From contig NC_058340.1 of assembly GCF_905475395.1 (NCBI RefSeq), forward strand, positions 73,634,181 to 73,698,180: a stretch of DNA of 64,000 nucleotides. Reading direction: 5' to 3'. Each line of letters begins with the position of its first letter. Positions within the stretch are counted from its first letter, which is position 1. Positions 1 to 64,000 of the stretch are shown here, piece after piece. The position numbers and the translations under genes were made by a program. The notes beneath the pieces were generated by a model. That model searched no databases. It saw only the letters and a list, made by a program, of their open reading frames with translations, and had not been told where the DNA came from. The stretch is from Chrysoperla carnea. Its lineage: Eukaryota; Arthropoda; Insecta; Neuroptera; Chrysopidae.

Positions 1-1780
1 ATTTAAAATCGTTTTTTTTTTCTGTTCGTACGTGATAAAATACGTTTAAAAAAATACTCAAACGGAAATTTTTCTAAAACAAATATAATTTTCGAAACCA
101 CACACATATTTTCAAATTACACAAAATATGAATGAAGGGAAGTGAAAAAAAAAACAAAAAGCGGTCCATACCATTTCCCACTTCAACTTTCGAAATGATT
201 TCTATATGTTTCTCTGTGTATACACAAACAAATACAAAAACATACATTTCTATATAGAAAATGTCGACAGCGAATTGATTAATTTATTTACATCCTTTTA
301 CATTGGTAGTTTTGCGGGTGTAATATGTATAGGGAGAGCTTTTTACAGAGTGCTTCAACACGGATTGAGTATGTTTTGGTAGTAAGCACCAAAATATTTA
401 CTCCAGCTTGATGTTTGAAGCTTGTCAGGTGACCAGTTCATTCAAATCGACGTTACTTCTTTGTCATTTTTGCTAGTTTACATATTACATTAATTATTCC
501 CTACAGTATTGTAAGAAAGTTTTGGTTTATTGCACGGTACATACATATAAACCAAATACATGCTTTGTAGTCAAATAATGTGTAATTTTTAGCTTTACAA
601 TACCACGCAACTATAAAAATATATAATATGTTGTGTGCAAGTGATGTTTATAAATTTGATAATATAGATATCGCTCTTCAATCACCAATAGGTACTCTAA
701 CTATAACTTCGATTAAATTAAAATTTTGTTTTTATATCATCGACAACCTTATATTTTTATGGTATTATTATAAACTACAAGATTGTCTAAATATTTTAAA
801 CAGTTTTTTATCACACTCTCTAGATTTTTTGATATAGAAATATCCAATTGAAAAAAATAATCTATATGATTCATCATTTTTTCAGCCAACTGAACGATAA
901 AATAATAATAAAAAGCTCGATGACCTAGGAATTTTTTGTGATTTTTGAAAATTTGTTAAACAAAAAATGTATTTATAAAGTTTTATTGAAATCCCTAATA
1001 TTATTATTTCCTTGCATATCTCTTTAAATTTTGGTTCACACAGTACATGTCCTTTTTTTTTCAACACACATACTCTATAGCTCACTTACTCCACAAATTC
1101 AGAAAAACCACATATAACGTACAAATCCAGTTTACATTCTCGAATAAGTATTATATTCTTTTTGCCATCCATATATACACATATATAAATAAATATGTGT
1201 CTGTTTTAGAGTCTAAAACTTTGATTTAACTGTTTTCACCAATTTGTTGGTTATATATTTGAATTATCAAATTATATCTTTGTGAAATGGTTACTACTAC
1301 TACCAACTAACTTCACATTACACATCTACCATTCACTCTAAAATAAAGATCTATGGTAGTCGTATCTATACTCTTAGTTACCCACAAGTTTCTCCTCTTT
1401 CTATTCGAACACACTAGTAGCTAGTGTTGTTACTCCAAACCCGACCGACTAGAAAAGCTTTTAGATTTATTTATTTTACTTTTATATTTGTCGTTTTTAT
1501 GTTGTCGTTCTGTGTGTTTGGTGTTGTTTGGTTACTGTGTGACGACTGTCTTTTGTTTGTTAATTTTTTTTTTTGTGTTTGGTTGGTAGTTGCACACGGT
1601 GTAATTTTTGTCGAATCGAAAAGTGCTGCTAAAATAGGCTTTTGTCCACTTAGAATAAATCGATTGGATAAAAATTTCTAATGATTAATCATGATATTTA
1701 GATTTAAAAAGAATAAGGATTAGTATTATTTAAAAAAAATGACAGCATGTGACAGCAAACATCAATCAGATGTATTGTGA
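1..1780. other. AT-rich stretch without a recognisable gene
   Basis: No open frame here has a recognisable domain, signal peptide or convincing splice context; the longest (1424-1681) is low-complexity, Phe/Val/Leu-rich and starts with TTG. The segment around 1,500-1,640 is GT-rich and slightly less AT-rich than its surroundings. I see nothing I can name. Confidence 0.5.
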
Positions 1781-1960
1781 AAATATTACATCGACTTTTT
1801 TTACTTTATGACGTCATCAGAATCCAAAAAATTTAATATGGCTCTATCACATCCAAATTTTATCCAATTTTGATAAACCAAGTTGTGATCCAAATTAACC
1901 TAGCTTTAACAGTTTTCAAGAATGTGGAGCCCTGGTCCACTATCCATAGAAACTTATAAT
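1781..1960 (+). repeat. Fragment of TGACGTCA-bearing satellite-like family
   Basis: This is a partial monomer of the family seen at 5.9, 35.3, 40.7 and 43.3 kb. It has the TATGACGTCATCAGAATCC box with a perfect TGACGTCA at 1809-1816, then CTATCACATCCAAATTTTAT, then TTTTGATAAACCAAG. The family continues into the 137-bp tandem repeat that begins at 1885. Confidence 0.75.
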
Positions 1961-2284
1961 TTAATTTGTCTTCTAGGTAAAAAATGAATGTTTAGTATTA
2001 TTCTGTATACTTTGCAAATTTGTGATCCAAATTAACCTAGCTTTAACAGTTTTCAAGAATGTGGAGCCCTGGTCCACTATCCATAGAAACTTATAATTTA
2101 ATTTGTCTTCTAGGTAAAAAATGAATGTTTAGTATTATTCTGTATACTTTGCAAATTTGTGATCCAAATTAACCTAGCTTTAACAGTTTTCAAGAATGTG
2201 GAGCCCTGGTCCACTATCCATAGAAACTTATAATTTAATTTGTCTTCTAGGTAAAAAATGAATGTTTAGTATTATTCTGTATAC
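1885..2284 (+). repeat. 137-bp tandem repeat, about 3 apparently identical copies
   Basis: Copies begin at 1885, 2022 and 2159 at GTGATCCAAATTAACC and look identical by eye; the third stops after TTCTGTATAC. Each unit joins part of the dispersed family (GATCCAAATTAACCTAGC and AGAATGTGGAGCCCTGGTCC) to a segment seen nowhere else in the window (CTATCCATAGAAACTTATAA to TTCTGTATACTTTGC). The lack of divergence points to recent amplification, or to an assembly error. Confidence 0.9.
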
Positions 2285-3275
2285 TCGTAAAAAAATTCAC
2301 CCTGTTCTCCAATATGACAACTTGAGAAAAAATACACTGTGTAAGTCTTGAAGACAGTTTTTTAATACATCATACATTAAAAATGAGTAGTTTTGTAGTA
2401 AAAATGTTATATATTATTATTGTTTTAGTACGCCACTGCAGTGCAAGCAGTTGTTATTGCGATTTCTTTGTTCAACTTTTTGAAAGCTGGATACAGACAA
2501 GTTAATTAGCTTAATTTGTATTTACTTTGTTTATAATATAAATAAAAATATTATTATTTTTAATAAATTTTATGTTTTAAAAACGGATTCAAAATTTGGA
2601 ATACACAATGGAACACATAGAAATTATGTTTAAACGGAGAAAGAATTTTTTGCGAATCAGCAACAAGCTTCTGAAATTCGGGCTTTTCGACCTTTCTTGT
2701 AAGAATTCGAATCAAATCTTCAAAATTACTCGTCCAATTGTCAAAGGAGGCCAGTTTGTGTATTTTTTGGATCAAAATGACTATAAACGGAAAAAAATAA
2801 AAATTTCGATTCAAATAAAACTAAAATAGAATTCGAGTTGATTCTATATATGAATATAATTTTCTATACAAGACTGACATTTATATTAGTAGGTTGGTAG
2901 GGTAGGTACATTCATAGTAATATACTCTATTTGAATATATGATGCAAAGGGGCTTTATTTAATTAATATACATGTCTGGTCTGATGACTTAAATCTCTGA
3001 CTGTCACACATTTTAGTGTTGAAATTAATTAATAAAATCAGTTAAGTGTGAACTAAATTCATACTATACTCTCTATATGTATAAATGTTTTATGATATGT
3101 ATACAGAAAGCATCATAAGCGGGTGTACACTGATCTAAAATAAATGTGTCTTTAATATTATTAGTCTAGTATTTTGAATCTATCAATTTGTAATCTATTC
3201 GAAAAATTGGAACATATGGATTTTCAACTCATGTAGGGTAAATTACTTCTACTAAATTGTTCTTTATTCTCGTAG

Positions 3276-3311
3276 GATCCGTACTTCATCGAATCAGAAG
3301 TGCGTTAAGAT
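3276..3311 (+). other. Candidate 36-nt microexon
   Basis: A strong acceptor (TTGTTCTTTATTCTCGTAG) is followed by 36 nt and a near-consensus donor (GTGAGTAC). The segment is open in two frames and closed by TAA in the third. It would have to be an internal exon of a plus-strand gene whose other exons I cannot see. It is short enough to be chance. Confidence 0.25.
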
Positions 3312-3394
3312 GTGAGTACTTTTGCCTTTCGACTTTAAACTTGATAGTATACTCTAAGCGTGCGATTAGTAAATTTGACGTATGTAGTCAATAA

Positions 3395-3807
3395 CTAACT
3401 ATTTGTCTTTGAATGAAGAATCGTGCGGAAAGAGAAAACTATTCCTGCATCTGTAAAGAAAAACATCGTATTCCACATCATTCGCGCTTCTACTTTAATA
3501 TCTCGTGTTAAATGGATAATTTTCCGCACTAGTTTTATAATATTGTAATGAGTTTGGTACCGTGAGTGGCTGTGAAGGTCGTTTCTGGAAGAATTCAATT
3601 AAGTTTTCTAAGGTAGCTGCGTGAATAACAAAAATAGAACATGGTTTCAAGGGAAACAACAAATATGAAAATGTATTCTTCGGATGCTGAGAAAATAACC
3701 GGACAGTTCAAATAAGACAGTTCTTTACGGACAGTCAATGTGGAAGGTTGATACAAAAGTGCAATAGAAACAGTTGTTGTTGAATTATTGATAAATATAT
3801 TTGGCAA
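3395..3807 (-). other. Possible gene or repeat remnant related to 61,494-61,745
   Basis: On the minus strand this segment is less AT-rich than its surroundings and contains two consecutive open frames, with hydrophobic stretches such as EEYIFIFVVSLETMFYFCYS. It aligns by eye with minus-strand 61,494-61,745 (shared GTTATTTTC...CCTTGAAACCATGT-type stretches). This could be a degraded membrane-protein exon or an old dispersed repeat; no family is recognised. Confidence 0.25.
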
Positions 3808-5699
3808 GCAAAATTTTACATGGACTTTTTTTAGAACAATTAATATACCCTTGTATTAAACATTAAAGTATAACAAAGTTTTTAAAGAAATCCCCCAGTG
3901 GTGTTTTATTGATTTAAATATTGGTTTATGAGTGTCATTACCGTAAAAATCCATTCAGCCATGTTTAGATATTTTATTATTTAATAGAACCAACAATGCA
4001 TGATACAATAATCAGCAACTTATCATAAATAAACAAACACTTTTTATAACTGTACATCCACTAACGCCACACTCTGTACCTACATGTGTATATTTATATT
4101 GTACTCTAAGTATATCTACATGGTCAATCAGAGCAGTTGTACGGAACAATATAAACATGTATAAAAGTCAAATTTTGATTTATCTATTAATTATGCAAAA
4201 TCGATTGACATTTAAAGTGGAAAAATTAATTAAGGTTATTTTTAAGAGGAAAGTATGGAAAATGGTTCAAATGTAGTTCAACTGAGAGACAATTCCTGAA
4301 ATAAGTATTCTATCGACTTTTGAAAAATTAGTTTAAGGTAGTTGCCGTGCTAAAATATTGTCAAAACGTTTTGGATTATATTATTTGGATTTTAGCACAC
4401 TTCTGCTTCACACACACAATACTACAGCTGTATACAATGCATACTCAACTATAGTTGTTTCTGTTACAATACACAAAACTCTACTACAGTCGTTACTGTT
4501 CAACTCGCTTGAAGATTTTTTTCATAAGTTGTTTAAGCTGAAAATTTCAGTTTTTTTTATAAAATTGAATAACTTGTTAAAAAACCCTACCTCTTCAATA
4601 ATCACGGTGTGCTAACGATTTGATCTTGAATTAAGTGTTTGGGCAATTGCCCAAATATGTAAATTTTTAGAATTAGTAGCACTGTATGAATGATAAAATA
4701 ACTTACTGGCGTATGTATGTTTCGGTGACCAATTTACAGTTTCGATATGAAGGTGAAATAAAGGGAAAAAGCATACCTTAAGGAACTGAAATCAAATCCC
4801 GGTTGATGAAGGCTGCCACTGTTGCTTCTGCCCACATCCATGAAATACACACACTATTGTTTTAAAAACGTAGTTAATTTCAAAATGAAAATCGAAATAT
4901 TGATTTGAATCGTACACTTTTATGAAAAGAAATTATAAATGAAAAATAACGTACCAACTTATGCAGAACCCAAAAACAAGTGTTAATTTACATTTAAAAA
5001 AAAAACTAAATTGAAAATTAGCATTGATCCGAACACGACATAAGAAAAAGCCAGCACAAAAACAGGACAGAACATGAAAACCGGTAACACGTATTTTTTA
5101 CGGTTGTTAATTGTATAAACATGTTACCAACCTTAAATGATCGATCTGTCAAAAAGATAAAGTGTGCGTTCAACAATTTCGTGTTAGAACCAAGTAAGAA
5201 CGGCCTAAACCATTAAGTGTATCTCAAGGTCAAGACGGTCATTCGACTTCACTTCTGACACCATGCCCAAATATCCTAAAGTTGCTCTCAAAATAACAAC
5301 TTCATTGACTATCGAACCCAATATTTTCAACGTCAGTGCTATGTGATAATATTATTATAAAAGTACCTATATATGTTAATTTAACGAAAATTCAAAGATT
5401 ATAATGAGTTTTAACATAAAGCCTTTAATAGAATTTACCGCGAAACGAGTACTTTTGAAAATATCTCAATAAAATAATAGTTGACATATTTTGCTTCGGA
5501 ATGCTGAAACGAACAGAATTTCTAAGTATGCTCAAAGTTATATTCAAGAAAGACATATTATAATATTTTGAAGGTATAATATGTCTAGTGAGTTAGTTAC
5601 CTAAGCAATAAACCTTCAATATAGTTAACCGAATATGTACGATGTACTTTTTGTATACCTACACGTACAATGTACCGGGTGGCACATTTAACGCTTCAT

Positions 5700-5785
5700 T
5701 CTGAAAAACGAGGTCCGTAACTAAGGCGTGGTATAGGAGGCAGTCGCCACCGACGCATAAGAAATAGAGGCGCAAAACAAACCGA
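5700..5785 (-). repeat. Dispersed repeat, GC-rich core, inverted copy of 41,620-41,697
   Basis: On the minus strand this reads TTTTGCGCCTCTATTTCTTA...GCCTCCTATACCACGCCTTAGTTAC. It closely matches plus-strand 41,624-41,697. The two copies are in opposite orientation about 36 kb apart and both lie near the TGACGTCA satellite family. Confidence 0.6.
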
Positions 5786-5859
5786 ATGTTTTATACGTAA
5801 ACCAAGAAGTTAGTAAAGAATCATGTAAAAGCCGCTCATTAAGTTACATAAAATCATAA

Positions 5860-6420
5860 TGTTAAAAAATTCGATTTTTTTGATAACACAGGCAAATTTG
5901 ATCTGATCTGATTGGATTTTTTTTTTGAAATCCACTAATTTTGGATCATTCTTTTTAGCTGTGATGTCAATTTTTCGCTAGCTTTATTCCGGAATCAAGA
6001 CTCCGAATTCTTGAAACCTATTAGAGCTGAGTAAACTTTGATTTAGTAGAATTTAGTAGAATTACATACCTGGTTTATCAAAATTGGATAAAATTTGGAT
6101 GTGATAGAGCAAAATTAAATTTTTTGGATTCTGATGACGTCATCAAGTTTAAAAATTCGATTTTTTTTATAACACCGGCAAATTTGATCTGATCTAATTG
6201 GAATCTTTTTGAAACCCACTAATTTTGGGTCATTCTTTTGAGCTGTGATGTCAATTTTTCGCTAGCTATCACTAATATGCTTAATTTCGGGACCAGGACT
6301 CCACATTCTTGAAACCTATTAGAGCTAGGTTAATTTTGATAGTAAATTTGAAAATTATGACCCAAATTTAGTAGGATTACATACTTGGTTTATCAAATTT
6401 GTATAAATTGGTAATAAAAT
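5860..6420 (-). repeat. TGACGTCA satellite-like family, about two monomers
   Basis: Two consecutive minus-oriented monomers start near 5868 and 6153, each with AATTCGATTTTTT..ATAACAC.GGCAAATTTGATC. They also share CATTCTTTT.AGCTGTGATGTC and TTTCGCTAGCT. A perfect TGACGTCA lies at 6135-6142. The spacing of about 285 bp fits the monomer size seen elsewhere in the window. Confidence 0.8.
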
Positions 6421-9400
6421 TCAATCAATCAAATCTATATAATTTACCTGCTTATAAAGGGCATTCATGAAAATGCATATACACGATTTGAAGATGACCG
6501 AAGTTGACTATTTGCTACGATTTCACAATAAATGATTGCAACACCTACCAAATTTGCTTTAAATAACCAAAGGTAAGCGAAATTTCATGAACTCTTTCTA
6601 GTGTAAGGATATATACGATTTTCATTTGTTTTTCATCTTATTATATATTTTATGTCAGATGGTGGTGACACTCTATTTAAGTAATATAAATTTATTTTCG
6701 TCTCTAGTTTTGAGAAATTGATTTATTTAAAACCTAATAAATCACATTAGGTATGTTATAACAGAGCTACTTGTTTCTATGTACCAAAAACATAGACAAA
6801 ACAACAAATATGTCAAACAAAGATTTAAATCCCGTATTTCATATAACAGAAATAATTGATAATACATAGAATTCGACATTTTCGACATATTAAATTTATT
6901 TATTGAGAATAATACTATTTTGTTACATAAGTATAACTTGGTCATTCGAAACAAAAGTTTTTTAAATTGACATGTGTATTTATAATGCATATATACACTT
7001 TTTGAGTCACCTTTCAGTTTTTGGAATTAAACTTCTTATCGCGTACTGGGCGGGACCCCAAAAAACGACCGAATTTTTTTTAACACTTTATCATTCTGAG
7101 AAGAAGGACCTGGTCTTGTGATTGGAGTGCCCACTCCTCGTCAGGAAATCTTATTTATCTAACCATTGTAGCTAAATTGATATATTTTTTAAGTGATATA
7201 AGAAAATATATCGCTTTTGATAAACAAATTTTATAATCACCATTTACATATTCTATCATTCGACATATTTTCATGTTTTTAATAAAAAACGAAGTAAAAG
7301 TATAGGAAACAATGACAGTTTTTAACAACTGATAAAATTATTTTTTATGTAATCAACACGAGAAAACTTTTTACATACCTACTACAACAAATATTGTAGA
7401 AAATGATTTGAACTTTTAAAATTATATTTTTCCAAATAGTTAATGTACCAAAAAATTTTAATTTTAAAATGAGTTTTGTGCAAAAGTATTTTTATATTAA
7501 AAATTATTTGATTATTGTTATCAGTAAAATACAAATCGAATTTAATTTGATTTTCTTCATATCACTCCCATATGTATTATTTCATGTTTATAGTGTTCCA
7601 AGAAGTTTACATTAAACTTGAAACAAATGTAAAAATTTTGTATAGAAATCAAAATAACCAAGCATGTTTAATCGCAGAATGGAAAGCCAGATTTTCGTCT
7701 CAATGTATTAAGGGTCATTAAAGTCCGAGAGTTGCGAGAAAAGTTCAGAATCGCTCCAAAATATGAGCTTACTCTGGGTTATAACACAACTGGAAACCAC
7801 CCAAATGAATAAAAATTTTAGAAAATAGGGTAAAAAAAATTTTCGCTGATTTAGATAAAAATTCTTTTCTAAAATAATGTTTGCCCAGAAAGTACAAAAA
7901 TCGGGTAGTTATATATCAGACATTGAGTGAAATCATACACAAGAAATGATACCCTGTATCAATTTCCTTCGATATCCCAATTAAAAGCTAGAAAATAGAC
8001 TATCGTGGGAACTATGGAAGTGAAAAAATAATGTTAATCGGTATGATATTTCTGAAAAGTTTCAAATAATAATTTTAATTAAAATCATCATCGTATTAAT
8101 AATAATAATAATGACTCACCAGTACCAGTAGAAGTACTGGGTGAGGCAGAAAAGTTTACGATTTTGAAAATTCTGTAAATATTCAACAAAATTGATTATA
8201 CTTCCGAAGTCTGAATTCCGATATACCACCGCTGAGGCAAATCTCTCCCTGCTTGTCCAAACCAGTAGGGACTGCACCCCAGGAGGGGTGAGGATATCCT
8301 TCTTCTAACTTCGGAATCTTGAAAACGGCCCTAAAAACCCCTGAGTATACTTTTTTGGTTCATTTATTTCCATTTACACAAGTATACTATTTGGCAACAG
8401 CGGGGCGAATTGCCCAGGAGAGAGGGAGTATATTGAAGTTCAGACTTCGGAATAGTAATCATCAACACCGAAAATCCTCTAGTATACGTTTCTGGTCCAT
8501 TTCGTTGAATATTTTCAAAATTTCAAAATTATCACAGATCACTTCAAAAATGGATTCTAATAATGGACCTATTTAGCCCATAGCGCCTTCCTGAATATTG
8601 AATATTGAAAATGACACAACTATAAAGAAGATAAGTTGAGAAGAAGTCAATTTCTAAAAATTGATTGGTATTTGTTTTACAGCGTTTTCGAAATTACACA
8701 CTTCTCTGCACCATACTGTACACAAGCTGTACACAAGAACAAGAACGTAGTAATATAGCTTTATTATAATAAAGTTGAACTTTGAAAATAAAACGATATA
8801 AACGCTGACAAACAAACATTTAAAACAAACCTAAGAAGAAGTATAACGAACAAACATTGTACACTACGGACGATCATCAAGTTAAGTGAAGTCATAGGTC
8901 CATTCAGTCAGACTGCCATCCAATCCACCCCACGCTCTACCAACGTACGTACGTACATACACAAAGAATAATATCTCGTCCATTCACTAAACTAGCTTGC
9001 TCGTAACATCAATTAATATGGAATTATCTTAACTCTTAACTGGCATCGTTGTTTCTTTATTGTCTGTCAGAATAGTATCTTCTGACGATACGAAAGATAG
9101 AAATGTTTTCGGGAGAATATTTTAACTCTGCTGATTTTTTACTTCTTTATTGAGGGGAGTGAAAAGCGAAGGGGGATGAACCAATTAACGCTGGATGTGC
9201 ACTTTTAAACTGACTGAATTTCTACCTGGGAAATAAAATTACATTATTTAGTTTTAAAACTCATGCCTAAATCACTCTCAAGTGCCAGGCTCAATTGGCA
9301 TATTTTTAAGACCAATATCCTCCGAAAGCTGACGATTTTTGAAAAAATGATTTCAATGAAAAATTTTAGTTTTTTTTCAGGATCAACTTTCTAATTTAAA

Positions 9401-11530
9401 GTGTTATTCTATCTCTTACCGTTTAGGATCTTAATTTGCCTATTAAAAAAACCCGAACAACTAGGTCCAATCTCATATCAGAACATGATGTCCCTCATAA
9501 AACCCTACAACTTTTGTTTAAGTTATTTTTGTGTTTGGTTAGCTACAAAACGAGCTATTAGTCATTAAAGATTAAAATGACTCACCCTGTATACAAGGTG
9601 TAAAAAATATCCAAAGTTCAGCTATCTTGAAATCCCATTTTTCGTGACTCACTCTTATGTCATTGATTTGGTTCGATTGTCCTTAACTGCGCTTCGATTG
9701 ATTGTTCTTGCTCGAATATGGTGTACTAATTTACCTTAACATCTTAAAGAGAAATCGAAAGCTCTGATCCCATAAAGCAAGTGGATGACATGTTATTTTA
9801 GGGTTAATAGTATGACTAAGTGTATTTTACATATTTGGAAGCAAAGCAAAGCAAAGCAACGTACTTACTTAGTTTACAATGATAACAAAAGCCCTCACTT
9901 CTCAAATACAAGTCGTATTATATCTAAAGCTTTTAGAATTGATATATTCATTCATTGTATGTAAAGTTCTATAAATTCTGGTTTAAGTGTATATGTATAA
10001 TGTTTGTTTCATAGATGTGCGTTGGAAACCTAGATATCTAGTCGAAAAAATCAACCACAATAAGGCACTGAAGGCACCCGTTAGATTATGTTTTTTTTTT
10101 TTTGGAGATATATAAAGTAACCTGCCCAAGCCCATAAACCAGAGTTGATTGGCCACTCGGAATAGAAAATTTGGCGAGTTATTGACCGATTGCGGCTACA
10201 TCAGCGAAATTGTATTCAAATAAAAATGGCATAAATTATCTTTCCAATTAAATTAATTTCAAAAAACACCTTCTATATAATTCATTATGATGCTATAAGG
10301 GCAATTGAAACGTGTACTTGCTATTTAAGTTTTCGTATACACATCTGTGGTTCATGTAATATTGTATACATAGAACTACTTGAAGATATGAATTAGAACA
10401 ATCTAGGAAATGATATATAGATGACGAAATTATTGTTTAAAATGGAGTCAGTTGTTCTACGAATAAATACAGAATGTTTCGTAGAAATTTAAACTTCACT
10501 TTTCAACAGTATTTTTGAGCTTCGAAAAAAAACATTACTCTTTACCATTTATGTAAAATTCTAGAACAAAATTTAAATAAACAGGAGAAATTTAAAAAAT
10601 TTAAAAAAAAACCCCGACAAATTTTTCGGTTACGGAACCCTAAACTTCTACTTAAAACATTGAAACATATCTATGAACACTGTGCATTAGGTTATCGTTA
10701 CCTTAAAGCCTTTTCCAAACTAAGCTAATTTTGAAGATCATCGCCAATTGTTTGAAACTCTAAACTCACACTTGAAACACAGCTAAGACCACTCTCCATT
10801 AAATCATCTTTCAAACTAAACAAAAAAAATCAAAATCGGTTCATCCATTAAGGCGCTACGAAGCAATATGAAAGGCCCTTGTTTCTTATTGAAGATTGAT
10901 TTTTTACTGAAGAAATTATTTTGAAACTCATTGTATAAACAAATTAGTTATTGTTCCTAAAAGCGTTCTTAGTTTTCTATAACATGAAATTAGAATATGT
11001 ATATGAGTGTATGATACCCTAAAATGAAAACTATAACGACACAGGAATACATCAAAATCCGGTGAAGAATTCGTGTGGAGAATTCCTTCGTTTAACCATT
11101 ATCCGGTATAAAATCTATTTTCTTCGAGTATGTGTGTGTACACATTTACCATAACAATTTCAAAAAAAAAAATCAGATAATATGTTAAATAAAAGTTAAA
11201 AATTATTTTGTATTTTTGGTTTTAAGTTCTTTGATTTTTTGAAATAATAATTTTTAAATCTTAAATTTTTTTGGTTGTATTGAGAGTCCAACTGTAAAGT
11301 TCCCGTTTACAAGATAAGCGATTAATGCGCGGTTACGAGTCAGAAACAGCCGGAAAACTACTAAATCTTTAATATTTATAATCGTTATAATCTTTCAAAA
11401 GCAAAATTAATGTGGTTTGGCTGCCACGTGACTAGTCAACTAGACAATTTACATGACGTGAATGTAGGAAAATGTTAAAAATTAACTTAAGCTAGGCAAT
11501 TTGTATGACTTAAATGTAATAAAATACTCT
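6421..11530. other. Gene-poor stretch with simple repeats
   Basis: I see no supported gene. Simple repeats include (ATA)n near 8096-8113, ACGT repeats at 8943-8956 and (GCAAA)n at 9841-9859. A short GC-richer island lies around 8,220-8,310. Near 10,600 and 10,840 the phrases TTTTTCGGTTACGGAACCC and AAAATCGGTTCATCCATTAA resemble worn fragments of common insect transposons. Confidence 0.5.
8155..8530. repeat. Nested direct and inverted repeats around a GC island
   Basis: ACTTCCGAAGTCTGAATTCC near 8,200 recurs inverted as GAAGTTCAGACTTCGGAAT near 8,437. GAGTATAC..TTTTTGGTTCATTT (about 8,342) recurs directly as TAGTATACGTTTCTGGTCCATTT (about 8,480). ACTTCGGAAT occurs at both about 8,311 and 8,446. 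The arrangement suggests a decayed foldback or nested element. Confidence 0.4.
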
Positions 11531-11717
11531 AAAAATATCGAAAAACCTAACTTTTTTTTAATGTTTTCTTTTTGGCAAGTGCCTTGAGGTGATGCTTTTT
11601 TCCATAAACAGAGTCTGTGATTTTCTTCATGATGAAACCTTTTTTGAAACGCATTCGCCGATTAATTTTTGTACAATTAACATTATTGCGAGTTTTTCCA
11701 TAAGGTACTATGTTAAT

Positions 11718-12046
11718 AAAAAAAACTTTTAACAAAAAGAAAACCGACTTCAAAAGAAAATATTTTCCAAACAAATTAATATGCACTAAAAAGTAAAAAA
11801 ATAACGATAATATAATGCAGTTAAAATTATTGTTTTTTTTTTTTTTGGAGTCGGTGTCAGCCAAAGAAACAGCTCTGACAGAACAGTTTGCTACATTAGC
11901 TTGACTGACACCGACTCCAAAAAAAACAATAATTTTTACTACATTATATCATCGTTATCTTTTTACTTTTTAGTGCATATTAATTTATTTGGAAAAGATT
12001 TTCTTTTGAAGTCGGTTTTCTTCTTGTTAAAAGTTTTTTTTTTTTT
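11718..12046. repeat. Long inverted repeat (foldback), arms about 140 bp
   Basis: The left arm (11,718 to about 11,862) and right arm (about 11,903-12,046) are near-perfect reverse complements. They include AACTTTTAACAA.AAGAAAAC with GTTTTCTTCTTGTTAAAAGT, and GGAGTCGGTGTCAG with CTGACACCGACTCC. A spacer of about 40 nt contains AACAGCTCTGACAGAACAG. A single strand could fold into a long hairpin. Confidence 0.85.
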
Positions 12047-12097
12047 TCGTGATTTTTAGTGAATCTGAAGTACACTAACTTATTTTTCACTAAAAAA

Positions 12098-12430
12098 GAA
12101 TCATCGAAGTCGGTTGACGTGATATTGAGTTATTCGTCCTCTTGTCGTACATAATGAATGCAAATTAAAGACTTTTATGGTTATCTCATGAATGGCGTTG
12201 TCAGAACTAGACCACAATGAAATGGGACCACACGGGAAGCACCAGCTTTCAAATAAATAAAGAATCATCGAAATCGGTTGACGTGATATTGAGTTATTCG
12301 TCCTCTTGTCGTGCATAATGAATGCAAATTTAAGTTTATGGTTTTCTTTTGGATGGCGTTGTCAGAACTAGACCAAAATAAAATGGGACCACACGCGAAG
12401 CACCAGCTTTCAAATAGATAAAGAATCATC
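12098..12430 (+). repeat. Two direct copies, about 165 bp each
   Basis: Each copy begins AGAATCATCGAA(G/A)TCGGTTG, continues through GACGTGATATTGAGTTATTC and GGCGTTGTCAGAACTAGACC, and ends AAGCACCAGCTTTCAAATA. The second copy differs by scattered substitutions and short indels, so the duplication is not new. Confidence 0.85.
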
Positions 12431-12535
12431 AAAATCGGTTCACCCAGTCAAAAGTTCTGAGGTAACAAACAAAAAAAAAAATACAGTCGAATTGAGAACC
12501 TCCTTTTTTTTGGTTTGAAGTCACAATTTTAAAAT

Positions 12536-14215
12536 GAAAATCACAATTTTAAAATGAAATAATTCATTTGCCCCGCAAAAGGACCCAAAACTATGTTTAT
12601 TGTGATCAAATAGCCGAACCACTTTAATTTATTTTTCGAATCCAAAGATATATTTTGAGTTCAGAGTTTCAATTAAGTAGAAAGATATTTAAAAATAAGT
12701 AAATATTTAATAAATTTAATTATTTTTATTAAAAGTATTTAGTTACTTAAATATTCTCACTTCATTTGTTTTCAACTTCCTCACTTTTAAAATACTAGTA
12801 ATAGATTTTAATATATAGTATATATGTAGTATTTAAGTAGTCAAAGTTATAGAAAATAAGTTTTTATTTGATTACGTGTTTTAATGACAAAATGAAGTAT
12901 TTATTCTTAATAAAGAGAGATTTTATATATATAAAATAAAACAACCGGAAAGGGTGTGACCCTTTAAAATTAGATACATATATTTCTTATAAAGAAAATT
13001 AATTGATAAATTTGTTTTCTGAAACTTTCCTCATTATAATTAATATTTTTAAAAGTACCCAATATAAAGCGAAAAATTCTAAATTGAATTATGTTTTCCG
13101 GTCTTATAAGGTTCTCTTTTTAACCCTGACAAACAAAGAGGCATAAGTTTAATGTTTCTGCATGTCTGTCTGCGGCATCGTAGATCATAAACAAATGAAC
13201 TGAGAATGATTTCTTTTTTCTTGAAAGGTAATTTGATTGAGAATGTTCTTGTTTATGTTTCAAATGTGAGTTTCGGATTCCGTAACATGGCAAAGAACAG
13301 TCTTGATCAAATTACCTTTCAAAAGAACAAAAATTTAAAATGAGTTCATCCGTTTGGGAGCTACGATGCCACAAACGAATCAATTTTGTGTCGGGGGTTT
13401 CTTTAAATTTTTAATTATTATTTTTATCGTTATCTTTTATACCATTTTGAGTTCCTATCTTCTGGAAACTCTAGTAAACTCTGTAGGACGCAAGACCGAA
13501 AACCCTATGTTGCTCATTTACGAACTTAGTCTCATTTTTTTTATCCTGTGTTCTTTTCGCTTTTGAGTTATCGTGCTGACATACAGACAGACGGACAACC
13601 GGAAATTGACTAATTGGGTGAATTTATGAACACATATACAAAAATTTTGTTCATGGCATCAATATTTTTGGCGTTACAAACTTGGGACTAAAGTTGGTAT
13701 ACCTTGATATATATTACATATATACAGGGTATAAAAACTTTATAAGGGTATCATTAAATTTTTTTCGGGGTGAATAAAATTGTTTTCTAACAGAAATTTA
13801 ATAAAGAAAGGATGTCTCTCTGTTGTTTTATTTGCAATTTCCTTTTTAAAGAATCTTTTTTGTACCTACTAAAATGTGCATACGAATGTGACTTTATACG
13901 AAACGACACTACGACACTGACACCGGAGGTGGTGTAGAAAGTAAGTAAATTCTTATTGCAATTAGATGTGACGTGGAATAATTGAATACAAAAAGTTTTT
14001 TATCCAATAAAAAAAAGGAATGACACAGGAAAATAAATAAACCATTTAAAACATATTATTTTAGGTGGAAATTTCTATGCATATTTTATAAAATTTGTAC
14101 AAAGTTTTACAAAATTAAATTTAAAGTAATGGATAATTAATCAAGCAATAGAGGATAATCCTAATGTCAAATTGGCCATATTACCCATAAAAATGTAAAA
14201 GATAAAAAAGAGTGG
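12536..14215. other. Gene-free stretch with a fragment of the GTCCGTCTGT family
   Basis: No gene is seen. From about 13,560 to 13,735 lies a plus-oriented fragment of the family also found at 30.0, 45.4 and 53.5 kb: GAGTTATCGTG, ACAGACAGACGGACAACC, AACTTGGGACTAAA and GGTATAAAAA. Upstream, GAGTTCATCCGTTTGGGAGC (about 13,342) is typical wording of old insect repeat DNA. Confidence 0.55.
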
Positions 14216-14560
14216 AGATAAAAAAATTATCGATTTTTTGTAATTTTTTTAAGGGGAACCCCCTTGAAAAAAAAAATGTGTTTTGGAATTTGATAAAACT
14301 CGGTGGATGGGGTAATTTTGATTCAAAAAGTATTAAAATCTGGTAAATTTAATGATTGGATGCAGAGTTTCTGAGATATCGGAATATTCGGATTGATTTT
14401 AGTCCGTATATCAAAAACTATTCGACCAGTCATCAAATGCACCCGATTTTTGTACTTTTTGGGTCAAAATTACTTGATATAATGAGTTTTTCTCGATTTT
14501 TGCAATTTTTAAGGGACATTTTCTACTTCATGGTTCAATTTTTAAAGGGAATGGAATAAA
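14216..14560 (-). repeat. Second satellite-like family, minus orientation
   Basis: Minus-strand copy of the family at 15.3-15.8 and 42.2-42.8 kb. It shares GGATGCAGAGTTTCTGAGAT, CGATTTTTTGTAATTTTTTT, the AAATGCACCCGATTTTTGTA phrase and TTTTGGGTCAAAATTA. The open frame inside it (14,356-14,559) recurs in the other copies and is a property of the repeat. Confidence 0.75.
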
Positions 14561-15104
14561 TGATGAAGAAGTGGAATTGCTGGCGGAGAATGTTTTCGGG
14601 TTACAATTTATGAAACACTTGGTTCGATAATGAAGTATGAAAGTGTTCATTCCTTCCATCTATAACATAATATAAATTATAATATGTTGTTTTTTAACAA
14701 AATTGCATTAAATTTTCTATTCATTAAAACGAATATAATTTAAAGTTATATCACAACAATCTTACACGAACTATAGCAGGAGCTATGAAGTAGCTCTTTC
14801 TTCTACTATGAAGTATATTATTGTATTGTATTAAGTCTATTATAAATTTTAAGGAAAAACTTTTTCGGGATGTAGTATAGAGAATGTAGGAAGGTTCCTA
14901 CCATTGCATTTAGTACGTGTTGTTCTATGTATGTAAAGTATATGCCAAACTCAAATAATATCACCAACTTCTTATTATTATTATATATACTACAATTCTA
15001 CTGTTAACCCTCAATTGGCAATGTTCAAATCACTTGCATTATCATAAAGTCATAATTAAAATTTTCAAAAATACTTTATTTCCATTTAGTACAGGTTATT
15101 TATG

Positions 15105-15140
15105 TAATACTAGCAGATACCCACCCGCTCTGTTGGGCAA
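15105..15140 (-). mobile_element. Truncated Helitron-like 3' end
   Basis: CTAG at 15,110-15,113 is preceded by A and followed by CAGATACCCACCCGCTCTG and TTGGGC. This matches the CTAG terminus plus CCC...GGG hairpin seen in the complete elements at 22,811 and 59,189. I found no matching TC end, so this looks like a fragment. Confidence 0.4.
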
Positions 15141-15289
15141 TTTCTCCTTTAAAAACAAAGATTATCACGTTATAGCCCTCACTTATCCTTCTTTTTGTTC
15201 ACAATTTTATGGATTTTTCCTTTTTTGAAAATGAAGTTTTGCCCATGATACTCGCTGACATTATAACTTAATATAGGCCCCATTATTAA

Positions 15290-15800
15290 ATTAACCTGAT
15301 TTTTATACTTTTTGGATCAAAATTATCATCAAATTCCAAAACAGCGATTTTCTCGATTTCTTCAAGGGGTACCCCGGGTGAATTTGATGACCGGTCGAAT
15401 AGTTTTTGAGAAACGGACTAAAATCGATCCAAACATTGCGATATCACAGAAACACTGCATCCAATCATTAAATTAACCAGATTTTTATACTTTTTGAATC
15501 AAAATAACCCAAACACCGAGTTTCATCATATTCTAAAACAAAAATTTTTTTTGCGTTTTTCTCAATTTCTTCGAAGGCACACCTTAAAAAAATTCCAAAA
15601 AATCGAGATATTTTTTTCATCTCCAATTTCGATAAAACTCAGTATAAAAGGTAATTTTGACCCAAAAAGTACAAAAATCGGGTGCATTTGATGACTGGAA
15701 TAGTTTTTGAGATACGGACTAAAATCGATCCAAATATTGCGATATCTCAGAAACTCTGCATCCAATCATTAAATTAACCTGATTTTATACTTTTTTGATT
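15290..15800 (+). repeat. Second satellite-like family, about two monomers
   Basis: CTGCATCCAATCATTAAATT recurs at 15,455 and 15,756, a spacing of 301 bp. Each unit holds TTTTTATACTTTTTG.ATCA, a T-rich CGATTTTCTCGATTT block and GATACGGACTAAAATCGATC. The opposing open frames of about 65 residues in this region are repeat shadows. Confidence 0.8.
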
Positions 15801-18800
15801 ATGATTTTAGGCAAAGATCGATATTGGACAACCGTTAAAAGAAATTTTATTTACCTTCATAAAATTTAAAGCCGTTAAAATACATTATCTTCAGATACAA
15901 ATTATTTAACCATTCTATTTGAGGGTTGAATAAGTTTTATAAGATTTAACAACAAAATAAGATTGGCGTAATTAATTGTAATATACTAAAACTCTCAAAT
16001 CTTGTTCACTATAATTGGAAAAGTGTAGTGACAAAGACAAAAAATGTATATATGTCTGTAAATCTGCAATAAGAAAATTAAATATTTTGTTTCTTCCTTA
16101 AGTCGATTATCCTCGAGCAATAAAGCTGCCGGCTAACAATATAGAATCGATTTTACCGAAAAACATTTTTTATTTTTAATAATGCCCAGAAATCGATGTT
16201 GAAATGAGCAAAGATTTCCTATAAAAATACATTTATTAAATTTCATTAAAATAAAGTTTTCTACTAGAAAAATTGCGTAAAAAAAACAGCTAATATTCAT
16301 TGAGTTACTGAAGATTTGATTTGAGTTACGTTTTGCATAAATATACACAAAGGAAAAAAAAAATTTTCTTCTGTTCGACTTCTTCGAGAGGTAATTGGTA
16401 CACAGTAAAGTAAAGTGAGTTTATTCTGTAAAGAAATAAAAATAAAGGGAGCAAGATAAACCATTTAAAATATACTCACTTAAAGCAAGGTCTTAATAGC
16501 ATGGTGTTTATTTACACGCTAGCTTAAAAGAAGGCAGTTTCAGTTTTCGAATGTTTTAAGACAAATTTCAAAACAATGTTTATTGCAGAAGATTTTAATT
16601 CCAGAAGTGTCAATTTTGTTTGGGAATCAATTACATTTATAAGAAAACTAAACAAACCTTCGATTGGTCTTAGGTCTTAGTAGATTTGTTGCAAAATAAT
16701 TTTTAAAATTTGTATACCAAATGATTGTAGATATTGAGCTTTGTTATAAATTCTTCAAGTTCGACATTCATGTGAGAATTTCAAAAAGGTTGAATTGAAA
16801 CGATAGCGTGTGAATAGACAATGTACCAAAAAAAAACCATACAGTTATACAAATAACAGTTTAATATCCCTAAATGAGAAAATAATTATTAAAACATTTT
16901 TATATGTAATGCAAGTTGTATAATAACAAAAGCTAATAATATTCATCATTCAATGCCTTGTTATTACATAACATTTTCACTCGTCCCGCCTTTGCCACCG
17001 GCGTCGGTTATCTCCCATTTTATATGCGAGTGTTTTCTTCTTTACTCTGGATAATAGAAAATTTCCATTGTATGCAATAATACATTTATTGACAAAGTAT
17101 CTCAGAAGAGACGGTAACTTTTTCATCAAATACATAAATGGGTTGTGATTTTGTTAGACGAAACAAAATTGGAATTCTTTGAGCTACATTACAATTATTC
17201 CGTCGACCAATTGTCTCACAGGGACCCCAGATCTCTTAAACGATATTCTTCTTCCACTTTTGCCTATAATACCAAAAAAAAGAAACATTTGGGGATTTAT
17301 TGAAAATTTTCTTTTGTACGATTTCCGTTATTCAAAAACATTAATATTACGAGGTTTACAAGACCAGCTGGCTTGAGAAAAATTAGGTAGGTTCAAGTTG
17401 CCTTGCTATCAAATTACATTTCAAAAAAAAAAAAACTTCCACATTCTTCATGCAACTGGGATCACATTTTTTCTTAAGATACAATCTTCTTTTTTTGGGA
17501 CACTCGGCCCTGATTACTTTACATTTATTGTATGTATGATTTGACCGACCGTCCGACCCCATAATATATAAAATTATTCACCAGCAGTATTATCAACCAA
17601 AAACGATTCTCTCATTTCCCCATGTAATTCTGTTCACCAACTCAGATTCACCCCGAATTCGAATTCATTTTCACTGTATATATACATATGAATATCATCC
17701 TCTATTTATAGGTCTGGGGCCAGCCGTTCTTTTTGACAGTAATGTTAGAACGGCTAGAAACTTGAAAGGTTTGTATGAACCGACAGCTTGTAAATTTTAT
17801 CACCGATTTTACAACCGAGGGCTTCTCTTTCACGATGGCTGGAAAATTACAAAGTAAACATTAAATTGACGAATAGTCATTGAGGAATACCTACTCTAAT
17901 CTTATTAATAACTGATATTATTAATGCGCAAGTAATTTTGTCTCTCTGCTAGGTTTTTACACCTAAGTCGCTGAAACACGTTCGATGAACTCCGATATTT
18001 ATATAATTGAAACCTTGGGAAGAAACATGGGCTCTTTTTTTTTTAGAATTCATAGGTGACACTTTATGTATTGGATCATAACTTCGTCAATAATTTCGTT
18101 TAATATTCATAGGTGACACCAATCTATTAGGTCGTAACTCACAACACCCTATAACCTCATGCCCATAGTGAAATGGGTGACTCACGGCTAGTAATAAGAT
18201 AATAAATTAAATAAATAAATAAAAAATAAAATCTCATTTTGCCTGACCCAAAAATGAAATATCCGCTAAGGACATGCTTAACGTGCAATTAACAATTTTC
18301 CAAATCCCATGAAAGTAAAGTCCTCGCCTCTATGAAAGAATCGTTTGTAGGGTTGTTTTGAACTACGCCTGACCCCAAGATACCATATAAATATAACACA
18401 TAAAATTATTTCACTATTCAATTTTAAACTCTTCTAAAATGCTGTAAGTGTAAATGCACAGGGCACAAGTGGGTGCATATCGTTTGAGGGTGTAAGGGTT
18501 GGAGGTTTGAATGGTGTATGTTATAGATAGATGGTATATTAGGGGATGTTATAATGCAGTGAGTGTAGAAGCATTGAGATACTTAGTTGGTCGAACGGAA
18601 ACATTCATAAATTAATGTTTTCAAATTGAAGTGGTATTGTATTCCATTAATGGTTTTTGGAGTATTTTATATTGTGTTCCAAATAAAAGTTTGAATTATT
18701 TTTATTTATTGAATTTTTATCAAAATTTGCAAAATGTATTTTTTTATCGTGTCAACAATTTTTGGTTTTCTTGCTATTACTTGCACATTGGCGCTGAGAT

Positions 18801-19910
18801 TAAGAAGAGCCTTAAAACATTTTTTGATAGATTAAAACGTTATAATTCACCAAGAAATCATATATCTGAATGCTATATATTGTCCGAGGGAAGATTTTAT
18901 TTTTCATACTGTGAAGATACTCCGCTTTCTGTGCCTTATCATTACTGCCTTGGACAATAAAATAAACATAACCATTTTGGCTCGTAGTAGTTCCACGTTT
19001 CTTATCCAATCACTTAATATTGGAAATGGCGCTGAGATTAACTATTGGCAAGCTTTTATAGACAACACGAAATAAATAAGCGTTATCATCAACTAAGTGT
19101 AAAAAGCTACTCCTTACAAGTAGAAAATCTTTCTAGCAAGGCTCGTAAAATCACTTTAATGGCGAAACGAAATTTGACAGTATTATCTCAAATATAATCC
19201 ACGGTTTGTGGGTACAGAACCAAAAAGTTTTTTGCCACTGCATCAATGCTAATTTTTGCTTGCTCATTTGCCAAACAGAACGAAAAAGTGATGCGATATT
19301 TTGGTTATAACTAAAAAAAATACAGATAATTCATTTGAAATAATGGGTAGTAACAATTTTTTTATTATTAAGTATTCTTCATCCCACCCTAATATTTGTA
19401 ATAATCATAATAACGATTGGACAACATTGGAAAAGCTCTCATCTATAAATGGGCTACTATTTACTTATCATCATTCTCTCTGTAGCTATGGATGGGTGTG
19501 TGTGTGTGTGTCGATAAGTAGTATGAGTAAAGTTCTATATCCTGCGTCAATAAGTCCATTTTATATTATTATTAGCTACTGGTTTAGCTTATAAACTCTT
19601 CACATGTTATTTTACAATATGAAATGTACTATCTACCACATGGGTGAACATGGATAAATATGAGCAAATATGTGGAAAGATTATCATATCGTTACGTTAT
19701 ATAAACGGAATGTTTCTAAAGCCATTCAAAAAAACAGAAGGAGAGATGTCGTGGAATACCCGGTAGGAACTATGCTCGTCTGACATGCATTATTAACTTA
19801 ATCAAAAAAATCTATTGTTGTGCATGGACTTAAACGTGACGACCAACCGCATGAGACGTGGGCACTGTACTCACAAGACCATGACCTCATATTCAACTTA
19901 AAAAAAAACT
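15801..19910. other. Gene-free stretch
   Basis: I see no supported gene. A 109-codon frame at 18,631-18,960 starts with TTG, has no domain and lies in AT-rich DNA. Small features are a 9-bp perfect hairpin at 17,722-17,756, a repeated ATTCATAGGTGACAC (about 18,049 and 18,106), a repeated TGGCGCTGAGATTAA (about 18,789 and 19,026) and a (GT)n run near 19,495-19,511. Confidence 0.5.
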
Positions 19911-19919
19911 GTGAGAAAA

Positions 19920-20145
19920 GTGTCAGTGTCAATCTTTATTCATTAAACTACATCCGCATACAATTAAATTTATGATGTGGGTGGAGTTGAGCTGGTTACT
20001 TCGTTCTAATCCAAACGACGACAGTGTGATCAATTTTACCGCCCAATAATTATAATTGCTCACATAGATTTGAACCCGCAATCTATGTCTTAGAAGACAA
20101 ACGGTTAAAGTGATTTAACCCGCTCGGCTTCTCAGCCTCATTTGT
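19920..20145 (-). mobile_element. tRNA-derived SINE, Leu/Ser-like head
   Basis: On the minus strand, a D-arm/A-box-like segment (GAGAAGCCGAGCGGGTTAAA, complement of 20,114-20,133) precedes a pol III B box (GGGTTCAAATCT, complement of 20,066-20,077). The GCCGAGCGG phrase is typical of tRNA-Leu and tRNA-Ser. A tRNA-unrelated body follows towards a T-rich stretch near 19,905. The altered arms make a functional tRNA unlikely. Confidence 0.65.
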
Positions 20146-21131
20146 CGATGTAAATGTGTATGATAATGTCTATGTAAAAATCGCTTTATAAAATCGCCCA
20201 AAAACTATTTCGTACTATCAAATATAAATACAATCAATTTTTTTAATATTTATAAAAAAACAATAATCAAAATTTCGTTTGTATTGGATATCAAAAAGAA
20301 ATTAAATTCTACTAATTAAATGCATACTTCTAATATGCAATGCAACCTACAATATCCAAAATCAATTTTCATCAATTTAAATCAATTAAAACATACAGAA
20401 TGTCCTCATATTGTTTTTAAGAAAAGCTACCGACGACCTTGCTTATGGTGAAGGTTTTGGCAACTTTTTTTTATAATAAGGACAGAAGAAGCAAAGCAAA
20501 TTTTTCAGATTGCGGCGAAGAAATTTGTCCTTTACCAAAATTATAAAATTTTCTTTAAGAAAATTTTTCAAAATTAATTTTTTACTACAATCCAAAGAAC
20601 ATGTCGTTCGTCGGTCGATGCTTAGAAAAATTTAAACCATAAAACCGTAGATCTTTCTGGTCAATGAATATCAGCTATTTCTATACCTTTTTTCGCCACT
20701 TTCCTTGCTATACTCTCGTCTAAATTAATCCCATCGATAGTAAGCAAAGTCTTCTTACACTATCAATCTAACCAGAGATCAATGAACGACTTTTCTCACC
20801 AATTCTGTCGCCTGTTGATATTTACCCATTGATATTAAGTACGAATACTTACTATTGATATGAAATAAGTATTTTAAAGTTCTTCGATAATTTTTTTCAT
20901 ATCCAGAATTTAAAATCACATATAAAGTAATTAAATTGAGCTATATAAATATTGCTTCATAAAACTCCAGAAAATTTCTATGACGAATTGATTTGGATTG
21001 AGTAATGCAAAAAAACAAAAAACGTATAATTTTGGAGTAATCAAATATTATTATCACTAATTGATATAGTTATAAAAAGTTAATTACTTTTTGTAATCAA
21101 TTGATATATGCAAATTTTTTAATTTTTTTTG

Positions 21132-21139
21132 TATAAAAA
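21132..21139 (+). promoter_or_regulatory. TATA box of silk-like gene 1
   Basis: TATAAAAA lies 83 nt before the ATG at 21,215. This would place transcription start near 21,160 and leave a 5' leader of about 50 nt. The paralogue at 26,527 has a similar box at 89 nt. Confidence 0.6.
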
Positions 21140-21214
21140 GGTCAACTTAATTGATAAAAAAGTGCACTTATTTGCTGAAGTTCGTTGGAAAGAGTTTAGG
21201 CACGGTTATACAAA

Positions 21215-24200
21215 ATGAAATTATCTGTTTTGATTTTAGTGATTTTGGTATCTATTGTGCGGGATAGTTATGGTAAGACTTTATAAAATTATCTTAGCCT
21301 TGTAAGACAAGAATGTTTCCTGTTCACCTGGCTTTTATTTTATTCAGATTTCAAAATAAGAACCTTTTATCGAGACTTACCAAATCGCGACCAACCTAAA
21401 AGAAAGTAACGCCTTTATTTATATTTTCAGCTAATGCCATTGGAAATAGAAATAACAACAATTTAAATAATGACAACAATTTACGATGTAAGTTTAACAA
21501 TTTTTCATTTTTTATGGCATAAACGATACAAAATAGTTTTAAGTTTGACTGAAAATATGAGTTTTTCATATTTGTAAATCAAGAGCGAAACCTGGTAAAT
21601 TTTCATTGTAATCAAAATTTCAAACATTTATAACATCAAAAATCCATTGTGTCCAGATAATCTAGAAACTTTTAAATTTTATTCAATATTTTTAGAATCA
21701 TGCTTTATTAACGACTCATAATCTCTAGCTCATGGGTGTATGATTGCAAAATGGAGTTTTATTAAACAGAGAATTTTAAAAGACTTCCATTGAGATTACA
21801 AATTTTATCTTTTTGTATCAGATCCTTCCTTTTCATTTTAAGGATGCAATCAAAATAAGATTTTGATAACATTTAACTAGCCTAATAAGCTTCTTCCTTA
21901 CAAAACTAGTTGTTTTATTTACAGCTGAAAGAGGCGCCAGAGGTTACCCCAGCATATCTAACTATAACCCCAGCCCCTATTGGAAAGGTGAAAATAGTAA
22001 TGAAGCTGTTCAAAGCTATTTATTAGTTAGCAGTGACGATAGTAAGTAACTTTAAGAAAATTTTAAAACAAACTCTAGATTCTAGAAGATTTATTCTTGT
22101 TCAGAAAATGCTCACAAATACTTTAGTCAAGAACTACGTGATTCCAAAAGCTATCAGCTTAGTTATTTCGTTGGTCAAACGACATTTCACTAAGAACTTT
22201 TATAAGTGGTGGTATATATTATTATTTATAACGGAAAATAATGTTTTTAGTCGCAAATGGTGCGATGACAAATGTTGTGACTCGATTAAATAGTCCTGTT
22301 GGCTACGTAGTAGTTCCTTCTGGGGGTGCAGTGGGTAACAATAATCTCTTTAGCAATGGTAAGTTTTGTTTTTTTCATACAAAATAAACAGTAAAAAAAG
22401 TAGTTGCAAAAACGTAGGTATGTTCTTAATAGGAAAACGTTCTTGATTCAAATATTTTTGCTTGGCATACTTTATTAATTTTTTAAGCAGTTCTCTTCGG
22501 TATTTAGAAAAATATGAATAAAAATTAAACTTTGAACGATCTTGTTTAGTTCTTCCAGGCAGAGGTTTTCAACGAAGTTCAGTATTAGCAAATAATGGAT
22601 TAAATAATGGAGTACTACCTCATCAAGGCCTTGTAGTTCTTAATGGTGGCCGAAGTAAGTTTCTTCGTACAATTATGAAAAATTATATGCCTAGATAAAA
22701 TAATGTATAAACATTTTCAGATATGGTTCCAGTAGGAAGATTAAATTCAAATAATGGAGCCTCATCATTAATGTTGCTTGATGGAAATAATCAAGGTAAT
22801 TAGAAAATTACTAGCTGTTAAACCCGCTTCGCTGGGTTGTTTTTGGAGATTTAAATATCAAAATTGTTAAATGAAAGACTTTTTTTTTAATTCTCTCTGT
22901 GTGTACGGAACAGTAAGATTTTTTAGGCCGATCTCAATATTATGTCTACACTCTCTGTGTGTACGGAAAAGTAAGGGAAAGATCGATAGAAACCCATGGA
23001 ACATTCCAGAATATTCGAGAAAATTCTAGAAAATTCGATAGTAATCCATAGAACATTCCAGAATGTTCGAGAAAATTCTAGAAAATTCGACAGAAACCCA
23101 TGGAACATTCCAGATTGTTCGAGAAAGTTTGATAAAATTCAATAAAAATCCATACAACATTCGAGAATATTCGAGAAAGTTCTAGAAAATTCGATAGAAA
23201 TCCATGGAACATTCCAGAATTTTCGAGAAAAATCGAAAGACATTTGCGCCAGAAGCGCCATCTAGTGAAAATGGTACTATTGACAGTGGCGCCATCTATT
23301 GAAAATTATTAGAACTAAAAAATCGAAAGACATTTGCGCCAGCAGCGCCATCTAGTGAAAATTGTACTATTGACAGTGGCGCCATCTATTGAAAATTATT
23401 AGAACTATTTTTTAATCTATTTTCTATGAATTCCTGGATCATTTTTAATTCAACCCCCACCAAACTCCCTTATTCACAATGCACCCCCACCAAACTCCCT
23501 TATTCACAATGGGAGCCTAAGGGCTACCCAATGACATAATCCCCTACCGAAGGTCAATGGTTAGTTTTAGGGAAAATCGGGAACATACAAACAAACACTC
23601 TCTTTTTATATATATAGATGTAAACATAATTTTGTTTTTCTGATATATATAAGTTAAATTATTCTCTTTTCACTGAATTTTTAGCAAAGAAATATAATCG
23701 TATAGCAGCAGGTTCAGGGTCCAGAGCTTTGGAAGCTAATAATAACAATGCCGTCAACAATCCAGGTGCAGGTCAAACCTATGTGCTAGTTACTGATGAT
23801 GCAAGTAAGTTTTACTTTATGCTAAATACAAATTCAATAGTTCAGCTCGGTGATACAAAGCTAATTGTGAATCGGTTAGAATTAAAGTTCAAGTCATCAT
23901 TGACCTTTGAGTTAATGCAAATTTTTCTACAAAAGTACTTTTGAACTTTATCCCAGATCTAAGAGTGGCAAACTATCGTATTGTTTTCGAATTTTTCGTG
24001 TTGTTATTGTGTTGAGTAGAGAGGTAAAAAAATCAAGAATAGAATGTATTGGGAATAGAATTGGGGATAAAATTGGTAAAACTTCTTAGTTTCTTATTGA
24101 AATCATCGAAGGAGACGAACCGTCGGTACTCTTATAAAAACTTTCAATGATGACACAACCGGATTCAATTAAACAAAATCGTTTTCCTGCACCAATCAAG

Positions 24201-25792
24201 TAAACAATTTAAACGATGTCAACATGCCTAATATTGGAATATTTTCAGATATAGAAGGATATGGATCTGGAAGTTTAGGATCTAGAAGTGTTGGGGCAGC
24301 ATCAGGAGGAGCATCTTTTGTCATAGTTACCGACGATGGAAGTAAGATTGCTGCTCATTATAGGAAATTGTCATTTTTTGATTAATATAACTTGAAATAT
24401 TTTTAGATAACGCAGTTGCCAAGAAAAGTTTTTCTGCCGATGATTTGACTCTTGTTGTTGCGGACTCAGCAAATGAAAATGGTCAGTAGTAGTTCTATAT
24501 AGATTTAATTATAAATTTCTTAACTAATTAAGTGAATACAAATTTCAGTTGCCAATGTAGTTGGTCTAGGTGCAGGTTCCAGAAGTTTTGGAAACTCTGA
24601 TGCTCTAGCAAGTGTATATGCTGCGGAAGCCGATAGCTCTTACGCAAATGACGCTGGTCAGTTTTGTTGCTAAATAAATATATAACAAATGATAATGATG
24701 TATAGCAATGATTTTATTATTATTATTATTATAGCTACGACTGCAAGTGCATATAGACCAAGTACTGGTGCCAGAAATTTTGGAAATTATAGATTAAATT
24801 CGTTTGGACCAGGAGCTGGTTACACCAATGGCTTAAGAAATGCAAATGTACGAGTTTCAGGTGCCAGAAGTTTCGGAAATTCTGGTTCAAATTCATATGG
24901 ATATGGAGCCGAAAATTCAAATGCATATGGCCCAGGAATTGCAATTGGATATGGACCATCTGCAGGTGCCAGAAGTTACGGATATTTACCTTCAAACTCA
25001 TATGCAGCCGGAGCTGGAAGTTCAAGAAGTTTAGACAACAATAATGCATATGGCCCAGGAAATATAATTGGATATGGGCCACCTGCAGGTGCCAGAAGTT
25101 ACGGATATTTAGCTTCGAACTTATATGGACCTGGAGCTGGAAGTTCAAGTAGCTTAGACAGCGCAAATGTACCCGATAATGCATATGGCCCAGGAAATGT
25201 AAATGCATATGGTCCAGCTGCAGGTGCCAGAAGCTACCGAAATTCAGCATCAAACTCATATGGTCCAGGCGTTGGAAATTCACAAGGCTTAGACAGTGAG
25301 TATACATACGGCCCAGAAAATGCAGTTGGATATGGACCAGCTGCAGGTGCCAGAAGTTACGGATATTTAGCTTCGAACTCATATGGACCCGTAGCTGGAA
25401 GTTCAAGTAGCTTTGACAGCGATAATGTCTATGGACCAGGAAATACAAATGCATATGTACCATCTGCAGGTGCCAGAAGCTACGGAAATTCAGTATCAAA
25501 CTCGCATGGTCTAGGAGTTGGAAGTTCACATGGCTTAGACACTGATAATGTATATGGTCCAGTAAATGCAAACGCATTGGGACACATTGCAAGCGCCAGA
25601 AGTTTGGGAAATTATAATTCAAATTCAAACAGCCCTTCAGAATCTGCCGGAAATTCAAATACAAATAAGCATGGTGCAGAATCAGGAGCAGGATCAGGTT
25701 GGTTGACTTTAAAATCGTGATAGGATTATTGTATTTTAAAAGTTTCCTGTTTTTTCCTAGGAGCAAAGCAAGACAGCAATGATAATAACTAA
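21215..25792 (+). CDS. Secreted silk-like repeat protein 1, 12 exons
   Basis: Coding exons as I read them: 21215-21272, 21431-21487, 21925-22041, 22251-22358, 22550-22654, 22721-22795, 23685-23804, 24249-24341, 24407-24481, 24549-24656, 24735-25697 and 25761-25792. All introns are GT-AG and phase 1, giving 636 residues. It opens with a signal peptide (MKLSVLILVILVSIVRDSYA). No cysteine is seen. Exons 3-10 encode short modules, several ending in a hydrophobic strand plus acidic tip (YLLVSSDD, YVLVTDDA, FVIVTDDG). Exon 11 holds about seven 41-residue repeats around GARSYG, YGPGAGSS and NAYGPGN. A weak last donor (CAG/GTTGGT) means read-through to TGA at 25,718-25,720 is possible (633 residues, ending WLTLKS). 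The composition suggests an extracellular structural protein such as silk, glue or coat; this is inference and no named family is recognised. The gene at 26,527 is its likely paralogue. Confidence 0.8.
22985..23236. repeat. 52-bp minisatellite made of heat-shock elements
   Basis: Five units start at 22,985, 23,037, 23,089, 23,141 and 23,193. In each, 40 of the 52 bases are eight abutting pentamers alternating nGAAn and nTTCn, the heat-shock-factor site. Units 1 (22,998-23,037) and 2 (23,050-23,089) have 8 of 8 intact. Units 3, 4 and 5 keep 5, 7 and 5 by my count, about 33 of 40 in all. Confidence 0.9.
23231..23406 (+). repeat. 90-bp repeat pair with four CTCF-like cores
   Basis: AATCGAAAGACATTTGCGCC begins both copies, at 23,231 and 23,321. 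Each copy has two same-direction GCGCCATCTA motifs: 23,255-23,264, 23,289-23,298, 23,345-23,354 and 23,379-23,388. The reverse complement, TAGATGGCGC, matches the insect CTCF core as I recall it. Confidence 0.75.
24713..24732 (+). repeat. (TTA)n run abutting the exon 11 acceptor
   Basis: An uninterrupted TTATTATT... run makes up the end of intron 10 of silk-like gene 1, immediately before the TATAG acceptor at 24,734. It takes the place of the usual polypyrimidine tract, so length variation here could affect splicing. Confidence 0.7.
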
Positions 25793-26047
25793 ACAAAAAA
25801 AAAAAAAGTTAATCAGCGATAATATTGAATACCGACCATAGCCACAGTTTCAAGGACAAGAGCAAGACAAATTAATTTTAAGTTTTACAAAATTAATATG
25901 AAAACAAATTCATATGTTATCTATATGAATAATTTCTAAATAATAATTGCAACATTCAATTTTCAGTTTTTTATTTACTTTTCTATACCTTTCCTCTACT
26001 TTAGTTAACCCCTGATCCACAGTCTAAACATTTTCAAAATTGTGAAA

Positions 26048-26053
26048 AATAAA
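26048..26053 (+). terminator. Polyadenylation signal of silk-like gene 1
   Basis: This is the first AATAAA I find after the stop at 25,792, giving a 3' untranslated region of about 260-280 nt. Confidence 0.45.
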
Positions 26054-26216
26054 TGTACGCAAAATTTTCATTTTTTCGACTATCCTCGTATACGAATTCA
26101 AAAAATTGATATCTGATTATTTCATATTCCGTTCTAGGTCATTAGGAACTTTTTATCAAGAATAATTTTCGTTTATAAAACAAATAATAAAAATGGTTTC
26201 CATATGGTGTCGACTT

Positions 26217-26259
26217 AATTGGACACAGTGTATATTTACAGGAATTGGACACAGTGTAT
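26217..26259. promoter_or_regulatory. Two perfect 17-bp direct repeats upstream of gene 2
   Basis: AATTGGACACAGTGTAT occurs at 26,217-26,233 and 26,243-26,259, 26 bp apart. The pair lies about 180-220 bp before the TATA box of the second silk-like gene. The core ACACAGTGT is nearly self-complementary. A paired regulatory site is one reading; a small repeat remnant is another. Confidence 0.4.
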
Positions 26260-26437
26260 TTGTTTTTTTTTTTTTAAATAATTAAATTACGCCCAATTAA
26301 AAGTTAACAGAAATAAAACAAAGAACGCTAGTCAAAACTATTTCGAAATTTAGGCGTACTGCTTTGGATCAATATCACTAATTGCTTTTTTTTATTAGTT
26401 GCTTTCACAAACAATTAGGTTAAGCTTAGAAACTTTT

Positions 26438-26445
26438 TATAAAAG
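26438..26445 (+). promoter_or_regulatory. TATA box of silk-like gene 2
   Basis: TATAAAAG lies 89 nt before the ATG at 26,527. The spacing is close to that of the paralogue upstream (83 nt), which supports both assignments. Confidence 0.6.
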
Positions 26446-26526
26446 ATTCGTTCAATCGATTAAAGAATTCAATTAGTTATATTTTTTTGGTCGATTAATC
26501 CAAGTAGTTCCAAAAAAATTTACAAA

Positions 26527-27919
26527 ATGAAATTATCTGTTTATATTTTCGTGATTTTAACTTCAATTTTATACAGTTCCGGTAAGTAATTTTATTACAA
26601 TTCTAAGAACAAAATAACTCCGTTCTTTGGAAGACATAAATTAATATTTAATGTCTAAGATTTAAAATTTAAAAAAAAATTTTTCTCTTCCCCGAAAATT
26701 TTAAAATCTAGAGAGACGAACTGCATCAGGAGCAGTAGTTGCATATGTTCCAGGTTCTGGAGTATATTATAGTCCAGCAAATGGGAATTATCCAATTTAT
26801 GGAAATGCATTAAACTCCAGAGGCGTAGGAGATTCTTCTATCTTAGGGGTTGATAACTCCTACGAGACAAGAACTACAAATGGATATACAAATGGAAATA
26901 TTGACAATTCATTTGGTACAGTATTTGCGGGAAATCCTTCTATCTCAAGTAATAGAGGTTCCTATAGTCCAGTACCCTGGCAGCCAGAATACTTGTATAG
27001 ATCAGATATCCAGAATCCTGATTTGATATCCAGAAACGTAGGAAATGGAGTTGCAGTAGCAGTAAATGCAAATAAACCAGCAGCTGGAAGTTCACCTGCA
27101 CTCTATGAAAGTAGAAATCCAATCTTAGGATTAGGATCAGGAAATGTCAATGTTCCATATCCGTGGGAAAGAGTCGTGGGAAGACCCAATATCTCTAATG
27201 TTGGAGGTTCCTATAACCCAGGCGTAGTAGGCACGAATGTACCCGGAAATTCGAATTATGAAAATGCATACGCTACAGGTCTAAATTATAGAACCGCGGA
27301 AAGTTTGTCTTTCTCAGGAAATGGAGGCTCTTATAGCCCACAGACAGCAGGTGCCTATGGACCAGGAATTGGAAATTATGGATATGGAAATGCGGGAATT
27401 CCCCTTACCTCAAACACCGGTACGTCAGGTGTTCGAGATTCCTATTACCCAGGAGCAGTAAGCACATATGTACCAGGAAATGCAAATTATGGAAATGCAT
27501 ATGGTACAGGTGTAAATTATAGAACCGCGGAAAGTTCTCCTATCTCAGGAAATGGGCGTTCCTATAGCCCACAAACAGGAGGTGTGTATGGATCAGAAAA
27601 TGGAAAATATGGATATAGAAACTCATATGTTTCAGATTTGAAATACGGAACTACAGAAAAAAGAGTTTCAGGCACCTATGATGCAGCAGCAGAAAGTGCA
27701 AATAAACCAGGAGCTGCAAGTGTATCGGCTGGAGCTTACAATGACGTTGCATCAGTCGCCAAAAATGCTTTATTAAGCGCACATAATTCAGAAGCTGGAG
27801 ATCCCATTGCCCACGTACCTGGAAGTGTATTGGGATTATATCTAAGTGATGATTCGGCAGGAACTAATACCGGTTACAGTCCAGGTAATTTAGAGGTTAC
27901 CCGATCCTATTATCTATAA
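26527..27919 (+). CDS. Secreted silk-like repeat protein 2, 2 exons
   Basis: Exon 1 (26527-26581) encodes the signal peptide MKLSVYIFVILTSILYSS, and a phase-1 GT-AG intron follows (GTAAGT...ATCTAG). Exon 2 (26712-27919) runs open to TAA, giving 420 residues. The signal peptide and first intron phase match the gene 0.7 kb upstream, so the two are probably tandem paralogues, although the exon count differs. No cysteine is seen; Gly, Ser, Asn, Tyr and Pro dominate. A 77-residue repeat occurs twice (from 27,209 and from 27,440) with shared NYRTAES, SGNG and SYSPQT phrases. The tail is more ordinary (AHVPGSVLGLYLSDDS). A GTAATT donor-like site near 27,885 leaves a small chance of a further intron. 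An extracellular structural role is inferred from composition only. Confidence 0.8.
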
Positions 27920-28011
27920 ATGATAGACAAAATAAAAAAAAATTAATTTTGGCTAAGGCTAGATTTAAGGAGACAAATGAAGAAAAATGTATATGACTTT
28001 AAAAATTTGAA

Positions 28012-28017
28012 AATAAA
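28012..28017 (+). terminator. Polyadenylation signal of silk-like gene 2
   Basis: AATAAA lies about 93 nt after the stop. Another AATAAA at 27,931 lies only 12 nt after the stop and is less likely to be the one used. Confidence 0.5.
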
Positions 28018-29985
28018 TTCATTTTAGTTTTTTATTGTTAGAAAATTTTGATATTATCTTTCCGTTTTTATTTTCCAAATATAAAAGGGCATTTTTATTT
28101 TTATATTTTTGAAATATATGATCAGCCTTTACACCTCACCCTGTAAATTGTAAAGGCAATTGGATCGTGTGGCAGCTGGGTAGAGTGTAGACATCATAAT
28201 ACGGGCGAACAGATTCATGAGTGAAAGTAAAGGATTTAATCAAATCATGCGTAAAATTACACCATAGAACTCTGGGTAACTATCTATATGTGATCAATTT
28301 TATATGAATATATTTATTATACACGACGACATCAAAACCAATTCAAAAGAAAAAAAATTAATACAATGTTGCTTGTAAAATTATTCCACCATAAATGATT
28401 AGACTAGATCTGTATCAGTATACAGTCGTTGATTACAACTCCGTCACGCTGGAATTGGACTTTATTTGTCTCTAGTACCGATTAATCAAGGAAAATCCCA
28501 GAACCTTTCCACCCAAAAATAAATATGCATTTGGAAATGATCGAGGTTATCATATGGCCAAACTTTTGTTTGAAACAATTTTTTGTATACGCCTTTTTTT
28601 TTTTAAATTTGTTGCAAATGTCAGGTTAAAAAAAAACTTTTTGTATGAAAGTAGGAAACGTATCACTCTCCAATGTGACACGTCCGTCCTGATCAAACTT
28701 CTAGCGACGTTTGAGTTGGTTTGAAACCACAATGTGCTAAAATCATGTGTTAAAAAGGTATCGAAAATAATCTTTAGCGTACACGCCGAAACGACACGTA
28801 GATACGTAGAACCACAGTTAATGCATAATTTTGAAGATCCTGGAACGACAACATCTCAGTAACAAGAACTGAAAGAAATGATATTTTGACAGGTCTACTT
28901 TAAAGAATTTCTTCTCTAAGAAAAAGTGGACTAATTTTATGAACCATTATGTAAATAATTGAAAATATAAGTAATATTCAATATGTAAGAACCGATATTA
29001 TCCTTTGTGAGTTTCCAACATCATCGATTCATCGTCCTTGAATATTGGTCAACCAGAAGAACTTTCTGCTGCTATATGAAATCAATAGAAAATTAATTGA
29101 AGTATATCAACACATAAATTAAACTTCGCTCGTTTATTCACCGATTTCAAGTACTTTTAGTAAACCATACTCCTACTTTTAGTAAACCATATGCAAATAA
29201 AAATTTATTTTTGTCTAATATTCGAAAGTACGTTAAAAAGTGAACATTTTTTGAGAAATTACACTTTTTCAGCCGGAAAAATTAAAATACCCAAATAACA
29301 CTTTTTTCCAAAAATATGAACTAAAAAGTACAAACTAAGCTTAAAATATTACTCATAATATGTATTTAGTAATAATTAAGTTTGATAGAAAATAATCAAA
29401 CTTATTAAACAAAATAATTTTTTTTTTTAAATAAGCAAACCCGTATTGCGATTTTGAAGTCGGTTTTCATCTTCTAACAAAGTTTTATTCATTGTCAGTC
29501 ATAAAATTTTTAGTTTCAGATCCGATAAAATAGTTTTTGTCAATTTTCTGTTTACTCTGTTTTGTATATATTAAAAATACAGTCGATAAATTTTCACAAT
29601 CTCAAATTCACTTATTCGAAATTATATTTCAATTTTATTACCAATAATAATTATTTCATGAAGTATTCTAAATTATCTATAGTTAAGATAGCGATGGGTG
29701 GGGCTTTAATAATATATGCAATCTGGTTTTATTGCATTTTATGCTTCACAAAAACAGAAACAATAAAAAAGAAATTTACACTTGTAATAAATAATTAATT
29801 GTAAGTGCTGATAATTAGTGAATATGGCATACTTGTTTAACTAATCGTATAAATATATGTAATATCAGAATGTTATTATTTAATAATATATAGTATACTG
29901 ATTGCCATCAAGAATGGAAAATCAAAACTATAATTGATGAGCCGGGCGTAAGTGTCATTTACGTCAATTTTAATCCGATTAAGTT
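28018..29985. other. Intergenic stretch, no gene seen
   Basis: No coding evidence. Near 29,450-29,490 the phrase TTTTGAAGTCGGTTTTCATC followed by TTCTAACAAAGTTTT matches one arm of the foldback at 12.0 kb, so a fragment of that element is present here. Confidence 0.5.
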
Positions 29986-29989
29986 TTTC

Positions 29990-30360
29990 AATTTTTGTAG
30001 AGTTACCATAAAAATTTCGTTACAATGCGTCCAAAAGTAAAAAAACTCTACATACAAACATCTAAACATGAAAGAAGACCCAATTGATGACCTATGTTGC
30101 TCAATTACGAACTCGAATCCACTTTTTACGTCCTAAACACGCTATATTTTAGCTTGATATCTCTTTTGGTTTTTGAGTTATCGTGTTCACAGACAGACGG
30201 ATAGACGGATAGACGAACAGACGAACAACCGAAAATGGACTGATTATATGAACACCTGTACTAAGATTTTGTTCGTAGCATCAATATTTTTAAGCGTTAC
30301 AGATTTGCGTCTAAACTTAGTGTACCTTGATATATTTCATATATATATGGTTTAAAAAAA
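29990..30360 (+). repeat. Fragment of the GTCCGTCTGT dispersed family
   Basis: It shares AAGACCCAATTGATGACCTA, CACTTTTTACGTCCT, TTTTTGAGTTATCGTGTTCA, the GACGGATAGACGGATAGACG run and ATATTTCATATATATATGGT with copies at 45.4-45.9 and 53.5-54.05 kb. The 60-residue open frame inside is part of the repeat. Confidence 0.7.
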
Positions 30361-30886
30361 TTTGTATTTTTGCTCCAGAATGAAGGAGTCACAAAATTTA
30401 CACAGAAACTTCACATATTCTCGGTACGGTACCATATTTTTTACCTTTCGAAACATATTTAAGGCCAATATTTGATTCTTTGAAGATATTTATATTTCTA
30501 TAATTCTGGAGATTCTTCTTTCTCAGTTCTTGGCGGCAAATAAAAGGCGTCTTTAGACTAGGAAGTAGGTATAATGGACGTTAAACCTTTTTTTGTCTTA
30601 TTCTCTACGCCACTTAGTGTATATTTAAAGTAAAATAAAATAAAAAGTAACGAATATTTGAAAATTGCAAAATTTCTATTATGTAAACAAAAAAAATTAC
30701 AAAAAGAAAGTTTTAATAATTAATAACAAAAATAATTCACGAACAAAGAAAAAACAAATCAAAAATTTCTGACTGTGTTTGGACTGATTTTTGACTTAAG
30801 TCACTACAACATAAATGAAAGCAACAAAAAAACAACTTTTTTCATATTCTTGTGAAGTAGTGATCCAAAAAATTTAACGGAACCAA

Positions 30887-32199
30887 TTAGTAATATTCAT
30901 GGGAGCTGGCGTATGAAGATGAATCATCACCGAAAGGACTTCCTCCACGGTGTCCACCACCTTGAGGTTTGTACAAACCAGCACTCTTCAATACTTGATC
31001 ATGTGCCCGAAAATGAGCTTGTTTAGCTAAAGTAACTTCAGCGGTTTCATGTGGTACACCTTGTCCTGGAGCATAACCACTAGCTTGTACACGGATTGGT
31101 TTGGATTCAGCATGGAAGACATTACTGTTTTGGGAACTGCTTGCACCACCTGGATGATTTCCACCTTCGTATGTATCACGTTTACCTAAATGATGGTGAC
31201 CACCTCCGCTGACATGGACTACATGGGGATGACCGAAGTAGGCGTTATGATTTTGGGTACTGTAGGCATGACCATGACCATATCCGTTTCCACCGACATA
31301 ACCTCCATGATAAGCAGAACGTCTACGACGATAATGTCCATGGCCTCCACTGACATGAACTACATGTGGATGACCGAAATAAGCGTTATGATTTTGGGTA
31401 CTGTAGGCATGACCGTGTCCGTGTCCATTACCACCATGTCCATAGTAAGTTGTTCCACGACGATGACGAGATAAAGCTTTAGCATGTGCTTCGAAATGGG
31501 CAGCTTTAAGTGCAGCTACTTCTGGAGTATCTAATGGAACACCGTTATGTCCAATACGTGGTACATCTTCAACTTGGACAACTTTTTCATAGGCTGGACT
31601 AGATAGATAATTCTTTGGATTTTTAATCACTTTCACACTAGCTGAAGGTCCATATTGGTAATTTGATTGGTATAATGGGCCAGATTCGTAATGAGATGGA
31701 CCGGATTCATAATGAGATGGACCAGATTCGTAATTAGATGGGGCTGAGTAGTCAGATCCAAAGTGTGATGATGAACCAGTAAATCCTGATGAGTAATGAG
31801 ATAATCCTGGACCACCGTATGAGTAGGATGATTCATGATTGTAATGAGCTGGCCCAGAATTGTAGGATCCTTCTGAATTATAGTGTGCTGGTTGAGCAGG
31901 TGTAAATAATTTTGGACCTGCGTATCCAGCGGATTGAGTGAATGGAGATGTTAATCCTGATTCGACACTTGGACTTTTGTATGATGAACTGTAGAAAGAT
32001 GGTTTTCCGGCTCCAAAACTACCACCATGACTTGGACTTCCACCAAAACCAGATGAGAATGGTTGATATTTTCCACTGCCATAGTTTTGGCCGACTGTTA
32101 CAGCCAATAAACTTGCCAAACAAATCTGAGAAAAAACCAAAAAATTAAATTTTGAAAAAAAATTTTGCGAATATATCCAATATTTACCAGAATGTTCAT
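30887..32199 (-). CDS. Cuticular protein, His-rich polyprotein-like
   Basis: Exon 1 (32188-32199) encodes only MNIL and has a GTAAAT donor. A 62-nt phase-0 intron (32126-32187) precedes exon 2 (30887-32125), giving 416 residues. The signal peptide (MNILICLASLLAVTVG) straddles the intron, as in many insect cuticle genes. Ser/Tyr/Gly-rich repeats (HYESGPS) lead to a cuticle motif at about 194-222 (IGHNGVPLDTPEVAALKAAH), with a weaker copy at about 355-385 (GVPHETAEVTLAKQAHF). Between them lie basic sites RHRR (224-227), RRRR (270-273) and KR (319-320). These bound two peptides of 46 and 47 residues that share AYSTQNHNAYFGHPHVVH and are very rich in His. The only cysteine I see is in the signal peptide. 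A role in the exoskeleton matrix follows from the motif; proteolytic processing is inferred. Confidence 0.85.
31204..31419 (-). repeat. Two in-frame copies of an 18-residue-plus His-rich block
   Basis: Copies at about 31,204-31,278 and 31,345-31,419 encode the same protein block around AYSTQNHNAYFGHPHVVH. They differ at several nucleotides (GTC/GTT and AGC/AGT codons among others), and the differences I checked are silent. The protein repeat has apparently been kept by selection after the DNA copies diverged. Confidence 0.85.
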
Positions 32200-32232
32200 G
32201 ATGACCAGATGTAGGAATTCGTTGCCAAAATT

Positions 32233-32252
32233 ACCTCCTAGGTATTTTTATA
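32233..32252 (-). promoter_or_regulatory. TATA box and CTAGGAGGT element
   Basis: On the minus strand TATAAAAA (complement of 32,245-32,252) is followed after a few bases by CTAGGAGGT (complement of 32,233-32,241). The latter ends 34 nt before the ATG. The same nine bases lie at almost the same distance from the ATG in the cuticle gene at 38,644. Confidence 0.55.
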
Positions 32253-32259
32253 TTTCAAT

Positions 32260-34220
32260 GATGTTATTTTTAAATACCAGGACTGTAAAATGACAAAACG
32301 AATTATGATTTAAAATTAATAAAAATGTCGCTATATATACATTTTTAATTTCTTATTGATTGATAATAGATTTTGTTTTTTGTCAAATCTTTCAGACCCA
32401 CCATTGTTGGCCCCCCTAAAAATATCTCTTTGATAATATTTGTTAATAATTTCTTACCATGTTACATTTAATTAGTCAATAATGAAGCATATTATTAAGA
32501 AAAAAGACGATTAAGTGGCTGAATTCATTAATGATTCGTATGTGCACGATTGTATTGGTAAAGCAATCATAAGTTCCGTCTCTGTAATTTTTTCGTTTCT
32601 TTCTATTTGTTCAAAAAAAACTTTTTAACGTAGGATTGATGTATTTTATTGTCGTGTTTTGGTGATTTAATCGAAGAATTATTTTATCAGTAAAAACCCA
32701 AGCATTTCTTATCATCCAATCAAAGAATTAACACAAATTTTTAATTTTTGTGTTTTATTTATCTTTTAAACTTAGCTTTATCGATATTGATAACTACCAT
32801 TTTCTTGCGAGTTCTTTTCTATTATCAGAATTTGATTAAGAATGTATGAGCGTCTTTAAAAATTCCATAACGGTTGTAAAATAACCGATTTTTGTTGAAA
32901 CTTTTTCGTAAGTAAAATGAATTGAATTGAATCAAATCAGGTTTTTTCAAGGTTCCAAAAGGTCTTTGAAATGTGATACCTTTAAAATATACCTTAAATA
33001 TGATTCAAGTGCGAGTTTAGGTTTCCCTACCCGAAAAATTTGTCGGGAGTTTTTAAAGTTTGTAAATTTCACTTGTTAATATGAGAAAAGATGTCAGATA
33101 AAATAATAGGTTCAATAATTGAAACGGAATCTTATTAACATAAGATATATGAAATATTAGAAATCAGACATGTCGTACAAAAAAAAGTACACAATTTTTA
33201 CAATAAAATTTTTTTATATCGAATATACTTTTAATAAAAATATTATTTATAAAATCAATCCAAAATACTTTTAAATTATTGATTTTATATAAGTTCCTGA
33301 CAAAAAAAAAAACATATTAATATCATAATATAATAAAAATATTTATTGTTTAAAAAAGAATTAAGAATTTATCTGAAAAATTCTCAAAAATGAACACACA
33401 TGTTTTTGCATAATAAAAACTTATATTATTTAAATTAATATAATTTAGAAGGTCATTGTTTACGATTTTCACCATCTGTGTGCAATGCAATCAATTTTTT
33501 GATTGAATGCCATATTTCATCCATAAAAAAATGATTGTTTGTTGAAAATCATTTAAGAAAAAAATCATGTCATTTTGAAATAATCGTAACTAAAAATATA
33601 AAGTATGGTGGTATAGAAATCAAAGTTTTTTTTATATTTTTAAAAACAAATAAATATGTGGAACGAATTGATTTGAAAACTATTTTAAATACCCTATAAG
33701 TTTTTATTTATTGATTTTACTGGGTGATTCACAATGATTTGATACAGTCTATTTCAACCACAGTAGTTGCTATTGGGTTAATTGTTTCATTCGTTTCCAT
33801 TCGAATAACGACGAACACTATTCACTTGCTATGTCACATCTAACAGACAATGTAGAAAATTTTTTTATTCCAGTTTCGATAAGACTCAATACTTAATTTT
33901 GTCCCAAAAAATTCCAATATTGGGTTCATTTGACAAGTAAATTAGCAATTCTCGAGATGCCACTGATTATCTCTCCAAAATGTATGGCTTCTAATACTGT
34001 AAGCAACTGTATATATTGAGTTTTATGAAAATCCGAAACAAAAACTTTGATAAATTTTTGTCTACAATTGCAATAAAACTCCACACTTGAAGTAATTTTG
34101 ACTCAAAAAATACGAAAACCAGGTTCTTTGGTTGATTGAATAAACAGTTTCTGAGATATCATGTAAAACCCCGTATTCAATTTTGCGGAATTCTTGAAAA
34201 TTATCTGTAGTCAATTTTTC
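32260..34220. other. Intergenic stretch between the cuticle genes, first part
   Basis: No gene is seen. Divergent wording of the second satellite-like family (TTTCGATAAGACTCAATAC, CAAAAAATTCCAATATTGGG) appears at about 33,860-34,200. A short hairpin (CAATCAA-TTTT-TTGATTG) lies near 33,490. Confidence 0.5.
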
Positions 34221-34290
34221 CTATTTTTGCAGTAGAAAATAAAAAACTAGGTTTCTCACTAAGGTTTCTCGCTCTCACTTCAACTACCAG

Positions 34291-34346
34291 GATTTGTTCT
34301 ATTGGATAAATGGAGAAAGGTAAAAGAAAAATGTAGGAAACCAGAG
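34291..34346 (+). other. Candidate cassette exon copy A (56 nt)
   Basis: Bounded by CTACCAG and GTAAATAC. In the frame shared with copy B it reads FVLLDKWRKVKEKCRKPE with no stop. A length of 56 nt is not a multiple of three, so including both copies would shift the frame, as in mutually exclusive exon pairs. The parent gene and protein family are not recognised. Confidence 0.35.
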
Positions 34347-34483
34347 GTAAATACTACCCTACTATTCTGCTCGTTTCACTAATTTCTGCATACTCTCATT
34401 AAATAATTTTTAATACAGTTGAAGTAGAAAATAAAAACACAAGGTTTCTCACTAAAGTTTCTCACTCTCACTTCAACTTGCAG

Positions 34484-34539
34484 AGCCTGATCTATTTGAT
34501 AAATGGAGAAAGGTTCAAGAAAAACGTAGAAAACCCGAG
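34484..34539 (+). other. Candidate cassette exon copy B (56 nt)
   Basis: Bounded by a better acceptor (TTCAACTTGCAG) and a near-perfect donor (GTAAGTAC). It reads PDLFDKWRKVQEKRRKPE, identical to copy A at 13 of 18 positions. If only one copy is active, this one has the stronger splice sites. Confidence 0.4.
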
Positions 34540-35289
34540 GTAAGTACTACCCCAGTATTCTGTACGTTTCTCTAATGTCTACATACTCTCATTAAAGAAT
34601 TTTTAATTCATACAGAAGTTATAAATACAGTAAGTTAAGTTTATATTTTATAAACAATTCATTTTAAATACTTTTAAATACTTTTAAATGCTATATCCAT
34701 ATAAAATGAATCACACAGTACTATTGTAAATACATTCATATTATATTCGTATGTAATATTATTTAAAATCGCAATATATATTATTTTTCAAAAGTAAAAT
34801 GTAAAACATAAATAAATATATATATACAGATATTTTATTATTTTAGTTTAAATAGGTACGTAGGTACACTAAATTCATGCATGATTAATTATTAATAATT
34901 TTATAAATATATATTGTTTGTTATGTTATTTACAAAATATCATTATAAACTTTATATTTATATTTATATATTATATTATATGTCTTATAATATGTCTAAG
35001 TATCTATTATAGTGAACGACCTCCGTGTTCTATATAATATATTTAAATTATATATAAAATATAATATGAAACAATATTATAAAAAAAACTTTTGTACTTA
35101 TTTTACACTACTGTGACAAAAATATGTTGATATAAATAGAGGTTCACAACTTTAAAATGAAACAAAGAAAAATATATTTAATATCAATAATTTGGCTTTA
35201 TTGATATAAAGAAAACATAATTATACATCGCCGTATTCGTAATGTAATCGCTATTCATTAAAATATATCAAAAAGTACCATTTTTTGGA

Positions 35290-35770
35290 TCCTAAATTTG
35301 GGTCATGCCTTTCAAATTAACCAAATTTTTGATCAGGTCTAATAGATTTCAAGAATGTAGAGTAATGGCACAGCAATTAAACACAAAAATGAAAGTTAGC
35401 GAAAAACTGGCATCGCAGCTGAAAAAAAATGACACAAAATTAGTGTTTTACAAAAAAATTCCAATGAGATCGGATCAAATTTGCCTGTGTTATTAAAAAG
35501 TCAAATTTTTTAACTTTATGACGTCATCAGAATCCAAAAATTTTAATTTTGCTCTATCACATCTAAATTTTATCCAAGTTTGATAAACCAAGTATGTAAT
35601 CCTACTTAATTCGGACCATTCTTTTCGAATTTGTGATCAAAATTAACCTGGCTCTAATATTTTTCTAGAATGTTGTTCTCAGGTCCCGAAATTAAGCACA
35701 TACAAGCGAAAAATGGACATCACAGCTGAAAATAATGACCCATAATCAGTGGATCGATGCTAACTACAGA
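35290..35770 (+). repeat. TGACGTCA satellite-like family
   Basis: A monomer and a half, with a perfect TGACGTCA at 35,519-35,526, GCTCTATCACATC, AAGTATGTAATCCTACT, a variant of TCAAAATTAACCTAGCTCTA, and AAAATGACAC.AAATTAGTG. Confidence 0.8.
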
Positions 35771-37384
35771 ACGAGCTAATTAACCAAAATAGATTAAATG
35801 ATCCACCCCGTTCGTCTTGACAATATTTCAGTGCAGCAAACATCCTTAAAACAATAAACTTTTGTCACGTACTGTATGTTAGGGTGGTGTAAATACAAAT
35901 ATTTCAATGTAATACACATTAATAGAAAGTGTGAAATTATTTCATTTTAATAATTTAGAAATTAGTTAATCAAATCTACTAACTTCAATCTTATTTTTAC
36001 CACACATAGTTCTACTATTTAAAAGCAACATACTTCAAAGATTTTTATATCATTTGATTTTAATACACAGATTCAATCAGATATCAATAAATAATTATCG
36101 GTTATTGATTTATTTATTCATATACAGTGGCAACAAATTACTATATTTAATTAAAATATTGATTTTTGTTCTTTTTTAATTAAAGGTGAAACGATCACGA
36201 TATCTACCAAGGATTTAAACGAAGTAAACTTAATTGTTTACGAATGGATTTTTTAAATGAGAATAATCATCTTTTGGTAACAAAAAAATAATGAAAATTT
36301 TTCAATGCTAAAATCGGGTCAAGTGGAGCAAAACTCTTTGATTGTATCGGCTTGTAAACATTTTCAATTGTCTCGTCTCGTTTTGTTACTAAAGTACAAC
36401 TATTTAACAACTGTAAAATATCACTCAGAATACAATTTGCGGCTAGAAAATCGATATCCCGAATAGATACAGTGATCGGAATACCTTATTATAAAATATT
36501 AAGTTATTAATGTAAATCATATTTTTTTAAACTTTCTGTTTAATATGTAACGCAGTGGTTTTTGAAATTATAAAAATATAAAATATTTATAAATTTTTGT
36601 GGTTATTTTATTTTGCAAAAACGTAATTTGTTACATGTAAAGAAATATTCTGGAATCAACTGACCGTTTAATCGTTCAAAGAAAGGAGGGGCAAACTGAT
36701 TTACTTTCATAAAAACATGCTATATTATGCGATCAATGGTTATCGCGTTGAAATTAAAAAAATTATAGAAACACTTATTCCTTCAGTTTTCTGAATCTAA
36801 ATTTGTATAGTTTTGGTTTAAGCAAAAAAACTTATGGGTGCCAAAAATTTAATTATTTCCTAGAAATGTTTCCCGAAATACAGCAGAATTGGAAGTTGAA
36901 ACCGAAAAAACTGTCTTTCAAACTACCAAATTGTATGATTCCCTTGAATTTTGTACACATGAATTTAAATTTAGGTTTCTTGAGTTATATCATTTATGGA
37001 AAAGTATGAAAAACTCAATAAATCCACCAAAGTGAATCCCATTTTTTTTAAATCCATAACTTTTTTCCTACTTTAGAAAACTTTTTAATCAATTCTAATG
37101 GAAAATTCTGGAAAAGAATTTGGGATCCTTGAAATAACATCTCGAATTACATGTTCGTTAATGTATATTTAAAAAATATCTTATAAAAAAAATGGAAAAT
37201 ACAAAAGTAATGTACACACAAAAAATAATAAAATTTTAACAAGTGCCTCTACGGAGCTTCCTAAAAATAAAAAAACAAATTGAGTTTGACGAGAAAAAAA
37301 AACGTTCTAGTGTGCTTATATAAGAATAGGCGACAGCTCTATTATATAAAATTTTCATTCATACTAGAAGGTTCTTTTTTTAAT
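35771..37384. other. Gene-free stretch
   Basis: AT-rich DNA. I see no coding evidence and no repeat I can name. Confidence 0.5.
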
Positions 37385-38644
37385 TTAGTAATGTCCATCG
37401 TATGATGAACCATGATGGCCATGAGCGCCTGCTCTTGCTGAAGCTTCAGCGAGTGCAGCGAAATGTGCTTGTTTGGCATGTGCAACTTCTGGTGTTTCTA
37501 ATGGTACACCATTATGGCCAATGACTGGAATATGGATTGGTCCATGATAAGCGCCATGACTAGCGGCTCCATGACCTGCATATCCCGCACCTCCTAAATG
37601 TTGATTAGCATACGATGATGCTGCACCATGTCCGGCATAAGCTCCTGCACCATGTCCTGCATAAGCGCCAGCATTATGGTATCCCCCACCAACACGTGAT
37701 AGAGCTTCAGCATGTGCTGCGAAATGTGCATGTTTTAAAGCTTGTACTTCTGGTGTTTCAATTGGTTGTCCATTATGTGCTAATTGTGGGTAAGTGTGTG
37801 CTTCGTAGCTTGGACCACCTAAGTATGCTCCATGTCCTGCAGCTCCATAACCAGCACCATAACCATGTCCTAAACCACTACCAGCTTTTGCATGAGCAGC
37901 AAAATGTTCAGCTTTGGCAGCTTGTACTTCAGGTGTGTCAAGTGGTACACCATTGTGTCCAATCACTGGTACTGCATATCCTCCATAGATTCCACGACGT
38001 CTACGGTAATGTCCGTGTCCACCATAAGATGCGGCAGCTGCTGCTTTTGCATGTGCTGCAAAGTGGGCAGCTTTCGCAGCTTGTACTTCGGGTGTATCAA
38101 TTGGCACACCTCCGTGTCCAATTATTGGTACTGCATAATGTCCTCCATAATGTCCAGCACCACCTAATCCAGCATATCCACCAGCATAAGCTCCATCATG
38201 ACCACCATAATAACCACCAGCTCCTTGATGTGATCGGACTGCATGAACATGTGATAAATGGGCTTGTCGTGCATGTACAACTTCAGCGGGTTCTAATGGT
38301 ACTCCAGTATGTCCAATCACTGGGATATTGATTGGATAATGATGTTGTGGATAATATCCAGCAAATGAGATCGCCAAAAGGCTGGTGAAAACAATCTGAA
38401 AAATCAAAAATTATTAGTTTTCGCACCTTTTAAGACTGGTGTAAATTTGGATATTTAATGCCAGTTTGTTATTTCTCAAAAAAACGGTAAACTGTTTCTC
38501 TAAGTTTTACTTGAATTCGAGTCCAAGGATCTAAATTGGCACTAGGGATCCAAATTTGCATTTAAATCCAAGATTCAAATATCCAAATTGACACTAGGGA
38601 TCGAAATAAACACTTGAGTTCAGAATACTTACAAGAACCTTCAT
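37385..38644 (-). CDS. Cuticular protein with five GHNGVPLDTPEV motifs
   Basis: Exon 1 (38633-38644) encodes MKVL and ends at GTAAGT. The phase-0 intron is 38396-38632, and exon 2 is 37385-38395, giving 340 residues. The signal peptide is MKVLIVFTSLLAISFA. Five copies of the cuticle motif start near residues 28, 92, 145, 206 and 293, each resembling VIGHNGVPLDTPEVQAAKAA followed by HFAAHA; the first is the most diverged (EPAEVVHARQAHL). Spacers are Gly/Ala/Tyr/His-rich (GHGAGAYAG). No cysteine is seen. GHYRRRR at 133-138 (codons at 37,994-38,005) matches the same site in the neighbouring cuticle gene. Gene structure and motifs make the two paralogues, in the same direction 5.2 kb apart. A structural role in cuticle is well supported; which cuticle or stage is unknown. 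Confidence 0.9.
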
Positions 38645-38660
38645 GTTGAATGAATTTGTA

Positions 38661-38755
38661 ATTTTATATTAAAAGCAAGACCTCCTAGTGATGTTCTTAC
38701 TAGGACTGTACAAGCTTGGCTGTGCTTCTAACAAACACTGACCCATGTTTATATA
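38661..38755 (-). promoter_or_regulatory. Candidate promoter with CTAGGAGGT element
   Basis: On the minus strand, TATATAAA (complement of 38,748-38,755) lies upstream and an ATATAAAAT (near 38,661-38,669) lies close to the ATG. Between them is CTAGGAGGT (complement of 38,680-38,688), shared with the other cuticle gene at nearly the same distance from the ATG. Which TATA is used is unclear. Confidence 0.4.
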
Positions 38756-39159
38756 CTAAAAAATCATCCACACACATATGCGATTCATTGGTGGGATCGT
38801 ATTTCAAAAAAATACCGGCTGCCCCACTCATGTTAATTAAATTAAAAAATAATAACAATAATGTGTTATAATTTTTTGATATTTTTCGTTTATTTTTTTT
38901 CAACAAATATTATTCTGAATTAATTTCACGATCAATGATGCACAGAAATCAGAAGAGTGAAACACCCCATGCAATATTTAGTCAAGAAGCCGTACAAAAA
39001 CCAACAACGCCCGCGATTAGTTAAAAAAACAAAATAAATAGCAGTTTGTTAAGTATATCGTTCCGTCTCGCAATGAATCGCTTGCTTTATTGGTGTTGTC
39101 TTGTTGTAATTTAGTAATAAAATCATATGTATTTTTTTTTTGTTAAGTAATATTTCAGT

Positions 39160-39905
39160 GTTTGTTAAGTAAAAGGTCCACCTCCAATCTGAACCGTCGA
39201 AAAAATATAGTTGTGTTATCAAAAAAATTATTTGAATGTTTTGAACCTAATGAGTTAATTGCATTTTACTCTAGCATGTCCTTTTCTTTGTGGTCAGATG
39301 GAGCCTATACAAGAATGGGGGTCATGATCCCGATAATTAGCAAAACGATGATAGCGAAAACATAACAATATAGAAAGTTTGACCCAAAATTAGTGAGTTC
39401 GAATAAAAATCCATTCCAAAAATTGAATTTTGCTCTATCACATCCAAATTCTACTCAATTTTGATAAACCAAGTATGTAATCCAACTAAATTTGGGTCAA
39501 TCTTTTCAAATTTACGGTCAGATTGAGCCTATCTCTAAGAGCTTTTATTAAAGTGGGGTTTGGATATCGATATTTAGTTTACCAATGAAAGGAAGCAAAA
39601 AACTAACATCAAATACGAAAAGTTTGACCTAAAATTAGTTGGATCCAGAATACAGAAATACCATTCAGATCGAATAAATGTGACTATGTTAACGAAAAAA
39701 TCGATTTTTGACTTTAATGGCGTCATTAAAATACCTAAAAATTAAGTTTTGCTATATCACATCCAAATTATATTCAATTTTAAACCAAAATAAACCAAGT
39801 ATGTAATCCTACTATATATGGATCATGTTTTTTAAATTCATGATCAAACTTAACCTATATTTAATAGGTGTCAAGAATGTAAAGATCTGGTATTGACATT
39901 TTGAT
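39160..39905 (+). repeat. Diverged TGACGTCA-family monomers
   Basis: Three eroded units, recognised by GCTCTATCACATCCAAATTC, AAACCAAGTATGTAATCC and AAGTTTGACC.AAAATTAGT. The palindrome is altered here (ATGGCGTCATTA at about 39,717). Confidence 0.7.
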
Positions 39906-40690
39906 CGGGATCTTAACCCAGAAAATTTTTTACTTTAATATGGAGGAGATACTTTTTAATATTTTGCAGCCCCAAATTGATATTTTACGGGATGATTTAT
40001 AGATTTTCCATTGATCTTCTATTAGTTTTGATCGATACATGTAAAAATTTTTTGCAGCCAAGTATTTCATTTTCATAATTTAATCTGTTCTGTTTATATT
40101 AACAATGCTTGTATTTTATGACATATTAAAAGTGGTACTCGTTTGTATGCACCACTTTGTATAGTTAATAAATTATAACGAAATAATAATATTTTAATCG
40201 ATATGATTTTTTTACAATAATTATAATTTTATTTTTATTGTGGTTTTAAAAAATAGTTATTATTTATATGAATCGAATATTTATTATTACGTTTTGAAAA
40301 AAATAATATAATATGTAGCAATTCTATATATAATTGTAAAATAACGATACCTACCAACATATTATGCCAATGTGTACGGTCCATTCTTATTATTACCGCA
40401 AAATCCGCAAAAATTATACAAATATTTCTAATTTAAATCTAGTTTTCAAAACAAACAAAAAATATGGTATACACATTTTGAGGTATATTGAAATTAAAAA
40501 CGGTAACAATATTGCACAAACTCATTGTAATGAATGCAAATATGTGACCTAATTTAAAACGAACCGGTCTTCCTCAATTTTTACTCGGAAATTTGTTGAT
40601 AATAAATAAAGTAAAGAATACAAGAGAATACAAACAAAATTGGATTAAAATTGTAATTATTATTATAATATATTCGCTGTTCATTAAGAG
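39906..40690. other. AT-rich spacer between satellite blocks
   Basis: I see no gene and no recognisable element. The open frame at 40,364-40,552 has no support. Confidence 0.5.
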
Positions 40691-41590
40691 GTATCAAAAA
40701 CTACCATTTTGGCAATTTTGATAAACCAAGTATGTAATCCTACTAAATTTTGGTCATACTTTTCATATTTGTCATCAAAATTAACCTGTCTCTAATAGGT
40801 TTCAAAATGTGGAGTCCTGGTCCCGGAATTAAGCATATAAGTGATAGATAGAGAAAAATTGAAATCACTGCTGAAAAGAATGACCGAAAATTAGTGGGTT
40901 TCAAAAAAAATTCCAATAAAATCGGATCAAAATTTGCCTGTGTTATCAAAAAAGTCAAATTTTTTAACTTTATGACGTCATCGGAATCCAAAAAATTTAA
41001 TTTTGCTCTATCACATCCAAATTTTATCAAAAATTCATAAGCTAAGTATGTTATCCTACTAAATTTGGGCCGCACTTTTCAAATTTTTGATCAAAATTGA
41101 CCTAGCTTTGATAGGTTTCAAGATTGTAAGGTCCTGGTCCCGGAATTAAGAACATAAGTGATAGCTAGCGAAAAACTAAAACCACAGCTGAAAAACATGA
41201 GCCAAAATTATTGGGTTACATAGGGTATATAATATCTAAATCCGCGCTTTTTGTTATACAGAGTGTATCTAAAAAAGTATTAGTTTTAATCGAAATTATC
41301 TAATAAAATTTCACATTATGTTATCCTAAGCTAAGTATGTTATCCTACTAAATTTGGGTCATACTTTTCAAATTTGGGATCAAAATTAACCTAGCTCTAA
41401 CAGGTTTGAAGAATGTGGAGTCTTAGTCCTGAAATAAAGCACATAAGTGATAGCTAGGAAAAAACAGACAGTGCAGCTGAAAAAAATGACCCAAAATTAG
41501 TGGGTTTCAAAAAAAATTCCAATAAAATCGGATCAAATTTGCCTGTGTTATCAAAAAAATTCGAATTTATTAACTTTATGACTTTATGTA
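40691..41590 (+). repeat. TGACGTCA satellite-like family, about three units
   Basis: One of the best-preserved blocks: TGACGTCA at 40,973-40,980, GCTCTATCACATC at 41,005, and repeated AGAATGTGGAGTC / GGAATTAAG.ACATAAGTGA / ATAGCTAG.GAAAAA phrases. A short insertion near 41,222-41,330 interrupts the array. The 110-residue minus frame here is a repeat shadow. Confidence 0.85.
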
Positions 41591-41619
41591 AATTAAGCGC
41601 CTTTTACACGAACTTTTTG

Positions 41620-41697
41620 TTTTTTTGTTTTGCGCATCTATTTCTTGTGCGCCGTTTGCAGGTGCCTCCTTTGCCACGCCCTAGTTACAGACTCGAG
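41620..41697 (+). repeat. Dispersed GC-rich repeat core
   Basis: TTTTGTTTTGCGCATCTATT, then TTGTGCGCCGTTTGCAGG and TGCCTCCTTTGCCACGCCCT. It is the inverted counterpart of 5,700-5,785 and sits directly after a TGACGTCA monomer, so the two may be parts of one element. Confidence 0.6.
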
Positions 41698-42214
41698 CAT
41701 TGTAAATTATACAGACTCAAATACCTGAATATCTGTAACATCACTATCTAATATAATTATAAAAATATGCATGTTATAATTATTATAATTAAATTATGTA
41801 TTTGTTGTTAATCAAAAAAAATTTTTTTTGTTGAACTATTCGTTTTAAAACAATAGGTCTGTCTGCTGATGGTAGTTGGTCGATGACATAATTAACAAAT
41901 AGATTATTACATTAAAAATTATATTTGTTATTTTATTTATTTATTACAAATATTTTATAATATTCATATTTATTTTTTAATATTTAATATTATTGTAAAA
42001 TCACTAACATAAAACTATATTAATTTTTAATTTTTTTTTTTTTTTTACATAATTTTAATTTGACGGAATTTGAATGTCATGGTTTTAATTTCGGAGAAAG
42101 GATGTAAGGGAATTATTGTTTCAGTTCGATTAGTCTTTTTGGATTAAGAACGTTATCGTTCTATATTGTCGGAAAATTCTAAACTTTGGATATTTAATTA
42201 AGGATATTATAATA

Positions 42215-42790
42215 CAGGGTTAAACCTTAAAAACTTGCAAAAAATCGAGAAATTTTAATAATCTCCAATTTCGATAAAACTCAGTATATAAGATAATTTT
42301 GACCCAGAAAGTACAAAAATCGGGTGCATTTGCTGAATGGTCGAATAGTTTTTGAAATATGTACTAAAGTCGATTCAAATATTGCGATATCTCAGAAACT
42401 CTGCATTCAATCAATAAATTGACCAGATTTTTATACTCTTTTCATCAAAATTACCCCCTCCACAAAGTTTCATCAAATTCAAAAAAAAAAATTTTTTGCG
42501 ATTTTCTCGATTTTTTCAAAGGGGTACCCTTAAAAAAATTACAAAAAATCGAGAAATTTTTTTATCTCCAATTGAACCAAAAAGTTCAAAAATCGGGTGC
42601 ACTTGATGACTGGTCGAATAGTTTTTGAGATACGGATTAAAATCGATCAAAATATTACGATATCTCAGAAACTCTGCATTCAATTAATAAATTAACCGGA
42701 TTTTTATGCTTTTTGGATAAAAATTATCCCATCCACCGAGTTTCATCAAATTCCAAAACAAAAATTATAATTAAATTATCTCAGAAACTA
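42215..42790 (+). repeat. Second satellite-like family, two monomers
   Basis: CTGCATTCAAT at 42,401 and 42,674 gives a spacing of 273 bp. Each unit holds AAAAATCGAGAAATTTT, ATCTCCAATTT, AAAAATCGGGTGCA and GATATCTCAGAAACTCTGCA. It is the same family as 14.2 and 15.3-15.8 kb. Confidence 0.8.
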
Positions 42791-43329
42791 TCTTCAGATT
42801 GTACCTACAACATAGAGCGACTTTATTGAACGGAGATGTGGTACCTTAATGTGGGTAAAGGGGCAATTAGTTTTTTGCAAATCGCTTTACCTTGCGATTG
42901 TTATTTTCGCACTTTAATTATTGGTAGCTAATATCTTTTAATTAAATATCTTATATTTCACATCAATAACTTCCAATATTAAATCTTTTTATTAAAAATA
43001 TTATATTAATTATGACAATTTTTTGCTGAGAAATTATTAATTTATTATATTTTTGAAAAAAATATGTGAATTAGTATTTGAATAATTATTTTATTTGGAT
43101 GTTAATAAAATATTATTATTAATAAATAAAATGAATACTCTAAACAGGTGATGTGGAACATTTTAAAAATTTATTTTATTTGTTCCAGACAACTTAATGT
43201 CTGATCCACATTACGTGACTGATTTAAAAAGGATAATTTATTATAGAAATTGTTAAGGTCAGGTTATGTATCACATAATCGTCCAAAAAGTAATCGACCT
43301 TCTCTTTTCTTGAAATGGAAATTCATTAT

Positions 43330-44195
43330 TAATCATAAAACTTAATGACGTTATCAAAATCCAAAAAATTTAATTTTGCTCTATCACATCAAAACTTTAT
43401 CCAATTTTGATAAACTAAGTATGTAATCCTACTAAATTTGGATCAAACTTTTCAAATTTGGGATCAAACTTAACTTAGCTCTAATAAGTTTCAAGAATGA
43501 GTCCTAGTCCCGGAATTTAGCACATAAATGATAGCTAGCGAAAAATTGGCAATCACACCTGAAAAGAATGACCTAAAGTTAGTGGATTTCAAAAAAAATT
43601 CCAATAATATCGGATCAAGTTGGCCTGAGTTATCAAAAAAATCGAATTTTTTAACTTTATGGCGTCATTAGAATCCAAAAAATTGAATTTTGCTCTATCA
43701 CATCCAAATTTGATAAACTAAGTATGTAATCCTACTAAATTTGGGTCTTACTTTTCAAATTTGTGATCAAAATTAACCTAGCTCTAGTAGGTTGAAGAAT
43801 GTGGAGTCCTGGTCACGGAATTAAGGACATAAGTGATGGCTAGCGAAAACTTAAACAGCTGAAAATAATGACCCAAAATTAGTGGGCTTCAAAAAAAATT
43901 CGAATAAGATCGGATCAAATTTGCCTGTGTTCGAATTTTTGAACTTTATGACGTCATAAGAATCCAAAAAAATTATTTTTGCTCTATCACATCCAAAGTT
44001 TATCCAATTTTGATGAATTAAGTATGTTATCCTACTAAATTTGGATCATACTTTTCAAATTTTAGATCAAAATTAACCTAGTTCTAAGAGATTTCAAGAA
44101 TGTGGAGTCCTGGTCTCGGAATTAAGATCATAACTGATAGCTAGAGAAAAATTGACATCACAGCTGAAAAGAATGGCGCAAAATTAGTCCTATGA
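43330..44195 (+). repeat. TGACGTCA satellite-like family, three tandem monomers
   Basis: GCTCTATCACATC recurs at 43,379, 43,692 and 43,981, giving monomers of 313 and 289 bp. The palindrome box appears as TGACGTTA, TGGCGTCA and, intact, TGACGTCA at 43,949-43,956. A TAGCTAG.GAAAA core and AGCTGAAAA.AATG follow in each unit. Confidence 0.85.
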
Positions 44196-45385
44196 AAACT
44201 ATTTAGCTCCAATATACGTTGATAAAACATGCTTTAATCGACGCTCTTTTGACCGAATCCCAACAAAATGTAATTAGTGTTAATAACATAGTATGTGGTC
44301 AAGACAAAAATAATAAATTATGGAAAAAATATATTTTACACAAATAATATTTGTTTAGTCGTGCAAACATAAAATTGATTTTAATATTTTTAATAATAAC
44401 AATAAAATTGAGAAATTATAATAATATTTTTAATAACAAAAATTATTTTTATTACTGAGAGAGACCAGACATTCGAACATTATAACAAAAGTTAATACAA
44501 GTACCAATCCCTAATATTTTTCTGTTTAATTTTTAAAATTTTTATTTTCAAAAAATATTCAATTCTTATTTAAATATGTTCTTCAAATAAACAAAGGCAA
44601 TAAAATTAATTTATATATTTTATTTATCATATACACATAAAAAAATTATATTAAATTATTTGACCACATATTCTAAAAATAATATAATTTGTTAAAAAAT
44701 TACAATAACCAAAATTTACAGTAAAAATTATTTTTGCATATTAAATAAAGTTAATTTCTTTTAATAATAAGTAAACGACTAGTAGGTACCTACACAGAGG
44801 AAAAACGCGTAATAACAATTAATTCCAAAAAACTAAGAGCTTAAAACAGCAATCTGCAGGACAAGCGGTAAGTTTTGAGGAATCATTTGGCTTATTATTT
44901 ATGTACTTATACAGCGTGTCTACTTAAGTTTGCTACATATGGAAAACTTTCTAATTATAAGGTTTACGAAAGTTATTCTTTATAAAAATTTCTGCTTTCG
45001 AAAATATTAACATTCAGATATTTATTTTTGACATCGAATGGTCACAAGCTGAAAAAGTTAAAGGGAATGTTAATGGTCGTTTAGAAATGTGGACCATTTT
45101 GAGCAGATAATAAGTGAAGCGGTTCAAGAAATCACTCCCGAGATATGTAGGAGTGTATTAAAACAATTTTGTAAAAGAACTGAAGATAGCTGTTTAGGGA
45201 CCATTCATTAATTATGTAAGCATAATGTTGTCGATTTTTTAATTATGAATAGAGGAATTATGATTTGTACAACATTTTAAAGCTGTTACCGTCAACGTTT
45301 TGTAAACATGTGCTTTTAGTTGAAAAGTAATAATTTTTTTCTCCGAAAAAAAAAAAAAAAATAAAAAACCAATCCAAAAAACGTA
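44196..45385. other. Very AT-rich spacer
   Basis: I see no gene and no recognisable element apart from an A-run (about 45,347-45,360) at the edge of the next repeat. Confidence 0.5.
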
Positions 45386-45389
45386 AATT

Positions 45390-45886
45390 TTTATATAAAA
45401 ACAAGTGAAAACAAACAATTGACTGAGTTAATTGTTGAAATACCATGCATAGTCAGTGTTGATTTCTTTATCACATAACACATACAAACATGTGACACAT
45501 ACATAACTGATAATCAAGTATAGTACATATTATAAAATTTCCGGCTAATTGGCACCCTCACGGGTAAGCAGTGATGTTAACGAAAAAATGTTTTAAACAA
45601 AAGTTGTTTATATTTTGATAAGGAACATTTTTTACATTTAAACTTTTGTTCTATCTCTAACGGTTTACAAGATGGACCTACGGACCCAAGACCCAATTGA
45701 CCTATGATGCTCATTTGCGAACTTGACCTCACTTTTTACGTCCTGAGTACGCTGTAAAAATTTCAGCTCGATATCTTTTTTCGTTTTTGAGTTATCGTGT
45801 CCACAGACGGACGGACGGACGGACAAACTTTGGACTAAACTTAATATACTACGTATATTTCATATATACATGGTATAAAATAAGAG
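45390..45886 (+). repeat. GTCCGTCTGT family copy, inverted partner of 53.5-54.05 kb
   Basis: It shares ACAAGTGAAAACAAACAATT, GACTGAGTTAATTGTTGAAA, ACTGATAATCAAGTATAGTA, GGACCCAAGACCCAATTGAC and TTTTTGAGTTATCGTGTCCA, and ends CATATATACATGGTATAAAA. The copy at 53.5-54.05 kb is the reverse complement and keeps about 85 bp that are missing here after the GGACGGACGGAC run. Confidence 0.85.
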
Positions 45887-46559
45887 AAATCTCTTAATAA
45901 GATTATGTCCAATTTTCTATGTACAATTTTAAAGAATACAATCCGTACATTCAATCAATAAAGTGCATGAACTAAATATTATATCTAATAAAACAATTCA
46001 CTTAAAATATTGATTTAAATTTTAAAAAATCAATTTTTGCAGATAATTGTTAGCCTGTCATTAGGTTATGGATACAGATATGAATATAATAGCTGTATAA
46101 TAGTTAGGTAAAGGTACCTACAACTATACAAAAGACAATTATGACCTACATTAACATGTATTAAAATGATTAGATATAGTCAATATTTATGTTGATAAAT
46201 ACTTAATCATTTATTTATTAAATAATACGTTTATGTGTTTATGTAAAGTTTGGTTTATACGATCACAATCAAAGACTATACAAAACAATAAGGTACTGAT
46301 CTATATTTCAAATAATTGAATCTAAAACATAATTTCTTTTTAAAAAAGTTGTGCTTATCGAAAAAGTCATTCTATTTGTTTATTTTTCGAAAAGAAATAT
46401 GTTCATGTTTCTAAATTTAGCATATAATATGTAATATGAAAATTTTCTTTTTCATTCTGACTCAAACATTCACTTCTACATTAAAATCGCAAAACGCGAT
46501 ATAAAGCTGCTATTTCGGTATTTTATTTGGATCCCTGAGAAAAATTTTTTCTAAATACG

Positions 46560-46796
46560 GTAGCGGGTTCGATTCCCGCCGTCGTAACAAAATTAATTTA
46601 GTTAATAGTTGTGATGGGTTGGTGTAGTGCATGATATATGCATGAAGAAGGTGCACTCATCCTCTGAAATTGAGGGCCTGATAAATGAAATTATCAGCGC
46701 AAAGGTGGTAAAACACATGTATGGTATCACAATGGGCTCTATAGCCTAAGTGTGTCTTTCGTGGATAGCCAATATAACCTAACCTAACCTAACCAT
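46560..46796 (+). mobile_element. 5'-truncated tRNA-derived SINE with (AACCT)n tail
   Basis: A perfect tRNA T-arm (GCGGG-TTCGATT-CCCGC, 46,563-46,579) contains the pol III B box; no clear A box precedes it. A body of about 190 bp follows (GATGGGTTGGTGTAGTGCAT ... TATCACAATGGGCTCTATAG). The tail is (AACCT)3AACC at 46,776-46,794, identical in sequence to the insect telomere repeat. Confidence 0.65.
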
Positions 46797-46799
46797 ATC

Positions 46800-49700
46800 T
46801 CAAAAGCTATTAGACATACGGGGTTGTGGATTAGCTTCAATTATTTCAAATTTAATATACTTTCAAAATGATGCAGGTAACACAACTTTTTTTTTGCTTG
46901 CAAAATGAAGTTTCACACTTCCCTAACGGGGCCAAATAACATATAAAAAAATCAGCTTGACATTTTGGGATTTTAGTCTACTAGCATATAAATAAATGTT
47001 TGAAAATTGATTGGAAAATTATTTGATTTTTATCGTCTAAACGATGCTTTATACATCCATAGAAGTACCTAATCATTTAATAATTTTCAAAAAAATGAAG
47101 GTAATAAAACCATTTACGTTTTAACAATTTTATAAAGAAAGAGTGTTTTTTTTCATAATTCTTTATTAGGTTCAAATAATTGAATCAAGTATGGGGCGTA
47201 GGTTTAATCAAGGGAAAAATTATATGATTCTTAAATTATGAAACTATTCTTTTTATCAATTAGTTACATTTTTATACTGCGTTTCTAATTTATAAAATGG
47301 TCTCTGAGAACTATTTAGCTATAATTTCTGTGATGATTCAATTATCTTTCTAGGGACTAAAATAGTATTGGTTGATCGAATAAAATGACAAAAAAATCTC
47401 TCATAAGGAAAAGAACGTAAAAACTGAAATCCAAAATTAACAAGTCATCAAGATAAAAATTGTTTCTGGTTTTACAATATTTTTTTTCAAGTGGACCATG
47501 ATAAAAATTTGAAAATTATTTTTTCTTACTGATTTAAAAAGTAAATAATAATTCAATTTGAACTAAAAAATCGAGATTTTTCGTGAGAAAACGTAATAAT
47601 TAAAATTTTGAGAAAGGAACTGGAAATAACAACTTTTTGTTGATGCAAGTAGTTTAAAAAATAACTTATTTTATATATATTTTTTTTTTTCAAAAAAAAC
47701 AAAATGTGAAATTTATTTTTGATTTCTTTAAAAAAAAAAAATTAATTATATGAAGCATTCTACCGACAATAAATGAATAAATATAATTAATTAATTTAAT
47801 AACATAATATTTAATTAATATACAAAAAATGTAAATTTTAAAAATGCAAATCATTTTTGTACAATTTATAAATTTTTATCCAAAATATTTGATAATTACT
47901 AAATATTTTTATAAATCTTTTAAATAAAATTATTAAAAATGTTTTTTTAAATAAAATAGAACAGGATTTAGTTTGAATGTTGTTATAATTTTTTTGGATA
48001 AGTACTTTATTCTGATTACAGGGTGTTTAAGATTGAACAGACCCATACACATAAGATGCATATTGCAATTAAATCTTAACAAATTAGAAGTATTGCAAAA
48101 TTTGAAAATTGAAATTATTAACATACTAGCTAAGCTTAACCCCGTTTCGATATGGGATTGTCTTTTAATTATTAGGGGAGTAAATAAAAATAATCTAGTA
48201 CCTAACATAATATTTAATATTTATATGACTTTTATCAAAGTATAAAGAGTATAAAAGCAACGTCAAAATTTCAAATCAATGTATCGATTGCTTTTCGAGT
48301 TTTGGATCCATAAACATACGGAAGCCAAATTTTTATATATTAGATATACAGAGAATAAAAAACTATTATAAATAATAAAAAGGCAACAGCACACAATTTT
48401 TTCAAGCGATCTCCCATTCAAGTACCTACTGACTGTGCCCAATATTCCATAATTTAACGTGGATGCATGACGTCACCAAACTAGATGATTTAATGAGAAT
48501 TTTTATCACCTACCAAAAAAGTATTGCAAAAAAATTGCTCAACGCAGTTTAAAACATTTTCTTTTCCAAAAATTGGAATGAAAAGATGTGTTAAATTGAT
48601 AGACACCCGTTTACTGCATGTAAAATTATGGTTTTCGGTGAGACGTCATCTGTTTGAAAATACACATAATATTATTGGGTTGAAAATACACATAATTATA
48701 CATATACTGGGAATTGTCTGGCTAGTTGGGAAAATAATCATTTATTTTGGAATTAAATTCTATAATTTATTTAAATCAAGATTAAAAAAATTTTTTTACG
48801 CCTGTATTTCATATGTTTTTTACACGATTCTGTTTTTAACATTAAAAGTACTTTAACGGTAATCATTAATCACTATAGTTTTTTCTAATCTACTTAAAAA
48901 ACGGAGGAGGTTTCACATAAAAACCATGCAAAATAGACATTTATTTAGAAATGGAATTTTCCTTTTAATTGCGGACTCAACTCTTCATCCGTGATCTTAT
49001 TGTTGAATGTACTCTTCGTAGTTTTTGAAGATGAAATCAGACATGGAGTCAGATATTTCATGAGGTCAGTCATTCAGAAATTTAAAGAAAACAGAAATGT
49101 CTTTATTTGTTTAAAAATGTTTATAATGAACTGGCCAATTTTTAAGATAAATATTTAATGAAAAGATTACCCAACAAAAGAAACCGGAAACCACAAGATC
49201 TAAATTAAAGTGCAATTTAATTTAACTTTTTTTTTCTTGTAAATCAAAAATTATTTCAAAATTACAGAAAGAAAATCATCAAGAATAAAAATTATCAGTT
49301 CCATATATTAAATTAAGTAGCGTAATAAAAAATTTAAATTTTACAGTGTACGACAAATAAAACGTATATATATATATATTCTATTAAATTATGTTTTTAA
49401 AATATATTTTTTTCGAAGGAGTACCACACTTAAGATACCACATCTTTATATGTCAAAATGTGATCTTAAACGCATTTTTCACCCAGAGTTTAGTGGAGTG
49501 ATTTTTTTCGTTGTTGCTTGATGTTCGCCTTTTTTTCTGCACGCAGTTCCTAATTGAATTGGTTGCATTCAAGGTGTTTTCATAGCTAACACGTACTGTA
49601 ATATTAAAATAAAATTTAAAATAAAACATCAGTTATTTATAGGATGTTAAATACATAGTGTGTAATTATGTAATTAACACATTAACTTAATTACTGTAGA

Positions 49701-52700
49701 AATACATTAAAATAAATTTTGTATTTCTAAACAATAAATGTGCAAAATTAAACTAAATAGCAAATAATTTGCAACCAAAATTAATAAATATTTAAATAGT
49801 TCATTTTTTATCGCAAACAGGCTTAAAATTTTTCTAAAAGTCAACATTATAAATCCATACAGATTAAAAATTAAAAAAAAAGAAAGTGGAATAACATTAA
49901 CTGATTGACCATGTACTTAAATTATCTACAACTAAATTAGTAAGTTACTAAGTTTAAATAAAATCTTGTTCTTGGAACTCATTGTGTACTTTCCCGTCAA
50001 ATTAAATTCAAAACTTTCTGTATTGGTCTCCATTTCAATCATCGACAATCTTGTTTCGCCAAAAGCTACAAACTTGTTGTGAACTTAATCAAAATATCGA
50101 ATAAATTAAATTCACCTTCTTCTAGTAATAGTAGAAAATTATATTTGATGCTAACAGGACTGGATTAACTAATAAGCAGGAACACAAACTTCCAAATTAT
50201 TCATTCGAATAACCTGGGAAAAGCATTCGAAAATCTCCTGATTTTTTCTAAATTTTAACTAATGTTATAAAACGTAAAAAGAACCCCGAAAAAGTAGAAA
50301 ACCTAGTTATAACTTCTTCGTTTTTTAATCAATTTTAATTTCTCTTTCAAATTTTGTCATGGTATCAAGTATAATTTTATATTTTTATGGATAATATGGC
50401 CAATTCGACATTAGTCCCTTATTTCAAGAAGAACGAGACAAGAAAGTTTGGATAATTGTTTTAAGGGCTGCCTAACAAAAACACCATAAACTTTTCCGAT
50501 CATATAAAAAGCTATACGATATTTAAAGTTTTTCTTAAGAGCAAAAACCAATGAATTTATTGATCTTATTTTTATTTATGGCCTTCTAGGGACATAATTC
50601 TACCCTGGATATGTTGGTTAAGTAATAATCAATATAAATATAGAAGACTCGAAAGCTCAGAAGAAAAAAAGACTTTAGAATATTCCTAACTCAATCAGAA
50701 TAATATTAGCCCCATATACAACATCAAATGGTTAAATCTATAATATACATTCACAAGCTATGTGTGACGTACAAGAGTATAGTGACCCGGTCGAGTGATT
50801 TTCTAATTGAATTTTCACAGTTAAAAGATTTTCCACCTTCAAGCTATATCAAATATATAAAATCTATTTAACACGATCGTAATAGATACCCAATAAATAA
50901 TAATTTATTTCACTGAATAACCATTTCGAACAAATTACAGTAATATATCTCCCTTGGTTTTCGAAATATCGAAAGCTAAATAATTTAACAAAATTTTCAA
51001 TTTTCGATATTTTGAAAATGACTCCAGATATCGAAAAATTTTAATCTTACTTTTCGATTTATATTGTCAAGTTATAACAATCAAAATTGAAAATATATAT
51101 TTTTTAAATTTGTGTCTACACTTAAATTACATAGCACCTAATTTCTGTCTTTGGTACCTAATTAACACCTAAAAAGTACATAATTTGGGCGTTTTTCAAA
51201 TACAATTTCCGTACTTTGCGTCGCTGGTCTAACAAAGCTTTAAAACTTAGAATGTAGGTCAATTATGAGAATCCTCTAACATTAGCTTTACTTTTACATA
51301 AACACACTTAGTATAAAGATTGGAATATGCTCGACCAAGCTGGACACAGATGATTTTACACTGTAAAGTAATCGGCCAACAATCATACTGTAAGCGTTTA
51401 TATATCGTAACATTCAAAGTTTTATCTCCTAACTAACCCGATTTAACATTTTTGAATCTGTATAAATGCATTTTATAAGCATATAAAATATGACAGTATA
51501 AAATCATATTCTGGACATGAAAATTGATTTTTCTTGTTATATAGTTTTCCTTTTTATACCCTGTGAAAATATTATAAATTACAAATGATAATTATCAGCA
51601 GACATTTTCGGTATGAAATTATTTGTCTTCAAGATTCTATATATGCAAAAGTATAATCTTTATTGTATAATAAGTTGCCTATAAACACAAAAGTATAATC
51701 TTTATTGTATAATAAGTTGCCTATTAACACAAAAGATAAAAACACTATAAATGCATACGAAATTGAACATGAATTGACATACAATTTAGAATTATATTTA
51801 AAGGTACAGGATATTTAAACAGTTAATCTCATTTTTCTTTTGAACAGTTGAAATAAATTGAAATTTTGTTTGAATTAATGGTTGTAGATTACTTACAAAA
51901 TTCCAATTTCATCAAAAGAAGTCGAAAATTACTTTAATAGCAAAGTCATAAAATTGAATATACGAAAATCGAAAATAAATTTGTAGCCAATTCATCATGC
52001 AGAATTTTCTTTTTTTATCGATTAATTTTTTATTGAAATCATATTCGAACATACGGTGGCAAGCATACAATCTTATAGAAAAATAATACCCCAAAAAGAA
52101 TATATTCTAACGAATTATTTTTTTGCATATCATTCTTTGGTCTCTGGTTAGGAATGGGATGAAAAAAATCTGGTTTATTTCATTTTATTAAAATATACAT
52201 ACATATATATTTCTTGTACTATTCTAGGATTGTACCCAAACCACAATCCAGGAATTGTAATCATGATTGAAGAAGAATAAGTTAAATTTCGTTAGATTTT
52301 TTTTTTCGTTAGAATGTTTCTTGTATAAAAATGGACATCATTTTTTATGCATGCCGTTGTCACATTTGGTAACAGTAGTTACCAGTATCTTTTTTGTATT
52401 TTGTTGGTTTATGATCTGTTTTTAGTATTTCTATTTGGGAATATTAAGTAACCTGGTAGTCTAAATTGAAACTACCTAAAAAGCAGTTCACTTCCTGTTT
52501 CAAGTAGTACGAATTTTTATCGCCAGTTAGTGGCATTTCTCTGATATGCATTTGAATATTTTGATTGGCCTTTACAAATGGTAAGTAAAATTGTTGCCAT
52601 CTGGTATTCTAAATTGGAACTACTAAAACAGATCCACTTTTTCTTTTACTTAGTAAATGTAGTAACTCAGTTAGTAAATATACCAGGAGTATTATACAAG

Positions 52701-53505
52701 AAAATAAAGTGCCTTTTGGATAAAACGACATCTTTATGGACCTCCACAACTTCACAATCCACAGAAAGTATCCAAAGAGTTTTCAAATGATTTTCTTTGA
52801 TACCAGTGTCAAAAATATAATACATTATTCTGTGGAAAATTAAGAACATTTAAATGGTGGTAAGAATTTGATGAAACTTAGTCTCAAAAGAGTAATTTCG
52901 ACTCAAAAATAAAAGTAATTAAACAATTCCAAGCACCTCGAATAGCAATTGAAACCACTAAAGAAATGGTAAAATTAATCCATAATAGTGTTTTATATAC
53001 CACATATAGTCAAAACTAAACTGCTCCGAGATGATACCATTTTTAAATAGATGAAAACGACCAAGCCACGGATACTAAAAACATAGTAAGAGAAAAAAAA
53101 AGGTCATCCCTTTTTCTCTACGTACGTATATATTAGACAGAAAGAAAATTCACTATGATTTACATACGTACCGTCATCGTGGAACAACAGAAGCTAGAAG
53201 TAGAAAACAGTAGTAGTTTGAATATAAAAAATCACCGTTCACACAACGAGTTCTTTTCTTTGCCGGATAACTAATATATTTAATCAGTAATGTTTGTTAC
53301 CAACCTCTAAAAAGAATAATAAAAAATGTTACTCTCTACAGGCTGCCTTTCGCTTCAAATTAGAAGACTGTTTAATAGTTGAGAAAGATTATTTGAAATT
53401 ATCCACGAAAGGTTTTTTATTTGGGAGTAGAACGATTTTGAATTGGATCGATTTATGAAACTTGAAAAAATTTAACCATTATCACCAGAAAAGTATTTTT
53501 TTTGG
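46800..53505. other. Long gene-free stretch
   Basis: No convincing gene. A 42-bp tandem repeat lies at 51,646-51,729. Short exon-like pieces with good acceptors at 52,228-52,280 (ending EEE and a stop) and 53,342-53,458 are within what chance allows. A TGACGTCA at 48,468-48,475 is not in a satellite copy. Confidence 0.5.
51646..51729 (+). repeat. 42-bp tandem repeat, two copies
   Basis: CAAAAGTATAATCTTTATTG starts both copies, at 51,646 and 51,688. A third start (CAAAAG) at 51,730 marks the end of the array. The copies differ at about one base. Confidence 0.9.
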
Positions 53506-53509
53506 GTTT

Positions 53510-54045
53510 TATACCATGTATATATGAAATATACATAGTATATTAAGTTTAGTCCCAAGTTTGTAACGCTTAAAAATAATGATGCCAGGAAAAAAATTTT
53601 GTCATAGGTGTTCATAAAATCACCTAATTAGTCCATTTTCGGTTGTCCGTCCGTCTGTGGACACGATAACTCAAAAACGAAAAAAGATATCGAGCTGAAA
53701 TTTTTACAGCGTACTCAGGACGTAAAAAGTGAGGTCAAGTTCGTAAATGAACATCATAGGTCAATTGGGTCTTGGGTCCGTAGGACCCATCTTGTAAACC
53801 GTTAATTGTTCCTTATCAAAAATTAAACAACTTTTGTTTGAAACATTTTTTCGTAAACATCACTGTTTACCCGTGAGGGCGCCAATTAGGCGGAAATTTT
53901 ATAATATGTACTATACTTGATTATCAGTTATGTATGTGTCACATGTTTGTATGTGTAATGTGATAAAGAAATCAACACCGACTATGCATAGTATTTCCAC
54001 AATTAACTCAGTCAACTGTTTGTTTTCACTTGTTTTTTATACGTT
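53510..54045 (-). repeat. GTCCGTCTGT family copy, inverted
   Basis: The most complete copy in the window, the reverse complement of 45,390-45,886. It reads CCATGTATATATGAAATATA ... TCCGTCCGTCTGTGGACACG ... GTTTTCACTTGTTTTTTATA. It lies directly upstream of the gag remnant at 54,145. I could not show TG...CA ends or a primer-binding site, so calling it an LTR is not justified. Confidence 0.8.
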
Positions 54046-54144
54046 TTGAATAATTGAGCAAATTTTTTTACATTTTATCAATTACTTTGACATTTGTTGG
54101 CTTTATGTTTTTTAAGATTTGTATGCAAAAATCTTGATTACAAA

Positions 54145-54597
54145 ATGTCAACGAGAAGTAGAAATGTAATAAATTATAATTTCGAAGGTTCGTCATTACC
54201 AAAGTTTCCTGATTTTCTGGCGGATGATATCCAGTTTTGGTTCTATCAACTGGAAATGGCATTTACAATTGGAAATATTAATGATGAACTTACGGAATAT
54301 TATAGAGGTTCTTGCTCAATTCCAAAACCATTCATTCATTGTGTTAAGAAAATCATAGTACATTCTCCTGAACAAAATAAATATTTAGCTTTCAAAAATA
54401 CTTGTTTGGAAACTTTTGGACTTTCTTATCAAGAACGTCTCCAAAAATACCTTTCGCTGAACCAAAACGATTTTGACTATCCATTATCTCTTAATTTTGA
54501 AGCAATATATAGTAAATCCAGAAAGTACAAGTTTTCAAATGAGCTAGTGAGCTGTTCTATATATTCGATGATTTTTTGCAGAGATATAGCTGTTTGA
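54145..54597 (+). pseudogene. Ty3/gypsy-type gag remnant (DUF7041-like)
   Basis: An open frame of 150 residues from ATG at 54,145. It contains a pattern typical of arthropod Ty3-type gag N-terminal domains: LPKFPDFLADDIQFWFYQLE near residues 16-35, an INDELTEYY phrase, a KYLAFKNTCLETFGLS segment and a QERLQKYL end. The last 40 residues lose this character before a stop, and no zinc knuckle, protease or reverse transcriptase follows, so this is a dead fragment. DUF7041 is my recognition of the pattern and was not searched. Confidence 0.6.
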
Positions 54598-54916
54598 AAT
54601 ATTGGTAAAATTTTCCTTTAATACTTTTGAAGAGTATATCTCAATTTGAAAAGTTAGTGACTCTCTGTATATTCGTTCACAAATAGCCTTGCCTTATGCC
54701 TTCTTCAATTACTAATAATAGATCATACAATATATTTTTTTATTAATTTTCTTTTATTCAATTTTCCTTGTGTGTTTTCAATTTTCCTTGTGAACTTGTC
54801 TTTATTACTTTATTAGAAAAAGGTTTTCTTTTTTTGAGAGACTGATTTGATTGAAGAGCGTAAGATTTTGTGATGGTTTTGTCGTAACAAATTTGAGAAA
54901 TTTGAGAGAGAGAAAA

Positions 54917-55099
54917 ATGGAAAAACTTTATACATATATTAAAAGTACAGTGTCAAATTTAAACCTAGGCAAAGTGAGGAAGCGTAACGGGGAAAACGGA
55001 AATGATGCAAATCAAGCCTACAAGAAAAGAAAAAGTCTCGATAACTCAAACCTCAAGAGAAATGCAAAAAAATTTCGGCCTTACGAGTTTTCAACGTAA
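54917..55099 (+). other. Small Lys-rich open frame overlapping a MITE
   Basis: From ATG at 54,917 it encodes 60 residues (MEKLYTYIKSTVSNLNLGK..., then KRKSLDNSNLKRNAKK). The basic stretch is NLS-like, but the 3' part is the left portion of a pogo-like element (TCTCGATAACTCAAACCTCA), so coding is doubtful. Confidence 0.15.
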
Positions 55100-55379
55100 C
55101 AAGTAATTTGAGATACAGAGGAATTATATTGTAAAAATTCCGACATAGAAACGCGCGATTATATTTTATTAACAACAAGGTAAATTTTACTGTCTACGAC
55201 TTCCGGAATCTGCTTTTTATAAATATGTACCATCATTACTTAGCAAGAAAATAACATTTTGCTTGAATTACAAAGTCTAAATAATTCGACATAAAGCGTA
55301 TTTAGGGATTCAGTGGAAGAAAATGGCATTTTGTTTCGAAGCGAGGATTTCGACTTAACGAGTTATCGAGGTTTCACTG
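55036..55379. mobile_element. Degenerate pogo/Tigger-like MITE
   Basis: The right end CGAGTTATCGAGGTTTCACTG (55,359-55,379) followed by TA is a pogo-type terminal inverted repeat. The left end is eroded but TCTCGATAACTCAAACCTCA begins at about 55,037. Its size of about 345 bp is close to the better-preserved element at 56,419. Confidence 0.55.
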
Positions 55380-55869
55380 TATACAGATTTCATAAATCAA
55401 TGCCCGTTAAATTATTTGTTAGTGAAAGCATGATTTAATTAAATAATTAATTAAAATGAATCATTATCGCGAGCGAAACCGCAAGAAAAAGCCAGTAAAT
55501 TATTATTTAAAATGCACATCTTCCCCATTTAAGTGGTTGCATCTTTTTGAACAACGTTAGGAAAAAATCTTCCACTATTTACGTGGTAACATCTTATTGG
55601 TAAACCCTGTGTTTGTATTACGTATCTATTGGAATAAAAATCCAATAGTATCGAATAAAAAGAGCATGCTTTTTCTGCAACAACTGATATTACTAGCTAC
55701 GAGCTCCGAGCTACGGCGTCTTTTAGCTACCTAAACATACATTCACATATAGATAGCTTTTTACTAAAGTAAATTTATTCTCGACAATAACACAGTTTAC
55801 GGGAATACGAAAAATAATATTCTCAATCATCTTGTCACTGCATTTATCAAATTTGCTCTGATTTTTATT

Positions 55870-56195
55870 AATTTTTTTATCTCTTTGGAATAATCGAAAA
55901 AAATTACAAATGATATTTATATTTCAGAATTTTGTACTTGAGGTAATTTTGATCAGAAAAATACAAAAATGAATTCATTTAAAGATTGGGTGAGTTTTAA
56001 AGATATCTCCAAAAATCCTGTTCGGGAAGCATTTATTCGGAGCCGTTTTGGAAATATCTCGAAAAATAAGAATCTATTTATCAAATGTACTGGTTTTGGA
56101 TGTTATTTGGGTCGTAATTACCAGTTATGATTCAAAAAAATGAAAATTTCGTTAATTTTGCTATTGAATAATAAGTTTCTGGGGTAGAGTTTGAA
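55870..56195 (+). repeat. Diverged copy of the second satellite-like family
   Basis: GGTAATTTTGATCAGAAAAA, TACAAAAATGAATTCATTTA and repeated (A/G)ATATCTC.AAAAAT phrases are recognisable but strongly mutated. Confidence 0.4.
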
Positions 56196-56418
56196 TGAAT
56201 TTTTCCGAAATATCACTGGAAGCTGCTAGAGAGGCTTTTGCCCGGCCAATGGCTTAATGCGTGGCTTTTATTATACCTTGGAAATAATAATATTTTTTGT
56301 ATACCCGTAGTACTTATTATTACAGCATACTGAGCACCAGAAAGTAGCTTGGTACTAAAGTCTAGCACAGTCAGTCGTAACATTACAGTTGTTACTACGT
56401 TTTATTACACACAATATA

Positions 56419-56756
56419 CAGTAGAGTATTGATAATTGGGACTCAAGAAAATTCCAAAGGGGATCCACATGAATTTCTTCCGATTACTGGGATTGTATGG
56501 AAATATGAATTCTAAATAAAATAAACCATAGAAAAAACATCATTTTGAATGTATGTATTTAAGTAAGACTGTGCACGCAGGATTAAACACGTCTTATTGT
56601 GATGCTAACAATGAATCATATTAGATGAATATACAAATAAACAATATCATTTTTGAGTAATTGGCAGAGGGACGTGTGGGAAATCTGTGGGGTTTAATGT
56701 TTCGATTACTGAACGTTTTCGATTTACGATGTGTTCCACTTATCGAGACTCTACTG
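56419..56756. mobile_element. pogo/Tigger-like MITE, 338 bp, TA duplication
   Basis: The left end CAGTAGAGTATTGATAA and right end TTATCGAGACTCTACTG pair with two mismatches over 17 bp. Both are flanked by TA (56,417-56,418 and 56,757-56,758). CAGT...TCGATAA termini and a TA target are typical of pogo/Tigger elements of the Tc1-mariner superfamily. No transposase is encoded. Confidence 0.8.
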
Positions 56757-56759
56757 TAG

Positions 56760-58400
56760 TAAGTACATAGAGGTACTTTATATATAGTATACAATGTTGT
56801 TCACTGAACAGTATATGTGTTAACAGCAAATAGCCCAAATGGGTACAATAATTTCGAGAACGACATTTTCGACATCGATATATATTGACTTCAATACTTT
56901 ATACATCACGTAGATTATTGTTAAAAGATGAACGATCCTATTAGAAAAAGATATATATAAATGTGTTTCTAACATGTACGAATACAAAGTGTCCGAAAAT
57001 TCTGTCGTTTTCTGAATGAATAGACCGTAAAAATTATTGTGATTATCTCGCTGAAATTTTTGAAAGATTTTATTTTTAGAGGGTTTTTTTTTTATTTGGA
57101 TTGCCTTTTCACAATGAATAGAATCATGCTAGAACAAAGCTTGCAAATTGTTGAATTTTTTACATCAAAATGATGCTTTTTTTCGTTCAAATGTTCAAAA
57201 TCATATTCAAACATTAATGGCATAAAATTATCAATCCATAAAACAATTTGCAATAGTTTCATGGATATAACAAATATTTTTCTTGGTTTTATTTTCATTC
57301 TAATTTGCGAACCTCTAAAATCAAACGCCCCTTTATACGCGGACGTTCTTGCCTGGTTCATGTGACAAAGAAATATTTTTTAACGCAGATATGCTTAAAA
57401 TTAATGGACATTCGTGTTTTCATTAAATAAAACGAGTCCATTGGCTGACACTCAAAAAATTGTTATTTTTGAAGGAAGGGCGAAATGATTTTTCCGTTTG
57501 TTGCACAGCGCTGTAAATCATAAATTAGAGAATTGACTATGTCAAACTCTGAAAAACGGAGCTCCTTCGTTCAAATACTTACACACAACTTTCATATTTT
57601 TTAGTCATAAATTAACCTACGAGCAAAAAATCGATTCAATTAATGTATCTCGGGAAAGAATACAAATTTAATATCGAATCATTTGCAGTCAAGCTGCTCG
57701 TAAGATCTATCTCCGATTTTTATTGGATTTTTAAAGAAATGCTTGTTTTTCTATGAAACATGCTGTACTTATGTAAAAGGTTTTATTAAGAGGAAAATTC
57801 CTTCTATATGAGACAGAGATGGATGTATATACATATAAAAGTATGTATTATTATTGCATTTTAAAAATAATGGAAAATTTTGTGAAAATTTATTATTTTC
57901 GATTAATTAAAACTTTTTTGTGGCTTCTGACTTATTTTATTCACTTCATTTGAATAACATAGCATCAACTTTTAGAAAATATCAATTGTTATTGAAAATT
58001 GAGATGAAAAAATTTACGACTTTTCATCGATTTGCTATTGTTGCCGACAGTTGTCAAAAAACTATTCAAGTAAATGTCTTTTCTTGGGCATTTTTTTGAC
58101 ATTTGTCCGATACGAATTGACAAAGAATCATTTTTTGAAATGGAAAGGTTTATTAGCAAAATTTATAAAAATTTATAAAAGTTTCTTGGAATTTCATGTC
58201 GACGGCAAAAGCTGCATCTTTCTACGATAAATAAAAGAAAAGGGAAGATCATTTTTATGCCATAAAATTACTAATCATCTTTGGAAATATTTATAATATA
58301 ATCACCGCTATTGTGTCCAATAACATTTTGAAAACGTAAAAAGTTTTTTTAATAATCGTAATTTCTCAAAACGAAAATTTGGTGTTAGTCAAAAGCCTTT
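56760..58400. other. Gene-free stretch
   Basis: No supported gene. The minus-strand frame 57,361-57,092 shares MFEYDF and Lys-rich wording with a minus frame at about 52,000, which suggests an old dispersed repeat, not a gene. Confidence 0.45.
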
Positions 58401-58424
58401 CTCCACCTTTTGTAATTTATTTAA

Positions 58425-58619
58425 TTAAGAGATAAGATTAAATATAGGTATAATGCCTGTTTTATCAGTATAGCTTGAAAATGTGGCAAATCTGATTCTT
58501 GGTACAACAATAATTTCAACATTCTCATTCCTTGTCTGCGAAATTATCTTGTATGTCTCGGATCGTATAAGTTTATGATAACTGAATAAAAATAATAAAC
58601 TAAACAACAAATATTTCAT
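58425..58619 (-). CDS. Possible small secreted protein (64 residues)
   Basis: From a true ATG it reads MKYLLFSLLFLFSYHKLIRS, a plausible signal peptide, then a 44-residue tail (ETYKIISQTRNENVEIIVVP...) less AT-rich than its flanks. An AATAAA (complement of 58,416-58,421) comes directly after the stop. No cysteine and no known family. It could equally be a chance frame or one exon of a larger gene. Confidence 0.3.
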   Translation of the reverse strand: MKYLLFSLLFLFSYHKLIRSETYKIISQTRNENVEIIVVPRIRFATFSSYTDKTGIIPIFNLIS

Positions 58620-59188
58620 TTCAATAAATAAATAAAATTGATTTTTGTCGATTACTTTCGAACAACATAAACTACTAACCTAGTTACAATTGAAAAAGTT
58701 TCATCGAACAAAAATATTTTGTTTTAACATTAATCAAAAATATTTTCCGACAAACATTATTTTAAGTGAAATGCTTTCATTCATCATATTACATTGCAAT
58801 TTATGTTTTAAGATTTTTTAACTGTACATGTATACGAAGAAAAATGATAACGCTGTTGATGAAAATGGAAGGAAATTGAAGAAAATAGTCAATTTATTCA
58901 AAATTAAATATAAAAATAACACAATATTTGGTCTTCTCATCATATATCAAAGGGAAAATACAATTTTATTTATTTTTTTATTGAAACATAACATTTTCAT
59001 TTTGACTCGTCTAAGTGAAGTACCTACCTGTAATTGAAAATACTTTTCTTCCCAAAAAAGAAACGAAAATGTACAACATAATGACACAAAATAATTCTAT
59101 ATATTACCTTCATATATTTGATGTAATTTATTGATAGTATTTTCGATTTTCATGAAAATTACTTAAAAGTTTTATATTTTATATAAAA

Positions 59189-59654
59189 CTAGCGGCCCCG
59201 ACGGACGTTGTCCCGTAAAAACGTAACTCCAATTCATGAATACCTATACTACGTTTAGCCTGTCCGCTAAACCCATCCCGCTAAACCCCAATTTAACTCC
59301 TATTTATTGGAGTGGCCTGACCTTCGACCTTTGGCCTGACCTTTGATAGTAGAGCTCGCTGCGCTCGCATATGGCTCTAATAAATGCCTATTGACAATAC
59401 CTGAATACTATTAAAAATACATAGTACACATAGTATACATAATGTGATATGATTTATATGCGCTCCCACCATTTAATGAAATTTCATTTTTTTGGTACGG
59501 AGCCCTCAAAAATAGTTGTACTGGACCAAATTGTAAATCTAAACCATCCTCGAATCCCCTTGAACTCACACAAAAAATTTCATCAAAATCGGTCCAGCCG
59601 TCTAGGAGGAGTTCAGTCACGTACACACGCACACAAGAAATATATATATTAAGA
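59189..59654 (-). mobile_element. Non-autonomous Helitron, 466 bp
   Basis: On the minus strand it starts TCTTAATATATATA after A, continues through AACTCCTCCTAGACGGCTGG and ACCGATTTTGATGAAATTTT, and ends with a GGAC-AAC-GTCC hairpin and CTAG followed by T. The body wording is common in non-autonomous Helitrons of many insects. It shares terminal structure, but not the body, with the element at 22,811-23,618. Confidence 0.75.
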
Positions 59655-59769
59655 TTACTCATTTTACTTTATTTTCAGAATGTAAACGATATTTTTTTTG
59701 GCTTGTTTTGGAAACTTGGTTTGGCAAATTCTATTTAAACTTTGGTCAACGAATATAGAAGAGTAAAAA

Positions 59770-59889
59770 ATGCATGTTGCTTTGGGAAAATTGAGTGTGG
59801 CTAGCGTAAGAACAATGGGGATAAGTCGGTCGTGTGCATTGCGTCTGTACAGCAAAACCAATCTCAGTAGTCAGCAACTTTATACCATG
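59770..59889 (+). CDS. Candidate first exon with mitochondrial-type N-terminus
   Basis: Forty codons from ATG to a donor (ATG/GTGAGG). The peptide (MHVALGKLSVASVRTMGISR, then SCALRLYSKT...) has five Arg/Lys and no Asp or Glu, with many Ser, Leu and Ala, as in mitochondrial presequences. G+C is well above the surroundings. A phase-0 acceptor and a second GC-rich segment follow at 60,182. It is not recognised as a known protein, and a transposon-derived island is the main alternative. Confidence 0.35.
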
Positions 59890-60181
59890 GTGAGGTTAAA
59901 TACATCAATTTTTTTGAATCGCGCACTACACCTGATAGAGTATTTGTTGACTTTTTAAGAATAGCGTAAGTGATATTTACCAAATTTGATATATCAGGGT
60001 GTTCTATTTTGGAGGTTCCCATAGTTGAATTTGAAACAATCTTTTGTTTGATGACCGATTTGACAGAAGGCAGTATCTTTATGTTTAGTTTGATTTGGCA
60101 TTTTGTAATAATTACAGCATTAAACTATTTTTACAATAATTATCTTTCATTGGTATTAATAGTATATTAACACGTCTAGAG

Positions 60182-60277
60182 AGCAAAAGTAAAGAAAAGC
60201 CGAGGGTGACAAATATGAGATCTGAGACATTCTTTACTTTTCCCAGCGAGACGAATGTAGACACTTTTCGCCTGAAG
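60182..60277 (+). CDS. Candidate second exon, phase 0 to phase 0
   Basis: Ninety-six nt between GTCTAGAG and GTGAGAAA, open for 32 codons (SKSKEKPRVTNMRSETFFTF, then PSETNVDTFRLK), in frame with the exon at 59,770. It is also GC-rich against its flanks. The acceptor lacks a strong polypyrimidine tract. The minus strand is open too, so direction is uncertain. Confidence 0.3.
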
Positions 60278-61315
60278 GTGAGAAATTATATTTTTTTTGC
60301 GTTTATTTTAATTTAAAGTTGTAAACTTCTTATAAAACATCCTTTACAAACATAAGAAGTTCAGCGTTCCAAAAACAAGGTTTTTTTCTTATACTTAGGT
60401 GAAAATTAGCTAAAATTGTAAACTTTTATTGCGTCATAAAACGTTCATAGATTATTTTAATTCCTAATAGACAATTTAATTTTCATATGAATGGTAAATT
60501 TTAATTGAAATAATAATTACTAGACCGGATCAATGTTTGAGAGAAAACCCTTAGATCAAAACGAGTATCCTCTAATGAATTAGAAGTTAATTTGAAAATT
60601 CACAATGTCCACTATTGTTTAAATAACCATTCACTATCGACTAAACAATATTGTAAAGCTCATTTCACATCAAACGTTGTAAAGCTTTATAGAGGTTGAT
60701 TCAAAATGAAAAATTATTAATTTCATGAATACTTTAAATCTTTCAATGATTTTCAGTTACAACCGCGAAATAATTTCTCTTGCTTGTGAGTGATAGCAAT
60801 GTTAATGTGATTTAAGTATAAAAAGTTGTCTATAAAGAACAAGGTTTAGAAATCAATTTTGCGTTTATTCGTACAAAAAACGGCTTTTAATTTCGTCATT
60901 ATACATTAGAAATAAACTTCTAGATTGATTTTGTCGTATTTAAAGATGTAGTGTATTTACACTAAAAAGAAAATAAAAAACAAAAATATGTTCTCAGATT
61001 AAGAAGAGAATACGTAAACAGAACAACAAAGGAAAACGAAAACAGAAATATCGTGTTACAATTGATTTGATTATAACTTTCTTTCTGTTTTTTTTCTTCT
61101 CGTTTTTATATTGTGCCCGTTCTTAGTGTGTGCGTGTATTTTGTATTTCAATCAATTTAAGTATCGACTACACGGTGATTTATTTTATTAAACGATTTTA
61201 ATGTTTTGAAGTATTTGTTAAAATAAGTTTTAAGGCTTCATAGTCATTTATTGAAATTTATTTTTTGAAAATTAACTTATGATTTTATGTCATTTTATTT
61301 CTGTTTCATTTTCAG

Positions 61316-61332
61316 CAGAAAATCAATCTGAG
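61316..61332 (+). other. Candidate 17-nt microexon with tandem acceptor
   Basis: A very strong tract (TTTATTTCTGTTTCATTTTCAG) is followed by a second CAG (NAGNAG), giving 17 or 14 nt before a GTATGC donor. It could follow the exon at 60,182, but no downstream exon is identified. Confidence 0.25.
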
Positions 61333-61493
61333 GTATGCTTTTTCTTAGAAGCTACTACTTCAATCGCCAAATGAATCAATTTTTTAATTCTTTAGGGTCA
61401 AAATTACTCTGTAAACTAAGTTTTATCAAATTTTTGTCAACAAAATTTTTCGATTTTCTCGATTTACTTTGTTTTCGATTTCAATAAGAGCTG

Positions 61494-61745
61494 TTATAAG
61501 TCTGGTATCGTGGGTGTCTTCTTAAAAACAATGAAATAAAGCTTGGAATCAAATGTAGCTGGAATAACTAAAATAGTACATGATTTCCATGGAAACGTGA
61601 TATACGAAAATGTTATTGGTGCTTTTGAAATAACCTTGAAATAACAAAGCAGTTCACTATGGACAGATGAGGTGGACAATCAAGACAACATTACAGTGTG
61701 AAGAGTTGTTAAATTACTATAAAATTTGTCTTCATTGCTTGTAAA
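61494..61745 (-). other. Remnant related to 3,395-3,807
   Basis: Minus-strand wording aligns with that of the 3.6-3.8 kb segment (GTTATTTCAAAAGC, CCATGGAAATCATGTACTAT, TTAGTTATTCCAGCTAC). A 61-residue frame exists but is broken relative to its partner. Family unknown. Confidence 0.25.
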
Positions 61746-61759
61746 TATGCAATACCAAT

Positions 61760-64000
61760 ATTAGTCATGCACATAAAGTTGCCTATAAACAGAAATATTT
61801 ACACATTTATTATGCAGACATATTTTTTATATTTTAAATATTTTTTTCGATTGACAGTTCAAAACCTTTATGAGTGATATAAAATCAGTCACCGTGTTTG
61901 TGTATATATTCTACGTAGATACTATTTATCATATTTTTCAATAAAGAAATAAAATTGGGAAAATATAAAATAATTTTTTTTCCTTTTAGAAATAGTATAA
62001 TAATATTTATCAATAATAAATCATTATTATTCATGTAAATTTAGGGAAATACAACATAATAAACAAAACCAATGTTATCAAACAACAAGAAAAACTGAAC
62101 AAGAAAATCTGGTGCAATGAACGTCTCCTTAACCTCTATATACAAATAAGTACAACGTACATTTTATTAACTGTCGTGGTCAGGTATGTATTTTGGACTA
62201 AATGTCCTCTATGAATGTTCCTTGAAGTCCTATAAACACGTCAAAAAGTTCAATGAAAATCGGTTTTATTTCCCAACTTTTCCACTATCGAAACTTTTTT
62301 TCGAGTTATCCACTGTTTTATAAGGGTTAGCAGCATTATTTATTTCGTGATTACTTCCAATAGTTAATTTCATTTCTTCTCGAATGAGACAATAGTTCTT
62401 TTCGGAATTTGGGTTTAGTCTAACATTTATTCGATTTTAACCCTAAAATGTCAGCTTATTTGTTAAACAAATTATTTACAAAGTTTAAGGGTTCCAAGTG
62501 TAAGTACATACGGGAAAAACAGGGAGGAAATGCGATGATAAACTTTTAAAAAAAAAATGCACAATGAGAAAGAAAATATATAACACAAACCAACAAACTT
62601 TTAATAAAAAGATTTTTCTCAAACACTAGAATAAAATTGTTTTTCTCACACAAGAAGAACAAATCATTTCATAAACTTACTAAGCTGCTTGACGGTTGTG
62701 TGTCGGTTGACGGTTGTATATGATGGTCGTCATACGATCGTTTCTCTTAAAAAAGTTCTCATCTCTCCTCTAACTGTTCTATGTTTGTTTTCTGGTTTTT
62801 ATTCGATGTCGAGTCGTATGGTTCATACTTTTCTTTCATATTGTATGTATGTTATTCATGCGAAAATGTAGTAAAAATTATATTATATTATTAAGTTCTT
62901 TGCCATTTTTATTGTACTAAAAAAGTATTATTCTGCATAAATTTAATACCGTGTGCTCTATTGGAAACACATTGATCGAAATAATTCATGAGCTCGGACT
63001 TCTATTAGTCGGGATCGGGTCCTAAAATTAATATAAACCCGTTAGTAAATTTGTCGATCAGAATCCAATATTCTTGAAATACGTTTTAAAAACGTTAAAT
63101 TTGATCACAAATTTGAAAAGTGTGAACCAATAAAGCAAAATTCAATTTTTTGAATGAAGTTTTTTTGCAACTCACTAATTTTCATTCTTGATGTTAGTTG
63201 TTCTAAATAACGGGACCAGTATGCTTAAAAACTGTTAAAGGTAGAAAATACTAACCCAAGAATAGAATTACAAACTAGATTTTACAACTAAATTTTTTTG
63301 ATTTTATTTAGTTCCAAAAATCGATTTTTTTGATAACACACCCAAATTTTATCCAGTCTGAATGAATGGTTGATTTTCAGGTTTCCTTTGACTTATTTAT
63401 TCGAATTACAGTAAACGAAAACTTATTGCGAGATGCTCCGGTGTTTTGGGTTCACCAGTGTAGAGGTGTTCGAGTTTTCCTTATTGATATTATCGTCCTT
63501 GGACCTAGATAGTAGCCTCTTAGTCTTACCTCTAGTTTTCGAACTTTTGAACTAGCATTGCTGCCTGAGCTTTTTGATTTAATCTCAATCATGTCAAATT
63601 TTCAGATACACTTCGTGTAGAGTACTTTTTTGGCTAGAATGAGGAATTAAATTAAAACTCATTTGTTATAAATATAAAATGTTACCCAAGAAACAAACTT
63701 TAACATACCATAATACGTTTAATTTAAATTTTTATTTCCAAAATTATGTGTTAAAAAACTTTTTGACTCCTTCTGTGTTAAATCAATAAATTTTTCAACT
63801 ATTATGTTAAAATATTTTAATAAAAAAACGATGGAAAATCATTGTGTGACGATAAAAAATTATTAATATTTTTATGATATGCAGTTACTAGCCTGGTCTG
63901 TGTGTGAAGCTTGCTAGGCTAGCGTAGCAGATGTGCTTTAAACGCTTGTGAGCTTGTATGTGTGTATGCGAATGTTTGTTTTACACGATTCATACTGCTT
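61760..64000. other. Gene-free end of window
   Basis: No supported gene. An eroded minus-oriented TGACGTCA-family copy is recognisable at about 63,000-63,370 (GATCACAAATTTGAAAAGTG; AATCGATTTTTTTGATAACA). An exon-like open segment at 63,381-63,512 has a good acceptor but no supporting context. Confidence 0.5.

What the first reader, a model, noticed from the sequence alone, without database searches (positions are those of the whole stretch)
22985..23236. Helitron-borne array of contiguous heat-shock elements in a silk-like gene intron
Forty of every 52 bases are abutting alternating nGAAn/nTTCn pentamers. I count about 33 intact pentamers, including two runs of eight without a break. Eight phased pentamers is far more than the three needed for a heat-shock-factor trimer site. 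The array sits in a non-autonomous Helitron inside intron 6 of a secreted structural-protein gene. Helitrons that spread heat-shock elements have been described in Caenorhabditis; this would be an insect counterpart. It could make the host gene, or an intronic transcript, heat-responsive.
Basis: partly seen in the sequence, partly recalled or inferred. Interest (0 to 1): 0.82.

Follow-up and report, generated by a model that had tools for sequence, protein, structure and literature searches.

The report
Lacewing jumping gene carrying heat-shock switches
A family of small rolling-circle jumping genes in what looks like the common green lacewing carries rows of perfect binding sites for the heat-shock master regulator, an arrangement reported before from Caenorhabditis worms, so it may have spread heat-responsive switches through an insect genome.

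Summary
Confirmed, and the pattern is genome-wide. The array at 22983-23236 holds runs of 8, 8, 7 and 5 abutting nGAAn/nTTCn pentamers. It lies in an 808-bp non-autonomous Helitron, minus strand, 22811-23618, bounded A|TC...CTAG|T, in a predicted intron. The genome fits Chrysoperla carnea. Six-pentamer sites number 1916 genome-wide, against 0 for the reversed pattern. All 60 copies examined carry a run of eight, including 20 of 20 picked by their 3' end alone; roughly 320 copies are estimated. A separate autonomous Helitron family, identical at 12 places over 551 bp, has a heat-shock-gene-like promoter: four perfect pentamers starting 37 bp before a TATA box, ahead of a Helitron_like_N frame. 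The host encodes HSF.

Most likely the array is an HSF platform that serves, or served, the transposon under heat. Against: pentamer bases decay as fast as spacers after insertion, two of five unit types have broken pentamers, and the link between the two Helitron families is weak. HSF binding and heat response are untested. A published survey found Helitron HSE clusters only in Caenorhabditis (PMC6927752), so this is a new, perhaps convergent, insect variant.

The parts
22811..23618 (-). Non-autonomous Helitron, 808 bp, 5' end at 23618 (A|TCTATATATATAAAAAGAGAGTG), 3' end at 22811 (CAGCTAG|T)
   Evidence: Among 59 other copies a regular expression found the 3' end in 56, next base T in 55; both ends in 51, preceding base A in 50; exact window ends
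22983..23236 (.). HSE array: about five 52-bp units; phased pentamer runs 8, 8, 7, 5
22811..22840 (-). Helitron 3' end: hairpin AACCC-A-GC-gaa-GC-GGGTT followed by the last 10 bases, which end in CTAG
   Evidence: sequence; DNA fold -4.4 kcal/mol; 12 of 200 shuffles fold at least as well
23228..23407 (.). Two 90-bp direct repeats next to the array with four GCGCCATCT motifs (CTCF-like from recall, not tested)
   Evidence: the four are the only GCGCC[AC][CT]CT matches in the 64-kb window
23453..23511 (.). Two 29-30-bp direct repeats near the 5' end of the Helitron
22721..22795 (+). Predicted host-gene exon upstream of the element; donor GTAATT at 22796, 15 bp from the insertion
   Evidence: splice consensus read by eye; no transcript
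23685..23804 (+). Predicted host-gene exon downstream of the element (frame ...TYVLVTDDA...)
   Evidence: splice consensus and open frame read by eye; no transcript

Best explanation
The array belongs to a non-autonomous Helitron family of roughly 320 array-bearing copies in the lacewing genome. Each copy examined carries tandem 52-bp units, more than half of them of the two types with eight contiguous heat-shock-element pentamers. Shown: the anatomy, the scale, a host HSF exon, and a separate recently active autonomous Helitron with an HSE-TATA promoter ahead of its Helitron_like_N frame. Inferred: on heat or proteotoxic stress HSF trimers bind the arrays cooperatively and open chromatin, while HSF switches on a Rep protein. 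This couples transposition, or at least access of Rep to the element, to stress. As a by-product the copies scatter strong HSF platforms through the genome, where some may act as heat-dependent enhancers or start cryptic transcripts. At this insertion I expect HSF binding on heat shock but no regular role in the host gene.
For: 1916 six-pentamer sites genome-wide, 0 for the reversed pattern. The 50 distinct sites listed there, at 10 places on C1, all match the family unit, two of them with one changed spacer base (read by eye). All of 40 copies picked by array similarity (window included) and 20 of 20 picked by 3' end carry at least one run of eight. Helitron ends: A before TC in 50 of 51, T after CTAG in 55 of 56. 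HSF DNA-binding exon (frame with HSNMASFVRQLNM). Autonomous Helitron: Helitron_like_N in frames of 1462-1467 codons for 7 of 11 equal-scoring matches; four perfect pentamers at L084:654, TATATAAG at 691, frame open from ATG 1131; a run of 4 or more in 11 of 20000 Markov sequences; identical at 12 places, the source included, over 551 bp. Array unit and autonomous HSE share 21 of 23 bases (score 36; 100 Markov shuffles, maximum 31). Precedent: HSF-1-dependent heat induction of Helitron1_CE in C. elegans (PMC6765114, passages; PMC6927752, sections).
Against: Private substitutions are as frequent in pentamer cores as in spacers (9.50 and 9.50 per 1000), so no insertion-level constraint. Two of five inherited unit types have broken pentamers, so the source was not strictly kept perfect. 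The autonomous and non-autonomous ends share short motifs, but their 3' alignment scores like shuffles (22; mean 20.9, max 28) and the GCGCCATCT repeat too (29; max 32), so the HSE-promoter family is not shown to be the mobilising partner. Three other autonomous families have no run of 3 or more in the 1.1-1.2 kb read around their starts, and 801 bp of an older subfamily has none. No binding or expression data.
Confidence: 0.6

Rival explanations
1. The pentamers are a by-product of a short tandem repeat. A near-palindromic 10-bp motif (GAANATTCNA) was amplified inside the Helitron, as Helitrons often carry central tandem repeats (recalled), and HSF plays no part in the element's life.
For: TRF also finds a period of 10 over 22999-23236. 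Cores and spacers decay equally. Two broken unit types spread along with the intact ones. A satellite arising from central tandem repeats of a Helitron is reported (PMC11431837, passage).
Against: The commonest two unit types keep all eight pentamers while three spacer bases and one base outside the block differ; this is a small number. A separate autonomous Helitron in the same genome has an HSE with a TATA box in promoter position. Even if accidental, such runs should bind HSF (established HSE knowledge).
Confidence: 0.3
2. This insertion has been taken up as a heat-dependent enhancer or intronic promoter of the secreted structural-protein gene around it.
For: Position inside a predicted intron, 15 bp from the donor site; very strong predicted HSF site.
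Against: This copy is one of several hundred, with broken units and fewer phased pentamers (28) than 31 of the other 39 array-selected copies (3 equal, 5 lower). No expression data, no orthologous locus compared.
Confidence: 0.08

Closest known systems
HSE-bearing Helitrons of Caenorhabditis (Helitron1_CE, HelitronY1_CE, HelitronY1A_CE, HelitronY4_CE, Helitron2_CE)
   Same: Rolling-circle transposons with clustered, tandem HSEs; copies spread through the genome; an autonomous version with HSEs; HSF present in the host.
   Different: Insect host. Here a 52-bp unit carries up to eight contiguous pentamers and all 60 copies examined have arrays, whereas 2 to 44 percent of copies per class carry HSEs in C. 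elegans (PMC6927752). That study found no HSE enrichment in Helitrons and no HSE clusters outside Caenorhabditis. Binding and induction are shown in C. elegans, not here. Homology of the arrays was not tested.
Helitrons/HINEs with central tandem repeats (DINE-1 type of Drosophila; recalled)
   Same: Short non-autonomous Helitron with an internal tandem array of variable copy number.
   Different: The repeat unit here is built of contiguous HSE pentamers.
Copia of Drosophila (said to contain sequences like heat-shock-protein gene promoters; PMC12910113, passage) and ONSEN of Arabidopsis (recalled)
   Same: Transposons that may use the host heat-shock system.
   Different: LTR retrotransposons, a different element class.

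Membership tests
Helitron (rolling-circle transposon), non-autonomous | 5' TC, 3' CTRR (here CTAG), insertion between A and T without target duplication | tested here: met
   A before TC in 50 of 51, T after CTAG in 55 of 56; among the 51 copies with both ends, one pair shared a 25-base flank
[quoted passage not shown]
   seven pairs with one bulge, followed by the last 10 bases; z -1.69, 12 of 200 shuffles at least as stable
Helitron (rolling-circle transposon), non-autonomous | autonomous Rep/helicase relative with the same ends in the genome | tested here: inconclusive
   Helitron_like_N genes exist (helicase part not tested). One sampled family shares TCTATATATATAA at 5' and GCGAAGC...AGCTAG at 3', but the 3' alignment is at shuffle level
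Heat shock element (HSF binding site) | at least three contiguous alternating nGAAn/nTTCn pentamers | tested here: met
   runs of 8, 8, 7, 5
Heat shock element (HSF binding site) | HSF encoded by the host | tested here: met
   PF00447 over cut-off, one exon (positions 23-60 of 100)
Heat shock element (HSF binding site) | binding by HSF and heat-dependent transcription | not testable with these tools
   no ChIP or RNA data on hand
HSE-bearing Helitron of the Caenorhabditis kind | HSEs in an autonomous element's promoter | tested here: met
   four perfect pentamers, then TATATAAG, then the Helitron_like_N frame, in one autonomous family that is separate from the window's family; start of transcription not known
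HSE-bearing Helitron of the Caenorhabditis kind | common descent with the Caenorhabditis elements | not tested
   no nematode Helitron sequence was compared

The most novel reading that the evidence does not exclude
Insect Helitrons have, independently of nematodes, evolved as heat-shock-response parasites. A very recently mobile autonomous Helitron runs on an hsp-like promoter, its non-autonomous relatives carry amplified HSF arrays with better HSEs than the one host hsp70 promoter read, and together they couple transposition to heat and have rewired the lacewing heat-shock response through hundreds of insertions.
Probability: 0.3. Interest if true: 0.85.

Novelty: new variant of a known kind. 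Interest (0 to 1): 0.64.

Why it matters
The one broad survey I read found Helitron-borne HSE clusters confined to Caenorhabditis (PMC6927752, sections). A lacewing family behind most or all of 1916 six-pentamer sites would show that this is not a nematode peculiarity and may have arisen more than once. That makes a general question testable: do rolling-circle transposons repeatedly take over the heat-shock response, and do they rewire it in insects? The lacewing has a chromosome-level genome, young insertions and a recently active autonomous Helitron, so heat-shock RNA-seq and HSF profiling could answer it directly.

Tried and rejected
Capture of a host hsp70 promoter by the autonomous Helitron: the 551-bp promoter/5' UTR query gave 52 matches from 23 candidates, none at the coordinates of the Hsp70 matches. 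The 451-bp upstream stretch of one Hsp70 gene aligned to it like a shuffle (21; mean 20.6; 86 of 200 at least as good). A recent capture from that gene is not supported; the other Hsp70 genes and other heat-shock genes were not read.

An array in the autonomous element: one promoter HSE only in L084, and none in the extra stretch of an older subfamily (L101). The stretches at C3:1677173 (L085), C6:10657585 (L087) and C6:11860636 (L088) lack runs of 3 or more; the true 5' ends of those three families were not found.

Selection on the pentamers after insertion: looked for, not found. Viral contigs: 0 matches for a 28-place family pattern.

Papers: no HSE-bearing insect Helitron appeared in the listings (12 of 12 papers listed; 20 of 722; 20 of 32; 4 of 4; 10 of 579; 1 of 1; 12 of 18); titles, term counts and abstract starts were seen. 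Passages of PMC10815273 (honeybee) and PMC12910113 (Drosophila virilis) were checked and say nothing on it. Subscription papers are missing from that library. The motif search (15 of 407 listed) gave nothing usable.

Not obtained: a search with the 5' end alone and a whole-family count by a 3' end pattern; the tool was busy each time. So copies without arrays, and a cognate autonomous element, could not be sought in full.

Full report
What is there. The window comes from a 559-Mb genome in 337 sequences. Two of the six sizes differ slightly. The array at 22983-23236 is real: 36 GAA/TTC cores, phased runs of 8, 8, 7 and 5 pentamers, 28 pentamers in runs of 3 or more. Of 5000 Markov sequences of like composition none had more than 6 such pentamers.

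The element. On the minus strand, 22811-23618 is a compact Helitron of 808 bp. Among 59 copies fetched from the genome a regular expression found the 3' end in 56, followed by T in 55. Both ends were found in 51, and A precedes TC in 50; the three misses at the 3' end are L010, L018 and L022. Among the 51, one pair shares a flank (L023, L030). A small hairpin precedes the last 10 bases; its stability is not exceptional (12 of 200 shuffles as good). From the 5' end the order is: two 30-bp repeats, two 90-bp repeats with GCGCCATCT motifs, the HSE array, and the 3' end with its hairpin. The insertion lies 15 bp inside a predicted intron of a gene that seems to begin with a signal-peptide-like exon near 21215 and to continue with Gly/Tyr/Asn-rich exons. 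Two long exon-like frames gave no Pfam family. Exon borders are read from splice consensus only.

Family and genome scale. A search with the array region gave 44 matches, 40 of 315 first-look candidates being scored. I fetched 39 places besides the window. All 40 copies have 25-44 phased pentamers in runs of 3 or more and at least one run of eight. Since that set was picked by the array itself, I also searched with the last 150 bases of the element only. All 20 have arrays with a run of eight, 13-44 phased pentamers and 2 to 9 six-pentamer sites. The six-pentamer pattern occurs at 1916 sites in the genome, its backward reading at 0. The 50 sites listed there, at 10 places in the first 7.2 Mb of C1, all match this family's unit, two with one changed spacer base. 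At 5.9-6.05 sites per copy this is about 320 array-bearing copies. The figure is rough and assumes that the other 1866 sites also belong to the family.

Is the array under selection? In 329 units from 60 copies there are five unit types. The commonest two (123 and 58 units) keep all eight pentamers and differ from each other at four columns, none of them a pentamer core. Two other types have broken cores, and one is the array's end unit. Substitutions rarer than 5 percent within a type are equally frequent in cores (75 in 24 columns), spacers (50 in 16) and the rest (39 in 12): 9.50, 9.50 and 9.88 per 1000. The copies examined are therefore young and decay without regard to the pentamers. Any selection would have acted on source elements, and the few differences between unit types do not settle it.

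A second Helitron in the same genome. Helitron_like_N gives 64 matches; 11 share one score and E-value, and 7 of these lie in open frames of 1462-1467 codons. I read the 5' and 3' sides of the one at C5:68392098 (L084, L086). The element starts A|TCTATATATATAATAAA at L084:320. It carries two GGCGCCATCTGTTATCGAATATTTGAACTTC repeats, then AGAAATTTCTCGAATATTCT (four perfect pentamers, L084:654), TATATAAG (L084:691) and a long frame from ATG L084:1131, in register with the Helitron_like_N match. It ends CCCGGGCGAAGCCGGGTTTTTAAGCTAG|T. The middle was not read, and no helicase domain was tested. A run of four pentamers in this 811-bp stretch is unlikely by chance (11 of 20000). Of 12 further copies sampled by a 101-bp stretch, 10 have the same HSE and TATA letters. 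One stretch missed the promoter, which one search finds elsewhere in that copy, and one is a diverged variant. Twelve places, the source included, are identical over 551 bp, so this family moved very recently. Three other autonomous families read in the same way have no HSE run.

How the two relate. The array unit and the promoter HSE share 21 of 23 bases (score 36, shuffle maximum 31). The GCGCCATCT repeat matches over 32 bases only at shuffle level (29; maximum 32), and so does the 3' end (22; maximum 28). The need to spell an HSE explains part of the first match. I therefore treat the autonomous family as a relative at best, not as the proven partner.

The host side. HSF is encoded. Upstream of one Hsp70 gene of a divergent pair (C4:64686295) I find, by eye, five pentamers of which two have one mismatch, followed by TATATAAG. 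The layout is that of the Helitron promoter, but the longest perfect run is 2, and there is no sequence similarity beyond chance. The transposon's sites are thus better HSE matches than this host promoter's; only one host promoter was read.

Reading. The best account is an HSF-responsive Helitron system as in Caenorhabditis, where HSF-1 binds Helitron HSEs and drives heat induction of Helitron1_CE (PMC6765114, passages; PMC6927752: section 4 part 1 of 4, sections 9 and 12). That survey found enrichment only in Caenorhabditis and no HSE clusters in other bilaterians with annotated Helitrons; I did not re-run it. The lacewing is thus an exception, perhaps because it was not in the set or its Helitrons were not annotated. 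Function in the lacewing is inferred. The plain rival is a minisatellite that happens to spell HSEs.

Noticed in passing
window 23228-23407; L084:520-640: Both Helitron families carry repeated GCGCCATCT motifs, which resemble the insect CTCF motif as I recall it. The four in the window are the only GCGCC[AC][CT]CT matches in 64 kb; 52 of 60 family copies have at least one.
   Followed up: partly
G000 C6 (X chromosome by size), 6-13 Mb: 35 of the 64 Helitron_like_N matches lie on C6, 32 of them at 6-13 Mb, though C6 is the smallest of the six chromosomes. Some elements give more than one match.
   Followed up: no
G000 C3:3767553-3809834: Seven Helitron_like_N matches on one strand, five of the six spacings 5813-5815 bases, six of seven in 720-721-aa frames: apparently a head-to-tail tandem array of Helitrons.
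   Followed up: no
G000 C7:377020, C7:190501, C192:15033: Helitron_like_N within open frames of 2462, 2462 and 2158 codons, much longer than the others.
   Followed up: no
window 30890-32230 and 37388-38410, minus strand: Two Gly/His-rich frames with repeated GHNGVPLDTPEV-like motifs, cuticle-protein-like from recall; no Pfam family.
   Followed up: partly
window 54091-54594, plus strand: Frame matching PF23055 (DUF7041, E 3.6e-12), probably part of a retroelement gag (recall).
   Followed up: no
window 43339-44188: Tandem repeat of period 300, 2.8 copies, 80 percent matches.
   Followed up: no
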